Positions 1-64,000 of a stretch of DNA of 64,000 nt are shown here, one piece after another; position 1 is the first letter of the stretch; every line of letters starts with the position of its first letter. This DNA comes from Streptomyces sp. NBC_00286 (GTDB lineage Bacteria > Actinomycetota > Actinomycetes > Streptomycetales > Streptomycetaceae). The notes under the pieces were generated by a model. The model made no database searches and was not told the DNA's origin. It saw only the letters and a program-made list of their open reading frames with translations. Location: positions 5,728,501-5,792,500 of the forward strand of contig NZ_CP108054.1 of the NCBI RefSeq assembly GCF_036173125.1, given 5' to 3'. The translations under genes were made by a program, and so were the position numbers.

Positions 1-1
1 G

Positions 2-859
2 GACGCTCCCGAACCGGACGCTTCCGAAGACGCGAACGCTTCGTCCGCGTTGGACAGCCCCACGGACGGCGCCCCGGCGGCAGACACACCCGACGGCAGC
101 GAGTCCCCGAACAGCGGTTCCCCTGAAGGCGGTTCGGCCTCCGACGAGCCCGAGCCCGGCAAGTCCCCGAAGGCCGCACCCGCGAAGGCCGCAGCCAAGA
201 GTGCCCCCGTGAAGCCCGGTGCGCCGAAGAGCGCACCTCCGGCGGGCGGCCCGGGCAAGGGCGGGCCCCCGCCCGGTGGTTCGCCGAAGGGCGGCTCCCG
301 CAAGAAGGCCCCCGCGACGGGCGAGGCCGGGAAGGAGGGCGAGGCGACGCAGGGGAAGCCCCAGGCGGTCGGCAGCCATGAGCGCACGGCCGCCGCGCAC
401 GCACCGACGCCCGCCGAGTCCCCGGCCCGCGTAGCCGCACCGACGCCCGCCGAAACCCCAGCCGGCGCAGCCGCACCGGCGCCCGCCGCGTCCTCCACCA
501 CCGCAGCCGATCTGAGGCCCGCCCACCAGGCCGGGCTTCCCTCTGGGCACTTCACCGTGCCCAAGGCCGTGGCGGTCGTTCCTGCCTCTCCCGTACGGCG
601 GCCCTCCGTAGAGGGCGGTTTCGACTTCTTCGGTACGCAGCAGGAGGCGTCCCGGGCCGCCCTGGAATCCGTACAGAACGAGGACCTCGCCGACGTGGTC
701 GGCCAGGAGGCGCTCGCTCTCCACAAGGCCGAGTCCGAGGCGCAGTTCAAGCCCGCGGACGAGGAGTCCCGCGGAGTCGGCCAGCAGGTCATCGATCTGA
801 CCGCGCACGACGAGACCGAGCAGATCGACGTGGCGGAACTGCGGAGCGCGGTTTCCTGA
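2..859 (+). CDS. Hypothetical Ala/Pro/Gly-rich protein, 5' end outside the window
   Basis: The reading frame is open from base 2 to the TGA at 857-859, so the true start lies upstream; the TTG at 50 is only an internal candidate. The visible N-terminal two thirds is low complexity (Pro, Ala, Gly, Ser, Lys), like a disordered tail or linker. The last 110 residues are ordinary sequence, including the segment VEGGFDFFGTQQEAS and an acidic end. I see no membrane segment or recognised domain. It may be the tail of a longer membrane or regulatory protein. A strong hairpin follows at 892-927. Function unknown. Confidence 0.75.
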   Translation, partial: DAPEPDASEDANASSALDSPTDGAPAADTPDGSESPNSGSPEGGSASDEPEPGKSPKAAPAKAAAKSAPVKPGAPKSAPPAGGPGKGGPPPGGSPKGGSRKKAPATGEAGKEGEATQGKPQAVGSHERTAAAHAPTPAESPARVAAPTPAETPAGAAAPAPAASSTTAADLRPAHQAGLPSGHFTVPKAVAVVPASPVRRPSVEGGFDFFGTQQEASRAALESVQNEDLADVVGQEALALHKAESEAQFKPADEESRGVGQQVIDLTAHDETEQIDVAELRSAVS

Positions 860-891
860 GCGTCAGCGGCAATAAGTGCGGCAATAGGTCA

Positions 892-927
892 TGAGGGCAG
901 TGGCAGCGAAAGGCGCCACTGCCCTCA
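892..927. terminator. Bidirectional intrinsic terminator
   Basis: Perfect 13-bp stem (892-904 with 915-927, arm TGAGGGCAGTGGC) around a 10-base loop. It lies between the convergent gene ends at 859 and 959, so it can serve both strands. There is no clear T-run, as is usual in Streptomyces. Confidence 0.8.
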
Positions 928-958
928 CCTGTCTGCTGCGCCCTCTGCCGTCCACAGC

Positions 959-2302
959 TCAAGCCCCGGCCATCCACCGATCCGGCCGGGCCTCCCGCCG
1001 CCCCGTCCGCGACCGGTCCGCCTGCCCGTACAGCAGCTCCGCCGCCTCCGAGGCGTCCCGCAGCCGGGCCGTCACCGTCTTGTTGGCGCCCGTCTCGATG
1101 TGCACATGGGCCAGCCCTTTGGCGCGCATCCACGGCCCTTGCTCCATGCGTACGCTCTGGACCTTGCCGTGCGGTACGAGCGCGAGGCTGCGGCGCAGCA
1201 GCCCGTGCCGGGACGCGAAGACGGTGTCGGTGACGGCAAGTCCGTAACCCCGCCACCAGAGCGGCATGCACCAGCGAGCCCGGCGCGGCGGTCGCGACAG
1301 CGCACCCGGCACCGTCACGCCCGGCAGCACCCGCGCGATCACCGACTCGGCGACCTCGCGCGGAGCGACCGGCACGAGCACGGAGTTGGACGAGCCCGCC
1401 ACATCCAGCTCGACCCGGACCCAGTCCCGTCGCCGCCACAGCAGCGGTTCGACGATGCGGACGGTCTGTACGCGCCCGGGCGGCACCGTCTCATGCGTAC
1501 GGTCGAGCAGTCCGTGGTCGAGACGGAGCCCGTCCGGGGAATCGCCCACGGTCCAGTCGTACTCGCCGACGAAGCGCCCTACGCTGCTCGCGCCCGCCGC
1601 GCCGAGCAGCGGCAGCGCGACCGCGAGGACCGTCCACAGGCTGCCCGAGAGCCACCACACCAGCGGTGGTACGACGAGCGCGGCGACCAGCGATCCCCAG
1701 GTGGCGCCCGACAGCACCAGGGACACGGCGAGGACCCGGGCCGGTACGTGCAGCAACTGCCGGGCCGGCGCCTCGCCCACCTCGTGTGCCGTCTCGGGGG
1801 CGAAACCGGCGGCGCGGGCGAGGAGTTCGGCCCGTAGAACACGGGCTTCGTCCTCGCCCAGGAAGGCGAGTTCGTCCTTCTTGTCGGTCCCTATCACGTC
1901 GAGTTTGAGTTTGGAGACGCCCGCGAGGCGGGCCAGCAGCGGCTGGGTGACGTCGACGGCCTGGAGCCGGTCGAGCCGGATGTGTGCCGAGCGCCGGAAC
2001 AACAGGCCCGTACGGATGCGCAGTTCGGTGTCGGTCACCGCGAAGTGGGTGAACCACCAGGTCAGAAAGCCGTACAGGGCGGCGGCCGGAATGACGATGG
2101 CGATCGCGATCAGCAGGGTGCCGGTCGTCAGGTGGGCCAGCTGCCGCTGCGTCTGGTCGGGGTCGTGCACCGCCCAGCCGGCGATCACGGCGATCGGCGC
2201 CCAGGCGCGGCGCAGCGGCGTCACGGGATGCAGCCGCCGCTCCGTAACGGGCTTCTCCTGGCGCACGTCGTGCTCGACGTCGCCGATGTCTGATGTCGTC
2301 AC
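959..2302 (-). CDS. PH domain-containing membrane protein (YdbT-like)
   Basis: A 447-residue membrane protein with hydrophobic segments near residues 60-87 and 190-240 and three repeats of the bacterial PH (bPH2, DUF304) type. Their signature of tDtel.ir.Gll.r....vp..rvQ.v is visible at about 88-140, 255-310 and 350-410. This matches the B. subtilis YdbT pattern. The GTG start overlaps the stop of the upstream gene by four bases (GTGA), so the two PH genes are one translationally coupled operon like ydbS-ydbT. The family role is not well established; homologues are membrane-associated. Family call firm, function unknown. Confidence 0.88.
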
Positions 2303-2793
2303 AGCCCCGCCGATCTGGCCTCGCCCAGCTCCGTGAGCCGGTCCCGCAGCCGTTCCGCCTCGGCCGGGTCGAGGCCCGGAATGCGTGCGTCGGTCGCCGC
2401 TGCGGCCGTGTGCAGTTGCACGCTCGCCAGCCCGAAGTGCCGCTCTACGGGACCCGAGGTCACCTCGACCAGCTGCATGCGCCCGTACGGCACGACCGTC
2501 TCCTCACGCCACAGCACACCCCGGCTGATCAGCAGGTCGTCCGCGCGCTCCGCGTACCGCCAGGACCGCCAGTTGCGGCCCAGCATCGCCCAGCCCCACA
2601 GCAGCAGCGCCAGCGGCAGCAGCGCGAAGGTCGCCCAGCCGGGGCCGACGAGCAGGCCGAGCGGCAGCCCCGTACCGAGCGTCAGCGGCACCAGCCAGAC
2701 CACGAGCAGCAGTCGGCGCATCCGCAGCAGCCCCGGCGGCAGGCCGGTCCACACGGGCTCGGGCTCGGACTCGGTGCTCCTGGTGGTGCCCAT
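2299..2793 (-). CDS. PH domain-containing membrane protein (YdbS-like)
   Basis: About 164 residues from the ATG at 2793: a short acidic N-terminus, a Pro-rich WTGLPPG stretch, two adjacent hydrophobic helices, then one bPH2 domain with the motif [19 protein letters not shown]. The frame extends further upstream, but the ATG at 2793 is preferred because purine-rich GGGGAG and AGGGGA lie just before it and an upstream start would overlap the divergent nuoD-like gene. It is the first gene of the two-gene PH operon and overlaps the next gene by four bases. Function not established. Confidence 0.85.
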
Positions 2794-2848
2794 GTTTCCC
2801 CTGCTCCCCGTCTCCATTCCGCAAGCGTACGTACGAGACACTGTTCCC

Positions 2849-4000
2849 ATGACTCCCACGAAGGAGACCACGGTCGGCATCGGCGGCGCCGCGGAGAGCA
2901 CCGACATGGTGCTCAACATCGGCCCCCAGCACCCGTCCACGCACGGTGTACTGCGCCTCAGGCTCGTGCTGGACGGCGAGCGGATCCAGCATGCGGAGCC
3001 GGTCATCGGCTATATGCACCGCGGCGCGGAGAAGCTCTTCGAGGCGCGCGACTACCGCCAGATCATCGTGCTCGCCAACCGCCACGACTGGCTCTCCGCC
3101 TTCTCGAACGAGCTGGGTGTCGTCCTCGCCGTGGAACGCATGCTCGGCATGGAGGTCCCGGCCCGCGCGGTGTGGATGCGCACGCTCCTCGCGGAGCTGA
3201 ACCGCGTCCTGAACCATCTGATGTTCCTCGGTTCGTACCCGCTTGAGCTGGGCGGAATCACCCCGGTCTTCTACGCCTTCAGGGAGCGCGAGGAACTCCA
3301 GGCCGTCATGGAGGAGATCTCCGGCGGACGCATGCACTACATGTTCAACCGCGTAGGCGGCCTCAAGGAGGACCTCCCCGCTGGATGGACCGCACGCGCG
3401 CGTGCCGCCGTCGCGGACGTCCGCTCGCGCATGGACGTGTACGACAACCTGGTGGTGGGCAACGAGATCTTCCGCGGGCGCACGCGCGACGTGGGCCGGA
3501 TGTCCCCGGAGACGGTGCACGCCTACGGAGTGAGCGGTCCCCTCGCCCGCGCCTCCGGCGTCGACTTCGATCTGCGCCGCGACGAGCCGTATCTGGCGTA
3601 CAGGGAGCTGGGCGAAGTCCTGAAGGTCGTCACGCGGCAGGAGGGCGACTGTCTGGCCCGCTTCGAGGTCCTCCTGGAGCAGACCCACAACTCCCTGGAC
3701 CTCGCCGACGCCTGCCTGGACCGGCTCGCCGAGCTGCCGCCCGGTCCGGTCAACCAGCGGCTCCCGAAGGTTCTCAAGGCCCCGGAGGGCCACACATACG
3801 CCTGGACCGAGAACCCGCTCGGCATCAACGGCTACTACCTCGTCAGCAAGGGCGACAAGACCCCGTACCGGCTGAAGCTGCGCTCGGCCTCGTACAACAA
3901 CATCCAGGCCTTGGTGGAGCTGCTGCCGGGGACACTGGTCGCGGACATGGTGGCGATCCTGGGATCACTGTTCTTCGTGGTCGGGGACATCGACAAGTAG
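2849..4000 (+). CDS. nuoD: NuoD-like complex I 49-kDa subunit, orphan copy
   Basis: A 383-residue full-length homologue of NADH-quinone oxidoreductase subunit D, the subunit that forms the quinone site beside cluster N2. It has the [14 protein letters not shown] motif (residues 23-36), the HRGAEK motif (57-62) and the C-terminal [18 protein letters not shown] end. No other nuo gene is present, so this is an orphan paralogue apart from a complete nuoA-N cluster. The quinone-binding Tyr of canonical subunits (Thermus Nqo4 Tyr87 region) is Trp81 here, while the quinone-site His (His32) is kept. The ATG at 2849 gives the family N-terminus; upstream frame extension is spurious. The 3' end overlaps the convergent methyltransferase by 36 bases. 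Whether it replaces NuoD in complex I is unknown. Confidence 0.92.
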
Positions 4001-5134
4001 GGCTTCTCCGGCTCCCCGGTCTGTCCGTGCTCTCCGTAGAGGGCTGTTTTCGCCGGGCAGCGGCTCGGGCAGCGGATCGGACATCGGCTCGGGCAGCGGG
4101 TTCGGAATTCCAACTGGCTGTACGAGCCAGCCGAAGTCGCCGAGTCCGCCGGGAGCCGTCAGCTCGGCGGCCTCACCGGCGCCGGCGAGGGCCCGTATGT
4201 ACGCCGTCGGGTCGGTGGAGGCCAGCGACAGCGGCGGGCGGCCGCCGCTCACGCCCAGGGCGTGCAGGGCGTCCCGCTGGGTCAGGAGGCGCGCTCCGGG
4301 CAGCGCGCACGCGTCCAGCGCCACATGCGCCGTGATGTCGCAGGACCCGTCCGGTACGGGCGCCGTCTCGCGGCCCTCGCGGAAGCCGGTGAGCGTTCCG
4401 AAGGGCGGGCGCGCGTCCGCTCGGTGGGAGTAGTCGACGGCCACGGCGAGACCCCGGTCGAGGGTGGCCACGGCGGATGCCCAGGCGGCGTCCCTGGGGA
4501 GGCCGATTTCGGCACGCAGCCCTTCGGGATGCTGATGTGCTTCGTTTGCTTCGGGGCGCTGATTTTCAGGGAGCGGCCACCACCGCGCCAGCCACTCCGC
4601 GTCCGCTCCGGAGACCGGCTCCCCGAGGGATTCGGTGCCGTCCTCCCGTACGAGGACCAGCCGTGGCACTCCGTCCGCGTCCACCTCGGCCACGTCCAGG
4701 GGCACGTTGTCCAGCCACTCGTTCGCGAACAGCAGTCCGGAGAAGCCCGCCGGAGGCTGTGCGCACCACTCGATCCGGTGGTTGAGGCCGGCGGGCCGGT
4801 CGGCGCGTTCGACGGCGTACCCGCGCGCGCGGGAGGCCACTTCGGAGGGAAGGGCCTCCAGGACGCCGGTGACCAGCTCGCCGCGGCCCGCGCCCATGTC
4901 GACGAAGGCGAGCTCGGCGGGCCGGCCGAGCGCCTCGTCGACCCGGCACAGGAGCCGGGCCACAGCGCCCGCGAACAGCGACGACGCGTGCACGGAGGTG
5001 CGGAAATGCCCCGCGGGCCCCTCAGGCCGCCGATAGAACCCTGAAGGCCCGTACAGCGCCTCCTCGGCAGCCTGCCGCCACCTGCGCCGGCCCTCCGCCG
5101 CCTCGTGTGCGTCTTGTCTCACGGCTTGTCTCAC
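3965..5134 (-). CDS. SAM-dependent methyltransferase, MidA/NDUFAF7 family
   Basis: A 389-residue protein of the DUF185 (MidA) methyltransferase family. The SAM-binding motif [13 protein letters not shown] lies near residue 97 and the family [14 protein letters not shown] motif near 160. The eukaryotic homologue NDUFAF7 dimethylates an arginine of the complex I 49-kDa subunit NDUFS2. The convergent neighbour here is the NuoD homologue, and the two genes overlap by 36 bases, which suggests that NuoD-like protein as substrate (inference). The start is GTG at 5134; a second GTG lies at 5122 within a repeated GTGAGACAAG. The C-terminus is Pro/Ser-rich with repeats of a PEP motif and is probably disordered. 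Confidence 0.88.
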
Positions 5135-5263
5135 GACGCCAGGCTAAGCGGGCTTTGGGCGCCGGGAATTAGCAGGTCTCCACCTTGGGGAGTACGTACG
5201 GTGGTCGCGGATCGACCCTCCGGTTGACCCCTGCACACTGCACCCTTCCCTACGCTGGGTTAC

Positions 5264-6463
5264 GTGCAGCGCCTCTATGACTTCCTCCGCAGGCACCCGA
5301 TGTGGGTCGACAGCTTCTGGGCCGTCCTCCTGCTCGGGATTTCTGTGCTGGGCGGATCGGTGACGGAGGAGGCCCGAGGGGCCGAACTTCCGGCCGTCAC
5401 GTTTCCGATCATGATCCTCCTGAGCCTGGTGGTCGCGCTGCGCCGCCGAATGCCGGAGAAGATGCTGATCCTGGCGCTGCTGCTCGGCCTGGTGCAGCTG
5501 ATCGCGGACACAGGGACGCTGCCCGCCAACTTCGCCTTCCTGGTGATCATTTACACGGTCGCGGCGGACGGCGCCCGCTGGGCCTCCCGGATCGCGCTGA
5601 CCTCCGGCCTGTGCGCCGCTCCCGTCGCACAAATGCGCTGGCCGGCCGATCAGGGCGTCGGGAGCAGCATCGCCATAGTGATCTTCCAAACCGTTCCGTT
5701 CGCGCTCGCCTGGGTGCTCGGCGACTCGGTCCGCACCCGCCGCGCCTACCTCTCGCAGCTGGAGGAGCGCGCCGACCGGCTGGAGAGGGAGCGCGAGGCC
5801 CAGTCCAAGGTCGCGGTCGCCGCGGAGCGGGCCCGGATCGCCCGCGAGCTGCACGACGTGGTCGCGCACAACGTGTCGGTGATGGTGGTGCAGGCCGACG
5901 GGGCCGCGTACGTCCTGGACACCGCCCCCGACCAGGCCAAGAAGGCCCTGGAGACCATCTCGGGAACGGGCCGTCAGGCCCTCGCCGAAATGCGCCGCCT
6001 GCTCGGCGTGCTGCGCACCGGCGAGCACCAGGAGAGCGGCGAATACGTCCCCCAGCCCGACGTCGACCAGCTCGACGACCTCATCGAGGAGGTCCGTACG
6101 GCCGGTCTCCCCGTCGACTACAAGATCGAGGGCACCCCGCGGCCGCTGCCGAGCGGCGTCGAGCTCACCGCGTACCGCATCGTCCAGGAGGCGCTCACCA
6201 ACACGCGCAAGCACGGGGGGTCCAACGTCGGCGCGAGCGTGCGCCTGGTCTACTTCGACGACGGCCTCGGGCTGCTCGTCGAGGACGACGGGAAGGGCGC
6301 CCCGCACGAGTTGTACGAGGACGGTGGCATCGACGGCAGGGGACACGGCCTGATCGGCATGCGGGAGCGCGTCGGTATGGTCGGCGGCACCCTGGACGCG
6401 GGGCCGCGCCCGGGCGGCGGCTTCCGGATCAGTGCCCTGCTCCCGCTCAAGCCCGCCAATTGA
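5264..6463 (+). CDS. Sensor histidine kinase (NarL/HisKA_3 type)
   Basis: A 399-residue membrane kinase. Four or five hydrophobic segments lie between residues 15 and 155, followed by a coiled coil (165-190), a HisKA_3 dimerisation domain with phospho-acceptor His197 in RELHDVVAHN, and a HATPase domain with the N-box EALTNTRKH and the G-boxes GDG/GRGHGLIGM. Start GTG at 5264. Its response regulator follows 95 bases downstream, so the pair is a two-component system of unknown stimulus. It is divergent from the methyltransferase across 129 bases. Confidence 0.92.
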   Translation: MQRLYDFLRRHPMWVDSFWAVLLLGISVLGGSVTEEARGAELPAVTFPIMILLSLVVALRRRMPEKMLILALLLGLVQLIADTGTLPANFAFLVIIYTVAADGARWASRIALTSGLCAAPVAQMRWPADQGVGSSIAIVIFQTVPFALAWVLGDSVRTRRAYLSQLEERADRLEREREAQSKVAVAAERARIARELHDVVAHNVSVMVVQADGAAYVLDTAPDQAKKALETISGTGRQALAEMRRLLGVLRTGEHQESGEYVPQPDVDQLDDLIEEVRTAGLPVDYKIEGTPRPLPSGVELTAYRIVQEALTNTRKHGGSNVGASVRLVYFDDGLGLLVEDDGKGAPHELYEDGGIDGRGHGLIGMRERVGMVGGTLDAGPRPGGGFRISALLPLKPAN

Positions 6464-6558
6464 CACGTGCACGCCCCACTGACCGCACCGCGAACCGACC
6501 GCCCACGCACCGCCCGCACCCGCACCGCCCGTCCATGAACCGACCGGAGGACCCAGGA

Positions 6559-7230
6559 ATGCCGATCCGCGTGATGCTCGTCGACGACCAGGTGCTGCTG
6601 CGCACCGGGTTCCGGATGGTGCTCGCCGCCCAGCCGGACATGGAGGTCGTCGCGGAGGCGGGCGACGGTGTCGAGGCCCTCCAGGTGCTGCGTTCGACCA
6701 CCGTCGACGTCGTCCTGATGGACGTACGCATGCCGAAGCTGGACGGCGTGGAGACGACCCGCCGTATCTGCTTGGAGCCGGACCCGCCGAAGGTGCTGAT
6801 CTTGACCACCTTCGACCTCGACGAGTACGCCTTCTCCGGGCTGAAGGCGGGCGCCTCCGGCTTCATGCTCAAGGATGTGCCGCCCGGCGAACTCCTCGCC
6901 GCGATCCGCGCCGTCCACAGCGGCGACGCGGTGGTCGCGCCCTCCACGACCCGCCGCCTCCTGGACCGGTTCGCGCCGATGCTGCCGAGCGGCGGCAAGG
7001 AGCCCCAGCACAAGGAGCTGGAGCGGCTGACCGACCGGGAGCGCGAGGTGATGATCCTGGTCGCGCAGGGCCTGTCGAACGGCGAGATCGCCGCCCGCCT
7101 CGTCCTCTCGGAGGCGACGGTCAAGACGCACGTGGGGCGCATCCTCACCAAGCTGGGGCTGCGGGACCGGGTGCAGGTCGTGGTCCTGGCGTACGAGACG
7201 GGTCTTGTACGGGCCGGGGGACAGGGCTGA
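6559..7230 (+). CDS. NarL/FixJ-family response regulator
   Basis: A 223-residue regulator: receiver domain with DD acidic pair (MLVDDQ), phospho-acceptor Asp in VLMDVRMP, conserved Thr (ILTTF) and Lys (MLKD), then a LuxR-type helix-turn-helix at the C-terminus (LTDREREVMILVAQGLSNGEIA). The ATG at 6559 is chosen because receiver homology starts two codons later and AGGA precedes it; an upstream in-frame ATG (6535) would add a nonhomologous tail. Partner of the kinase upstream. Confidence 0.92.
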   Translation: MPIRVMLVDDQVLLRTGFRMVLAAQPDMEVVAEAGDGVEALQVLRSTTVDVVLMDVRMPKLDGVETTRRICLEPDPPKVLILTTFDLDEYAFSGLKAGASGFMLKDVPPGELLAAIRAVHSGDAVVAPSTTRRLLDRFAPMLPSGGKEPQHKELERLTDREREVMILVAQGLSNGEIAARLVLSEATVKTHVGRILTKLGLRDRVQVVVLAYETGLVRAGGQG

Positions 7231-7297
7231 GCGGGCCCTGGCGGGCGTTCTGCGTGAACGTGACCGAGGCGTGACCGTCAGCCACTAAGGTCTCCGC

Positions 7298-7930
7298 ATG
7301 CTCCTGTGGATCAACGGCCCCTTCGGGGGCGGCAAGACACAGACCGCACACGAGATCCAGCGCCGTCTGCCCGGCAGCGTCATCTGCGACCCGGAGCACG
7401 CCGGCTTCGGGCTCCGCCGCATGCTGCCGCCCGAACTGCGCGGAAACTTCCAGGACTTGGTGTCCTGGCGCCAGGGCGTCGTCGAGGTGCTCGACCTCGC
7501 CCTCGCCAAGCACGATGGCGTGGTGATCGCCCCCATGACCGTCACGGACTTCGGCTACTTCGACGAGACCGTCGGGCGGCTGCGCGAAAAGGGCCACGAC
7601 GTACGGCACTTCTCGCTCCTCGCCCAGCGCGAGACCGTCCTGAAGCGGCTGCGCGAGCGCGGCTTCGGCCACCTCCTCCAGTACGTCGCCGGCAAGGGTG
7701 CCCCCTTGCGCAGGGAGAGTTGGGCGGTGGAGCAGCTCGACCACTGCCTGGAGCGGCTGCGCGAGCCGGAGTTCGCCGAGCACCTGTGGACGGACGACAC
7801 GACAGTCCCCAAGACCGCCGACCGGATCGCCGTACTGGCCGGGCTGACGCTCACGCCGAACAAGGAGGGGGCGTTGCGGACGCGGCTGCGGCAGATACGG
7901 GTCGGGGTCAAGCACATCCGGTTCGACTGA
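7298..7930 (+). CDS. TmrB-like P-loop ATP-binding protein
   Basis: A 210-residue protein opening with MLLWINGPFGGGKTQTA, a Walker A loop (GPFGGGKT) at residues 7-14. The following sequence (ICDPEHAGFGLRRMLP, then VVIAPMTVTDFGYFDE) matches the TmrB family, named for the B. subtilis ATP-binding protein that confers tunicamycin resistance. The natural substrate in Streptomyces is not known and many genomes carry several paralogues, so resistance here is only a possibility. It stands alone, 67 bases after the response regulator. Confidence 0.82.
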   Translation: MLLWINGPFGGGKTQTAHEIQRRLPGSVICDPEHAGFGLRRMLPPELRGNFQDLVSWRQGVVEVLDLALAKHDGVVIAPMTVTDFGYFDETVGRLREKGHDVRHFSLLAQRETVLKRLRERGFGHLLQYVAGKGAPLRRESWAVEQLDHCLERLREPEFAEHLWTDDTTVPKTADRIAVLAGLTLTPNKEGALRTRLRQIRVGVKHIRFD

Positions 7931-7966
7931 AGGGCCCCGCTCCGGTGAAGTACGCGCTCCGGCTGT

Positions 7967-9163
7967 TCAGGCTCCCGAGCGGGGCAGCCGCGCCACGAAG
8001 TCGGCTACGGCCTTCCTGACGTCCTCCGCGGTCCACTCCAGGCCCGCCTCGGCCACCGCCACCTCCGTGACCGACAGCCCCGGCACCCTGTCCGGGAACC
8101 AACGACGGAACAGTGCCGTCTTGGTCTCCTCGACCTGCCGTACGACCGCCTCGTTGAGCTTCTCGTGGTCGTACGCCAGCCACACCCGGAACTCATGCGT
8201 GTGCGGCTCCTCGGGGTGGACGCGACTCCAGGGGACGCCCGCCGCCCTGAAGCCCTCGCGCAGCGCCGCGGCGACCACGCGCGCGTGGGCCACGTATTCC
8301 GGCAGCCGGGGCAGCTCCTTCTCCAGGCCGATCAGCGCCGACAGGGCCGTCGGGAACTGCTGGAAGACTTGGCCGCCGTACCGGTGCCGCCAGGCCTTCG
8401 CCTCGTCGACGAGGGTCCGCGGGCCCGCGAGCGCCGCGCCGCCCAGCCCTCCCAGGGACTTGTAGAACGACACGTACACGCTGTCCGCGAGGCCTGCGAT
8501 CTCCTCCAGGGGGCGCCCGAAATGCGGGGTGCACTCCCACAGACGTGCCCCATCGAAGTGGACCACCGCGTCGCGCTCCCGCGCCGCGTCCACCAGCTCG
8601 GAGAGCCCCTCCCAGGAGGGCAGCATGAAACCGGCGTCCCGGAGAGGCAGTTCGAGCATCAGGGCCCCGAAGGGCTCCTCGAAGTCCCGTATCTCCTCGG
8701 CGGTGGGCAGCCGGGGCTCGTACGTCAGATGGACGGTCCGCAGACCGCTCACCGCGGAGAAGGCGTCGCGTTCGTGCACCTCGGGGTGGGCGAGCGGATG
8801 CAGGGCCACTACGGGGTTGCCGGTACGGCCCGCCCAGCAGCGCAACGCGACCTGCTGGGCCATGGTGCCGGTGGGGAAGAAGGCGGCGGCCTCCTTGCCG
8901 AGGAGGCCCGCGACCCGCTCCTCCAGGGTCTCGACGATCCCGTCGCCGAACACGTCCACCGGCTGGTCCAGGTCGTACACCCCTGGCGCCGCCTCCATCA
9001 GCCGTGCCAGCCGCTCGCCGACCGTGGCGTGGAAACCGGGCCGCCACAGTGTTCGTTCGGCCCCTCGGACGGCAGCCCACCGCTGCGCCTGCTGCTGCTC
9101 GGCCGACTGCTCCGGGCCCTCTTGCGCCGACTCTGCCTCGCGCTGCTCCGCCGTATCGCTCAT
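7967..9163 (-). CDS. Threonine aldolase / beta-eliminating lyase family PLP enzyme
   Basis: A 398-residue fold-type I PLP enzyme. Family landmarks: ERVAGLLGKEAAAFFPTGTMAQQ (N-terminal third), HFDGARLWE, and the PLP lysine in VSFYKSLGGLGGA. These fit low-specificity L-threonine aldolase, which cleaves threonine to glycine and acetaldehyde. The ATG at 9163 starts an acidic Glu/Gln-rich N-terminus; longer frames run into the divergent promoter. It is transcribed divergently from the panC operon. Exact amino-acid specificity cannot be read from sequence. Confidence 0.85.
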   Translation of the reverse strand: MSDTAEQREAESAQEGPEQSAEQQQAQRWAAVRGAERTLWRPGFHATVGERLARLMEAAPGVYDLDQPVDVFGDGIVETLEERVAGLLGKEAAAFFPTGTMAQQVALRCWAGRTGNPVVALHPLAHPEVHERDAFSAVSGLRTVHLTYEPRLPTAEEIRDFEEPFGALMLELPLRDAGFMLPSWEGLSELVDAARERDAVVHFDGARLWECTPHFGRPLEEIAGLADSVYVSFYKSLGGLGGAALAGPRTLVDEAKAWRHRYGGQVFQQFPTALSALIGLEKELPRLPEYVAHARVVAAALREGFRAAGVPWSRVHPEEPHTHEFRVWLAYDHEKLNEAVVRQVEETKTALFRRWFPDRVPGLSVTEVAVAEAGLEWTAEDVRKAVADFVARLPRSGA

Positions 9164-9224
9164 CCCTGGATCATGCAGCTCGGCGGCGGCCGGGCACGCG
9201 AAATTCCCACAACTTCCCACAGCC

Positions 9225-9233
9225 TGTGGACAA
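9225..9233 (-). promoter_or_regulatory. Perfect DnaA-box match in a divergent promoter
   Basis: The minus strand reads TTGTCCACA, the consensus DnaA box of high-GC actinobacteria, in the 155-base gap between the aldolase and the DUF2520-panC operon. A looser TTCCCACA-like run lies just upstream. A single box can occur by chance, so regulatory use is unproven. Confidence 0.35.
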
Positions 9234-9318
9234 CAAAACGGGCCCGGAACGGATCGCGTTAACATGACGAGAAATCGTCCGGTACCCCGAGCGGACTGGA
9301 ACGGAAGGCCGCCGTCGA

Positions 9319-10248
9319 GTGAGTACAGTCCCACAACCAGACCCCAAGGACCGCCCCGCGCGGCTCACCGTCGGCGTCGTCGGTGCCGGCCGCGTGGGGC
9401 CCGCTCTTGCCGCGTCGTTGCAGCTCGCCGGGCATCGGCCGGTGGCCGTCTCCGGGGTCTCGGACGCCTCCGTACGGCGTGCGGCCCAGCTCCTGCCCGA
9501 CGTACCGCTGGTGACGCCCGCGCAGGTCATGGAGCGGGCCGAGCTCGTGCTCCTGACGGTCCCGGACGACGCCCTGCCGGGGCTGGTCGAGGGGCTCGCC
9601 GAGACGGGTGCCGTACGGCCGGGGCAGCTGCTCGTGCACACTTCCGGGCGGTACGGCGCGAAGGTGCTGGACCCCGCGCTGCGGGCCGGTGCGCTGCCGT
9701 TGGCGTTGCATCCCGCGATGACGTTCACCGGCACTCCTGTGGACGTACAGCGGCTTGCCGGGTGCTCTTTCGGGGTCACCGCGCCCGAGGAGCTGCGGCT
9801 GGCCGCTGAGGCGCTGGTCATCGAGATGGGCGGCGAGCCCGAGTGGATCGCCGAGGCCGCCCGGCCGCTGTACCACGCGGCCCTCGCGCTCGGCGCCAAC
9901 CACCTGGTGACCCTGGTCGCCGAGTCCATGGAGCTGCTGCGTACGGCGGGCGTGGAGGCCCCCGACCGGATGCTGGGTCCGCTGCTCGGCGCGGCCCTGG
10001 ACAATGCCCTCAGGTCCGGCGACGCGGCCCTCACAGGACCCGTCGCGCGCGGTGACGCGGGTACGGTCGCCGCGCACATCGCGGAGTTGCGCAAGCACGC
10101 GCCGGGAGCCGTGGCCGGCTATCTGGCGATGGCCCGCGCGACCGCCGACCGCGCCCTCGCCCACGGATTGCTGAAGCCGGAGCTCGCAGAGGACCTTCTC
10201 GGGGTACTGGCAGACGGGACCGACGGCACCGAGGGAGACGCCCGATGA
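9319..10248 (+). CDS. Rossmann-like DUF2520 protein, first gene of the panC operon
   Basis: A 309-residue protein with an N-terminal NAD(P)-binding Rossmann fold ([17 protein letters not shown], GxGxxG-type) and a C-terminal all-helical DUF2520 domain (HPAMTFTG, then [17 protein letters not shown]). It resembles ketopantoate reductase and P5C reductase in layout. Genes of this family lie upstream of panC in many actinobacteria, including M. tuberculosis. A role in pantothenate synthesis is therefore suspected but not shown. Start GTG at 9319; its stop overlaps the panC ATG by four bases. Confidence 0.87.
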
Positions 10249-11237
10249 CCAACGCCCTGCTGCGCACCGCCGACGGGCTCCACGCGCGCGTGCGCACCGG
10301 ACGCCGTGCCGTCGTGATGACCATGGGCGCCCTGCACGAGGGCCACGCGACCCTGATCCGCACCGCCCGCGGGATCGCGGGCGGCGACGGAGAGGTCGTC
10401 GTCACGGTCTTCGTGAACCCCCTCCAGTTCGGCGCGGGCGAGGACCTCGACCGTTACCCGCGCACCTTGGACGCCGACGTGAAGATCGCCGAACAGGCGG
10501 GCGCGGACGTCGTGTTCGCCCCCTCCGTGGACGAGGTCTACCCGGGCGGCGAGCCCCAGGTCCGTATCAGCGCGGGCCCCATGGGCGAGCGCCTGGAGGG
10601 TGCCGCACGGCCCGGCCACTTCGACGGCATGCTCACCGTCGTCGCCAAGCTGCTGCACCTGACCCGCCCCGATGTGGCGCTGTACGGGCAGAAGGACGCC
10701 CAGCAGCTCGCCCTGATCCGCCGCATGGTGCGCGATCTGAACTTCGGGGTGGAGATCGTCGGCGTACCGACGGTGCGCGAGGAGGACGGCCTCGCCCTGT
10801 CCAGCCGTAACCGCTACCTCTCGGCCGCCGAGCGCCGCACCGCGCTCGCCCTCTCCCAGGCCCTGTTCGCGGGCAGCGACCGGCACGCCGCACAGGAGGC
10901 CCTACGCGCGCGTGCCCGCGAAGTGCCCACCACGCACGCGCGTGCCGAGGCCCTCAGCGCGCTGGGCGAGTCCCGCGCCGCGGCCGACGCGCACGCCGTC
11001 GCCAAAGCGGTGCCGGGCGGCCCCGCCGCGGTCCGCGCCGCCGCCCGCCTCGTCCTCGACGACGCCGCCCGTATGCACCCCCCGCTCGCCCTGGACTACT
11101 TGGCGCTGGTCGATCCGTCCGACTTCACCGAGATCCCGGACGACTACACCGGCGAGGCGATCCTCGCCGTCGCCGCCCGGGTCGGGACGACCCGGCTGAT
11201 CGACAACATTCCGCTGACCTTCGGAGCCGCCTCGTGA
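10245..11237 (+). CDS. panC: Pantothenate synthetase
   Basis: A 330-residue enzyme that joins pantoate and beta-alanine with ATP to make pantothenate. Signature motifs are present: [14 protein letters not shown] (the HxGH nucleotide motif), [18 protein letters not shown] and the KMSKS-like LSSRNRYLS. The protein is somewhat longer than the usual 280-310 residues because of an Ala-rich C-terminal third. It overlaps both neighbours by four bases (ATGA before, GTGA after), so translation is coupled. panD (beta-alanine supply) is not in the window. Confidence 0.96.
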
Positions 11238-13018
11238 CCAGCACAGGCATACGCCCGCCCGTCTCCCACCACCACCCTCAAACGAGAGCGCTCCGCGCTC
11301 ACCCCCGTTTGAACGCCCCCGCCCCTGGCTGGTTCATCGCCGCCGACGTCGTGGTCGTCGGCTCCGGAGTCGCCGGACTCACCGCGGCCCTGCGCTGCGA
11401 CGCCGCCGGGCTGCGGACCGTCGTCGTCACCAAGGCCATGCTCGACGACGGCTCCACGCGCTGGGCGCAGGGCGGCATCGCGGCGGCCCTCGGCGAGGGC
11501 GACACCCCCGAGCAGCACCTGGACGACACGCTGGTGGCGGGCGCGGGCCTGTGTGACGAGCAGGCGGTACGCCTTCTCGTCACCGAGGGCCCCGACGCCG
11601 TACGTCGCCTTATCGCGACCGGCGCCCACTTCGACGAGTCCGAGCAGGGCGACCTGGAGCTCACCCGCGAGGGCGGCCACCACCGCCGCCGTATCGCGCA
11701 CGCGGGCGGCGACGCGACGGGCGCCGAGATCTCCCGGGCCCTTGTCGAGGCGGTACGCGCGCGTGGGCTGCGTACGATCGAGAACGCCCTGGTCCTGGAC
11801 GTGCTGACGGACGCCGACGGCCGCACCGCGGGCGTCACGCTGCATGTCATGGGAGAGGGCCAGCACGACGGCGTGGGAGCCGTTCATGCACCCGCCGTGG
11901 TCCTCGCCACCGGCGGCATGGGCCAGGTCTTCTCGGCGACCACCAACCCGTCCGTGTCCACCGGGGACGGCGTCGCGCTCGCCCTGCGCGCCGGGGCCGA
12001 GGTCAGCGACCTGGAGTTCGTGCAGTTCCACCCGACCGTGCTGTTCCTCGGCCCGGACGCCGAGGGTCAGCAGCCGCTGGTCTCCGAGGCGGTACGGGGC
12101 GAGGGCGCCCACCTCGTCGACGCGGACGGCGTGCGCTTCATGGTCGGCCAGCACGAGTTGGCCGAACTCGCTCCCCGGGACATCGTCGCCAAGGGCATCA
12201 TGCGGCGCATGCAGGAGCAGGGCGCCGAGCACATGTACCTGGACGCCCGGCACTTCGGCGCCGACATGTGGGAGCACCGATTCCCCACGATCCTCGCCGC
12301 CTGCCGCGCCCACGGCATCGACCCGGTCACCGAGCCCGTCCCGGTCGCCCCGGCCGCCCACTACGCCTCCGGAGGCGTCCGCACGGACTCCCAGGGCCGT
12401 ACGACGGTCCCCGGGCTGTACGCGTGCGGGGAGGTGGCCTGCACGGGGGTGCACGGCGCCAACCGGCTCGCCTCCAACTCCCTCCTGGAGGGCCTCGTCT
12501 ACGCCGAGCGCATCGCGGCCGACATCGCCACGCGCCGCGAGGAAAACCGCCTCTACGCGCGCGTGCCCGCGCCGGTTGCCTACCCGGAGCAGCCCGTCCA
12601 CCCGCTCCTCGACCCCGAGGCGCGGTTCGCGATCCAACGGGTCATGAGCGACGGTGCCGGCGTCCTGCGGTCCGCCGAGTCCCTGGAGCGGGCGGCCGAC
12701 CGCCTCGAGCAACTGCACTCCGACGCCCGCGACGCACTCGCCGAGAACGGCAAGACCGCCGAGCCCGGCGTCGACACCTGGGAGTCCACCAACCTCCTGT
12801 GCGTGGCCCGCGTCCTGGTCGCCGCCGCCCGCCTGCGCGAGGAGACCCGAGGCTGCCACTGGCGCGAGGACCACGCCGACCGCGACGACAACAAGTGGTC
12901 CCGCCACATCGTCGTACGGCTGAATCCGGACCGAACCCTCGCCGTACACACCACCGACACAGCAGACTTCCCCCCGACACGGCAGCCCCGGCCGACCCGC
13001 ACTCCCCAGGAGCAGTGA
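11234..13018 (+). CDS. nadB: L-aspartate oxidase
   Basis: A 594-residue FAD enzyme that oxidises aspartate to iminoaspartate, the first step of de novo NAD synthesis. The dinucleotide motif [15 protein letters not shown] lies near residue 38. Further landmarks are [13 protein letters not shown], a HxRR substrate motif, and the FAD-site end [18 protein letters not shown]. The first 35 residues (His/Pro/Arg-rich) precede the FAD domain and are not part of the conserved fold. The GTG start overlaps panC by four bases. The partner NadA, which turns iminoaspartate into quinolinate, is not encoded here. Confidence 0.95.
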
Positions 13019-13023
13019 CAGCA

Positions 13024-14019
13024 GTGAGCAGCACCCCCGACCTTCCCCTCCTCTCCAGCGGTGGCTGTGGCGACGGCTGCGGCTGTGGTGCCGCAGGTGC
13101 CGAAGACGAGTACGACACCGATCCCATGGAGTGCGGCCTAGACCCGGCCCTCGCGGCCCTCCTCGCCGACGCCGGGCTCGACCCCGTCGAGGTGGAGGAC
13201 ATCGCGCACCTGGCCATCGACGAGGATCTCGACCACGGCGTGGACGTCACCACGGTCGCGACCATCCCCGAAGAGGCCGTCTCCACCGCCGACTTCACCG
13301 CCCGTGAGGCGGGCGTCGTGGCGGGCTTGAGGATCGCCGAGGCGGTCGTCTCGGTGGTCTGCACGGACGAGTTCGAGGTCGAGCGCCACGTCGACGACGG
13401 CGACCGCGTGGCGGCAGGGCAGAAGCTCCTGAGCATCACCAGCCGAACCCGCGACCTCCTGACGGCCGAACGCAGCGCCCTGAACCTCCTGTGCCGCCTC
13501 TCCGGCATCGCGACCGCCACGCGCGCGTGGGCGGACGTTCTGGAGGGCACGAAGGCGCGCGTGCGCGACACCCGCAAGACGACGCCCGGACTGCGCTCCC
13601 TGGAGAAGTTCGCGGTGCGCTGCGGCGGCGGCGTCAACCACCGCATGTCCCTCTCGGACGCGGCCCTGGTCAAGGACAACCACGTGGTCGCCGCGGGCGG
13701 CGTCGCCCAGGCCTTCAAGGCCGTACGGGAGACCTTCCCGGACGTACCGATCGAGGTCGAGGTCGACACTCTGGACCAGCTCCGCGAGGTCGTGGACGCG
13801 GGCGCCGATCTGATCCTCCTGGACAACTTCACGCCCGGAGAGTGCGAGGAAGCCGTCGCCCTGGTCGACGGCCGCGCGTACCTGGAGGCCTCGGGCCGCC
13901 TCACCCTGGACAACGCGGCGGCGTACGCGCGCACCGGCGTCGACTACCTCGCCGTGGGCGCCCTCACCCACTCCTCGCCGATCCTCGACATCGGCCTCGA
14001 CCTGCGAGCGGCGGAGTAG
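13024..14019 (+). CDS. nadC: Quinolinate phosphoribosyltransferase
   Basis: A 331-residue enzyme that converts quinolinate and PRPP to nicotinate mononucleotide. Conserved blocks: DEDLDHGVDVTT, RTRDLLTAERSALNLLCRLSGIA, DTRKTTPGLR, KDNH, and LLDNFTP near the active site. The N-terminus carries an extra segment, GGCGDGCGCG at residues 13-22, with four Cys not found in the catalytic fold. The GTG at 13024 has AGGAG at a better distance; a GTG at 13015 would give the four-base overlap seen elsewhere in the operon and add three residues. Confidence 0.93.
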   Translation: MSSTPDLPLLSSGGCGDGCGCGAAGAEDEYDTDPMECGLDPALAALLADAGLDPVEVEDIAHLAIDEDLDHGVDVTTVATIPEEAVSTADFTAREAGVVAGLRIAEAVVSVVCTDEFEVERHVDDGDRVAAGQKLLSITSRTRDLLTAERSALNLLCRLSGIATATRAWADVLEGTKARVRDTRKTTPGLRSLEKFAVRCGGGVNHRMSLSDAALVKDNHVVAAGGVAQAFKAVRETFPDVPIEVEVDTLDQLREVVDAGADLILLDNFTPGECEEAVALVDGRAYLEASGRLTLDNAAAYARTGVDYLAVGALTHSSPILDIGLDLRAAE

Positions 14020-14028
14020 GTACGGGTC

Positions 14029-14826
14029 ATGCTGCTGACCATCGACGTGGGCAACACCCACACCGTCCTCGGCCTCTTCGACGGCGACGACATCGTCGAG
14101 CACTGGCGCATCTCGACGGACGCACGCCGCACGGCCGACGAGCTGGCCGTGCTCTTGCAGGGCCTCATGGGCATGCACCCGCTCCTCGGCGACGAACTGG
14201 GCGACGGCATCGACGGCATCGCGATCTGCGCCACCGTCCCCTCCGTCCTGCACGAGCTCCGCGAAGTCACCCGCCGCTACTACGGCGACGTCCCCGCCAT
14301 CCTCGTCGAGCCCGGCGTCAAGACCGGCGTGCCGATCCTGATGGACAATCCCAAGGAGGTCGGCGCGGACCGCATCATCAACGCGGTCGCCGCCGTCGAG
14401 CTCTATGGCGGCCCCGCGATCGTCGTCGACTTCGGCACGGCGACGACGTTCGACGCGGTCAGTGCGCGCGGGGAGTACGTCGGCGGGGTCATCGCCCCCG
14501 GCATCGAGATCTCGGTCGAGGCGCTCGGCGTACGCGGCGCCCAGCTCCGCAAGATCGAGGTGGCCCGGCCGCGCAGCGTGATCGGCAAGAACACCGTAGA
14601 GGCCATGCAGTCGGGCATCATCTACGGTTTCGCCGGCCAGGTCGACGGCGTCGTGAACCGGGTCGCCCGCGAGCTGGCCACCGACCCGGACGACGTCACG
14701 GTCATCGCAACGGGCGGACTCGCGCCGATGGTCCTGGGTGAGTCATCGGTAATCGACGAGCACGAGCCGTGGCTGACATTGATCGGGCTGAGACTGGTTT
14801 ACGAGCGGAACGTCTCGCGTTCTTGA
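14029..14826 (+). CDS. coaX: Type III pantothenate kinase
   Basis: A 265-residue ASKHA-fold kinase that phosphorylates pantothenate, the first step to CoA. Motifs: the phosphate-1 loop DVGNTHTVLGLF at residues 5-16, GADRIINAVAA, the phosphate-2 region DFGTATTFDAV, and GGVIAPGIEIS. The ATG at 14029 follows nadC by nine bases. As last gene of the operon it joins pantothenate synthesis (panC) to its first use in the CoA pathway. Confidence 0.95.
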   Translation: MLLTIDVGNTHTVLGLFDGDDIVEHWRISTDARRTADELAVLLQGLMGMHPLLGDELGDGIDGIAICATVPSVLHELREVTRRYYGDVPAILVEPGVKTGVPILMDNPKEVGADRIINAVAAVELYGGPAIVVDFGTATTFDAVSARGEYVGGVIAPGIEISVEALGVRGAQLRKIEVARPRSVIGKNTVEAMQSGIIYGFAGQVDGVVNRVARELATDPDDVTVIATGGLAPMVLGESSVIDEHEPWLTLIGLRLVYERNVSRS

Positions 14827-15241
14827 GTTGTCGGCTGCGGCGCCGTCGTGACCGGTCGCGCAGTTCCCCGCGCCCCTAAAGGGCGCGTCCCTGGAGCCGC
14901 CAGCTACCAGTGCCCGCAGCTTCCCACCGGCGGGAGGGGACGTGGGCCGGTGCGTCGTATGCCCGTCGCTCAGGTTCGGTCTCAGGTCACCCGCACTGTG
15001 TACCGACACCGGGCCGTATGCCCCGCCTGCGACGGGCTGACGCACCGGCCCGCGGCGCCGTGCCCACCACTCACCCAGGGGCGCGGGGCTGTGTCGATTT
15101 GCGGCTCCGCCGCGCGGGCGCGACCAGCCACAACGGGCCCGCAGTCGCCACTGAACCGAACCCACCCGCCCGGTGGGCGTCCTGCCGAACCGCCGGAGGC
15201 ATTCCGCGAAGGTTGTCTGATTAGTGCGTATCGTCGGCCTC
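14827..15241. repeat. Gene-free 415 bp built of dispersed repeats
   Basis: Contains a copy of the GCGCAGTTCCCCGCGCCCCT repeat (about 14859-14878), the 102-bp palindromic element (14947-15048), and a copy of the family whose core is TTTGCGGCTCCGCCGCG followed by GCGACCAGCCACAACG (about 15081-15133). The same units recur at 39, 42.7, 43.8-44.3, 51, 54.8 and 58.2 kb. No convincing gene is seen. Confidence 0.85.
14947..15048 (+). repeat. 102-bp palindromic element, copy A
   Basis: Ends CCGGTGCGTCGTATGCCCGT... and ...GACGGGCTGACGCACCGG form a long imperfect stem. An internal motif GGGCCGTATGCCC (about 15011-15023) can form a small second hairpin. Same length as copies B (39217-39318) and C (43955-44056). 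Confidence 0.85.
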
Positions 15242-15493
15242 ATGGCTACCCCTTACGCCCGCACGCACGCGCGTGCCGCCGCCGAGGACCCCGAAAAGAA
15301 GCCGGCGAAGAAGCCCGCCACTCAGCCGGCGCCGGCGCCGAAGCCGAAAACCGAGCCGCAACGCACCCCCAAGCCGGCCCAGCCGCACCGCCCCATCCCC
15401 ACCCCGGGCGAGGTCTTCCCGCCCAGACGCAAGCCGCCCACCCCACCCGGCAAGCCCCCGCAGCAGCTCGCCCCCACCCCCTGGCTACTCTGA
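15242..15493 (+). CDS. Small Pro/Lys-rich protein of unknown function
   Basis: About 83 residues from the ATG at 15242 (MATPYARTHARAAAEDPEKK), dominated by Pro, Lys and Ala and ending PQQLAPTPWLL. It probably lacks a stable fold. It ends five bases before the next small gene, which suggests a two-gene unit. A GTG at 15224 would add six residues. Low complexity makes the coding call moderate; no homologous domain is recognised. Confidence 0.5.
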   Translation: MATPYARTHARAAAEDPEKKPAKKPATQPAPAPKPKTEPQRTPKPAQPHRPIPTPGEVFPPRRKPPTPPGKPPQQLAPTPWLL

Positions 15494-15498
15494 AAGGC

Positions 15499-15690
15499 AT
15501 GGACTACGTCTCCGCGCTCGTACCCCCGGTAGTGATGGCTGTGTTCTTCACCGCTCTGATCGTGACGATCGTGAAGACCCAGGGCGGCGCCAACAAGGCC
15601 AAGGAGGACGCGGTCGTCGACGCCGCCCTCGCGCGTGCCGAGAACACTCGCCAGGCCTCCGGCGACCGTGATCGAAACGCCGACGCCTGA
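15499..15690 (+). CDS. Small single-pass membrane protein
   Basis: A 63-residue protein with one hydrophobic helix (residues 4-26, VSALVPPVVMAVFFTALIVT) followed by a charged cytoplasmic-type tail (KTQGGANKAKEDAVVDAALARAE). The ATG at 15499 follows the previous small gene by five bases with GAAAGG just ahead. Such proteins are common beside lsr2 in Streptomyces, but no function is assigned. Confidence 0.72.
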   Translation: MDYVSALVPPVVMAVFFTALIVTIVKTQGGANKAKEDAVVDAALARAENTRQASGDRDRNADA

Positions 15691-15708
15691 ACTCGTACGC
15701 CCCTTTTG

Positions 15709-15748
15709 TTGACAACTATCCATCAAAGCCATGTTTGTAATGCTTTGA
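15709..15748 (+). promoter_or_regulatory. Promoter with dyad operator for the BlaI-type gene
   Basis: A consensus TTGACA (15709-15714) is followed by a perfect 7-bp inverted repeat, TCAAAGC (15723-15729) and GCTTTGA (15742-15748), 12 bases apart. It is 28 bases ahead of the GTG of the BlaI-type gene. BlaI-family regulators bind dyads in their own promoters, so autoregulation is plausible. Confidence 0.5.
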
Positions 15749-15775
15749 GTGGAATGTCCCACTAGGGTCAGAGCT

Positions 15776-16210
15776 GTGCCTCGCCCCTTGGGAGAACTCG
15801 AAGACGCGGTCATGTCGCGGGTGTGGAAGTGGAACCGCCCGGTGACCGTTCGAGAAGTCCTGGAAGATCTTCAGCAGGAACGGTCCATCGCCTACACCAC
15901 GGTGATGACCGTTTTGGACAATCTCCATCAGAAGGGCTGGGTGCGCCGCGAAGCGGAAGGCCGGGCCTATCGATATGAGGCGGTCTCCACCCGCGCCGCC
16001 TACGCGGCCGCGCTGATGAACGAGGCCTGGTCGCGGAGCGACAACCCGGCCGCCGCTCTCGTCGCCTTCTTCGGCATGATGTCGCCGGAACAGCGCGCTG
16101 CACTGCGTGACGCCCTCCGCATCGTGGAAGGCCCGGAATCGACGAGCGGCGAAACGACGGCCGGCGAAAGCGAGAACCCCGCCGCCCCCGAGGGCGACAC
16201 CGGGCGATAA
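15776..16210 (+). CDS. BlaI/MecI/CopY-family transcriptional regulator
   Basis: A 144-residue winged-helix repressor: the DNA-binding domain is residues 5-75 (LGELEDAVMSRVWKWNRPVT, then YTTVMTVLDNLHQKGWVRRE), followed by a dimerisation helix bundle and an acidic Gly/Glu tail. There is no adjacent blaR1-type sensor protease, so it belongs to the stand-alone actinobacterial group. The GTG at 15776 is chosen because MPRPLGELE is the family N-terminus; an upstream ATG at 15749 lies inside the dyad region. Its target genes are unknown. Confidence 0.88.
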   Translation: MPRPLGELEDAVMSRVWKWNRPVTVREVLEDLQQERSIAYTTVMTVLDNLHQKGWVRREAEGRAYRYEAVSTRAAYAAALMNEAWSRSDNPAAALVAFFGMMSPEQRAALRDALRIVEGPESTSGETTAGESENPAAPEGDTGR

Positions 16211-16219
16211 CGTCCGGTC

Positions 16220-16762
16220 ATGCCAGCAGAGCAGTCCGAAGTCGCCACCCGTAATGCCGTCACTGTCCGCCGGGCCAGGACCAGCGATGTCCCCGCGGTA
16301 CGCCGACTCCTTGACGCCTACGTCCGCGGCGGCATCCTGCTCGACAAAGCCACGGTGACGCTTTACGAGGACATCCAGGAGTTCTGGGTCGCGGAACGGG
16401 ATGCCGGTGCAAGTGCCGAGGTGGTCGGCTGCGGTGCACTGCACGTGATGTGGGAAGACCTCGCGGAAGTTCGTACTCTCGCAGTGGATCCCGCGCTCAA
16501 GGGTGCCGGCGTCGGACATCAGTTGCTGGGGAAGTTGGTGGAGACCGCCCGCTGGCTCGGCGTTCGCCGGGTATTCTGCCTGACCTTCGAAGTCGACTTC
16601 TTCGCGAAGCACGGCTTCGTGGAGATCGGTGAGACTCCCGTTGACCCCGAGGTCTACGCCGAGCTACTGCGTTCCTATGACGAGGGCGTCGCGGAGTTCC
16701 TGGGTCTCGAACGAGTGAAACCGAACACCTTGGGCAACAGCCGGATGCTTCTGCATCTGTGA
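16220..16762 (+). CDS. ArgA-like amino-acid N-acetyltransferase (GNAT)
   Basis: A 180-residue single-domain GNAT protein. The acetyl-CoA loop is seen in EVRTLAVDPALKGAGVGHQLLGKLVETA, and CLTFEVDFFAKHGFVEIGE follows. This matches the short N-acetylglutamate synthases of actinobacteria (M. tuberculosis Rv2747 type), which acetylate glutamate or glutamine for arginine synthesis. It starts nine bases after the BlaI-type gene, so both may share a transcript. Substrate preference is inferred from family. Confidence 0.82.
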   Translation: MPAEQSEVATRNAVTVRRARTSDVPAVRRLLDAYVRGGILLDKATVTLYEDIQEFWVAERDAGASAEVVGCGALHVMWEDLAEVRTLAVDPALKGAGVGHQLLGKLVETARWLGVRRVFCLTFEVDFFAKHGFVEIGETPVDPEVYAELLRSYDEGVAEFLGLERVKPNTLGNSRMLLHL

Positions 16763-17000
16763 TCGTCCACTTCGAATACGCCCGGCACCCCTTGCCCGGG
16801 GGCTCTATGTCCGAAACGCGTACGTTTTCGGTCTTCTCAGGTCGGGTCGGTCTCTCCCGGTCTCTCCCAGGGGTTTGTGTTTTTCCAGCAAAAGCGGTTT
16901 GCTTTCGGACGTACTGCAGTAGTGCATATAACAGGGGGCATGAATCAGCGGCATCCGCCGCGGACCCTCGGCCCTGAAGTTATCGATGAAAGGAAATCCG
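16763..17000 (+). promoter_or_regulatory. AT-rich lsr2 upstream region with two dyads
   Basis: This 238-bp gap has a TTTGTGTTTTTCC-type stretch that is AT-rich for this genome. It holds an inverted repeat AGCAAA/TTTGCT (16887-16903, 5-base loop) and a perfect palindrome TACTGCAGTA (16912-16921). Lsr2 prefers AT-rich DNA, so autoregulation is possible. No exact promoter is assigned. Confidence 0.4.
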
Positions 17001-17336
17001 GTGGCACAGAAGGTTCAGGTCCTTCTTGTCGATGACCTCGACGGCGGCGAGGCGGACGAGACCGTGACGTTCGCGCTGGACGGCAAGACGTACGAGATCG
17101 ATCTCACCACCGCCAATGCGGACAAGCTCCGCGGCCTTCTCGACCCGTACGTGAAGAGCGGTCGTCGTACCGGAGGCCGTGCTTCCGGGGGGCGTGGCAA
17201 GGCGCGCGCCGCTTCCGGTGGGAGTCAGGACACCGCGCAGATCCGTGCTTGGGCGAAGGAGAACGGTTACGAGGTCAATGACCGTGGCCGTGTTCCGGCG
17301 TCCATTCGCGAGGCTTACGAGAAGGCCAACGCCTGA
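17001..17336 (+). CDS. lsr2: Nucleoid-associated protein Lsr2
   Basis: A 111-residue H-NS-like xenogeneic silencer. It has an N-terminal dimerisation part (AQKVQVLLVDDLDGGEADET), a basic Gly/Arg linker, and a C-terminal DNA-binding domain with IRAWAKENGYEVNDRGRVP; the minor-groove hook RGR is present. It binds AT-rich DNA and silences horizontally acquired and biosynthetic genes in Streptomyces. The GTG at 17001 is preferred over the ATG at 16986 because AAGGAAA sits six bases before it. The 3' end overlaps the convergent gene by 22 bases. Confidence 0.96.
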   Translation: MAQKVQVLLVDDLDGGEADETVTFALDGKTYEIDLTTANADKLRGLLDPYVKSGRRTGGRASGGRGKARAASGGSQDTAQIRAWAKENGYEVNDRGRVPASIREAYEKANA

Positions 17337-17977
17337 GTTCGGGCTTGGCGAAGGCGGATCCGGTGGCACTGCGTTGCCATCGTGTCCACGAGACGTACGA
17401 GATCGGGGGCGCCCCCACCGCCCCCGCCGAGCGCCGACAGTGTCGGCAACGCAGGCTCCACCTCGCAGTCCGGCTCTGGGGGCCGCAGCCAGACGGCGGC
17501 CCCCTGCGAGCCGTCCACCGTGCTGCCTCGCATGCTCCCTGTATGCCGCGGCAGCGGCGCCTCGATGCGCCCGCCCGCGCCGATCGCCCTGAGGTCCAGC
17601 GCGAGAGACCCCCACTCCAGCCAGTCGAGCAGCCCCGGCAGCTCGTCCGCGCTTCCCGCGGTCACCAGAAGCAGCATCCGGTCCGCCCGCACGGCCACCG
17701 GAGAGCCGGGGCCCAGATGCCGCAGCGCCGCGTGACCCGCCTCCGCGGGCACCTCCAGGACATCGAAGCGCAGGCCCGTCAGCAGCTCGACGGGAGGTCC
17801 GGGCACTGTCGCCCAGCCCAGTTCGTTCTCGTACCAACGGCGCACCTGGTCGTCGGTGTCCAGAGGGCGGCGAGGGAGAGGAACGGCGACAAATGGGTGT
17901 GGCGCGGTGGGGGTGCCCCCGGACGGAGTCTGAGGGAGCCTCGATGAGGGGCGGTGGTCGGGAGACGGGTGGGCCAT
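17315..17977 (-). CDS. SCO3374-family protein, primase/polymerase-like fold suspected
   Basis: About 220 residues from the ATG at 17977. Between lsr2 and clpC, S. coelicolor carries SCO3374, and this protein fits that family. The central part (RRWYENELGWATVPGP, LRFDVLEVPAEAGHAALRHL, LALDLRAIGAGGRIEAP) resembles the N-terminal domain of bifunctional DNA primase-polymerase proteins in Streptomyces, but no catalytic acid pair is evident. Residues near 15-25 (PQTPSGGTP) come from a dispersed repeat captured in frame. The start is uncertain, as no ribosome-binding site is seen. Function unknown. Confidence 0.75.
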   Translation of the reverse strand: MAHPSPDHRPSSRLPQTPSGGTPTAPHPFVAVPLPRRPLDTDDQVRRWYENELGWATVPGPPVELLTGLRFDVLEVPAEAGHAALRHLGPGSPVAVRADRMLLLVTAGSADELPGLLDWLEWGSLALDLRAIGAGGRIEAPLPRHTGSMRGSTVDGSQGAAVWLRPPEPDCEVEPALPTLSALGGGGGGAPDLVRLVDTMATQCHRIRLRQARTQALAFS

Positions 17978-18083
17978 ACCAGGAGCAACCGTCAAAACAG
18001 GCTTCAAGTTACGTTGGGTGTTCGGATGTGTACGTCGAGTGCTGGAAACGGGGGCGTGTGGAAGCGCTCGGCGGCGCAAGGAT

Positions 18084-18097
18084 GTTCGCCCATAGCG
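18084..18097 (+). promoter_or_regulatory. ClgR-box match, distal
   Basis: GTTCGC, five bases, GCG: an exact match to the core GTTCGC-N5-GCG bound by ClgR, the activator of clp and lon genes in Streptomyces. It is 313 bases before the clpC start. Confidence 0.65.
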
Positions 18098-18189
18098 GAG
18101 GGAATGGGTGCGCGCGGCATGGACTGTCAGTGCGTACGGGTAAGACATCCCTAGTGGGAGGGGCGACACGCAAGGCTCAGGCATCTCAC

Positions 18190-18203
18190 GTTCGCCATCG
18201 GCG
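18190..18203 (+). promoter_or_regulatory. ClgR-box match, proximal
   Basis: A second exact GTTCGC-N5-GCG on the same strand, 106 bases after the first and 207 before the clpC start. Two matches in one 430-bp promoter region support ClgR control of clpC. Confidence 0.68.
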
Positions 18204-18409
18204 TACAGCTGGTGTGGGTATCTGCCTGGCCTGCGGGAACATCGTCTCGCACCATCGGGTTGGAGCAGATGTCGGCGTTCGGCGATTGGGAGGCCAAGGA
18301 CGGGTGTCGGCAGATGGAATGAGCGGTCCCCGCTTGCGGGACTAAGCTGCGGAAGGACAGGGAGGGGAGCGTCCCCTTACTGCCTGACCGCTCTGAGGAG
18401 CGATTAACG

Positions 18410-20935
<2,526 letters not shown>

Positions 20936-20965
20936 CCCTCCGGGGTTGAGCCGCAGAGAACCGAG

Positions 20966-21000
20966 AAGGGGGCCGGTGCTTTCACAGCACCGGCCCCCTT
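20966..21000. terminator. Intrinsic terminator between clpC and the phosphatase gene
   Basis: Perfect 15-bp stem (arm AAGGGGGCCGGTGCT, loop TTCAC) ending in CTT. It lies between convergent genes and can act in both directions. Confidence 0.9.
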
Positions 21001-21035
21001 CGCATGCCCGATAGCGGGCTGGGGCTACGGGTGGC

Positions 21036-21689
21036 TTACGACAGCTGGCCGTCGTAGTCCGGCAGCTTGAACGCCTTCTCCGCGTGGCCGCCGGAGAGAT
21101 CGGTGGGGGTGTTGCCTATGTTCGCGATGATCGTGTAGCCCTTGGCCTCGATCTCGGCGCGCTTGGCGGTCTTGTACTCGGCCTTGTCCCGGAAGAGATC
21201 GCCGAAGTTGCGGACGTAGAGGCCGGACACCTTGTAGCCACGGTGCTTGAGGTTGTAGTCGGTCACGGAGCCGATGATGTCCGGGCGCGCGGTCACGAAG
21301 AACAGGGCGACGCCGTGGTCCTGGGCGTACTTGGCGACTTCGAGGACGGGCGCGTTCGCCGGCGACGGGTAGCTGAAGCCGAAGTCGGTCTCCAGCGTGG
21401 TGTTGTCGATATCGAAGACGATCGCCTGCTTCTCGCCCGGCTTCGTGTTGGCGATCCGCTGCTTGAGGTACGGGAACGCCTCGTTCATGACCGCCTGGCA
21501 GTCCTTCTGCCAGGTGTCGTAGTCGACGTCCGCCGCGGCGGCGGCAGCAGTGGTGGTGGCAGCGGCTGGTGCCGCTGCGGGCGCCGCTGCCGGGCTCGCG
21601 GCGGCGACCGGGGTCACCAGGGCGGCGGTGACGGCCGTGGCGGCGGCGGTCACGCCGACGAGGCGTCGCTTCCAGCTTCTTCCTGTCAT
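21036..21689 (-). CDS. Secreted HAD-family acid phosphatase
   Basis: A 217-residue protein with an N-terminal signal sequence (basic WKRRLVG, hydrophobic Ala/Val run, about residues 1-35). A HAD phosphatase domain follows: motif I FDIDNTTLETDFG supplies the nucleophile Asp and acid Asp, motif II is FFVTARPD, and a C-terminal NIGNTPTDL holds the Mg-binding acid. It belongs to the class of bacterial and plant acid phosphatases exported from the cell. The ATG at 21689 has AGAGGAA ahead. The likely role is phosphate scavenging outside the cell. Confidence 0.88.
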   Translation of the reverse strand: MTGRSWKRRLVGVTAAATAVTAALVTPVAAASPAAAPAAAPAAATTTAAAAAADVDYDTWQKDCQAVMNEAFPYLKQRIANTKPGEKQAIVFDIDNTTLETDFGFSYPSPANAPVLEVAKYAQDHGVALFFVTARPDIIGSVTDYNLKHRGYKVSGLYVRNFGDLFRDKAEYKTAKRAEIEAKGYTIIANIGNTPTDLSGGHAEKAFKLPDYDGQLS

Positions 21690-21888
21690 GGGGGGTTCCT
21701 CTCGCGTCTGAGTCGCGTCGCGTCGAAGCATTGGGGGGCATTGCGGGTCGACCGACGTACATGGGCCGCGCTGCATCGTCACGGGCGTGTGAGGCCACAG
21801 GGAGGCGGTGGCATTACCGGCTGGTAACTGTAGGGTGCCGAAGAGGAGTTGGGCTAGATGTCGGCGCTCGGCTGCGCCGTGGGCAGGG

Positions 21889-24800
21889 CTACAGCACGCC
21901 GTGGTCTTGCCGGACGGTGTGTGTGCCGGGCAGGAGCGCGAGGATGTGCTCCGGGACTTCCGTCGCATCCCGGGCAAGGAGGAAGGAGACAGACTCCAAC
22001 CCTGGAAAGAAAGCCGGTACGGCCGAGAGGTCTTCGTTTCCGGTGAAATTGTTGAAGTGGAGGTGCCTAATGTCTGGCAGGACGGGCCCTTCGGTCCACG
22101 GGACCGCGGTCCAGTTGAGGCGCAATTCCGTCAGCTCCGGTAGCAGCGCGACCTCTTCGTAATCTTCGGGGGTGAGCGGTTGGAGGAGAAGGGCCAGGCT
22201 CAGCGTCTTCACTGAGTGCATATGACGCAGTCCGCGCAGTCCGGTGAACCTGAGGGCATTCTTGGTGAATCGCAGATACGTCAGCGGAAGCTCGGGGAGT
22301 GCGGCATCGAGGGAATCACCGTGGAGGGGAACGCCGGTGTAGAACTTGCGCAGGGTGGCCGAGGCTGAAAGTGCGGCGAGCGCCCCCGGCTTCTCCAGGC
22401 CCGCCATAACGTCCAACGACAGCCATTTCAGCGGCAGCTCGGCCAAGGGTGCCAGGTCGTCCACGTACGGATTGCTGCTGATGTTCAGATAGTCGAGCCT
22501 GTGCAGCGGCGAAACGAAGCTCAGGTCACGCAGCTTCTGGTTGGCCTGTAGAACGAGCTGGCGGGTTTCGTCCGGTACGAGCCAGGAACTCAGTTCCGCC
22601 GGCTCGATGTTCCCGACGACCTGCACTTGGGCGCGACCGCCGAGGGAATGCAGGGCGCGCAGTTGGGCGGTCGAGTGGACGACGAAGAAGAGCTCGTCCG
22701 GCAGCAGGTGGGCGATGACGTCGGACGCGTACTGCTCGGTGTCGAACCGTTTCCAAGCCCAGGAGAGTTGGGCGCGCACCGACAGGGACGTGTGCGTGCG
22801 GAAGCGGGCCAGGAACGGGACGGCCGCGTCCGTGCCGATGAGCGAGGCGGTGACCACCACCGCTCTGGCCTCCGCGTCGGACAGGCCCTCCGGACCGGGC
22901 AGCAGCTCCAGGACGAGCGGGCCCACCGCGGCCAGCTCCCGGGCTTCCTCCGTCGTACGTGGTGGGAGCAGCATGGCCGCCTGTTCCTCCACGTCGGCCC
23001 GGACCTGCGGGTCGAGTTCGGTGGCGTGTTCGAGGCAGGCGAGGGCGAGGATGCGGATGCGGGTGACCACGGGGCCCTCGACGTGATGAACGGACAAGAG
23101 CAAGTCGCGCAGGAACCCGGCCCGTTCACGAGGCCGTGCATGGGCCACCGCCATCCTGATCACGTCCGACCACTGGGAGTCGGACGCGTTGCGGACCAGG
23201 AGTCCGAAGTCGCCGTCCTCCACGGCCGCCTTCGCGCCGAGGTAGTCCTGGAAGGTGCGGTGGACGAACTCGACGGTGCCCAGGGCCGGTTCGCGCAGCA
23301 GTCCGCTGCGTATGAGGAGGTGGCGGTAGATCGCGGGGGCGTCGCCCTGGCTCGCCACGGCCGGCAGGGACGGGAGGGCGTCGGCGATGATGCGTTCGGC
23401 GCGTTCGCGGTCCATTTCCAGGCGGTTGTTGCGGATCAGCCAGTAGGCGAGGCGCTGGAGGAGCTGGATCTGGGGGAGTTCGGTGAGCTGGATGCCGTCG
23501 CGCGGATCCCGGGGCAGCATGTCGCGCTCCTGGTCGCGGCGTGCGAGGAGCATGGAGAGGGCGGCGTCGTACAACTCCTGCCGCCCGTGCGGGAGATAGC
23601 CGCGCCGGTCGCGGTGCAGGGCGCAGATCAGGCCGCACATCAGGGGGTTGGTGGCGAGTTTGCCCAGGTCCGGCTTGGTGCGTACGGCCTCCAGGAGCGA
23701 GGTCTCGTACGCGGTGAGGCGTTCCGGGTCGGGGGCGTCGATACGGGCCGCCGTATGCCAGCGTTCGATGAACGCGGCCACGTCCGTGCTGCTCATCGGC
23801 GCGAGGGCCAGTTCGGTGAAGCCGTCCGCGGCGAGCCAGTCCTCGCGTACGGCCGAGGGGCGCGAGGTGACCAGCCACTGGTTGCCCGGGTAGGCGTCGA
23901 GGAGGTCGCGCAGCCAGCGGCGGGTGCGCTCGCGGTCGGGCTCCGGGATCTCGTCGAGGCCGTCGACGAGCAGCAGCCCGCGACCCGCCGTGAGCACCCG
24001 GTCCGGCCAGCCGTTAGGTGCCGCGCCGTGGAGGGGAACGCGGGCGGCGGCCAGGAAGTCGGCGGGCGCGGGCAGTCCGTCGGCGCGGCGGACGAGCGTA
24101 CGCAGCGGCAGTACGAAGGGGACGCGGTCCTCGCGCTCACCCCGCGCCGCCGTCACGGCGAGCCACTGCACCAGCGTCGTCTTGCCTGAGCCCGCCACGC
24201 CGCGCAGCAGGACCAGGTCGTGGTCGGCGAAAGCCTCCTCGGCGGGGAGCGGGCTGCCGGTCGCGGCGATATAGCCGCCGCCCTCCGGCTCCTGGTCGTC
24301 GGTGGGGCGCAGGGCCTGGAGGGTGAGGTAGGCGGCGTCGAGGGGCCAGCGGTCGGGAGAATTGGCCAAGTCGATCCCGTAGATGGTGAGTTGACTGTGC
24401 CTGGTCGCTACGTACGAGAGGTAGCGGTGCTCGAAGGATGCGTCCGCACTGCCCGGGAGCGGGTTTCGGGCAATCAACTCGTCCATTTTCGCCAGGAGTT
24501 CGGCCTGGCGGCGGGTCTGCTCGACGAGGGTGCGGGGTACGAAGGCGGACCGTTGCGTGAAGAAGTGCAGGATGTGCAGGCAGGCCGTGTCGAGGAGCCG
24601 CTCGTAGAACAGCGCCGAGTCGAAGGCGAGGTCGCGATCGGGGTTCCCGGCGGCCTGGCGCAGGCGGAGGGCGAGGTCCGTGTGGCCGAGTTCCACGGCC
24701 TGTACGTCCGTCATGGTGAGGTCGCCGAGGGCGTGGAGGGTGCCGGCCAGGGCGTGGACCACGGCCTGTTCCTCGTCGGCGGGGAGAGGGCGCTCGCCGC

Positions 24801-25011
24801 TCTTCAACGCGCGTTTGACCAGCTCGGCGGCGACTTTGGTGACGTCCTTCTCGGTCAGGGACCGTTTCTCGCCGGCGAAGGAGACGTACGCCGAGATGCG
24901 TACGGGCTGGTCGACCAGGGCCGCTCCCGGGCCCTCCGTCACGAACAGTTTCCTGACGAGCGGGCTGATCACGCTCGACGCCAACCGGACGCCTACGGAC
25001 GCTGGTTCCAT
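21889..25011 (-). CDS. NACHT NTPase with leucine-rich repeats (bacterial NLR-like)
   Basis: A 1040-residue STAND protein. N-terminal helical domain (residues 1-215) ends in FEHRYLSYVATRHSQLTIYG, as in actinobacterial NACHT proteins. The NACHT ATPase has Walker A GVAGSGKTT (271-279) and Walker B LLLVDGLDE (346-354). A winged-helix and helical arm follow, and irregular leucine-rich repeats fill the last 170 residues (LDYLNISSNPYVDDLAPLAELP). This is the layout of animal NLRs; bacterial NACHT proteins of this class protect against phage. No TIR, nuclease or protease effector is visible. ATG at 25011 with GGGGAG ahead. It is a single-gene unit. Confidence 0.88.
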   Translation of the reverse strand: MEPASVGVRLASSVISPLVRKLFVTEGPGAALVDQPVRISAYVSFAGEKRSLTEKDVTKVAAELVKRALKSGERPLPADEEQAVVHALAGTLHALGDLTMTDVQAVELGHTDLALRLRQAAGNPDRDLAFDSALFYERLLDTACLHILHFFTQRSAFVPRTLVEQTRRQAELLAKMDELIARNPLPGSADASFEHRYLSYVATRHSQLTIYGIDLANSPDRWPLDAAYLTLQALRPTDDQEPEGGGYIAATGSPLPAEEAFADHDLVLLRGVAGSGKTTLVQWLAVTAARGEREDRVPFVLPLRTLVRRADGLPAPADFLAAARVPLHGAAPNGWPDRVLTAGRGLLLVDGLDEIPEPDRERTRRWLRDLLDAYPGNQWLVTSRPSAVREDWLAADGFTELALAPMSSTDVAAFIERWHTAARIDAPDPERLTAYETSLLEAVRTKPDLGKLATNPLMCGLICALHRDRRGYLPHGRQELYDAALSMLLARRDQERDMLPRDPRDGIQLTELPQIQLLQRLAYWLIRNNRLEMDRERAERIIADALPSLPAVASQGDAPAIYRHLLIRSGLLREPALGTVEFVHRTFQDYLGAKAAVEDGDFGLLVRNASDSQWSDVIRMAVAHARPRERAGFLRDLLLSVHHVEGPVVTRIRILALACLEHATELDPQVRADVEEQAAMLLPPRTTEEARELAAVGPLVLELLPGPEGLSDAEARAVVVTASLIGTDAAVPFLARFRTHTSLSVRAQLSWAWKRFDTEQYASDVIAHLLPDELFFVVHSTAQLRALHSLGGRAQVQVVGNIEPAELSSWLVPDETRQLVLQANQKLRDLSFVSPLHRLDYLNISSNPYVDDLAPLAELPLKWLSLDVMAGLEKPGALAALSASATLRKFYTGVPLHGDSLDAALPELPLTYLRFTKNALRFTGLRGLRHMHSVKTLSLALLLQPLTPEDYEEVALLPELTELRLNWTAVPWTEGPVLPDIRHLHFNNFTGNEDLSAVPAFFPGLESVSFLLARDATEVPEHILALLPGTHTVRQDHGVL

Positions 25012-25130
25012 GTCGCTCCCCCGAGGGCATGGCAGGTGGGTGATCAGCGTAACTGGTAAACCCATTGGCCCTTCAAGCTCGCTCGCGGGAGGATCCGCGA
25101 TGTCCAGACCTGCCAACAGAGGGAGCCGTG

Positions 25131-26663
25131 ATGGGCGCCGACGAACCCGAAGTCCGTACGACAGCAGGGGTGTTGCGAGGGGAGCAAGAGGCGGGCCTTG
25201 CGGTGTTCCGCGGAATTCCCTTCGCTCAGCCGCCCGTCGGTGCGCTGCGATTCGGGGCGCCCCAGGCCGTGCGGGGCTGGGACGGCGTACGGAAGGCCGT
25301 GGCGTACGGGCCGCCGCCTCCGCAGGCCTCGGCGTTCGGGATGGACGCGCTGAACCAGGGCACGGGTGACGACTGGCTGACGCTCAACGTGTGGACGCCC
25401 GACCCGGGTTCGGGCGCCGGGCTGCCGGTGATGGTGTGGCTGTACGGGGGCGCGTACAGCATCGGGATGTCCAGTCTGCCCGAGTACGACGGCGGGCGGC
25501 TGGCGCGCCAGGGCGTGGTCGTCGTGACGCTCAACTACCGGGTGGGGATAGAGGGGTTCGGGCTCATCGAGGGGGCACCGGCCAATCGTGGGCTGCTCGA
25601 CCAGGTCGCCGCGCTGGAGTGGGTGCGCGAGAACATCCGGGCGTTCGGCGGCGATCCGGACCAGGTCACTGTGTTCGGCGAGTCGGCTGGGGCCGGGTCG
25701 GTGGCCGCGCTGCTGGCGATGCCGCGCGCGGCCGGGCTGTTCCGGCGGGCCGTCGCGCAGAGTGTGCCCGGTACGTTCTTCTCCGCCGAGCTCGCGGCTG
25801 ACTTCGCCCGCGCTTTCGCCGATGAGTTGGGTCTACGGCCGACCGCCGCCGACTTCGGCACGGTGGCGCCAAGTCGGCTGCCCGCGGCGGGAGATGCGGT
25901 GGGTGCTGCCATGCGTGGGTCCCTGAAGCGGTGGGGGGCGGTGGCGCATACGTCCGTCCCGCTCGCGCCGGTCGTCGACGGAGAGGTTCTGCCGGTCGAT
26001 CCGTGGCAGGCGCTTGCCTCCGGGGCCGGGCGGGAGATCGAACTCGTCGTCGGGCACACGCGAGACGAGTTCCGCCTCTTCATGGCGCTCGGCGGCATGC
26101 TCGGTGAGGTGACGGAGGAGCGGGCGGCCGTGGCGCTGGAGGTGTTCGCTCCCGGCAGGGAGGACGCGTACCGCGCCGCGTTCCCGGACGCCGGCCCCGA
26201 GGAGCTGTACGAACTCGTCAACTCCGACTGGCTGTTCCGTATGCCGTCGCTACGGCTGGCCGAGGCGCAGATCGGCGGAGGCGGTCGTGCGCACTTCTAC
26301 GAGCTGACATGGTCCGCTCCGGGTATGGGCGGAGGGCTGGGCGCCTGCCATGGGCTCGATGTGCCGCTGGTGTTCGGCACCTTGGACGGGGGGCTGCCCG
26401 CGATGCTGCTCGGCGAGACACCACCTCCGGAGGCGGAGGAGCTGTCCGCGCGCTTCCGCTCCGCGTGGACGGGGTTCGCGTCGGGCGACGGGCCCGGCTG
26501 GCCCGCGTATGACCTGGAACAGCGGCTCGTCCAGGTCTTCGACACGAGTCCGGCGGTGGCGGCGTATCCGGAGGAGGCGTCGCGGGAGATTTGGCGGGGG
26601 CATGTGTTCGGGGCGTTGCCCCTGGTGGGTCAGTCGCTTGGTGGGTCAGTCGCTGGTGGGTGA
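25131..26663 (+). CDS. Type B carboxylesterase
   Basis: A 510-residue alpha/beta hydrolase of the carboxylesterase/para-nitrobenzyl esterase family. The nucleophile Ser is in GESAGAGS, the oxyanion hole in LYGGAYSIG, and the His probably in ACHGLDVPL, with an acid in GHTRDEF. No signal peptide is seen, so it should be cytoplasmic. ATG at 25131 follows AGGGAG; GTG at 25128 is possible. It is divergent from the NLR gene. The 3' end shows a 15-16 bp tandem repeat (26623-26668) that encodes LVGQSLGGSVAGG, a sign of recent slippage. Confidence 0.88.
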   Translation: MGADEPEVRTTAGVLRGEQEAGLAVFRGIPFAQPPVGALRFGAPQAVRGWDGVRKAVAYGPPPPQASAFGMDALNQGTGDDWLTLNVWTPDPGSGAGLPVMVWLYGGAYSIGMSSLPEYDGGRLARQGVVVVTLNYRVGIEGFGLIEGAPANRGLLDQVAALEWVRENIRAFGGDPDQVTVFGESAGAGSVAALLAMPRAAGLFRRAVAQSVPGTFFSAELAADFARAFADELGLRPTAADFGTVAPSRLPAAGDAVGAAMRGSLKRWGAVAHTSVPLAPVVDGEVLPVDPWQALASGAGREIELVVGHTRDEFRLFMALGGMLGEVTEERAAVALEVFAPGREDAYRAAFPDAGPEELYELVNSDWLFRMPSLRLAEAQIGGGGRAHFYELTWSAPGMGGGLGACHGLDVPLVFGTLDGGLPAMLLGETPPPEAEELSARFRSAWTGFASGDGPGWPAYDLEQRLVQVFDTSPAVAAYPEEASREIWRGHVFGALPLVGQSLGGSVAGG

Positions 26664-26690
26664 ATCGCTGGCGGTAGTGCCGGTTGGGGG

Positions 26691-27155
26691 TTAGTCCGGG
26701 AGCAACTCGTGCTGTCGGCACCACTCTTCGATGTTGTGGCCGCTGCCTTCGACGGCCGCTCGCCAGTGTCCGTCGGCGGTGATCGCCTCCTGGAGCGAGA
26801 GGTGGATCGAGAAGACGCGGTCGAGTCCGGTGATCCGGAAGATGCGGACGATACGGTCGCTGTCGATCACGAGCCGGAGTGAGCCCTCGTGGGTCCGCAG
26901 CCGTTTGAGGCTGCCCACGAGGGCGCCCAGGCCGGTGGAGTCGAGGAAGTCCACGTTCCGCATGTCCGCGATGACGTGGACGACGTCCTTGTCGAGGAGA
27001 TCGATGATGCCCTCGCGCAGCGTCGGAGCCGTATAGACGTCGATCTCGCCGGCGACCTGGAGGACGGCGCAATTGCCGCCTGCGGGGATGGAGTTCAGGT
27101 TTAAGTCGCGCACGTCGGTCTCCTGTGTCGGCGTTGGATCGTCATGAGCTGGCAC
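26691..27155 (-). CDS. STAS-domain anti-sigma factor antagonist
   Basis: A 154-residue protein with one STAS domain (about 20-125). The phosphorylatable Ser sits in the family motif FLDSTGLGALVG, as in SpoIIAA and RsbV. Such proteins bind an anti-sigma kinase and free its sigma factor when unphosphorylated. The last 30 residues (HNIEEWCRQHELLPD) are extra. The GTG at 27155 lies five bases from an operator-like dyad and has no clear Shine-Dalgarno. No anti-sigma factor is encoded nearby, so its partner is elsewhere. Confidence 0.88.
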   Translation of the reverse strand: MPAHDDPTPTQETDVRDLNLNSIPAGGNCAVLQVAGEIDVYTAPTLREGIIDLLDKDVVHVIADMRNVDFLDSTGLGALVGSLKRLRTHEGSLRLVIDSDRIVRIFRITGLDRVFSIHLSLQEAITADGHWRAAVEGSGHNIEEWCRQHELLPD

Positions 27156-27159
27156 TGTG

Positions 27160-27181
27160 TTGTCATTGTGTGGAGTGACAA
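27160..27181. promoter_or_regulatory. Operator-like dyad 1 in the STAS/XRE divergent gap
   Basis: TTGTCATT and AGTGACAA form an inverted repeat (7 of 8 matched) around GTGTGG. A related dyad occurs 80 bases away at 27241-27260. Confidence 0.5.
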
Positions 27182-27240
27182 CGAGTTGCGTGTGACTACG
27201 GTAGGTCGGTCGGCAAGGCTTGTCAACGGGGGACTTTCGC

Positions 27241-27260
27241 TGTCATCATGGAGAATGACG
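27241..27260. promoter_or_regulatory. Operator-like dyad 2 in the STAS/XRE divergent gap
   Basis: TGTCATC and GAATGACG share half-site GTCAT/ATGAC with dyad 1, and both have GGAG between the arms. It is 41 bases before the XRE start. Confidence 0.5.
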
Positions 27261-27300
27261 TAGCGGAGTGTGGAGGATGACGCGAGGAGAGGGAGTACGG

Positions 27301-27762
27301 GTGCGGGTCGAAGAGGCCATCGGAAAGCAGATCGCGCGCTTCAGGGAAGCCCGACGGCTGTCGCTGACGGAACTGGGCGAGGCGATGGGCCAGTACCTCG
27401 ACCGCCCCTGGAGCCGCCAGGCCGTCCACCAGGCCGAACGGGGCCGCCGCGCCTTCACCGCAGCCGAACTGACCGCCATCGCCCTGGCCCTGGACACCTC
27501 GGTCCCCGCACTGTTCCTCACGGAAGCGGAACAGATCGAACTGCCGGGCCGCACCATCTCGCCCGAGGAGTACCGAGGGATCCTCCTGTACGCGGGCAAG
27601 GACGCCCCCTTGGACGGGGTCGACGAGCTGCTCGTGGCCCTGCACGACATCGGGGAGGTCCTGTCGAGGCCGACGCTGGCGCGGCTGGCGAAGATCGGGG
27701 CGGTGGCGGAGCAGGTGGCGGGGCCGGGGGTGTCCGGGCGGCCGGGTGAAGCGAGGCCGTGA
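27301..27762 (+). CDS. XRE-type helix-turn-helix regulator
   Basis: A 153-residue protein with an N-terminal HTH_3/XRE domain (residues 5-70; LSLTELGEAMGQYL and SRQAVHQAERGRRAFTAAEL). A C-terminal part without known domain follows. The GTG at 27301 is preferred because GAGGAGAGGGAG lies five to six bases ahead; an ATG at 27277 is also in frame. Two related dyads in the divergent gap are its likely operators, so it may control itself and the STAS gene. Confidence 0.82.
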   Translation: MRVEEAIGKQIARFREARRLSLTELGEAMGQYLDRPWSRQAVHQAERGRRAFTAAELTAIALALDTSVPALFLTEAEQIELPGRTISPEEYRGILLYAGKDAPLDGVDELLVALHDIGEVLSRPTLARLAKIGAVAEQVAGPGVSGRPGEARP

Positions 27763-27835
27763 TGTGGCCCCGTGGCAATTGTCCAACGAGCTGTTGGATA
27801 ATCGGCTCCGGCGCCGGGTGTGGGCCATCCAGGCA
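27763..27835 (-). pseudogene. Relic of a second YhcG/DUF1016 gene
   Basis: On the minus strand this gap reads PEPIIQQLVGQLPRGHI, which aligns with PEPIVQQPAAQLPWGHI inside the adjacent YhcG gene (DNA at about 28535-28605). DNA identity is high for 60-70 bases and then stops. It has no start or stop context and reaches into the XRE stop codon. It is probably left from a deleted paralogue or made by local recombination. Confidence 0.6.
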
Positions 27836-27838
27836 CGC

Positions 27839-28918
27839 TCATGACTGTACGGAGTCGATCGCGTCCTGGACGACGCGACTCAAGTCGTCTTCAGATGGGA
27901 CGAGTTCGCGCTCTCCTGGAGGGAGCGTTGAGTAGGACGTCGCGGCCAGAGGGCGGTTGCTGCCGTCCAGAGCGATCTGCACGGCGGCCTTGTCGTGGTC
28001 GGCTGCCACGAGGAACCCGATCGTCTTGTCGTCGAGTTTCGGATCGCGTACGAGCTGGTCGACCACACCCACGTAGAAGTTGAGCTTGCCGACGTGTTCG
28101 GGGCGGGCCTCTTTCGTCTTGAGTTCAAAGACGAAGTAGCGGCGTAGCTTGAGGTGGTAGAAGAGCAGGTCGATTCGGTATTCGTTGCTGCCGATGGTGA
28201 CCGGGTACTGGCGGCCGACGAAGGCGAAACCCACGCCGAGTTCGGTCAGGAAGCGGACCATGTTGGCCACGATTGCCTCTTCGAGTTCACGCTCGACGCG
28301 ATCCTTGTCGAGGCCCAGGAAGTCGAGGCGGTACGGGTCTCGGGCCAAGTCTTTGAGTGTCGCCGAGCCCTCTGGGACGGTCACCTCGAAGTTGGTGGCG
28401 GCTGAGCCCTGGGTGAGGTGCAGGTCCTGGTGGATGAAGCGGCTGAGGAGGTCTCGGGACCAGCCGTTGCGGACGGCTTCGGTGACGTAGAAGTCCAGTT
28501 CAGCCTGGGTGTCGAGCCTGTCCAGCATGAGCATGATGTGACCCCACGGCAATTGTGCAGCAGGCTGCTGCACAATTGGCTCCGGCCAGACGCGGGCCAT
28601 CTTGTGCATGTACATCAGGCTCCGGCGGGAGAAGCCGCGCTGGTTCGGGAAGGCCGTTTTCAGGTCCGCGGCGAGCCGGCCCACGACCTTGGTGCCCCAG
28701 CCCTCCTGCTCCTGACGGGCCAGGATGAGCTTGCCGATCTGCCAGTACATCTGGACCAGTTCGGTGTTCACGGCCCGCTGTGCGCGGAGGCGTGCGCCCG
28801 CGACGGTTTCCTTGACCTCACCCAAGAGGTCGCCGTACCAGGAGGGCAGGGTGCCCTGCTGAGCGGGGAGGCTGGGCTTGGCCTCGACGTTCTCGTGCAT
28901 GAGGTGAGGCTCGCGCAC
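27839..28918 (-). CDS. YhcG-family PDDEXK nuclease domain protein (DUF1016)
   Basis: A 359-residue protein. The N-terminal DUF1016_N half (about 25-165) contains YWQIGKLI and RRSLMYMHKMARVWPE. The C-terminal half is a PDDEXK nuclease fold, with the acidic/lysine core in NEYRIDLLFY...FVFELKTKEA (about 255-280). The family is typical of mobile DNA and restriction/defence loci in enterobacteria and actinobacteria; its substrate is not firmly known. The GTG at 28918 and the ATG at 28900 are both possible, with no clear ribosome site. A relic of a paralogue lies at its 3' end. Confidence 0.85.
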   Translation of the reverse strand: MREPHLMHENVEAKPSLPAQQGTLPSWYGDLLGEVKETVAGARLRAQRAVNTELVQMYWQIGKLILARQEQEGWGTKVVGRLAADLKTAFPNQRGFSRRSLMYMHKMARVWPEPIVQQPAAQLPWGHIMLMLDRLDTQAELDFYVTEAVRNGWSRDLLSRFIHQDLHLTQGSAATNFEVTVPEGSATLKDLARDPYRLDFLGLDKDRVERELEEAIVANMVRFLTELGVGFAFVGRQYPVTIGSNEYRIDLLFYHLKLRRYFVFELKTKEARPEHVGKLNFYVGVVDQLVRDPKLDDKTIGFLVAADHDKAAVQIALDGSNRPLAATSYSTLPPGERELVPSEDDLSRVVQDAIDSVQS

Positions 28919-29166
28919 GGTGATCGTTACGCGGGGGCGAACCGTTTCATGTCACCCGAACGTGTTGGGTTGGTGCAAGTGTTCGCATGAGGGCGGCCAG
29001 GCCGGTGGGGGGGCGTAGAGGCGGTTGGCGCCGCCGGCTTCGCTGAATGATGACCGCGGGCAGTCGTAGGCATCGATGGGAACCCGCGCAGTGCGCCAAG
29101 GCGTGGTGCGCGATGCGACGCCGACCCCCGTCGTCACCCTGTCACGCGACCGGTGGTGGCGGCGCG

Positions 29167-29379
29167 GTGACCGACCGGGAACGGTGGTGCGCCGACCGGG
29201 TTCGCTGCCACGGCGACCTCGCCTGGCTGCGGCAGCTGCGGCTGGACCTCGGCGGGCGCTACTTCAGCCCGGCTGAACGCCGACCACCGTGCCCCGAGCG
29301 CGTAGTGCGCGTCACATCCCAAGGCCTCTGGATCTTGCTCTCCGGTGACATGACGCACAGGCGATTTGTCCGGTACTAG
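29167..29379 (+). CDS. Doubtful small protein
   Basis: A 70-residue frame from GTG at 29167 (VTDRERWCADRVRCHGDLAW) to TAG. The first 45 codons show strong G/C bias in third positions, while the end does not. There is no ribosome site and no recognised domain. It could be a small gene or a decayed fragment. Confidence 0.3.
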   Translation: MTDRERWCADRVRCHGDLAWLRQLRLDLGGRYFSPAERRPPCPERVVRVTSQGLWILLSGDMTHRRFVRY

Positions 29380-29594
29380 GGCGAGTAGTGGTGGAGCAGT
29401 GCGGGGCAAAACGGACCTTTGGGTCGGTGGGTGTAGTGCGGTCTCGGAGGCGGTCGGGTCTGGCTTGGAGGGGTGGGGTCAGGGGGTAAGCGGAAGGCTG
29501 TGAAGTGGGGTTAAACCAGACTTCCAGGAGGAAACGCGGAGGTTCCAATACGGGTCGGCGCTCGTGTCAAGAAGGAGGAAGTTTCAGCGTCAAG

Positions 29595-29611
29595 TACGAC
29601 TTCAAGTCGTA
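29595..29611. promoter_or_regulatory. 17-bp palindrome upstream of the M23 gene
   Basis: TACGACTT, C, AAGTCGTA: perfect arms of eight bases, 110 bases before the M23 peptidase start. It looks like a regulator site; the binding protein is unknown. Confidence 0.45.
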
Positions 29612-29720
29612 GATGGGTGCTTTGTGGGACATCGGCATCACGGGTTACCAAGGGACGCCTCGCCCGGCGCATCGACAGCGCGTCGGGTGTGTTCATGCCC
29701 GTCACCCGGAGGTAGTCCCC

Positions 29721-30335
29721 ATGTCGCTGCGCATCACCAAGTCCCACGTTCTCGGTACGTCCCCGCTCCGTGCCCGGGCGGCTGTCCTGGCCGCCGGGCT
29801 GGGGGTGTCGGTCGCGCTGGGGACCGGGGTCGCGGTCGCCGCCGGTGGTGCGGCGAGCGCTGAGGCGGTGCCGGCTGCTGCTGCTCAGAAGGCCGCCGTC
29901 AAGAAGGCGGCGAAGCCGTCCTGGGTCGACCCGGTCAAGAAGTACAAGCTCTCCGCCAGCTACGCCCAGGCCGGCAACATGTGGAACTCCACCCACTCCG
30001 GCCAGGACTTCGCCGTCCCCTCCGGCTCCAAGGTCTTCGCCACGCATGGCGGCACCGTCGTCAAGGCGGGCGGCAACGGCGCCGGTGACGGGCCCGCGTA
30101 CGGCAACGCCGTCGTCATCAAGCACGGCAACGGGACCTACTCCCAGTACGCCCACCTGTCGCGTGTCCAGGTGAAGGCCGGCCAGATCGTCGGCACCGGT
30201 CAGCAGATCGCGCTCTCCGGCAACACCGGCAACTCCAGCGGTCCGCACCTGCACTTCGAGATCCGTACGTCCCCCAACTACGGCTCCGCGATAGACCCCG
30301 TACGCTTCCTGCGCACCAAGGGCGTAACCCTCTAA
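29721..30335 (+). CDS. Secreted M23-family metallopeptidase
   Basis: A 204-residue exported protein: signal sequence (residues 1-45, LRARAAVLAAGLGVSVALGT), a short Ala/Lys linker, and an LytM/M23 domain. The zinc ligands are in HSGQDFAVPSG (HxxxD) and HLHFE (HxH), and the catalytic His in YSQYAHLS. Such enzymes cut peptidoglycan cross-bridges. ATG at 29721 with CCGGAGG ahead. There is no cell-wall binding domain. It converges on the TetR gene with only 16 bases between. Confidence 0.92.
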   Translation: MSLRITKSHVLGTSPLRARAAVLAAGLGVSVALGTGVAVAAGGAASAEAVPAAAAQKAAVKKAAKPSWVDPVKKYKLSASYAQAGNMWNSTHSGQDFAVPSGSKVFATHGGTVVKAGGNGAGDGPAYGNAVVIKHGNGTYSQYAHLSRVQVKAGQIVGTGQQIALSGNTGNSSGPHLHFEIRTSPNYGSAIDPVRFLRTKGVTL

Positions 30336-30351
30336 GGGTCTGAAGGGGCGT

Positions 30352-30930
30352 TCAGGTCCCTTCAGCTTCGTGGGTCCGGGTGATCAGCTCGGTGGCGACC
30401 TCCAGGACGGCCTTGCGCTTCTCCTCGGGGTCGCCTTCGAGGTCCCTGAGGGTGAACAGTCCGGCGTGGATGGAGAACAGGGCGGTGACGCAGCGGACCT
30501 GGTCGGTCATCGTGGCGTCCGGCTCTCTGAGCAGGTCCACCATGCGGAGCATGCGTTCCTTGAAGTCCTCGCCGGAGCGCAGTTCGCGTACGGCCGCCTG
30601 GTTCTCCTGCATGAAACGGAAGAGCGGGGCCGCTTCGGTGAGGGCCTCGCTGTAGCGGTTGAGGATCTCGCGCTTCGTCTCGAGGGTGCGCGGCTGCTGC
30701 TTGCCCCACTCGATCAGCTCGTCCATCGGCTTCGTCAGGTCCTGGAAGAGGCTGATCAGGATGTCTTCCTTGGACTTGAAGTGGTAGTAGAGCGCCGCCT
30801 TCGTGACGTTCAGCCGCTCCGCGATCTCGCGCAGGGACGTCTTCTCGTAGCCCTGCTCGGCGAAGAGTTCGAGGGCCACGTCCTGGATGCGCTGGCGGGT
30901 GTGTCCGCGTTGCTGCCTGCTGGCGCCCAT
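30352..30930 (-). CDS. TetR-family regulator of the adjacent MFS pump
   Basis: A 192-residue repressor. The N-terminal HTH is textbook (RIQDVALELFAEQGYEKTSL, then LNVTKAALYYHFKSKEDIL); the C-terminal two thirds is the ligand and dimer domain. It is divergent from the MFS gene, with two related operator sites between. Loss of binding on ligand should derepress both genes, as in other TetR/MFS pairs. The ligand is not known. A short CTGAA/TTCAG hairpin lies at its 3' end. Confidence 0.9.
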   Translation of the reverse strand: MGASRQQRGHTRQRIQDVALELFAEQGYEKTSLREIAERLNVTKAALYYHFKSKEDILISLFQDLTKPMDELIEWGKQQPRTLETKREILNRYSEALTEAAPLFRFMQENQAAVRELRSGEDFKERMLRMVDLLREPDATMTDQVRCVTALFSIHAGLFTLRDLEGDPEEKRKAVLEVATELITRTHEAEGT

Positions 30931-30971
30931 CGTGGCTGCTCCTCGGGGTTCGTGGTGGGTAAAGAAAAACT

Positions 30972-30991
30972 TACTTGACGCCCGGCTAGTT
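30972..30991. promoter_or_regulatory. TetR operator candidate 2
   Basis: TACTTGACGCCCGGCTAGTT matches the perfect site at 31017-31036 in 15 of 20 positions, with a centre-to-centre distance of 45 bp. Confidence 0.6.
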
Positions 30992-31016
30992 CCGCACCTA
31001 CGTTCCGAGTGTAGTC

Positions 31017-31036
31017 AACTTGCCGGGCGGCAAGTT
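31017..31036. promoter_or_regulatory. TetR operator candidate 1, perfect palindrome
   Basis: AACTTGCC, GGGC, GGCAAGTT: perfect 8-bp arms, 32 bases before the MFS start and 86 from the TetR start. The best candidate site for the TetR protein. Confidence 0.72.
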
Positions 31037-31038
31037 AG

Positions 31039-32658
<1,620 letters not shown>

Positions 32659-33122
32659 GTTCGCCCCCGCCGCCCTTACCCGTCCCATACCAAGGGGCTC
32701 CGCCCCTGGACCCCGCTCGGGGCTTCGCCCCGGACCCCATCGGCCTGAACGGCCTCGTCCTCAAACTCCCCCAGCTACCTCCCCCAGCTACCGCTGGGGG
32801 TGCCCCCAGAGGTGCCCCCAGCGGTGCCCCCAGACGGGCTGATTGATGCGGGCCTGCGCTGACAAGGTTCGGCCGCGCCAGATCAGCCGTCGGCGATGGC
32901 CGCGCAGGTTCAGCCCTTCGGCGAACGCCGCGCAAAATCAGCCCCTTGGGGGTCCCCCCCAGCGGTAGCTGGGGGAGTTTGAGGAGCGGGGGTCCGGGGG
33001 CTGGCCCCCGAAACGGGGTCCGGGGCGAAGCCCCGAAAGGGGGCCTGGGGGCGCAGCCCCCAGCGGGGTCCCAAGGGCGGAGCCCCTGGGTATGGGACGG
33101 GTAAGGGTGGCGGGGGCGGAAC
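32659..33122. repeat. Long inverted repeat of about 460 bp with nested hairpins
   Basis: The outer arms (32659-32711 and 33067-33122) are nearly perfect reverse complements, with cores CCCTTACCCGTCCCATACC and its complement. Inner arm pairs also match, such as CTCAAACTCCCCCAGCTAC near 32762 with its complement near 32972. The middle is built of GGGGGTGCCCCCAG-type units. No gene is seen in it or up to 33167. It can end MFS transcription and may be an assembly of several repeat elements. Confidence 0.85.
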
Positions 33123-33167
33123 ACGCGCGGCGGAGCGTTGTCAGTGGCGCGTGCCACCATCGACGGC

Positions 33168-33623
33168 ATGGACAAGATGCGGCAGCTGCGGCTGGCCAAG
33201 GATGCGATGGATCGGGACTGGGCGGAGCCCGGGCTCGACCTCGATGCCGTGGCCGCGCACGCCGGGTACTCGCGGTATCACTTCATACGCGCCTTCAAGG
33301 AGGCGTATGGGGAGACGCCCGGGCAGTACCTGACGCACCGCCGCATCGAACGGGCCGAGGACCTGCTGCGCACCGCGGACCTGTCGGTGACGGAGATCTG
33401 CCACCTCGTCGGCTTCAGCAGCCTCGGTACGTTCTCGGCCCGTTTCAAGGCGCTGACCGGACTGACGCCCAGCGAATACCGGGTCAAGCACGGGGGACGC
33501 GGAACCGCCCTCATACCGGGGTGCTACGTCATGCACTGGGCCGGCGGCTTCAGATCGGCTCCTGCCGGCGCAGAGCCCAGTGCCCAGCCCCATGCACAGC
33601 GCAATTCTGGAGAAGCGGGCTGA
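33168..33623 (+). CDS. AraC-family regulator (DNA-binding domain only)
   Basis: A 151-residue protein with the two AraC helix-turn-helix motifs (LDLDAVAAHAGYSRYHFIRAF and LSVTEICHLVGFSSLGTFSARF) and a short C-terminal tail, but no sensor domain. The ATG at 33168 (MDKMRQLRLAKDAMD) is chosen as the family start; a GTG-like start at 33138 is possible. The VOC protein gene follows 89 bases later in the same direction, so it is the likely target or co-transcribed partner. Confidence 0.88.
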   Translation: MDKMRQLRLAKDAMDRDWAEPGLDLDAVAAHAGYSRYHFIRAFKEAYGETPGQYLTHRRIERAEDLLRTADLSVTEICHLVGFSSLGTFSARFKALTGLTPSEYRVKHGGRGTALIPGCYVMHWAGGFRSAPAGAEPSAQPHAQRNSGEAG

Positions 33624-33712
33624 CTGCGCCACTGCCTACCGTGACATGACAAGCACGAACCGCAGCCTTCGCGGCCCGGCAGTCCGCATCTCACCAGTCC
33701 CAGGAGCACGTC

Positions 33713-34159
33713 ATGATCAAAGGTCTCGCCATCTCGACCGTCTGGGTCCTTGACCAGGACCGGGCGAAGAAGTTCTACACGGAGAAGCTCGGCCTCGAGG
33801 TCCGTACGGACATGACGATGGGTGAGGGCGGCATGCGCTGGCTCACCGTCGGTTTCCCGGATCAGCCCGGCGTCGAGCTCACGCTGATGGTGCCGAACGG
33901 GCCAGGGATGGACCCCGAGTCCGCCGAGATGATCAAGAAGCTTGTCGCCAAGGGCGCCCTCGGCGCGGGCGTGCTGACCACCGACGACATCCACGGCGAC
34001 TACAAGAGGCTCAAGGACCGCGGCGTGGAGTTTCTCCAGGAACCCCAGGAGCGGCCGTACGGCACAGAGGCGCTGTTCCGCGACGACTCCGGGAACTGGT
34101 TCTCGTTCACCCAGCCCCGCGAGGGAGGTCTCGACCTGGACAAGGACTGGTCCTGCTGA
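33713..34159 (+). CDS. VOC-family glyoxalase/dioxygenase-fold protein
   Basis: A 148-residue protein of two beta-alpha-beta-beta-beta modules: IKGLAISTVWVLDQDRAKKFYTEKLGLEV at the start and LTTDDIHGDYKRLKDRGVEF in the second half, ending FRDDSGNWFSFTQPRE. This is the glyoxalase/bleomycin resistance fold. Candidate metal ligands include Glu74-type and the terminal Glu, but the first His of glyoxalase I is not clear. It follows an AraC gene, as is frequent for such proteins. The reaction is unknown. Confidence 0.85.
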   Translation: MIKGLAISTVWVLDQDRAKKFYTEKLGLEVRTDMTMGEGGMRWLTVGFPDQPGVELTLMVPNGPGMDPESAEMIKKLVAKGALGAGVLTTDDIHGDYKRLKDRGVEFLQEPQERPYGTEALFRDDSGNWFSFTQPREGGLDLDKDWSC

Positions 34160-34167
34160 AGCCCCGG

Positions 34168-34186
34168 GGGCGCCGCACCGGCGCCC
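34168..34186. terminator. Terminator between the VOC gene and cseC
   Basis: GGGCGCCG, CAC, CGGCGCCC: a perfect 8-bp stem in the gap between convergent genes; its last base touches the cseC stop codon. Confidence 0.7.
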
Positions 34187-35655
34187 TACTCCGGCAGCAT
34201 CGGATAGCTCCCCGTATTCGTCGGTGCGTGCTCCGGCAGCCACAGCACCGCCACCGCGCCCTCCGCGGGCATGTCCTCCGGCATACCCACGGGACGTACG
34301 TTGCGGAAGGTGAGCCGCGCGCCGAGTACGCGGGCCTGGCCTGCCGCGATGGTCAGGCCGAGGCCGTGGCCGTGGCCCGCCCGGTCCTTGCTCCCGGTGC
34401 GGAAGCGGCTCGGCCCGTCGGCGAGCAATTCCTCGGGGAAGCCCGGCCCATGGTCGCGTACGCGGATGACCCGGCCCTCCACCGTGACCTCGATGGGCGG
34501 TCGGCCGTGCTTGGCCGCGTTGACCAGCAGGTTGATGAGGACGCGCTCCAGACGGCGCGGGTCGGTGATGACCTGCGACTCGTGTACGACCCGTACCTTG
34601 ATGTCCGCGTCCCGCGCCGCCACCCGCCGGGCCACGAACTCGCCGAGCGCGATCTCCTGCAACTCGGCCCGCTCGGAGGCGCTGTCCAGCCGCGCCACCT
34701 CCAGGACGTCCTCGACGAGCGTACGCATCGCCTGCGCCCGGTCCCGTACGAGCTCCGTCGGCCGGCCCGGCGGCAGCAGCTCGGCCGCCGTGAGCAGCCC
34801 GGTCACCGGCGTACGCAGCTCGTGCGCGATATCGGCGGTCACCCGGCGCTCGGCCTCGATGCGCTGGCTGAGCGCGTCCGCCATCGCGTCCACCGCCCGC
34901 GCGAGGTCATCGGTCTCGTCGCGTACGACGCCGCCGATGGCGTCCCGCACTCGTACATCCGTCTCGCCCCGCGCGACCTGCCGGGCCGCCGTGGCCGCCT
35001 TGCGCAGCCGCCGCGAGAGTTGGCCGCCGATGAGGACGCCGAGCGCGCAGCCGCCGAAGACGACCGCGATCGAACCGATGAGCAGCGCCTTGTCGAGGTC
35101 GTCAAGGACGGTGGCGCTGCGGTCGGCCATGTGCGTCGACATGATCCGGCCGTCCTTGAGCGGTACGGCGGCCCAGATGTCGGGCGCCCCGCCGGGGCTC
35201 TCCGCCACGTACGTCGCTCGTCGGCCCGCCGCGGCCTTGGCCAGCAGGTCCTTCGGCAGGTCCGGATCGTCGATCTTGATTCCGGGGAAGTTGGCCCGCC
35301 CGGACGTCTCGTAGTTCCGCTGCGCGATCTGTACGCGTGTGTCCGCCAGGTCGCGGGCGTTGGAGAGCACCGAGTACCGGGCGGCGTTGTGCACGACCAC
35401 GCTCAGAGTGACGGCCATCAACGCCCCGACCAGGGCGATCGCCGCGCTGAACTTCCACCTGAGACCCGTACGCAACATCGGTCGTCGCGTGAACCTCCGA
35501 CGGCGTCCCGGACTGCGGTCTTCCGGACTGCGGTCTTCCCGATTGCCGCTCGGATTCCCGCCCTGAACGGTGTCCGGACTGCTGCTCGGGCAGTCGCCCG
35601 CATTCCCGCTCGGATTCCTGTTCGGACGCTTGCTCGTCCCCCGCATGCCCCGCAT
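34186..35655 (-). CDS. cseC: Sensor histidine kinase CseC
   Basis: A 489-residue kinase that senses cell-envelope damage and drives sigE through CseB. A long basic, Ser/Pro-rich N-terminus (1-60) precedes TM1 (about 67-90), an extracytoplasmic loop, TM2 (about 185-208), HAMP, HisKA with the phospho-His in DIAHELRTPVTG, and HATPase (LINLLVNAAKH, HGHGLGLTIAAG). The gene order sigE-cseA-cseB-cseC is that of S. coelicolor. The N-terminus contains repeated PSGN and RSPEDRSP motifs, so a start further in is possible. The gene lies seven bases after cseB. Confidence 0.93.
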   Translation of the reverse strand: MRGMRGTSKRPNRNPSGNAGDCPSSSPDTVQGGNPSGNREDRSPEDRSPGRRRRFTRRPMLRTGLRWKFSAAIALVGALMAVTLSVVVHNAARYSVLSNARDLADTRVQIAQRNYETSGRANFPGIKIDDPDLPKDLLAKAAAGRRATYVAESPGGAPDIWAAVPLKDGRIMSTHMADRSATVLDDLDKALLIGSIAVVFGGCALGVLIGGQLSRRLRKAATAARQVARGETDVRVRDAIGGVVRDETDDLARAVDAMADALSQRIEAERRVTADIAHELRTPVTGLLTAAELLPPGRPTELVRDRAQAMRTLVEDVLEVARLDSASERAELQEIALGEFVARRVAARDADIKVRVVHESQVITDPRRLERVLINLLVNAAKHGRPPIEVTVEGRVIRVRDHGPGFPEELLADGPSRFRTGSKDRAGHGHGLGLTIAAGQARVLGARLTFRNVRPVGMPEDMPAEGAVAVLWLPEHAPTNTGSYPMLPE

Positions 35656-35662
35656 GATCCGG

Positions 35663-36379
35663 TCAGGCCTTCAACTTGTAGCCGAAACCGCGGACCGTCT
35701 CGATCCGGTCCTGGCCGATCTTCGTACGCAGCCGCTGCACATGGACGTCGACGACGCGGGTGTCGCCGCCCCAGCCGTAGTCCCACACCCGCTCGAGCAG
35801 CTTGTCGCGCGACAGGACCGTACCCGGCGCGGACGAGAACTCCAGGAGCAGCCGCATCTCGGTGGGCGTCAACGCCACCGGCTCACCGCCCCTACGGACC
35901 TCCATGCCCTCCCTGTCGATCTCCAGATCGCCGTCACCGAACGACAGCACACCCCCGTCGACGGACGAGGAACCCTCCGCCTCGGCGGCGGCCCGCTGCC
36001 CGCTCGCGTGCCCGAAGCGCCGCAGCACCGCACGGAGACGGGCGACCAGGACTGCCCCGTCGAAGGGCTTGGTGACGTAGTCGTCGGCGCCCGCCTCCAG
36101 GCCCAGTACGACATCGATGGAGTCGGCGCGGGCCGACAGCATGATCACCGGGACCGTGGACTCGTCACGGATCCGACGGCACAGCGAGACGCCGTCCAGG
36201 CCCGGCACCATCACATCGAGCAGCGCGATGTCGGGCTGGTCCGCGCGGAACGCCTCCAGGCCGGCCAGCCCGTCGGGCACGGCGGTGACCACGAAGCCGT
36301 CACGCTCCAGCGCGAGCTGGGTGGCCTCGCGGATGACGTCGTCGTCCTCGACGAACAGGACGTGGGTCTGCTCTGCCAT
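35663..36379 (-). CDS. cseB: Response regulator CseB
   Basis: A 238-residue OmpR/PhoB-type regulator. Receiver: acid pair EDDD at 11-14, phospho-Asp in ALLDVMVPGLDG, conserved Lys in YVTKPFDG. Winged-helix output domain at 145-236 (LTPTEMRLLLEFSSAPGTVLS, VDVHVQRLRTKIG). It activates sigE when CseC detects envelope stress. A set of 11-bp direct repeats lies 20-70 bases upstream of its ATG, in the gap after cseA. Confidence 0.95.
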   Translation of the reverse strand: MAEQTHVLFVEDDDVIREATQLALERDGFVVTAVPDGLAGLEAFRADQPDIALLDVMVPGLDGVSLCRRIRDESTVPVIMLSARADSIDVVLGLEAGADDYVTKPFDGAVLVARLRAVLRRFGHASGQRAAAEAEGSSSVDGGVLSFGDGDLEIDREGMEVRRGGEPVALTPTEMRLLLEFSSAPGTVLSRDKLLERVWDYGWGGDTRVVDVHVQRLRTKIGQDRIETVRGFGYKLKA

Positions 36380-36399
36380 CCGGTGCTCTCAGTTCTCCG

Positions 36400-36447
36400 T
36401 CGGTCGAGTGTCGGTCGAGTGTGGCGGTCGAGTGTCGGTCGGGTCGG
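36400..36447. repeat. 11-bp direct repeats upstream of cseB
   Basis: TCGGTCGAGTG at 36400-36410 and 36411-36421, a shifted copy at 36425-36434, and TCGGTCGGGTC at 36435. The exact 11-bp period fits tandem sites for PhoB-class regulators such as CseB. Confidence 0.6.
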
Positions 36448-36526
36448 CTGCCCGGTCGGGGTCAGGATCAGGTCAGTTTTCGGTCAGAGGGCAGGTGCCA
36501 GTCAAGGCCAGACGCTCCTCTGGATG

Positions 36527-37189
36527 TCAGTCCTCGGCCGGGGACGGCGGCACGCTCTCCGTCACCTTGCTGTAGTCGCTGTGGTTGCGGGTCTGCTCCA
36601 TGAAGTGGCCTGAGATCCAGCTGTACGTGATCACTTCCTCCCCGGACGGAAACTCCACCGGGTCGCCCTTCTCGTACACCTGCTGGGTGACCACCAGGTC
36701 GCCCCGGTCGATCTCCGCGTAGACCGGCGGCTCCTCGGCCTTGAAGACGTTCTCGTACTCGCCGCCCTGTCCGCGATACACATACGAGCCGACTCCGACC
36801 GCATCGCCGCAAGTCAGCACGTTGACCACGATGTCGTCCACGGCCCCGCCCGTCAGCTTGCCGTACGACACGTCGACCGGGTACTCGTCGGCGACACACG
36901 GCTGCAGATCACGCTTGACCGCCGCGCTGACCTCCGGGTCGGCCTTGAGGAGCTGGACCGCGTCCACGCTCGGCTCGGCCGAGGACTGTGAGGGCGCGGG
37001 CGTGACGGCGCCCACCGACACCGAGTCGGAACGGGCCGGGCCCTCGTCGCGGGCGCCGGTGCCGCCCGAAGCGCAGGCGGATACCAAAAGGCCGAGGGCG
37101 GCGATCACAGCCACTGCCGTGATCGCCGCCTTCAGGGCTCCGGGGGCCCGTGGGGGCTCCGTGCCGGGGCCTGTGTCTAGGCCGCGCAA
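36527..37189 (-). CDS. cseA: Lipoprotein CseA
   Basis: A 220-residue lipoprotein: signal peptide with lipobox LVSAC (lipidated Cys near residue 39), then a secreted domain of about 170 residues. In S. coelicolor CseA is a negative modulator of the sigE system. The TTG start at 37189 lies inside sigE (13-base overlap) with GGGAG ahead, so translation is coupled to SigE. The C-terminal domain (FKAEEPPVYAEIDRGDLVVT) has no known fold that I can name. Confidence 0.9.
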   Translation of the reverse strand: MRGLDTGPGTEPPRAPGALKAAITAVAVIAALGLLVSACASGGTGARDEGPARSDSVSVGAVTPAPSQSSAEPSVDAVQLLKADPEVSAAVKRDLQPCVADEYPVDVSYGKLTGGAVDDIVVNVLTCGDAVGVGSYVYRGQGGEYENVFKAEEPPVYAEIDRGDLVVTQQVYEKGDPVEFPSGEEVITYSWISGHFMEQTRNHSDYSKVTESVPPSPAED

Positions 37190-37728
37190 CGCTCCCGCTC
37201 CTTACCCGCCTTGCCCGGTACGAACGCGCGCCCCTCAAAGCCGCGGCTCTCCAGCTCTTCGCGGAGCCGGGCCAGGGCCCGGTGCAGCGTGCTCTTGACC
37301 GTTCCGGCCGACATGCCGAGGGCGGCGGCCGTCTCTTCCGTGGACATCTGCTCCCAGTGTCGCAGCACTACGACACTGCGCTGCTTCGGAGCCAGAACTT
37401 TCAAGATGTCCATCAGCAGCGCGCGGTCCGCGTGCTGCTCGGTCGAGTCGTCCACGCTCGCGTCCGGCAGCGCCTCGGTGGGGACCTCCTCCAGCTTGCG
37501 GGCCCGCCACCACTCCGTACGCGTGTTGATCATGACACGGCGCAGGTAGGCGTCGGCGAGCCGCTTGTCGGATATGCCGTCCCAGCGGCCGTACGTCCGT
37601 ACCAGCGCCGTCTGCAGCAGGTCCTGGGCGTCGATCGGGTCCGGCACCAGTCGGCGGGCACTGCGCAGCAGCGCGTCCTGCCTGGTGCGTACGTACTCTT
37701 CGAACTCGAGCACCTCGCCGTGCGCCAT
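37177..37728 (-). CDS. sigE: ECF sigma factor SigE
   Basis: A 183-residue ECF sigma factor of the SigE cell-envelope stress response. Region 2 is at about 10-75 (FEEYVRTRQDALLRSARRLV, DAQDLLQTALVRTYGRW) and region 4 at 115-165 (LAPKQRSVVVLRHWEQMSTEETAAALGMSAGTVKS). The ATG at 37728 has GGAGG nine bases ahead; a TTG two codons earlier is too near that site. Start of the sigE-cseABC operon. The upstream 37829-37863 region has an inverted repeat CTTGTC/GACAAG, a candidate CseB site. Confidence 0.95.
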   Translation of the reverse strand: MAHGEVLEFEEYVRTRQDALLRSARRLVPDPIDAQDLLQTALVRTYGRWDGISDKRLADAYLRRVMINTRTEWWRARKLEEVPTEALPDASVDDSTEQHADRALLMDILKVLAPKQRSVVVLRHWEQMSTEETAAALGMSAGTVKSTLHRALARLREELESRGFEGRAFVPGKAGKERERCAA

Positions 37729-37828
37729 GTCCAACCGCCTCCGATCCCCGTTTCCGACCTGCCCGCTGTCGGCTGTTCGCTGCTTCGTGTACCGCTGGTC
37801 CGCGGTACGGCAATGAAGCTACGGAGGG

Positions 37829-37878
37829 CTTGTCACGAGGCTGTCCGAGCGAGCCTGCGACAAGCGCTCGGCTGTCCG
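37829..37878. promoter_or_regulatory. Dyad and direct repeat upstream of sigE
   Basis: CTTGTC (37829-37834) and GACAAG (37858-37863) form an inverted repeat; GGCTGTCCG occurs twice, at 37839-37847 and 37870-37878. It is 100-150 bases before sigE. I could not place a clear SigE- or CseB-type promoter. Confidence 0.35.
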
Positions 37879-38037
37879 TCGGTTGTGTAACGGAAGTAGG
37901 GCGGGAGTAAAGAGCTGTGGGGGATGGGGCGGGATTGGGCGGAATTGCCTGCGGCGTTGGTGTCGGTTGCCTGTCAGTGGGCTGTGACGCGCGCTCTGGA
38001 AGCTGCCGGAATCTGTGGGTCAGCTGTGGGAGAGGCG

Positions 38038-38121
38038 TACCTGTCAGATGGGGCGGGAGGGTTGGTACCCCTCAGGTGAGGGGGAGTCAGTGGTACCTGT
38101 CAGGTGAGCGGGAGTCGGTAC
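38038..38121. repeat. Three 28-bp tandem repeats at the mutY 3' end
   Basis: Imperfect units begin at 38038, 38066 and 38094, each starting TAC and sharing TCAG(G/A)TG...GGGAG. The last unit holds the mutY stop codon. Confidence 0.7.
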
Positions 38122-38984
38122 AGGCCGCCCGGGAGGGGTTCGACCAGTCCGTCTGCGACCAGGCCGTCCAGGGCGCGGGCGCGCTGCACCGGCTCGTTCC
38201 AGACGCGGTCGAGGACCGGCTGCGGGACCGGTCCGACCGCCTCGCGCAGCACCGCGAGGAGCCGGCCGCGCACCTGGCGGTCCGTACCCGCGTACGTCTG
38301 ACCGCGACGCGGCGGCCCCTCGTGCGCGGGCTTGCCGGCCAGGCGCCAGGCGCACTGGGCCGCGATCGGGCACCGTACGCAACTCTCGTTCCTCGCCGTG
38401 CAGATCAGCGCGCCGAGTTCCATGGAGGCGGCGGCCCAGCGCGAGGCCGTGTGCTCGTCCTCGGGCAACAGGGCGCGGGCGAGCTTGCGTTCGGCGGCGG
38501 TGGTGGCGTTCGGGGGGTATTGCACGCCGGTGACGGCTCGCGCGAGCACGCGGCGCACGTTGGTGTCGAGGACGGCGTGACGTTGCCCGTACGCGAACGA
38601 GGCCACCGCCGCGGCCGTGTACTCGCCGATGCCCGGCAGGGCGAGCAGCTTCGCATGATCCGTGGGTACGTCCCCGCCGTGGCGCTCCGCTATGGCGGTG
38701 GCGGCTCCGTGCAGCCGCAGCGCGCGCCGCGGGTAACCGAGGCGTCCCCAGGCGCGGACGGCCTCGCCCGGGGACTCCTCGGCGAGGTCGGCGGGCCGGG
38801 GCCAGCGCTTGAGCCACTGCTCGTACACCGGCAGCACGCGGTTCACCGGCGTCTGCTGCAGCATGAACTCGCTGACCATGACACCCCAGGGGCCGGCTTC
38901 GGGCCGCCGCCAGGGGAGGTCGCGGGCGTTCTCTTCGAACCAGTGGATGACGGGGGTGTGGAGGGTTTCGGTGGGCGCAGTCAT
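38100..38984 (-). CDS. mutY: A/G-specific adenine glycosylase
   Basis: A 294-residue DNA repair enzyme that removes A paired with 8-oxoG. Catalytic Glu in EFMLQQTPVNRV, helix-hairpin-helix LLALPGIGEYTAAAV with the catalytic Asp in VLDTNVRRVL, and a [4Fe-4S] motif C-x6-C-x2-C-x5-C in CTARNESCVRCPIAAQC. It lacks the MutT-like C-terminal domain of E. coli MutY (350 residues) and ends in a short winged-helix-like segment, as in many actinobacteria. The minus-strand ATG is at 38984. Confidence 0.95.
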   Translation of the reverse strand: MTAPTETLHTPVIHWFEENARDLPWRRPEAGPWGVMVSEFMLQQTPVNRVLPVYEQWLKRWPRPADLAEESPGEAVRAWGRLGYPRRALRLHGAATAIAERHGGDVPTDHAKLLALPGIGEYTAAAVASFAYGQRHAVLDTNVRRVLARAVTGVQYPPNATTAAERKLARALLPEDEHTASRWAAASMELGALICTARNESCVRCPIAAQCAWRLAGKPAHEGPPRRGQTYAGTDRQVRGRLLAVLREAVGPVPQPVLDRVWNEPVQRARALDGLVADGLVEPLPGGLYRLPLT

Positions 38985-39764
38985 GACGCCCCCGATCCTG
39001 CCACGTGCCTCCGGCGGTTGGGCGGAATGGGTTCGTTATCGGCTGACGGTGCGTCGTGCCTCCGGCGGTTGGGTTCGTTGTCGGCTGCGGCGCCGTCGTG
39101 GCCGGTCGCGCCAGCCCCGCGGGGTGCCTCCGGCGGTTGGGCGGGTGCGGGTGCGTGGTGGTTGCTCGCGCAGTTCCCCGCGCCCCTGGGGTGGTTGGTG
39201 GGTGCGGGGCCGCGGTCCGGTGCGTCAGCCCGTCGCCAACAGGGCATACGGCCCCTTGCTCCCACAGGGCGAAGCTGTGCCCAGACCGAAGCTAAGCGAC
39301 GGGCATAGGACGCACCGGCCCACGTCCCCTCCCGCCGGCGGGAAGCTGCGGGTAGTCGGGGGCGGGTGGGTGGTGGCTGGTGAGCATGGCGACTGGTGAG
39401 CTATGTGGCTGACGGTTCCGGGAGCGCCCCGTCAGGGGCGCGGGGCTGTACCAATATGCGGCTCCGCCGCGTGGGCGCGACCAGCCACAACGCACCCGCA
39501 GCCGCGACAAAACATGTCACCCCACCCCGGTAGGCACCCCACCCACGAACCCGCGGTAGGCGCGCCCCACCCACCCCACCAACGCACCCACACATCCGCA
39601 GTAGCGCCCCACTCCGCCGGAGGCAGAGGGGCCTGGGGGCGCAGCCCCCAGTTTCGGGAAGGGGCGGGGCTGGGGAAAGAAAAACCTCCAGCCCAGCCCT
39701 GCGAAGGGGAACCCTGACGATCGGCAGGGGCGGCAGCCCTGCGCCCGCTTGTAGCGTCGGGGCG
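38985..39764. repeat. 780-bp gene-free block of dispersed repeats
   Basis: Holds repeated CCTCCGGCGGTTGGG units, a GCGCAGTTCCCCGCGCCCCT copy (about 39168-39187), the 102-bp element B (39217-39318), and a GCGGCTCCGCCGCG...CGACCAGCCACAACG copy (about 39437-39491). The last 270 bases before the kinase gene show GGGGGCGCAGCCCCC hairpins. No gene seen. Confidence 0.85.
39217..39318 (-). repeat. 102-bp palindromic element, copy B (inverted)
   Basis: Same element as at 14947-15048 and 43955-44056 but on the minus strand. Its internal motif GGGCCGTATGCCC is identical to copy A. Confidence 0.85.
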
Positions 39765-41321
39765 ATGGAACGTCGTCGGAGGAGGGCCACAGACGCCCTG
39801 CTGTGGGCGGCCCTGGCCCTCCCGGTGGCCACAGCCGACCGCATAGGCCTGAACGAACCCCGCACCCCAGCGGAGCAACTCACCGGCACCGCAACCCTCG
39901 CCGCAGCCGTAGCGATACGACGCAAAAGCCCACTCACGGCCTTCGCCGCAACCGCAGCCCTCAGCCTGGCCTCCGAACCCGCCCTCCTCACCCTCTCCTA
40001 CGGCCCAGCCCTCGCCACCTTCGCCCTCCTCCTCGGCCTGCACGCACAACAAACCCGCCCCGCCCTGACGGCATTCGGTGCGATCGCCGTCATCGGCACC
40101 CTCCAGATCGCGGTACGGGGAGCAGACCCGTCCGCCCAGTGGCTCGTACTCATCGCCACGCTGCACTTCGGCGTCGTATTCCCCTGGCTCGGCGGCCGCT
40201 ACTGGCGCCAGAGCCGCCAAAACGTGGAGCGGGAGCAACGGATCGCCGAGGACCGGGCGCGACTGCGCGAACGGGCCCGTATCGCCCAGGACATGCACGA
40301 CTCCCTAGGCCACGAACTGAGCCTGATCGCCCTGCGCGCCGGCGCCCTCCAACTCGCCCCCGACCTCGCGGAGCACCACCGCAAGGCCGCTGCCGACCTC
40401 CGCGAGGCCGCCTCCGACGCCACGGAACGGCTCCACCGCATCATCGGCCTCCTGAGAGAGGACGACGACGGGCCAACCCCGCTGACCCCGGCCAACGAGA
40501 CCGTCGAGGAACTCGTGGCCCGCACGGCGGAGTCGGGCCTCCGGGTGCGCTGGGAGGCGACGGGGACGGCCGATCCGTACTCGCCGCTCGTCGAGCGGAT
40601 CGTCCACCGGGTCGTACGCGAAGCCCTGACCAACGCCGCCCGGCACGCCCCTGGCGCGGCGGTCACCGTAGCGGTGCGGCGAGAGGCCGACGGCACGGAG
40701 GTGAGCGTGGTCAACGAGGCGGCGGCTACGGAAGCGGGTTCGTCGTCCGGGGGATCGGGGTTGCTGGGGCTGCGGACGCTGGTCGAGGGTGTCGGAGGCC
40801 GGTTCGAGGCAGGGCCGTACGGGGAGGGCTTCCGGGTCGTGGCGTACGTACCTGCCGCATCGGTCGCTCTTGTCGCCTCGGGCGAGGAGGCCGCCGAGCA
40901 CCTCCCACCGAGACCGCTCGGCACCCCCTCTCCGCGTGCCCGGCGCCGCGTAGTCGTGTCCCTCGTGGGTGCCGTCGCCGTCGGAGCCGTCATTCTGGGC
41001 GGAGCCTTCGCCTGGTACGCGTACACGAAGACACACTCGGCCCTGAAGCCCGCCGACTATGCCGCACTGCGCCTCGGAACCCCGCTCGACGAGGCCGAAC
41101 GGGTCCTGCCCGACCGCACGGTGAGCGACCCACCGGTGGAACGCGCGCCCGCCGCGCCGAAGGGAACCGACTGCCGCTACTACCGCGCGAGCAGCGAACT
41201 CTTCGTCTCCGTCGAACACTTCAGGCTCTGTTTCGACGACAGGGAGCGGCTGGTCGCCAAGGACGTGGTCCCCAGAGGCGATACGGCCGGACAGACGCGC
41301 AAGGAGGGGAAGGAACGGTGA
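39765..41321 (+). CDS. Histidine kinase with extracytoplasmic C-terminal domain
   Basis: A 518-residue HisKA_3 kinase. Several N-terminal helices (15-145) are followed by the phospho-acceptor His178 in AQDMHDSLGHELSL and a HATPase domain (290-362). Unlike normal members it does not end there. Another TM helix (about 396-418) leads to a 100-residue tail, ALRLGTPLDEAERVLP ... Cys470 ... Cys489, that looks like a small beta-lactamase-inhibitor/SmpA-type fold and should lie outside the cell. Its response regulator overlaps by four bases (GTGA). The signal is unknown. Confidence 0.9.
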   Translation: MERRRRRATDALLWAALALPVATADRIGLNEPRTPAEQLTGTATLAAAVAIRRKSPLTAFAATAALSLASEPALLTLSYGPALATFALLLGLHAQQTRPALTAFGAIAVIGTLQIAVRGADPSAQWLVLIATLHFGVVFPWLGGRYWRQSRQNVEREQRIAEDRARLRERARIAQDMHDSLGHELSLIALRAGALQLAPDLAEHHRKAAADLREAASDATERLHRIIGLLREDDDGPTPLTPANETVEELVARTAESGLRVRWEATGTADPYSPLVERIVHRVVREALTNAARHAPGAAVTVAVRREADGTEVSVVNEAAATEAGSSSGGSGLLGLRTLVEGVGGRFEAGPYGEGFRVVAYVPAASVALVASGEEAAEHLPPRPLGTPSPRARRRVVVSLVGAVAVGAVILGGAFAWYAYTKTHSALKPADYAALRLGTPLDEAERVLPDRTVSDPPVERAPAAPKGTDCRYYRASSELFVSVEHFRLCFDDRERLVAKDVVPRGDTAGQTRKEGKER

Positions 41322-41986
41322 GTGGGGTGATCCGCGTACTCCTGGCCGACGACGAGGCGATGGTCCGCGCCGGCGTGAAGGCGATCCTCGACGCCGGAGG
41401 CGGGGGCGGCATCGAGGTCGTCGCCGAGGCCGCCGACGGATGTGAAGCCGTCGCGCTGACGCAGGCTCACCGGCCCGACGTGGCGCTGCTCGACATCCGG
41501 ATGCCGCGCCTGGACGGGCTCGCGGCCGCCGAGGAGATCGTACGGACCGCGCCCGGAACGGCGGTTGCGATCCTGACGACTTTCTCGGAGGACACGTGCG
41601 TGGCCCGGGCACTGGGCGGCGGTGCCACGGGATTCCTGTTGAAGTCGGGTGATCCGCACGAACTCGTCGCGGGGGTGCGGGCGGTCGCGGACGGCGCCGC
41701 GTTCCTCTCGCCGAAGGTGGCCCGGCATGTGATCGACGGTTTCGGCGCCGGGCGAAGGCTGAGCCGCGAGGCCGCCGCCCGTGACCGCGTCGCACTGCTC
41801 ACCCCACGCGAACGCGAAGTCCTCGGCCTCCTCGGAGCCGGCCTCTCGAACCCCGAGATCGCCGCCCGCCTGCACCTTGTCGAGGGCACGGTGAAGGCGT
41901 ACGTGAGCGCGATCCTCGACCGATTGGAGGTCAGAAACCGCGTCCAGGCGGCGATCGTCGCGTACGAGGCGGGCTTGGTCGAGTAG
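41318..41986 (+). CDS. NarL-family response regulator
   Basis: A 222-residue regulator: receiver with acidic pair DDE, phospho-Asp in ALLDIRMPRLDG, ILTTF and LLKSGD, then a LuxR-type HTH (LTPREREVLGLLGAGLSNPEIAARL). It carries a Gly-rich insert (GGGGGIE) at about 28-32. The GTG start overlaps the kinase stop by four bases, so the two are made together. Confidence 0.93.
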   Translation: MSGVIRVLLADDEAMVRAGVKAILDAGGGGGIEVVAEAADGCEAVALTQAHRPDVALLDIRMPRLDGLAAAEEIVRTAPGTAVAILTTFSEDTCVARALGGGATGFLLKSGDPHELVAGVRAVADGAAFLSPKVARHVIDGFGAGRRLSREAAARDRVALLTPREREVLGLLGAGLSNPEIAARLHLVEGTVKAYVSAILDRLEVRNRVQAAIVAYEAGLVE

Positions 41987-42017
41987 TGGAGTAGCGGAGG
42001 CGCCGGGACAAGTGGCG

Positions 42018-42620
42018 TCACTTCAGGTCCGACGCCCCCGCAAACCACCGCACCGGCCCTGCCGCCGACCCCCGCATTGCCTCCGCCACCCGTGCCGCCG
42101 GATGCACCGTCAGACGTACGAAGATGAAGGCGCCGAGCGCGCCAAGGACCAGGCCCGCCACCGTGTCACGCGGGTAATGCACGCCCACGAACACCCGCGA
42201 GAAGGCCATGAGCAGGGCCATCGGCGTCGTCAGCCATAAGATGCCGCGCCAGGTGAGCGCCAGCGCCACCGTGGCGGCGCCCGCGATCGTGGCGTGGTTG
42301 CTGGGAAAGGACCAGTCACCGTGTGGCGGGCAGTCGACGAGTGGGGCGGTCGCGCCGACTGCGGCCCGGCACGGCCGTTCCTCGTCGATGACGGACTTGA
42401 GCAACTCGCTGCACACATACGCCACAGCCGTAGCCAGAGGCGCAAGCACCGCGACCGCGAACGCCCCCGTTTCGCTCCGCCGCCGACGCCACCAGGCGAC
42501 GAGGAAGAGGACGCCGTAGAGCAGCAGTCCGGCCTCCGTCCATAACTCGGCCAGGTGTTGCACCCAAGTCGGGCTGCCATGGGCGACATCGCTGATCTCT
42601 AGGTAAAGGTCAGAGTCCAT
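42018..42620 (-). CDS. PAP2-family membrane phosphatase
   Basis: A 200-residue integral membrane protein with about five helices. The three phosphatase motifs are present: K-x6-RP in KSVIDEERP, PSNH (variant of PSGH), and SR-x5-H-x3-D in SRVFVGVHYPRD. Members dephosphorylate lipid phosphates such as undecaprenyl pyrophosphate or phosphatidate; the real substrate here is unknown. The ATG at 42620 starts MDSDLYLEISD. An in-frame ATG at 42653 is possible, while further upstream lies repeat DNA. Confidence 0.87.
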   Translation of the reverse strand: MDSDLYLEISDVAHGSPTWVQHLAELWTEAGLLLYGVLFLVAWWRRRRSETGAFAVAVLAPLATAVAYVCSELLKSVIDEERPCRAAVGATAPLVDCPPHGDWSFPSNHATIAGAATVALALTWRGILWLTTPMALLMAFSRVFVGVHYPRDTVAGLVLGALGAFIFVRLTVHPAARVAEAMRGSAAGPVRWFAGASDLK

Positions 42621-42922
42621 GGTCACGGACGGTATTCGGACCTCGTACGGCATCACACCCAGCGATCGTCGGGACCCGGACCTGACGAAAGACGGGTGCA
42701 TTGGGGCGTTGCGGTTCCAGGAGCGCCCCTTCAGGGGCGCGGGGAACTGCGCGATAAGCCACAATGAACCCGCGGCCGCCAATGAACTGAACCCACCCGC
42801 CCTGTAGGCACCCCGGCCCAACCGCCGGAGGCACAGACTCCGGGATGATGATCCGGAAAAGTTGAGGCTTACGGCGGCGGGTGGGGACGGCGAAGCCGCC
42901 GATCTCTCGTAAGGTTTGCGCC
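42621..42922. repeat. 302-bp gap with a repeat copy
   Basis: Contains GCGCCCCTTCAGGGGCGCGGGG leading into GAACTGCGCGATAAGCCAC (about 42723-42762) and CCGCCGGAGGCA near 42820, both parts of the dispersed repeat family. A promoter for one or both divergent genes must lie here but is not identified. Confidence 0.7.
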
Positions 42923-43768
42923 GTGGGATCTCTGCGCAATCCTGTCGGGCCGCTTCCCTCCTCCATCTACTGGCGACGGAGGGCCGTTCTGGTGTCCTTG
43001 GTCGCGCTGTTGGCGCTGCTGGTCACCTGGATCGTCACCTCGGGCGGCGGGGGCGGCAACAACGGCGCGAACGGGTCCAACGGCAAGAACCCCGCGCCCT
43101 CCATCACGCCCGGCCCCACCAGTTCGGGACCCGCGATCAGCGAAGCCCCGGGCGGACGCGACGAGTCGGGCGAGGAGAACGGGGGCAACGGCGGTAGCGG
43201 GGGGAGCGAAGGAAGCGGCGGGTCCGGCGACTCCGGCGGTGACTCCGCGGGCTCCGGTGGCGCGGACGGCTCTTCCGGTGGCGCGGGTGGCGGTTCTGGT
43301 GGTGGTTCGGCCGGCGTAGGGGGCGGCGGTGTCTCCGGGGATACGGTTCCCGCCGGGTCCAGCCTTCCCAACTGCACGCCTGGAGCAGTCAAGTTGACGC
43401 TGCGCAGCGTCAAGAACACGTACTCCCCCGATGAGCAGCCGAAAGTAGAGCTCCTCGTCACGAACTCCTCCGCCACCGACTGCAAGCTCGATCTCGGCCC
43501 GAAGGAAGCGGTGCTGACGATCACTCAGGCAGGCGGCGACGACGAGATGTGGTCCTCCTCCGACTGCCCGACGGGCGCCGGAAGCGTCCTGTACCGCATC
43601 CCGGGGCAGGACACCGTCACCCGCACCCTGGAGTGGAACCGCAAGGCCAGCGCCCCCGAGTGCGGCACGCCTCCGGCGGGTTCGGCGACCGCGGGCACGT
43701 ACTTGGTCGAAGCCACGGTTCCGGGCCTGACGACGGCCCGCACGTCGTTCGTCCTGGCAAAGGACTGA
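42923..43768 (+). CDS. Membrane-anchored secreted protein with Gly/Ser linker
   Basis: A 281-residue protein: short cytoplasmic N-terminus (MGSLRNPVGPLPSSIYWRRR), one TM helix (residues 22-40), a 100-residue Gly/Ser/Asn low-complexity linker (about 42-150), then a folded extracellular domain with Cys in PNCTPG, DCKL, SDCPTG and PECGT, probably two disulfides. The domain (VKLTLRSVKNTYSPDEQPKVELLVTN) looks immunoglobulin-like. The GTG at 42923 is preferred to an ATG at 42881 because the basic stretch directly flanks the TM helix. Function unknown. Confidence 0.8.
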   Translation: MGSLRNPVGPLPSSIYWRRRAVLVSLVALLALLVTWIVTSGGGGGNNGANGSNGKNPAPSITPGPTSSGPAISEAPGGRDESGEENGGNGGSGGSEGSGGSGDSGGDSAGSGGADGSSGGAGGGSGGGSAGVGGGGVSGDTVPAGSSLPNCTPGAVKLTLRSVKNTYSPDEQPKVELLVTNSSATDCKLDLGPKEAVLTITQAGGDDEMWSSSDCPTGAGSVLYRIPGQDTVTRTLEWNRKASAPECGTPPAGSATAGTYLVEATVPGLTTARTSFVLAKD

Positions 43769-43954
43769 GTCAGGGCGCCTACCGGGAGGGCGGGTTCGGT
43801 TCAGTGGCGACTGCGGGTGCGTCGTGGTTGCTCGCGCAGTTCCCCGCGCCCCTAAACAGCCTGCGACTGGCTGCACCCCCGAAGAGCAAGCGAACCGAAA
43901 AAGCCCGCACCCCGACGAAACCGGCACCCTCCCGCCGGCGGGAGGGGACGTGGG

Positions 43955-44056
43955 CCGGTGCGTCCTATGCCCGTCGCTTAGCTTCGGTCTGGGCACACCA
44001 GCACCCTGTGTCAGCACGGGGTCGTATGTCCTGTTGGCGACGGGCTGACGCACCGG
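43955..44056 (+). repeat. 102-bp palindromic element, copy C
   Basis: Same length and stem as copies A and B. Its internal motif reads GGGTCGTATGTCC; two changes relative to GGGCCGTATGCCC turn pairs into wobble pairs and keep the small hairpin foldable as RNA. Confidence 0.85.
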
Positions 44057-44261
44057 ACCGCGGCCCCGCACCCACCAACCACCCAAGGGGCGCGGGGAAC
44101 TGCGCGACCAGCCACACACAACCCGCACCCGCCCAACCGCCGGAGGCACCCCGCGGGGCTGGCGCGACCGGCCACGACGGCGCCGCAGCCGACAACGAAC
44201 CCATTCCGCCCAACCGCCGGAGGCACCCCGCGGGGCGGTGTCAATTTGCGGCTCCGCCGCG

Positions 44262-44302
44262 ATGGGGGTCCCCCCGCTCGAGCGAATTCGAGAGTGGGGG
44301 AG
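44262..44302. repeat. Hairpin insert inside another repeat
   Basis: GGGGGTCCCCCCGCTCGAGC and GAATTCGAGAGTGGGGGAG lie between CGGCTCCGCCGCG and CGACCAGCCACAACG, which are nearly adjacent in other copies (15.1, 39.4, 51.1 kb). It looks like one repeat family placed into another. Confidence 0.65.
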
Positions 44303-44407
44303 CGACCAGCCACAACGGGCCGTCAGCCGACAACGAAGCCAACTGCCCAACCGCCGGAGGCGCCACGCACCCGCAGCGACAAACAAACCCAACTGCCCAG
44401 CCGTCGG

Positions 44408-45532
44408 CTAGACATACCGTTCGAGAATCGAAGACTCCGCCAGCCGCGAAAGCCCCTCCCGGACACTCCGCGCCCGAGCCTCCCCCACACCATCCACCGT
44501 CTGCAGGTCATCCACACTCGCGGCAAGCAGCTTCTGCAGGCCCCCAAAGTGCTCGACCAGCCGGTCGATGATCGCGCCAGGCAGCCGCGGCACCTTGGCA
44601 AGAAGCCGGAAGCCGCGCGGCGACACCGCAGAGTCAAGGGTCTCGGGCGCGCCCGTGTAACCCAACGCCCGCGCCACCGTAGGCAGTTCGAGCAACTCCG
44701 CATGCGTGAGCGCATTGAGCTCGGAGAGGGCCTCGTTGACCGTGCGGGAGCGCTTGGCGGTCGGCTCCGGAACGTAGTCCCGTACGACGAGCTCACGCTC
44801 GGGCTCGACGCCCGCGATCAACTCGTCCAGCTGGAGGGAGAGGAGGCGCCCGTCCGTGCCCAACTCGACCACGTACTCGGCGATCTCCGTGGCGATCCGC
44901 CGCACCATCTCCAGACGCTGGGCCACCGCCGAGACGTCCCGGACGGTGACAAGGTCCTCGATCTCGAGGGCGGACAGCGTGCCGGCGACCTCGTCGAGGC
45001 GGAGCTTGTAGCGCTCCAGCGTCGCCAGGGCCTGGTTGGCGCGGGAGAGGATCGCCGCCGAGTCCTCCAGAACGCGGCGCTGTCCGTCCACGTACAGCGC
45101 GATCAGGCGCATGGACTGGGAGACGGAGACGACGGGGAAGCCGACCTGCTTGGAGACCCGGTCGGCCGTGCGGTGCCGGGTGCCCGTCTCCTCGGTGGGG
45201 ATGGTGGGGTCGGGCACCAGCTGTACACCCGCCCGCAGGATCTTGGTGATGTCCTTGTCGACGATGATGCCGCCGTCGAGCTTGCACAGCTCGCGCAGTC
45301 GGGTCGCCGTGAACTCGACGTCCAGGACGAAGCCGCCCGTGCACATCGACTCGACCGTCTTGTCCCAGCCGAGCACGATGAGCCCGCCGGTGTTGCCGCG
45401 GAGAATCCGCTCCAGGCCGTCGCGGAGACCCGTGCCGGGTGCCACGGCGCTCAGTGAGGCGCGCATCAGCCCATCGGCACCGGAGCTCCCACCGGACTTT
45501 CCGGGAGCTGCCGCCCGGTCATTGGCTGCCAC
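44408..45532 (-). CDS. disA: DNA integrity scanning protein DisA (diadenylate cyclase)
   Basis: A 374-residue octameric-type enzyme that makes c-di-AMP from ATP and scans DNA for damage. The DAC domain (about 25-165) has LDGGIIVDKDIT at the DGA position (Gly replaces Ala) and the TGTRHRTADR motif. A helical linker and a C-terminal RuvA-like HhH domain (LQTVDGVGEARARSVREGLS) follow. The GTG at 45532 has GGAGG ahead. It is 81 bases after radA in the same direction; RadA is known to affect DisA activity in Bacillus. c-di-AMP controls osmotic balance and wall growth in Streptomyces. Confidence 0.95.
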   Translation of the reverse strand: MAANDRAAAPGKSGGSSGADGLMRASLSAVAPGTGLRDGLERILRGNTGGLIVLGWDKTVESMCTGGFVLDVEFTATRLRELCKLDGGIIVDKDITKILRAGVQLVPDPTIPTEETGTRHRTADRVSKQVGFPVVSVSQSMRLIALYVDGQRRVLEDSAAILSRANQALATLERYKLRLDEVAGTLSALEIEDLVTVRDVSAVAQRLEMVRRIATEIAEYVVELGTDGRLLSLQLDELIAGVEPERELVVRDYVPEPTAKRSRTVNEALSELNALTHAELLELPTVARALGYTGAPETLDSAVSPRGFRLLAKVPRLPGAIIDRLVEHFGGLQKLLAASVDDLQTVDGVGEARARSVREGLSRLAESSILERYV

Positions 45533-45613
45533 TGCACTCCTCCGGTCGCAGGTTCTGGGGCGCTCCCGTTTCGCATACTTCGTTCGTACGGACGGTCGAG
45601 ACCTGGGCAAAGT

Positions 45614-47023
45614 CTACCGGCGCTCCTCCTCGTCCCGTGGGGCCTCTCGCCGACGCGACCTCGGGAGCACCCGCAGCGCGTCCCCCATGTCGGCCACTTC
45701 CAGGACCTTCATCCCGGCAGGGATCTTGCCGGGATCGCCTGGTACGAGCGCGTGCGTGAAGCCCAGACGGTGCGCTTCGGCGAGTCTGCGCTGGACGCCC
45801 GTGACCCGTCTGACCTCGCCTGCGAGGCCGACTTCGCCGATCGCGACGAGGTTCTTGGGGAGCGGAGTGTCACTCGCGGCGGAGGCCAGGGCGAGGGCGA
45901 TCGCCAGGTCCGCGGCCGGCTCGGAGAGCTTCACGCCGCCGACCGTCGCGGAGTAGATGTCCCGCTTTCCCAGGGCGCTGATCCGGCCGCGCTGCTCCAG
46001 GACGGCGAGCATCATCGAGACGCGAGAGGTCTCCAGGCCCGAGGTCGTACGCCTGGGGGAGGGGATCTGCGAGTCGACCGTGAGCGCCTGGACCTCGGCG
46101 ACCAGGGGGCGGCGGCCTTCGAGGGTGACGGTCAGGCAGGTGCCGGGGACGGGCTCGGCGCGGCGGGTGAGGAACAGGCCGCTGGGGTCGGCGAGTCCGG
46201 TGATGCCCTCGTCGTGCAGCTCGAAGCAGCCGACCTCGTCCGTCGTGCCGTACCGGTTCTTGACGCCTCGTACGAGCCTGAGGCGCGCGTGCCGGTCGCC
46301 CTCGAAGTGCAGCACGACGTCCACGAGGTGCTCCAGGAGGCGGGGGCCCGCGATGGCGCCGTCCTTGGTGACATGGCCCACAAGGAGTGTGGACATGCCG
46401 CGCTCCTTGGAGGCGCGGATCAGGGCTCCGGCCACCTCGCGGACCTGTGCCATGCCGCCGGGGGCGCCGTCGATCTCCGGAGAGGCCACGGTCTGTACGG
46501 AGTCGAGGATCAGGAGGGACGGCTTCACCGCGTCCAAGTGGCCGAGGACGGCGGCCAGATCGGTCTCCGCGGCGAGATACAGGTGGTCGTCGATCGCCTT
46601 GATGCGGTCGGCACGGAGGCGGACCTGGCTCGCGGACTCCTCACCGGTGATGTAGAGCGTGCGATGTTCGTCACTTGCCGACTTGGCCGCCACGTCCAGC
46701 AGCAGCGTGGACTTGCCGACGCCCGGCTCGCCCGCGACGAGCACGACCGCGCCCGGCACCAGTCCGCCGCCGAGGACCCGGTCCAGCTCCGGTACGCCGG
46801 TCGGGCGGGCGGTCGCCGTGCGGCCGTCGACCTGGCCGATGGGCACCGCGGACGTCGTGACCCGGCCGGGGGTCGTCGTACGGACCGCGGGCGCGCCGTA
46901 CTCCTCGACCGTCCCCCAGGCCTGGCACTCGGGGCAGCGGCCGAGCCACTTGGCCGTCTGCCAGCCGCATTCGGTGCAGCGGTAGGACGGCCGGTCCTTC
47001 GCGGTCTTCGTACGGGCAGCCAT
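45614..47023 (-). CDS. radA: DNA repair protein RadA
   Basis: A 469-residue RecA-like branch-migration protein. Zinc finger CTECGWQTAKWLGRCPEC at the N-terminus, Walker A GEPGVGKS, the RadA-specific KNRYGTTDEVG motif (KNRFG family), and a C-terminal Lon-like P domain (IYSATVGGVKLSEPAADLAIALALASA) that lacks a protease dyad. It acts in recombinational repair. The ATG at 47023 is 254 bases from the divergent sigma-BACON gene. It probably shares a transcript with disA. Confidence 0.96.
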   Translation of the reverse strand: MAARTKTAKDRPSYRCTECGWQTAKWLGRCPECQAWGTVEEYGAPAVRTTTPGRVTTSAVPIGQVDGRTATARPTGVPELDRVLGGGLVPGAVVLVAGEPGVGKSTLLLDVAAKSASDEHRTLYITGEESASQVRLRADRIKAIDDHLYLAAETDLAAVLGHLDAVKPSLLILDSVQTVASPEIDGAPGGMAQVREVAGALIRASKERGMSTLLVGHVTKDGAIAGPRLLEHLVDVVLHFEGDRHARLRLVRGVKNRYGTTDEVGCFELHDEGITGLADPSGLFLTRRAEPVPGTCLTVTLEGRRPLVAEVQALTVDSQIPSPRRTTSGLETSRVSMMLAVLEQRGRISALGKRDIYSATVGGVKLSEPAADLAIALALASAASDTPLPKNLVAIGEVGLAGEVRRVTGVQRRLAEAHRLGFTHALVPGDPGKIPAGMKVLEVADMGDALRVLPRSRRREAPRDEEERR

Positions 47024-47277
47024 GGACGAAACCGTAACCGCCACCACTGACAACGCCGTCCCCACCCAGGAAGCCGCCCACGAACCTGCCCATGACCACG
47101 TGCTTCCGGCCTCGTCGCCGAGATCGGGCACTCCATCGCAAACCAGCTGCAATCCGTACGGAACGCGCCGCGGAATTAACCGCTCCTGTCCCCTTATGAG
47201 GGATCGTTTCACCCGTATGGATTAAAACTGCTCACGCGGGAGGAAGCGGCCCACACCCGGCGCCTACGGTCCCTCGG

Positions 47278-49098
47278 GTGATGAGCCGCAGTCCGGAAAC
47301 CACCACGCACACCACCGGCGCACTCCCGGCGCACGGTGCCGCACCCGACCCTGCCGCACTCGGCCGGGCAGCGGTCCGTACGTCGGCGCAGTGCCCGCCC
47401 GCGCGCTACGAGCCGTATCTGGACGGCCTGTTCACGTACTGCCTGTCCGTGCTTTGCGACCACGACGCGGCGGTCGCCGCCCTCGGTGACGCCCTCGCGC
47501 TCGCCGAGCGCCGCGGCCCGCGCGGCGTGCGGGCCCCCGACGAGCGCAGGGCCTGGCTGTACGCCCTCGCCCGCTGGGCGTGCCTGCGCAAGCTGGCCGA
47601 GACCACGGACAAGGACACCGACCGGCAGGGCAATCGGTGGTCCGGCAGGCAGGCCAAACAGGGCCCGGGGGCCGCCGGGCCCGTCGGGCAGAAACGTCGC
47701 GGCACGCGCGCGTGGGACGCCGAATCGGACGTAGAAGACCCCGAAGAGGACCGTCGCCGTCGTGAACTCGCCCTGCTCGCCTGGCCGGAGGCCGCCGGGA
47801 CCACGCCCGAGCAGCGCGAAGCGCTCGAACTCGCAGTACGGCACCAGCTCGCTGCCGGGGAAGTGGCCGCCGTCCTCGGTATGGAACTGCTCGCCGCCCG
47901 CGAACTCCTCGGCGCCGCCGCCTGCGAGATCGAGCGCACCCGCGCGGCCCTCGCCGTCGTCGAGACCGGCGCCTGCCCGGGCGTCGCCCGGCTCACCGGA
48001 GACCGGCTGGTCCTCAGCACGCCCCTGCGCCGCGAACTGGTCCGGCACGTCGACGACTGCCCGCGCTGCCGCCGTACCGCCGAGCGCGCGATCCCCGGCT
48101 CCTGGCCCGGCACGAGCGTCACGCCCGCCGCGCTCCCCGTACTCGAAGCCCCGCGCGCGGCCCTCTCCAGGGCGATGGCGCGTGCCCCACGCGCGCGGAG
48201 TGCCACTCCGCGCTTCGACCGGCGCGGTTTCCCGATGGACCCCAAGGTCCACGCGGCCCGCCGTAGCCGCCTTCGCGCGCGTGCCGTCACGACGACGGTC
48301 GTCGTCACCGTGGTGGCGGCTCCCGTACTCGCAGTGTGGGCGGCCTACCGAGGAGCCCCCCTCACCGGCGAGGGCTCGCCGGGCCGCCCGATCACCGCGA
48401 GCGAGGCGCACGGCCCTGCCGCACTCGGCGGCGAGCAGGCGGACGACGCAGCCGACGCGGACGACTACAAGAACGCGGATCGCGCCGACGCGAAGCCGGA
48501 ACCGCAGCTCAGCAAGGGAATCGGCAAAGGCGCCGGGGAGGGAAAACGTTCGTCCGACGTCTCCGTACGCGTCACCGGCGGGGCCTCCGGCGACCGGAAA
48601 AACGGCCTCTCCGTAGAAGCCGATTCCAGCGGCGACATGACGTTGATCACCCTGAGGGCATCCGGTGGTTCCCCGGTCCACTGGTCCGCGCACACTGGCG
48701 CCTCCTGGCTCTACTTCAGCCAGTCGTCGGGAACGCTGTCGCCAGGCGAGTCGTTGACGATCAAGGTGTATGTCGACCAACTCCGCGAGCCGAACGGCCC
48801 CTGGAGCGCGCGGGTGTCGATCGCACCCGCGGGCGCGGCGGTCTCGATCAACGGCTATGGCACGGCAGGCCCGTCACACCCGGGCCCGGGCCCTGCCCCG
48901 GACGCGACCCCCAGCGCTCCCGCACCGTCCGCCCCGGACCCCACACCCAGCGACCCGAACCCCTCGTCCCCCGAACCCACGCCCAGCGACACGACCCCGT
49001 CCGAGCCGGACCCGACCCCCACTCCCGAGACCAAGGCCTCGCCCCCGCCGCCGAGTGACGACAGCAGCCCGAGCCCTCAAGACACGGAAGGAAACTGA
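47278..49098 (+). CDS. Sigma-like / zinc-finger / membrane / BACON domain fusion
   Basis: A 606-residue protein that begins like an ECF-type sigma factor: a region-2-like segment (40-110, [25 protein letters not shown]) and a region-4-like HTH (178-225, [27 protein letters not shown]). An anti-sigma-type zinc motif H257-x3-C261-x2-C264 follows, then one TM helix (about 337-357), a BACON domain outside (about 440-527, [31 protein letters not shown]) and a Pro/Ser-rich tail. It starts at GTG 47278 or ATG 47281. Sigma/anti-sigma fusions of this general type are known in Streptomyces. Whether the sigma part still binds RNA polymerase is open. Confidence 0.85.
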
Positions 49099-49102
49099 GG
49101 GC

Positions 49103-50017
49103 TCAATCCACCGGGTCCGCCGGATGCGGTGCCACCAACGGCAGCCGGGACGCCAGCCGTTCCTCGCACAGCTCGACCAGCCGGTCGTACGCGGCCTTGC
49201 CCATCATCTCGATGAGCTCCGGCCGGTACGTGACGTACACCGGCTCACCGGAGCCGTGCGCGGACGTCGCCGACGTGCACCACCAGTGCAGGTCGTGGCC
49301 GCCCGGGCCCCAGCCGCGGCGGTCGTACTCGCCGATAGAGATCTGGAGTACGCGGGTGTCGTCGGGCCGGTCGATCCAGTCGTACGTCCGTCGCACCGGG
49401 AGCTGCCAGCAGACGTCCGGCTTGGTCTCCAGGGGCTCGCGGCCCTCCTTCAGCGCCAGGATGTGCAGCGAGCAGCCCGCGCCACCCTCGAAGCCGGGGC
49501 GGTTCTGGAAGATGCACGAGCCCTGGTAGGGGCGGGTCTGCCGGGAGCCCTCGTCGTCCGTCGAGACCCAGCCGGTCTCCACGCCGACGTCATGGTTCTG
49601 CCAGATCTCCGGCGTGAGTCTCGCCACATGCCCCGCTACGCGCTTCTCGTCGTCCTCGTCCGAGAAATGGGCGCCGAGCGTGCAGCACCCGTCGTCCGCG
49701 CGGCCCGCCTGGATGCCCTGGCAGCCGCTGCCGAAGATGCAGTTCCAGCGCGAGGTCAGCCAGGTCAGGTCGCAGCGGAAGACCTGCTCGTCGTCGGCCG
49801 GATCCGGGAACTCCACCCACGCGCGCGCGAAATCGAGCCCCTTCTCGTCCGGTTCGGACGCCGGGACGGCGGCCTTCTGCGGAAAGAGCTTCGGGGACTT
49901 TTTCGGGGACTTCTTGGTCTTGCCGGTTGCCTTCGCCTGCGAAGAACCCTTGGCCGATGTGTCCGAGCCTGCCGGTTTGGCGGTTTTGTCGTTCTTCGCC
50001 TTTTTCGTCTTTGGCAC
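49103..50017 (-). CDS. Conserved Cys-rich protein of unknown function
   Basis: A 304-residue protein: a Lys/Ala/Ser-rich, disordered N-terminus (1-50) and a compact domain with many Cys, including C-x5-C-x9-CC ([21 protein letters not shown]), [23 protein letters not shown] and WWCTSA. The cluster pattern recalls YkgJ-type zinc/iron-chelating domains, so a metal site is likely. The GTG at 50017 is chosen as VPKTKKAKN fits a cytosolic start, though no clear ribosome site is seen. It is divergent from the Ppx gene across 72 bases and ends four bases after the sigma-BACON stop. Confidence 0.78.
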
Positions 50018-50089
50018 GTGTCCAGGGTAAGTCGCCCAAGACTGCTCCGGGGACCAGCAGGGGGGCCGGCTCGCAGTAGCGTTCCGTCC

Positions 50090-51022
50090 ATGAGACTCGG
50101 TGTCCTCGACGTGGGTTCGAACACGGTGCACCTCCTGGTGGTGGATGCACACCCTGGCGCGCGCCCGTTGCCCGCGCATTCACACAAGGCGGAGCTGCGG
50201 CTCGCTCAACTGCTCGACGAGAGCGGGTCGATCGGCCCCGAGGGCGTCGACAAACTGATCTCCGTCGTCCGGGAGGCGCTCGACGCGGCCGAGGACAAGG
50301 GCGTCGAGGACCTCCTGACGTTCGCGACCTCCGCCGTACGCGAGGCGACCAACGCCGACGACGTACTGGACCGGGTGCGCACCGAAACGGGCGTGGAACT
50401 CCAGGTCCTCACCGGCGCGGAGGAGGCCCGGCTCACCTTCCTCGCCGCCCGCCGCTGGTTCGGCTGGTCGGCCGGAAAGCTGCTGGTCATCGACATCGGC
50501 GGCGGCTCCCTGGAGATCGCGTACGGCATCGACGAGGAACCCGACGCGGCCGTTTCGCTCCCGCTCGGCGCGGGTCGGCTGACGGCCGCCTGGCTGCCCG
50601 GCGACCCACCGGACCCCGCGGACGTCAAGGCGCTGCGTCGCCATGTACGCGCCCAGATCGCCCGTACGGTCGGAGAGTTCAGCCGCTTCGGCTCCCCCGA
50701 CCACGTGGTGGCCACCTCCAAGACCTTCCGCCAGCTCGCCCGCATAGCAGGAGCCGCCCGCTCAGCAGAGGGCCTCTACGTACAACGCGAACTAAAACGC
50801 CGCTCCCTGGAGGACTGGGTCCCCCAACTGGCCACGATGACGACAGAGCAGCGAGCAGAACTCCCCGGTGTCTCAGAGGGCAGAGCAGGCCAACTCCTGG
50901 CAGGCGCGTTGGTGGCTGAGGGCGCGATGGACTTGTTCGGAGTGGAGACGCTGGAGATCTGCCCCTGGGCTCTCAGGGAGGGCGTAATCCTCCGGCGCCT
51001 GGATCAGATGGCGACGACGTAA
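50090..51022 (+). CDS. Ppx/GppA-family exopolyphosphatase
   Basis: A 310-residue ASKHA phosphatase of the short actinobacterial type. N-terminal phosphate loop [14 protein letters not shown], then [10 protein letters not shown] and the second loop [14 protein letters not shown]. It should hydrolyse polyphosphate or pppGpp; short forms in M. tuberculosis favour short-chain polyP, so the exact substrate is open. No C-terminal HD domain. ATG at 50090. A GGCGGGC hairpin follows the stop. Confidence 0.9.
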
Positions 51023-51025
51023 AAG

Positions 51026-51042
51026 GGCGGGCGCAGCCCGCC
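51026..51042. terminator. Short hairpin after the Ppx gene
   Basis: GGCGGGC, GCA, GCCCGCC: a perfect 7-bp stem four bases past the stop, preceded by AAAA. Confidence 0.6.
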
Positions 51043-51228
51043 AGGGGCGCGGGGCTGTATCAATTTGCGGCTCCGCCGCGTGGGCGCGACAAGCCACAAC
51101 GAACCCGCACCCGCCCACGGCGAAACAACAACGGCGATTAGGCGAACCGAACGACAACCAACGGCACCCTTCGGCCAAGCCGAACCGCCCCCGCACAACC
51201 GCCGGAGGCACCCCGTACTCTGTCCTTC
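51043..51228. repeat. Dispersed repeat copy before the isomerase-like gene
   Basis: GGGGCGCGGGGCTGTATCAA then TTTGCGGCTCCGCCGCG and GCGCGACAAGCCACAACG (about 51044-51101), followed by a low-information stretch ending in CCGCCGGAGGCACC. Confidence 0.8.
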
Positions 51229-52053
51229 GTGGCAGAACCAGTGGTCCGCATCCCGGATGCGAAGGTCGCGCTGTCGACGGCCTCTGTCTATCCGGAGTCA
51301 ACGGCGACGGCCTTCGAGATCGCCGCGCGCCTCGGGTACGACGGGGTCGAGGTCATGGTGTGGACCGACCCGGTCAGCCAGGACATCGAGGCGCTGCGCA
51401 GGCTCAGCGACTACCACCAGATTCCGGTCCTGGCTGTCCACGCCCCCTGCCTGCTCATCACCCAGCGCGTCTGGTCCACCGACCCCTGGGTCAAGCTCCA
51501 GCGCGCCCGGTCCGCCGCCGAGAAGCTCGGCGCTTCGACGGTCGTCGTGCATCCGCCGTTCCGCTGGCAGCGTCAGTACGCCCGCGACTTCGTCACGGGG
51601 ATCTGGCGGATGGCCAACGAGACGGACGTACGGTTCGCCGTCGAAAACATGTACCCCTGGCGTTACCGCGACCGCGAGATGCTCGCGTACGCCCCCGACT
51701 GGGACGTGACGAAGGACGACTACCGCCACTTCACGATCGACCTGAGCCATGCCTCCACGGCCCGCGCCGACGCCATGCAGTTGCTCGACCGCATGGGCGA
51801 CCGCCTCGGCCACGTCCACCTCGCCGACGGCCGGGGTTCGGCGAAGGACGAGCACCTCGTCCCGGGACGCGGCAACCAGCCCTGCGCCGAGCTCCTCGAG
51901 CGGCTCGCGCTGAGTGGCTTCGACGGCCATGTCGTCATCGAGGTCAACACCCGCCGGGCCATGTCCAGCGCCGAACGCGAGGCCGACCTCGCCGAGGCCC
52001 TCGCCTTCACCCGGCTCCACCTCGCCTCGGCGCTGCGGGTCGCCGGCTCATGA
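51229..52053 (+). CDS. Sugar phosphate isomerase/epimerase-like TIM-barrel protein
   Basis: A 274-residue TIM barrel of the AP-endonuclease-2/xylose isomerase-like family. Metal-binding residues are expected in FAVENMY (Glu), IDLSHAS (Asp, His), HVHLADG (His, Asp), DEHLVPGRG and VIEVNT (Glu). GTG start at 51229. Its TGA overlaps the TetR ATG by four bases, so the pair is coupled. The substrate is unknown. Confidence 0.85.
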
Positions 52054-52664
52054 CCGACACGGCCCCCCGACGTCGCGGACGGCCCTCCCGTACGCAGTCG
52101 GCGGACGCCCCCGCGACACGTGACCGCATCCTGGCGGCGGCCCGCGAGGAGTTCTCGGAGCGCGGCTACGACAAGACGTCCGTACGCGGCATCGCCAAGG
52201 CGGCCGGGGTCGACTCGGCGCTCGTGCATCACTACTTCGGCACCAAGGAGCAGGTTTTCGAGGCGGCCGTCGAGGTCGCCTTCGCACCCGCCCTGAAAGT
52301 GCGGGACACGGTCCTCGAAGGCCCCCTCGACGAGGTCGGCGAGCGGATGACGCGCGTCATCTTCGGCCTCTGGGAGAACCCGGTGACGCGGACGCCCCTC
52401 CTCGCGATCGTCCGGTCGGCGGTGAACAACGAGACCGCGGCCGCCGTCTTCCGCCGCCTCGTCGCCGCGCAACTGATGCGCCGCATCGCCGGCCGACTCG
52501 ACGTACCGGATGCGGAACTGCGCACCGAACTTGCGGCCGCCCAGCTCGTGGGCGTCGCGATGATGCGGTACGTGATCAAGATCGAGCCGGTGGCGTCGGC
52601 GGACCCGGAGCAGGTCATCGCGCGGATCGCGCCGGTGGTTCAGGGGCATCTGACGGGTCCCTGA
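52050..52664 (+). CDS. TetR-family regulator
   Basis: A 204-residue regulator: basic RRRGRPSR tail, then HTH ([40 protein letters not shown]), and a C-terminal TetR_C domain ([22 protein letters not shown]) common in actinobacteria. Coupled by a four-base overlap to the isomerase-like gene; target unknown. ilvD follows after 135 bases. Confidence 0.9.
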
Positions 52665-52710
52665 ACGAGGGCCCCGAACGAGTCTTTGTCACGGTCGCCG
52701 ACCGAGACAC

Positions 52711-52743
52711 ACATCCCGTATTCCGGACGAGCCGTCGGGATGT
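52711..52743. promoter_or_regulatory. Dyad upstream of ilvD
   Basis: ACATCCCG (52711-52718) and CGGGATGT (52736-52743) are perfect inverted arms with a 17-base loop, 57 bases before ilvD. Operator or leader hairpin; no leader peptide with Ile/Val/Leu codons was seen. Confidence 0.4.
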
Positions 52744-52799
52744 CGGAGCACCGGCGTACGCTCGAAATCTGTCAGAACTCTCTGAAGGAGCGAGCGACG

Positions 52800-54653
52800 A
52801 TGCCCGATCTGAGGTCCCGCACTGTCACCCACGGCCGCAACATGGCGGGCGCCCGCGCCCTAATGCGCGCCTCCGGTGTACCGGGCGCGGACATCGGCCG
52901 GAAGCCGATCATCGCGGTCGCCAACTCCTTCACCGAGTTCGTGCCCGGCCACACCCACCTGGCGCCGGTCGGCCGGATCGTCAGCGAGGCGGTCACGGCG
53001 GCGGGCGGCATCCCGCGCGAGTTCAACACGATCGCCGTCGACGACGGCATCGCGATGGGCCACGGAGGCATGCTGTACAGCCTCCCCTCCCGCGACCTGA
53101 TCGCGGACAGCGTCGAGTACATGGTGGAAGCCCACTGCGCCGACGCCCTGATCTGCATCTCCAACTGCGACAAGATCACCCCGGGCATGCTCATGGCGGC
53201 CCTGCGCCTGAACATCCCGACGGTCTTCGTCTCCGGCGGTCCCATGGAGGCCGGCCGCGCGACGCTGGTCGACGGCACGGTCCGTACGCTCGACCTCATC
53301 GACGCGATCTCCGACGCGGTCAACGACAAGGTCTCGGACGAGGACATCCTCCGTATCGAGGAGAACGCCTGTCCCACCTGCGGTTCCTGTTCCGGCATGT
53401 TCACCGCCAACTCCATGAACTGCCTGACCGAGGCCATCGGCCTTTCCCTCCCCGGCAACGGCTCGGTCCTCGCCACGCACACGGCCCGCAAGGAGCTGTA
53501 CGAGCGGGCCGGCGCCACCGTCGTCGAGCTGACCAAGCGCTACTACGACGAGGACGACGCCTCCGTCCTCCCGCGCGCCATCGCCACGCACGCGGCCTTC
53601 GAGAACGCCATGGCCCTCGACATCGCCATGGGCGGCTCCACCAACACGATCCTGCACCTGCTGGCCGCCGCCCAGGAGGCCGGAGCCGGCTACGACCTGA
53701 ACGACATCGACGCCGTCTCCCGCCGCGTCCCGTGCCTGGCGAAGGTCGCGCCCAACGTCGCGGCGACGCGGACGTACTACATGGAGGACGTGCACCGCGC
53801 CGGCGGCATCCCCGCGATCCTCGGCGAGCTCTACCGCGGCGGCCTGCTGAACGAGGACGTCCACACCGTCCACAGCCCTTCCATCAAGGAGTGGCTGGAC
53901 GCCTGGGACATCCGCAGCGGCTCGGCTTCGGAGGAGGCCATGGAGCTGTGGCACGCGGCCCCCGGCTGCAAGCGTTCCGCCGAGGCCTTCTCCCAGTCCG
54001 AGCGCTGGGAGGAACTCGACACGGACGCGGCGAACGGCTGCATCCGCGACGTCGCCCACGCGTACTCGAAGGACGGCGGCCTGGCCGTCCTCAAGGGCAA
54101 CCTCGCCGTGGACGGCTGCGTCGTGAAGACGGCCGGCGTCGACCCGTCGATCTGGACCTTCGAGGGCCCTGCGGTGGTCTGCGAGTCGCAGGAGGAGGCC
54201 GTCGAGAAGATCCTCGCCAAGCAGATCACCGAGGGTGACGTCATCGTCATCCGCTACGAGGGCCCCAAGGGCGGCCCCGGCATGCAGGAGATGCTCTACC
54301 CGACCTCGTATCTGAAGGGCCGCGGCCTCGGCAAGGCCTGCGCCCTGGTGACGGACGGCCGCTTCTCCGGCGGCACCTCGGGCCTGTCGATCGGCCACGC
54401 CTCCCCGGAGGCGGCGTCCGGCGGCACCATCGCCCTGGTCCAGGACGGCGACCGCATCCGCATCGACATCCCGAACCGCTCGATCGACCTGCTGGTCTCC
54501 GAAGAGGAACTGGCCACCCGCCGCACGGCCCTGAACGGCACGTACGCCCCGAAGAACCGCGACCGAAAGGTCTCGGCGGCCCTGAGGGCGTACGCGGCGA
54601 TGGCGACGAGCGCGGACAAGGGGGCCGTGCGGGATGTGTCGATGCTGGGCTGA
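52800..54653 (+). CDS. ilvD: Dihydroxy-acid dehydratase
   Basis: A 617-residue Fe-S enzyme of branched-chain amino acid and pantothenate (ketoisovalerate) synthesis. Signatures: [12 protein letters not shown], the cluster segment [19 protein letters not shown], and the C-terminal [17 protein letters not shown]. The length is that of the longer E. coli-type form. ATG at 52800 with AAGGAG nine bases ahead. A G/C hairpin terminator lies 32 bases after the stop. Confidence 0.96.
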
Positions 54654-54684
54654 TGCCTAGGTGAGCGCTAATTGAAGACTGAAT

Positions 54685-54718
54685 AAGGGCCGCCTCCTGT
54701 TCATCGGGGGCGGTCCTT
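54685..54718 (+). terminator. ilvD terminator
   Basis: AAGGGCCGCC pairs with GGCGGTCCTT (one G-T pair) across a 14-base loop, ending in CTT. Confidence 0.75.
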
Positions 54719-54757
54719 GCACGATGCCTGAGGGCTCCCTTCGTCAAGTCCGGTGCT

Positions 54758-54835
54758 GTATCGCGCCCTGTAAGGGGCGCGGGCCGTGTCGATATGCGGC
54801 CCGCCGCGTGGGCGCGACCAGCCCCCACCGGCCCG
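54758..54835. repeat. Degenerate dispersed repeat copy
   Basis: GGGGCGCGGGCCGTGTCGAT then ATGCGGCCCGCCGCG and TGGGCGCGACCAGCC: a diverged copy of the TTTGCGGCTCCGCCGCG family, at the 3' end of the kinase-propeller gene. Confidence 0.7.
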
Positions 54836-54866
54836 CGGGTTCATGACGGCGCTCTTGACGGGGCCC

Positions 54867-57116
54867 CTAGTGCGACCAGGCCGCCGGGTCGCGTCCGTCG
54901 ACGGCGAACACGGTGCCGTCGGGCGCGCTGGCATACACGCGACCGCCTGCGAGCACCGGCTCCGGAAGGGACCCCGCGACCCGGTCGGAGTGCTTTCCGA
55001 GCCGTGGGGGCGTCTGGCCGAGGAGCTTGCCGGTGCGGGCGTCGGCGGCGAGGAGCCGCCCGTCCGGGGCGCTGACGTACACATGCCGGTCGTCGGCCAC
55101 GGGACCCGAGGTCCGGGAGGTACCCGTCTCCAGCCGCCACAGCTGCCGACGCGCGTCCATGTCGACGGCGACCAGCGTTCCGCCGGTGCCGCTGAGGTGG
55201 ACGACATTTCCGCGCACAGTGCCGTGGGCCTCCGAGAGCGTGACGGGCAGGGTTACTCGCCGCGTCTTTCCGCTGGCCGGGGTGTAACGGACGACGGCCT
55301 TCGTCTCGCCGTACAGCGCATCTGCCGAGGTGAAGAAGGCGTGCCCCTTCGCCGTGCCGAGGAGTTCCAACTGCCCCTGCAGCCGCACGTCCCACCGCAC
55401 TGCGCCGGTCCGCGGATCCACCGCCGTGATGTGGGTGCTCGTCCCGTCGTCGGACGTGCTCACCGCGTACGCGAGGGGGTCCCCGGCGAACGTGGTGAAG
55501 TACGGCGTGGCGTGCCCCGGAATCGGACGGCTCCACTTGGTGTCGCCCGAGGCGCCGTCCACCCCGGTGACCGTCCCGTCGGCGCCCGTGAGCAGCAGCA
55601 GGCCCCCGGCGCTCGCGATGCCGTTGTGCGTGGGCAGGTTCCGCTGCCAGCGGGCCTTGCCCGAGGCGGGGGCGAGCGCCGCCGTACGGCGCCCCTGGTC
55701 GTCCAGTGAGGCCTGCACGAGCCCGGCCGACAGGAGCGGCGGCCCGCTCGAGGTCTCGTCGGTGACGGAGTGCCGCCACAACCGACGGCCGTCGGAAGGA
55801 TCGAGGGCGAAGACCAGCCCGGTCTGCGCACACAGCAACTTCCCTGCTCCGTACGAGCATTGGGGCGCACCTTGGCCGCCGTCCCCGGACGTTGCCTTCA
55901 CTTCCCACGGGTTGAACCGGGCCGGCGCGCTCCGTGCCGCGTTGCCCTTCGGCGCCGTTGCCGTACGTCCGTCATCGAGCAGCGTTACGGAGGCCAGCAC
56001 GCCGAGCGAGGCAAGCCCGAGCGCTCCGGCTCCGAGGGCGACCCGTCTGACGAGGCGCTTTCTGGACTGCGGCCCGGCTTCTTGGGCTGCTGCTTCTGCT
56101 GCCTCTCGTTCCGCTGCCGCCTCACGCTCGGCTGCTTCTCGTTCGGCTCCCGCAGCGAACTCCTGGGCCTGTTCCTCCTTTTCGGTTCCTACGGGCTCTT
56201 CCGTACGTTCCGTACGAGGCTTAGGTCTCGGCGCCGGCGCGTCCCACCCCGTCCGCTGCCCCGGTATGAACGCCTGCGTGTCGTACGAGGCCGCCACCGA
56301 CCGCAGCTCCCGCATCAACTCGTCGGGCGTGGGCCGGTCCTCGGGCTCCTTCGCCAGACAGCGCAGTACGAGCGGCGCGAGCCCTTCCGGTACGTCGGTC
56401 AGGTCAGGCTCGTCGTGCACGACCTGGTAGGCGACGATGTACGGGCTGTCGGAGTCGAACGGTCCGCGCCCGGTCGCCGCGTGCACCATCACCGACCCGA
56501 GCGCGAAAACGTCGGCGGCGGGCCCGACCTCGCGAGGCCGCCGGAACTGCTCCGGCGCCATGAAGGGCGGCGTACCGATCAACTTGCCGGTCTCGGTGCG
56601 CAGTTCGCTGTCCTTCGGCCGGGAGATACCGAAGTCGATGACTTTCGGCCCGTCCTCGGCGAGCAGCACATTGCTCGGCTTCAGATCCCGGTGCACCACG
56701 CCGACGCGGTGAATATCACGCAGCGCCTCCGCAAGCCCGGCCATCAGACGGCGCAACTGCGCCGGAGGCATGGACCCGTTCCGCTTCACCTGGTCGGCGA
56801 GGGTTGGACCCGGGATGAACAGCGTGGCCATCCAGGGCCGTTCGGCCTCCGGATCGGCGTCGACGACCGGTGCGGTGAAGGCACCGCTGACCTTGCGCGC
56901 CGCGGCCACCTCCTGCCGGAAACGCCCCCGGAACTCGCGGTCCTTGGCGTACTGGGCATGCACCACCTTCACGGCGACCCGCATCCCGGACGTGCTCCGG
57001 GCCAGATGTACGACGCCCATGCCACCCGAACCCAGGCAGGACTCGAGGCGGTAGTGACCGGCGTACTCGGGAAGTTCCGCTTCCGCGCCCGCTTCCGCGT
57101 CCCGCTGTGGCGCCAT
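54867..57116 (-). CDS. Ser/Thr protein kinase with PQQ-like beta-propeller
   Basis: A 749-residue membrane kinase. Kinase domain at 20-275: Gly loop GSGGMGVVH, AVKVV, catalytic HRDLKPSNVLL, DFGIS, and GTPPFMAPEQF in the activation segment. A juxtamembrane region follows with an Ala/Glu-rich coiled coil (AAEREAAEREAAAEREA), then one TM helix (about 358-380). The extracytoplasmic part (about 400-749) is a PQQ-type beta-propeller with repeats such as LVFALDPSDGRRLWRHSV and LVAVDMDARRQLWRLET. It probably senses a ligand or wall component. ATG at 57116; GTG at 57125 is possible. Confidence 0.9.
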   Translation of the reverse strand: MAPQRDAEAGAEAELPEYAGHYRLESCLGSGGMGVVHLARSTSGMRVAVKVVHAQYAKDREFRGRFRQEVAAARKVSGAFTAPVVDADPEAERPWMATLFIPGPTLADQVKRNGSMPPAQLRRLMAGLAEALRDIHRVGVVHRDLKPSNVLLAEDGPKVIDFGISRPKDSELRTETGKLIGTPPFMAPEQFRRPREVGPAADVFALGSVMVHAATGRGPFDSDSPYIVAYQVVHDEPDLTDVPEGLAPLVLRCLAKEPEDRPTPDELMRELRSVAASYDTQAFIPGQRTGWDAPAPRPKPRTERTEEPVGTEKEEQAQEFAAGAEREAAEREAAAEREAAEAAAQEAGPQSRKRLVRRVALGAGALGLASLGVLASVTLLDDGRTATAPKGNAARSAPARFNPWEVKATSGDGGQGAPQCSYGAGKLLCAQTGLVFALDPSDGRRLWRHSVTDETSSGPPLLSAGLVQASLDDQGRRTAALAPASGKARWQRNLPTHNGIASAGGLLLLTGADGTVTGVDGASGDTKWSRPIPGHATPYFTTFAGDPLAYAVSTSDDGTSTHITAVDPRTGAVRWDVRLQGQLELLGTAKGHAFFTSADALYGETKAVVRYTPASGKTRRVTLPVTLSEAHGTVRGNVVHLSGTGGTLVAVDMDARRQLWRLETGTSRTSGPVADDRHVYVSAPDGRLLAADARTGKLLGQTPPRLGKHSDRVAGSLPEPVLAGGRVYASAPDGTVFAVDGRDPAAWSH

Positions 57117-57299
57117 GGGAAACACCCCCGTGCTGATCGTCCGCGCGCGCGACGCACGGAGCCTAGTCGATGACTCGTACGGGGCTGAGGTGGCTTGTTA
57201 ATCTCCATGTGCGAGTTGTGTACATGCGTTTCATGACGTGATTTAGGGGAATCAACGGGACCCCATGACAGACATGGGGCTCAACGGGGGAGGTTTTGC

Positions 57300-57614
57300 A
57301 TGTCAGTTGACCGTGCAGAAGAGGTGGCGGGCAGAGACGAGACGGACGACGTCACCACCACGGCCGTGCGCTATTACTCGGTCGCGCCCGGCTACCGGGT
57401 CAACGTCCGCAGCGGCCCCGGCACCAGCTACCGCATCGTCCGGGTCCTGCCGGAGGGCGCGCGCGTGCCCATCCACTGCCAGACGCCGGGCACACGGGTC
57501 ACGGGCCCGTACGGCACGTCGAACATCTGGGACAACATCGCGAACGGCGAATACATCTCGGATGCGTACGTGAACACCGGCAGCGACGGCTACGTAGCGC
57601 CGCGCTGCTCCTGA
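57300..57614 (+). CDS. Small SH3b-type domain protein
   Basis: A 104-residue protein with one bacterial SH3-like domain (YRVNVRSGPGTSYRIVRVLPEGARVPIHCQ, then NIWDNIANGEYISDAYVNTG). The acidic N-terminus (MSVDRAEEVAGRDETDD) has no signal peptide, which is odd for a fold that usually binds cell wall. Two Cys (about 60 and 103) could pair. ATG at 57300 with GGGGGAGG ahead. Divergent from the propeller kinase. Confidence 0.8.
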   Translation: MSVDRAEEVAGRDETDDVTTTAVRYYSVAPGYRVNVRSGPGTSYRIVRVLPEGARVPIHCQTPGTRVTGPYGTSNIWDNIANGEYISDAYVNTGSDGYVAPRCS

Positions 57615-57657
57615 ACCCGGCGGAGCCCGCGGCAACTCCGGAGCCATAATCAGACGC

Positions 57658-58191
57658 GTGAGCGCAGAGAACGGCACCCCGGACACCACCACCGCGGGCT
57701 CCCAGGGTTTCCCGGGGCCCACGGCTGACACCGGCCCCCGCCCCGAACCCATCCGCTTCTTCGGCACGACCTGGCTGAACCACGACGACGGCTACGCCGC
57801 CCGCCGCATCGCCGCAGCCACCGGCTCGCTGGCCATCGCTGCCGCTGCCTGCCTGATCCTTCGCTTCGCCTACGAAGGTCTGCGGATCGCCGAGACCGGC
57901 GGCTTCGTCACGCTCCTCATGATCGTGATGTTCACGATCTGCAGCGCGCTGGCCTTCCGCCACACCTGGGGCAGCTACACCCGCCGCCCCGACCCCGAAC
58001 GCCAGGCCTCCCTACGCGGCCTCCTGGCCATCGGCTTCATCGGCTCCCTCCTCGCCTACTTCTTCCGCTCCCTCATAGAGGCCCCCGGCGAAAAACTCCA
58101 CCGCGAGGAATACGAGACGGCCCGCAAGCAACACGAGAAACGCGTCACCCGCCGCACGGGCAACCCATCGAAGAAGCGCCGCCGTTCTTAG
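57658..58191 (+). CDS. Integral membrane protein of unknown function
   Basis: A 177-residue protein with a Pro/Thr-rich N-terminus, three hydrophobic helices (about 52-70, 81-102, 120-142) and a strongly basic C-terminus (KRVTRRTGNPSKKRRRS). GTG start at 57658. No domain is recognised; similar proteins are sometimes labelled EamA-like, but it is far too short for that 10-TM family. Confidence 0.78.
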   Translation: MSAENGTPDTTTAGSQGFPGPTADTGPRPEPIRFFGTTWLNHDDGYAARRIAAATGSLAIAAAACLILRFAYEGLRIAETGGFVTLLMIVMFTICSALAFRHTWGSYTRRPDPERQASLRGLLAIGFIGSLLAYFFRSLIEAPGEKLHREEYETARKQHEKRVTRRTGNPSKKRRRS

Positions 58192-58777
58192 CGAGCTGCC
58201 TGGCGGAGCGGTACCGCGCCCCTCCAGGGGCGCGCGGCTGCGACTACCCGCGCCCCATAGGGGCGCGGGGAACTGCGCGACCAGCCACGACGGACCCGCA
58301 GCTCCTCACTGCATTTCCAGCGGAGCGCTGTCACCGCCACCTACCGTTCCTGGGGACTGAGCAGGAGTAAGTCCGCTCAGCCGCACGCCCCGAACGGTCT
58401 TGGGCGCTCCCCCAGACTCCGTCCGGGGGGACCCCCAGGTCCCCGGCGTACTCAACCCCGGGGTGGCGACACGCATCCTGTCCGTGGTCCGGGCTCGGGA
58501 GGCCGGATCCCTCACGACCTGGCCATTTGGGTGCGGCCAGAGGCGACGGGGAGGCCCCGAACCATCACTCCGGTGGAGCGGGGGCCCCGCACTCCCCCAG
58601 CTACCGCTGGGGGTGCCCCCAGGCGCCGTACCCGGCGTCCCAGATCGCACGATCACCGTAGCCCGAACAGCCCACAACGCCGCAACCTCGGAAGGCCGAC
58701 CATCACACGATCGAGCTAAACCGCCCTCGTTCACGCTCCCCGGTGAGCAGTTGGCAACCCCCTGCCACCATGGCCAT
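58192..58777. repeat. 586-bp repeat-rich gap
   Basis: Holds GGGGCGCGGGGAACTGCGCG with GACCAGCCACGACGG (about 58261-58297), CTCCCCCAGACTCCGTCCGG plus GGGGACCCCCAGG (about 58407-58440), and CTCCCCCAGCTACCGCTGGG plus GGTGCCCCCAGG (about 58590-58622). The last two families recur at 17.9 and 32.7-33.0 kb. An upstream extension of the methyltransferase frame runs through here but is low complexity and not coding. Confidence 0.8.
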
Positions 58778-59587
58778 ATGTCCACGACGCCCCCACCACA
58801 GCCCTCCGCCCTCCACGCCGCCCGAGCCCACTCCTTCAATGCCGCCGCGGCCCAGTACGCCGCCAACCGCCCCTCCTACCCGCCCGCCCTCTTCGACGCG
58901 ATCGAAGACCTGGCCGGTCACCCCCTCGCTGGCTCCCGCGTCGCGGACATCGGCGCCGGTACGGGCATAGCGACCGCACTGCTCCACGCCCGCGGCGCAG
59001 ACGTCGTCGCCGTAGAGCCCGGCGACGGCATGGCGGCCCAGTTCCGCCGTTCCCTCCCCGACGTCCCCATCCTGCGGGGCGACGGCAACTCCCTCCCCCT
59101 GGCCACTGCCTCCACCGACTTCCTCACCTACGCCCAGTCCTGGCACTGGACCGATCCGGCCCGCTCGGTGCCGGAGGCATTCCGTGTCCTGCGCCCAGGC
59201 GGCTCGCTCGCTCTGTGGTGGAACACCAGCGCCCTGAAACTCCCGTGGATCGCCGAGCAGGCCAACCGCATCGAGCGCCACCTCGGCACCGCCCGCGAGG
59301 TGGACCGAAACGGCAACGGCCCCGAAGTCAGTGCCGCGCTCGCCGACCCCACCGGCCGCCTCGACTTCACCCGCCGTACGATCCGCTGGAGCCGCCACGT
59401 CCCCGTCGACACTCACCTCGCGAACATCGGCAGCCACTCGATCTTCCTCGTCAATGGCGAAGAACGCACCGCAGCCTTCCTCGCCGAGGAACGCCAGCAC
59501 CTGCTCAAGGCCTTCCCAAACGGCACCGTCGAGGAGGTCTACGACGTAATCCTCCTGCTGGCCACCAACCCAACCACCAGCTCCTGA
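58778..59587 (+). CDS. Class I SAM-dependent methyltransferase
   Basis: A 269-residue methyltransferase. Motif I VADIGAGTGIATALL near residue 53, motif II VVAVEPGDG, motif III in AFRVLRPGGSLALWW, and SWHWTDP, typical of the group resembling yeast Tmt1/Crg1-like and UbiE-related enzymes. The ATG at 58778 gives MSTTPPPQPSALH. The substrate is unknown, and no partner genes are adjacent. Confidence 0.87.
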   Translation: MSTTPPPQPSALHAARAHSFNAAAAQYAANRPSYPPALFDAIEDLAGHPLAGSRVADIGAGTGIATALLHARGADVVAVEPGDGMAAQFRRSLPDVPILRGDGNSLPLATASTDFLTYAQSWHWTDPARSVPEAFRVLRPGGSLALWWNTSALKLPWIAEQANRIERHLGTAREVDRNGNGPEVSAALADPTGRLDFTRRTIRWSRHVPVDTHLANIGSHSIFLVNGEERTAAFLAEERQHLLKAFPNGTVEEVYDVILLLATNPTTSS

Positions 59588-60095
59588 CCCCACCCGACAT
59601 CCCCGCCCGGAACCCCTCCACACGGCACCCGGCACCCAAGGACCCGCCGACGATCGAGACCGGCGGTGAGCGGCAACTGCCGGTTAACTCGCGATCCGCC
59701 TGCCCACCCGCTCCTCGCCTCGCGCCATGTCCACCCGAGCCCCCCGCGCTCCGCCTGCCCTCACGCCCACCCGGGCTCATCGAGCTCCGCCTCCCGCCAC
59801 GCCCACCGGGCCGCCGCGCCCCGCCTCCCCTCACGCCCACGGGACCCTCGCGCCCACGCGCGCTCTTATGCATACCCGGGCGTCGTGCCCACCCGGGCGT
59901 CGTGCCCACCCGGGCGTCGTGCCCACCCGGGCCTCACACCCACGCGAGCCCTTACCCACGGGGGCATCGCACGCACAGGCGCGCCCTCACCCACGGGGGC
60001 ATCACACCCACACGCGCGCCCTCACCCCGACACGCCCCCATGCCACAGCACCCCTCCCCTTGACGCACCCAGCCCCCGCGAGGATTATTCATCAC
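59588..60095. repeat. 508-bp low-complexity and tandem-repeat region
   Basis: Three exact 17-bp units CCGGGCGTCGTGCCCAC at 59876-59926 plus a degenerate fourth (59927-59943). CCACCCGGGC, CACGCGCGCCCT and CCACGGGGGCAT variants surround them (about 59720-60055). Long frames through it encode only Ala/Pro/His/Arg repeats and are not credible genes. Confidence 0.8.
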
Positions 60096-60104
60096 ATGAT
60101 GAAT
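60087..60104. promoter_or_regulatory. 18-bp palindrome over the ABC gene start
   Basis: ATTCATCA, CA, TGATGAAT: perfect 8-bp arms. It contains the start codon(s) at 60096/60099 and a -10-like TATTCA at 60086-60091, which fits a leaderless transcript controlled by a repressor that covers the start. Confidence 0.6.
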
Positions 60105-60932
60105 TACGCGTCCAGGCCACCCAATGAGGGAGCACCCCGCCCCGACGAGACACCCGGCGCACCAGGCACCCCCGCCGTCCGCGCCGAAGGCCTCACCGTC
60201 GTCCGCGGCCCCCGCACGGTCCTGCGCGGTCTCGACTTCACCGTCCCGCGCGGCCAGGTCACCGGTCTCCTCGGTCCCTCCGGCTGCGGCAAGTCGACCC
60301 TGATGCGCGCGATCGTCGGCACCCAGGCCAAGGTCACCGGCACCCTCGACGTCCTCGACCGCCCCGCCGGCCACCCCACCCTCCGCACCCGCATCGGCTA
60401 CGTCACCCAAGCCCCCTCCGTCTACGACGACCTGACGATCCGCCAGAACCTCGACTACTTCGCCGCGATCCTGGACCCCGGCCGCGGCTCCGCCGAGCGA
60501 CGGCACGAGAACGTCACCCGCGCCATCGCCGACGTCGACCTCACCAGCCACGCCGACGCCCTGGCCGGCAACCTCTCCGGCGGCCAGCGCAGCCGCGTCT
60601 CCCTGGCTGTGGCCCTCCTCGGCACCCCCGAGCTCCTGGTCCTCGACGAACCCACGGTCGGCCTGGACCCCGTACTCCGCCGTGACCTGTGGAACCTCTT
60701 CCACGCCATCGCCGCAGAACGCGGCGCCACCCTCCTGATCTCCTCCCACGTCATGGACGAGGCCGAGCGCTGCCACCGCCTCCTCCTCATGCGCGAGGGC
60801 GAGATCCTCGCCGACGACACCCCCGACGCCCTGCGCCACCGCACCGACTCCGAGACAGTCGAGGCAGCCTTCTTGCACCTGGTCGACGAGGCGGTCGCGG
60901 CGAGCCGCAAGAAGGAGACGACGACGCGATGA
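60096..60932 (+). CDS. ABC transporter ATP-binding protein
   Basis: A 278-residue ATPase of the DrrA/CcmA type. Walker A GPSGCGKST, signature LSGGQRSR, Walker B LLVLDEPTVGLD and the switch His in ISSHVMDEAERC. ATG at 60096 or 60099 (both in frame) with no ribosome site, inside an 18-bp palindrome: probably leaderless. It overlaps the permease start by four bases. Confidence 0.93.
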   Translation: MMNYASRPPNEGAPRPDETPGAPGTPAVRAEGLTVVRGPRTVLRGLDFTVPRGQVTGLLGPSGCGKSTLMRAIVGTQAKVTGTLDVLDRPAGHPTLRTRIGYVTQAPSVYDDLTIRQNLDYFAAILDPGRGSAERRHENVTRAIADVDLTSHADALAGNLSGGQRSRVSLAVALLGTPELLVLDEPTVGLDPVLRRDLWNLFHAIAAERGATLLISSHVMDEAERCHRLLLMREGEILADDTPDALRHRTDSETVEAAFLHLVDEAVAASRKKETTTR

Positions 60933-61726
60933 GCACGACCACGAGTACGAGTACGCCCACGACCATGGCGCCCGCCCCGACGAGCGCGCTGAACGCTTCC
61001 CGCACCACCGCCACCGCGGCCCGGGTCCTGCGCCAACTCCGCCACGACCCGCGCACCATCGCGCTGATGATCCTCATCCCGTGCGTGATGCTGTTCCTGC
61101 TGCGCTACGTCTTCGACGGCAGCCAACGCACCTTCGACAACATCGGCGCCTCCCTCCTCGGCATCTTCCCGCTGATCACGATGTTCCTGGTGACGTCCAT
61201 CGCCACCCTCCGCGAACGCACCTCCGGCACCCTGGAACGCCTCCTCGCCATGCCCCTCGGCAAGGCCGACCTCATCGCGGGCTACGCCCTCGCCTTCGGC
61301 GCCCTCGCCATCGTCCAGTCCGCCCTCGCCACCGGTCTCGCCGTCTGGGCCCTGGGTCTCGACGTCACGGGCTCGGCCTGGCTCCTCCTGCTCGTCGCTC
61401 TCCTCGACGCTCTCCTGGGCACGGCCCTCGGTCTCTTCGTCTCGGCCTTCGCCTCCTCGGAGTTCCAGGCCGTGCAGTTCATGCCGGCGGTGATCTTCCC
61501 CCAGCTCCTCCTCTGCGGCCTGTTCACTCCCCGTCCCAACATGCACCCCGTCCTCGAAGGCATCTCCAACGTCCTCCCCATGTCGTACGCAGTCGACGGC
61601 ATGAACGAAGTCCTCCTGCACACCGACGTCACCGCCGACTTCATCCGAGACGTACTGATCGTCGCCGCCTGTGCCCTCCTGGTCCTCACCCTCGGCGCCG
61701 CAACCCTTCGCCGCCGCACCGCCTGA
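60929..61726 (+). CDS. ABC-2 type transporter permease
   Basis: A 265-residue integral membrane protein with six helices, ABC2_membrane family. The intracellular EAA-like segment is in LRERTSGTLERLLAMPLGKADLI, and FTPRPNMHPVLEGISNVLPMSYAVDGM matches the drug-export subfamily. Thr/Ser-rich N-terminus (MSTTTSTSTPTT). With the ATPase it forms a homodimeric exporter of drugs or lipids; the substrate is unknown. Confidence 0.92.
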   Translation: MSTTTSTSTPTTMAPAPTSALNASRTTATAARVLRQLRHDPRTIALMILIPCVMLFLLRYVFDGSQRTFDNIGASLLGIFPLITMFLVTSIATLRERTSGTLERLLAMPLGKADLIAGYALAFGALAIVQSALATGLAVWALGLDVTGSAWLLLLVALLDALLGTALGLFVSAFASSEFQAVQFMPAVIFPQLLLCGLFTPRPNMHPVLEGISNVLPMSYAVDGMNEVLLHTDVTADFIRDVLIVAACALLVLTLGAATLRRRTA

Positions 61727-61845
61727 CGCCCCAGCTCAGGGTCGCCATCCATCCCGCCCAGCGGACAACGGCGACCCACCCCGCGACCCCGGTGCGAGGA
61801 TGGGCCCTGGACGACGCACCACCCCCGCCCGGAGGGCAACCGAAC

Positions 61846-62658
61846 ATGACCCAGAAAGTCGCAGTGCTCGGCACCGGCAAGATCGGCGAAGCCCTGCTCA
61901 GCGGAATGATCCGAGCCGGCTGGTCCCCCGCCGACCTCCTGGTCACCGCACGCCGCACGGAGCGAGCCGAAGAACTCCGCACGCGCTACGGCGTCACCCC
62001 GGTGACCAACCCCGAGGCAGCCAAGACCGCCGACACCCTGATCCTCACGGTCAAGCCTCAAGACATGGGCACCCTCCTCGTCGAACTGGCCCCACACGTC
62101 CCCGCCGACCGCCTCGTCATAAGCGGTGCGGCAGGCATCCCCACCTCCTTCTTCGAGGAGCGCCTCGCCCAAGGCACCCCCGTCGTCCGTGTCATGACGA
62201 ACACCCCCGCCCTCGTCGACGAGGCCATGTCCGTCATCTCCGCCGGCAGCCACGCCACCGCCGAGCACCTCGCCCACGCCGAGGAGATCTTCGGCGCCGT
62301 AGGCAAGACGCTCCGCGTCCCCGAGTCCCAACAGGACGCCTGCACCGCCCTCTCCGGCTCAGGACCGGCGTACTTCTTCTACCTGGTAGAGGCCATGACC
62401 GACGCGGGCATCCTCCTCGGCCTGCCCCGCGAAAAAGCACACGACCTCATCGTCCAGTCCGCGATCGGCGCCGCCGTCATGCTCCGCGACAGCGGCGAAC
62501 ACCCCGTGAAACTCCGCGAGAACGTCACATCCCCCGCGGGCACCACGATCAACGCCATCCGCGAACTGGAGAACCACGGCGTACGAGCCGCCCTCATCGC
62601 CGCAATCGAGGCAGCCCGCGACCGCGGCCGCGAACTGGCCTCCGGCAGCAACACCTGA
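61846..62658 (+). CDS. proC: Pyrroline-5-carboxylate reductase
   Basis: A 270-residue enzyme that reduces P5C to proline with NAD(P)H. N-terminal Rossmann motif AVLGTGKIGEALLSG, MTNTPALV, and the C-terminal family signature ALSGSGPAYFFYLVEAM plus VTSPAGTTINAI. ATG at 61846 with GGAGGG ahead. The gene is convergent with trpS, separated by a strong hairpin. Confidence 0.95.
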   Translation: MTQKVAVLGTGKIGEALLSGMIRAGWSPADLLVTARRTERAEELRTRYGVTPVTNPEAAKTADTLILTVKPQDMGTLLVELAPHVPADRLVISGAAGIPTSFFEERLAQGTPVVRVMTNTPALVDEAMSVISAGSHATAEHLAHAEEIFGAVGKTLRVPESQQDACTALSGSGPAYFFYLVEAMTDAGILLGLPREKAHDLIVQSAIGAAVMLRDSGEHPVKLRENVTSPAGTTINAIRELENHGVRAALIAAIEAARDRGRELASGSNT

Positions 62659-62669
62659 CGCCCACCCCC

Positions 62670-62710
62670 GGCGCCGGGCCTGGACCCCGCCCGTCCAGAC
62701 ACCCGGCGCC
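62670..62710. terminator. Bidirectional terminator between proC and trpS
   Basis: Stem GGCGCCGGG (62670-62678) with CCCGGCGCC (62702-62710), and an inner TGGAC/GTCCA pair. Confidence 0.8.
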
Positions 62711-62730
62711 AGGTCGGACCAACTCAGCCG

Positions 62731-63729
62731 TCACGCCGGCGAAAGCAACCCGATCGCCCGGTACGCCGCGTCCACCGTCGGCCGCGCCATCTCTCTGGCC
62801 TTCTCCGCACCATCCCGCAACACCCCCTCCACATACGCAGGATCCGCGCACAGCTCGCTGTGCCTCTCCTGTACGGGCCTGAGGAGCTCGACCACAGCCT
62901 CGGCGGTGTCCTTCTTCAAAGATCCGTACGACTCATATACACCGGCCAGGCCCTCGGGGTTCCCACTTTCACAGGCCGCGAGGATCTCCAGAAGATTCGA
63001 GACCCCCGGTCGTCCCTCCGGGTCGTACACGACATCCCGCCCGCTGTCGGTCACCGCCCGCATGATCTTCTTCCGGATCACCTCCGGCTCATCGAGCAGA
63101 TACACGATCCCCGGCCCGACATCCTCGGACTTCCCCATCTTCGACGTCGGCTCCTGAAGGTTCATCACCCGCGTCGCCACCGCCGGATGCGTGGCCCGAG
63201 GCACCACGAACGTATGCCCGTACCGCTGGTTGAACCGCACCGCCAGATCCCGCGCCAGCTCCACATGCTGCGTCTGGTCGTCCCCGACCGGCACCTCAGC
63301 CGTCCCATACGCCAGGATGTCCGCCGCCATCAGCACCGGATACGTCAGCAGCGACAGCCGTACGCTCCCACCCCGCCTCCGCTCCCGCGCGGCCTTCTCC
63401 TTGTACTGGATCATCCGCCGCATCTCGCCGTCCGAAGCCACGCACTCCAGCAGATACGACAGCCGCGCATGCTCATCCACATGACTCTGTACGAACACGG
63501 TGCACAGCTTGGGATCAAGCCCCGAGGCCAGCAACAGCGTGGCCGCCTGCCGACTGAGCCTGCGCACCCGACCTGGATCGTGATCCACGGTCAGCGCATG
63601 CAGGTCGACGACACAGAACAGTGCGTCGGCGCAGTGCTGATCGACATCGGCCCAACGCCGTACGGCCCCCAGGTAGTTCCCCAGCGTCAGATGCCCCGTC
63701 GGCTTGACCCCGCTGAAGATCCGCGTCAT
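62731..63729 (-). CDS. trpS: Tryptophanyl-tRNA synthetase, attenuator-controlled type
   Basis: A 332-residue class I synthetase that charges tRNA-Trp. HIGH-like motif in PTGHLTLGNYLG, GDDQTQHVELARD, and a KMSKS variant SKMGKS. In S. coelicolor the gene in this position (SCO3334) encodes an auxiliary, indolmycin-resistant TrpRS controlled by ribosome-mediated attenuation. The leader here has the same plan: a short peptide with two Trp codons and alternative hairpins (63795-63887). Resistance of this protein is inferred from position and leader only. ATG at 63729 with GGGAGG ahead. Confidence 0.93.
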   Translation of the reverse strand: MTRIFSGVKPTGHLTLGNYLGAVRRWADVDQHCADALFCVVDLHALTVDHDPGRVRRLSRQAATLLLASGLDPKLCTVFVQSHVDEHARLSYLLECVASDGEMRRMIQYKEKAARERRRGGSVRLSLLTYPVLMAADILAYGTAEVPVGDDQTQHVELARDLAVRFNQRYGHTFVVPRATHPAVATRVMNLQEPTSKMGKSEDVGPGIVYLLDEPEVIRKKIMRAVTDSGRDVVYDPEGRPGVSNLLEILAACESGNPEGLAGVYESYGSLKKDTAEAVVELLRPVQERHSELCADPAYVEGVLRDGAEKAREMARPTVDAAYRAIGLLSPA

Positions 63730-63794
63730 CTCTCTACCTCCCGGTCAGGACCACCGCTGCCCGCCGGCCGGGCTCTCCAGGAGGGAGAAACAAG

Positions 63795-63819
63795 AACGGC
63801 CGCCGAGGCGGCGGCCGTT
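63795..63819 (-). terminator. Attenuator terminator hairpin of trpS
   Basis: On the minus strand AACGGCCGCCG, CCT, CGGCGGCCGTT: an 11-bp stem followed by TCTTGTTTCT. Its 5' arm can instead pair with the leader segment GGCGGCCG at 63837-63844 (antiterminator). Confidence 0.85.
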
Positions 63820-63837
63820 GAGTACATACGTGAACTC

Positions 63838-63855
63838 GGCCGCCCTCAGGCGGCC
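63838..63855 (-). promoter_or_regulatory. Leader (protector/pause) hairpin of trpS
   Basis: GGCCGCC, TGAG, GGCGGCC on the minus strand, overlapping the leader stop codon and the second Trp codon. A ribosome stalled on the Trp codons would block this hairpin and free the 3' arm for the antiterminator. Confidence 0.75.
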
Positions 63856-63887
63856 CACCACAGCTGGGTGCACGCATGCGTTGTCAT
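63846..63887 (-). CDS. trpS leader peptide with tandem Trp codons
   Basis: Thirteen codons, MTTHACTQLWWAA, then TGA. The two adjacent TGG codons (63855-63860) sit just before the hairpin set. GGGAGGGG lies about 13 bases ahead of the ATG. This is the classic leader for Trp-sensing attenuation of the downstream synthetase gene. Too short for usual gene callers. Confidence 0.85.
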   Translation of the reverse strand: MTTHACTQLWWAA

Positions 63888-63928
63888 ACGTCCGAGAGTA
63901 CCCCTCCCGGGTGCTCTACGGCGCCGAG

Positions 63929-63957
63929 TTGACACGCCCGAACCCGCTCCGTACTGT
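63929..63957 (+). promoter_or_regulatory. Consensus-like promoter facing right
   Basis: TTGACA (63929-63934), 17-base spacer, TACTGT (63952-63957). It would start transcription near 63964 and drive a gene beyond the window; it is divergent from the trpS leader. Confidence 0.6.
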
Positions 63958-63974
63958 TCTCCGAGTTGTCCGAC

Positions 63975-64000
63975 GTGAGCGCCGACTCCGGTCGGTCCCC
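63975..64000 (+). CDS. Possible start of a gene running off the window
   Basis: GTG at 63975 opens VSADSGRSP to the window end, 18 bases after the TACTGT box. No ribosome site is seen. Only nine codons are visible, so the call is weak. Confidence 0.3.

Follow-up and report, generated by a model that had tools for sequence, protein, structure and literature searches.

An NNH1-NACHT-LRR gene of NLR layout in a fixed slot downstream of clpC in Streptomyces

The window, a stretch of 64,000 nucleotides from Streptomyces sp. NBC_00286, contains a gene that joins an N-terminal NNH1 domain, a NACHT domain with intact NTPase motifs and C-terminal leucine-rich repeats (LRRs). The gene occupies a fixed slot beside clpC, in which it is largely inherited in place and from which it has been lost in some species. 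NNH1-NACHT-LRR is an already known architecture, of which the window gene is a further member; what the present analysis adds to the Pfam family NNH1 is the fixed slot and the exchange of NNH1 with TIR, trypsin and HTH domains on homologous cores. We favour, with moderate confidence, the reading that the gene encodes a bacterial conflict switch of NLR type in which NNH1 provides the output, and for which intracellular immunity would be the likeliest use.

Domain layout, predicted structure and constraint

The gene is a single unbroken frame with its ATG at 25011, preceded by GGGGGAG, and its stop at 21891-21889 (Table 1). An earlier sequence-only reading had placed here, at 21889..25011, a stand-alone gene of NLR layout with a helical N-terminus, intact Walker A and B motifs and C-terminal LRRs. 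Pfam, motif reading and AlphaFold2 supported this layout, and the coordinates were right, on the minus strand. The NNH1 domain scored 196 bits against a curated Pfam cut-off of 27 bits and belongs to PF22733. As in NACHT-clade STAND NTPases, the protein matched the NACHT profile and had both Walker motifs intact, and the NTPase motifs were invariant in the aligned rows. FVHRTFQDYL, which we take to be the FxHxSFQE-like winged-helix histidine motif of NACHT and animal NLR proteins, includes H584, invariant across 22 aligned rows. N-terminal domain, NACHT and LRR lie on one chain in the NLR order, in which NNH1 would stand as the output domain. The layout is not a chance arrangement, since 27 distinct related loci were found in GTDB genomes. 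NCBIfam and PADLOC profile searches of the window protein gave no meaningful match, and a Pfam scan found no DNA-binding profile in it.

Table 1 Features of the NACHT gene and its surroundings, in positions of the window
Feature	Position	Strand	Basis or remark
clpC, conserved slot edge	18410..20935	+	Pfam/synteny
HAD acid phosphatase, start uncertain	21036..21857	-	seen in part of both the occupied and the empty slots
NNH1-NACHT-LRR gene, 1040 aa	21889..25011	-	translation, Pfam, start region
About 10 leucine-rich repeats, residues 793-1035	21907..22635	-	AlphaFold2 pLDDT mostly >90; weak LRR_4
All-helical region, residues 601-775	22687..23211	-	AlphaFold2 secondary structure
NLR winged-helix-like motif FVHRTFQDYL, residues 582-591, with H584	23239..23268	-	alignment
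NACHT domain, residues 266-421	23749..24216	-	PF05729 E 1.4e-30
Walker B LLLVDGLDE, residues 346-354	23950..23976	-	motif reading
Walker A GVAGSGKT, residues 271-278	24178..24201	-	motif reading
NNH1 domain, residues 7-181	24469..24993	-	PF22733 E 7e-58
Carboxylesterase, divergent neighbour, start uncertain	25134..26663	+	part of relatives only
YhcG-type PD-(D/E)XK nuclease (DUF1016_N + YhcG_C)	27839-28918	-	Pfam
M23-like peptidase gene, other slot edge in most genomes	29613..30335	+	synteny
TetR gene, beyond M23-like gene	30352-30930		Pfam
MFS gene, beyond TetR	31060-32658		named from sequence

AlphaFold2, given an alignment (A2) of 22 rows comprising the window protein and 21 of the 27 related loci, returned a mean pLDDT of 71. 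Values were mostly >80 from residue ~590 onward and mostly >90 in the LRR, only ~38-83 in the NACHT region, and mostly <50 at residues 1-51 and 151-279. The model contained ~10 strand units at residues 793-1035, on the strength of which we regard the predicted LRR region as real despite a marginal LRR_4 match under the Pfam cut-off (E 3.5e-4). In Foldseek searches of the PDB, human NLRP14 came top (E 1.2e-10), followed by mouse oocyte lattice chains, NLRP7 and plant resistosomes, all at low TM-scores (~0.2). Because the non-NLR LRR proteins LRRK2, LRRC8A and internalin also matched below E 1e-3 and TM-scores were low, the repeats drive much of the NLRP14 match. What the result supports, chiefly via the repeats, is the predicted layout and not a structure that could be superposed. 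The same order of N-terminal domain, NACHT, helical region and LRR is seen in animal NLRs, NLRP14 among them, at ~15% identity and a low TM-score for NLRP14, and this likeness may stem from independent assembly of modules. Structure prediction of the N-terminal domain, proposed as a check in the sequence-only reading, yielded a model of moderate quality (pLDDT 64), with which a fold search gave no clear match.

Mean pairwise identity among the window protein and 20 of its 27 orthologues was highest in NACHT and residues 426-600 (0.83 each), followed by NNH1 (0.74), residues 601-780 (0.73), residues 191-262 (0.66) and the LRR (0.52). Relative to the loci L001 and L002, dN/dS was 0.16-0.18 in NNH1, 0.19-0.22 in NACHT and 0.31-0.38 in the LRR; over four comparisons with the window gene the LRR ranged from 0.31 to 0.41, always <1. 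By these estimates the LRR evolves faster than NACHT yet is under constraint. Positions on the predicted concave face of the LRR were no more variable than other polar positions (mean identity 0.436 vs 0.458). With dN/dS <1 and no hypervariability at concave positions, there is no arms-race signature, and the comparisons disfavour strong interspecies arms-race evolution of the LRR surface.

The slot downstream of clpC

The window gene lies just downstream of clpC and antiparallel to it. We take the gene at the other slot edge, from its sequence, to encode an M23-like peptidase, and the gene beyond TetR is presumably MFS. Of the 27 related loci, taken from named Streptomyces genomes, 25 had clpC near the NACHT gene; at the other two (L003, L017) the stretch analysed ends close to the NACHT gene. 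A clpC search matched 149 of 150 genus genomes, downstream DNA was taken from 80 of the 149 (G000, G002-G080), and removal of two stretches that were too short (L141, L146) left 78 informative Streptomyces genomes. A NACHT gene antiparallel to clpC was present in the slot in 41 of these and absent in 37; in three of the 37 (L105, L115, L118) the M23 edge was not recognised either, and these may have undergone rearrangement or be truncated. Strict core-genome presence, named beforehand as an observation that would count against a defence role, was therefore not what we found. Remnants of slot-type genes, at most ~1.5 kb from clpC, remained in 4/37 empty slots (L073, L084, L120, L135), so loss has occurred. 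Three loci (L075, L079, L132) carried two NACHT copies.

The 44 slot proteins fell into two classes. For class A (31/44) the alignment with the window protein began close to its N-terminus and the layout was NNH1-NACHT-LRR, while alignments of class B (13/44) began only at ~residue 186 or later. A trypsin-like N-terminus was present in 12 of the 13 class B proteins by a profile built here from three of them, and each of the five class B proteins submitted to Pfam matched Trypsin_2 or Trypsin; the thirteenth (L125) appears broken. Upstream of two class B genes, Pfam identified Trypco2 in small ORFs (E 8.7e-28 and 2.6e-25). With these two as queries, tblastn found Trypco2-like sequence at 13/13 class B loci, 1/28 loci with class A alone and 1/37 empty loci. 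The empty locus (L073) is one that bears trypsin-class remnants. At the class A locus (L079, 14534-14782, beside clpC), where both NACHT genes are of NNH1 type, the sequence may be left over from a class B gene since lost. Trypco2 is described in PMC7159879 as a neighbour of trypsin-like effectors in conflict systems, which the class B trypsin-NACHT-LRR genes with Trypco2 match. The window gene differs in having NNH1 and not trypsin, and tblastn found no Trypco2 at its locus. Class A and class B cores separated on the core tree, so the slot is occupied by two lineages, and we do not claim that one domain simply replaced the other within the slot.

Distances between NACHT cores, with one copy per locus, were compared with those of a flanking gene. 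The correlation was r 0.71 in class A (26 loci) and r 0.89 in class B (12 loci), each with P 0.0005, the smallest value that 2000 permutations allow; three other neighbour genes gave r 0.37-0.53 in class A and 0.75-0.92 in class B. That NACHT divergence tracks flanking-gene divergence argues for inheritance in place, mostly vertical, and the sequences thus describe a long-lived slot whose gene is largely vertically inherited. The nearest relative by flanking gene shared the slot state in 38/68 loci, compared with 23 in shuffles (highest of 200, 39).

These results changed the view of the surroundings. What the sequence-only reading had called an accessory-like stretch is a fixed clpC slot, rather than the changing, mobile surroundings, shared with further defence genes, that mark a defence island. 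The YhcG nuclease, which it had noted nearby, matched PADLOC candidate class PDC-S02 (E 1.4e-117) and proved an incidental neighbour: it occurred in 3/27 related loci, where flank lengths vary, and in 2/80 slot loci including the window's own. The HAD acid phosphatase accompanies some of the occupied and some of the empty slots and is therefore not a specific partner.

More widely, 192 of 295 genus genomes matched the window protein at E 1e-100, paralogues counted in. Relatives on plasmids comprised 26 records at E 1e-20, of which 13 were from Streptomyces and four covered at least 80% of the query, and phage sequences gave two weak matches. The genome of the window held two more NACHT-profile matches (G000:C1:5403683-5404120, L059; 9019056-9019361, L060), one over the Pfam cut-off and both far weaker than the window gene. 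Two or three family members lay near one another, apparently in tandem, at loci in G246, G594, G605 and G655. At the far end of the window (58000-64000) GC skew was sustained at ~-0.22 to -0.27, unlike the remaining window. A literature search found no paper on a clpC-downstream slot in Streptomyces, which does not prove that none exists.

The absence of the gene from nearly half of the surveyed species, together with the remnants in empty slots, is what one would expect of a decaying or neutral relic retained by chance near clpC. We consider this very improbable for the window gene: its frame is intact, the NTPase motifs are invariant, and dN/dS of 0.16-0.22 in NNH1 and NACHT relative to L001 and L002 points to purifying selection.

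Exchange of N-terminal modules on homologous cores

Off-slot relatives had the same NACHT core, ~43-58% identical, with TIR, HTH or trypsin in NNH1's place. Trypsin_2 was found on the core relatives L168, L170, L171, L220 and L227, with a score just under the cut-off in L170 and clearly under it in L233. HTH_31 was found on L179, L218, L223, L226 and the plasmid-borne L236 (L236:3788-6742; 51% identity over residues 165-850), and the HTH siblings' cores were 53-57% identical to the window protein. These HTH-NACHT proteins are possible NTP-switched DNA-binding proteins. One protein (L232:1-2817, minus) carried TIR_2 (E 2.8e-12) on a core 47% identical, a layout that resembles plant TIR-NLRs. 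L169 and L180 had divergent NNH1 domains, and L183 and the distant L188 had no assigned N-terminal domain. At least 38 matches, counted by eye, started at query residues 168-193, near the NNH1 end, and this clustering indicates a module boundary that recurs.

We placed the domain labels on a quick core tree of 83 rows, leaving aside two domain-less rows, and counted six changes against a minimum of four for five labels. A single clade of NNH1 proteins was rejected (AU p 3.9e-5; 45 rows vs 36) on this quick tree, in which the distant NNH1 rows L177 and L187 sit on a long branch. Our own NNH1 profile missed both, and NNH1 was recognised by Pfam in L187 and by the genome search at both places. 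The TIR row and the two distant NNH1 rows had long branches and unsure positions. For trypsin a single origin was compatible with the data (AU p 0.37), and we make no claim of repeated gains. The eight HTH rows formed one side of a branch with SH-aLRT 99.9.

With TIR, trypsin and HTH in its place on sibling cores, NNH1 is taken as an output module, and is probably that of the switch. The sequence-only reading had suggested that the helical N-terminus may be a new effector or an adaptor-binding part; the position fits an effector or adaptor, since other modules replace it, and the novelty fell away, since NNH1 is a named Pfam family. For NNH1 (PF22733) we found no activity assignment, and the Pfam entry gives its name.

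Because HTH siblings share the core, the main rival is a STAND-type regulator, in which an internal signal would control transcription or development rather than defence. Besides these siblings, whose eight rows stand together on the tree, vertical inheritance beside clpC and purifying selection on the LRR would suit such a role. The window protein itself matched no DNA-binding profile, the slot gene is missing in 37/78 species, and other siblings carry TIR and trypsin domains, and we regard a regulator as unlikely.

NNH1 could instead be a homotypic adaptor that recruits separate NNH1-bearing effectors, as Death-like or EAD domains do. A helical domain is found where EAD or Death-like adaptors lie in the systems described in PMC8195603 and PMC7159879, and five weak, partial, sub-cut-off NNH1 matches lay in frames of 242-565 aa. 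Profile searches of 31 and 296 genomes point the other way: 25 of 30 distinct hits over the cut-off, counted by frame length alone, were in frames 800 aa long or longer, and the other five were partial or broken, two of these being pieces from a single place, which leaves no clearly intact separate NNH1 protein among the hits. Nor did the seven of 31 class A genes inspected have a recurrent co-directed small gene upstream, by an inspection whose composition filter hid several class B Trypco2 genes (the tblastn count was unfiltered); at L079 the upstream gene is a tandem NACHT copy. The frame-length survey disfavours recruitment of NNH1-bearing effectors, and we think an adaptor of this kind quite unlikely.

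Proposed function and relation to known systems

NACHT proteins usually rest with ADP bound and, on a trigger, exchange it for ATP and oligomerise. By analogy, the conflict switch that we favour would hold ADP in its NACHT domain at rest, with the C-terminal helical region and LRRs keeping the protein closed. Once the repeats sensed a trigger, the protein would open and ATP would bind, subunits would oligomerise via NACHT, and the clustered NNH1 domains would give the output, which may be growth arrest, cell death or recruitment. Its likeliest use would be intracellular immunity, against phage or another invader, in a mycelial bacterium. Several observations weigh against this reading: defence islands are not typically passed on vertically between core genes, and the core can serve regulation too, as its HTH-bearing siblings show. 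The lack of an arms-race signature in the LRR, of a meaningful PADLOC or NCBIfam match and of a clear fold match for the moderate NNH1 model counts on the same side, as do the five weak NNH1 matches in shorter frames.

Among the closest likenesses are the Pfam families NNH1 (PF22733) and NACHT (PF05729), with the same N-terminal domain and NACHT and a full-length profile match. The antiphage bNACHT proteins have the central NACHT in common with the window protein. According to PMC12169576, clade 14 bNACHTs have no readily discernible effector, and four bNACHTs described there have SNaCT C-termini or an NCH1 plus nuclease N-terminus, whereas the window protein has a long LRR and NNH1. The same source predicts that a change of a NACHT histidine, H506L in bNACHT25, destabilises the OFF state; H584 of the window protein may be its equivalent.

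We tentatively extend the conflict-switch reading to NNH1 as an intrinsic effector switched by NACHT oligomerisation, and to the slot as a genus-wide NLR locus in which output classes, NNH1 or protease, are kept, tandem-duplicated or lost. Under this extension the slot could be likened to plant NLR loci, with their birth and death of classes. The occurrence of TIR and protease domains in its stead on homologous cores places NNH1 in the output position, where its function is directly testable by domain swap. If true, an immune-type locus that a mycelial bacterium inherits vertically would be unlike the usual mobile defence island.
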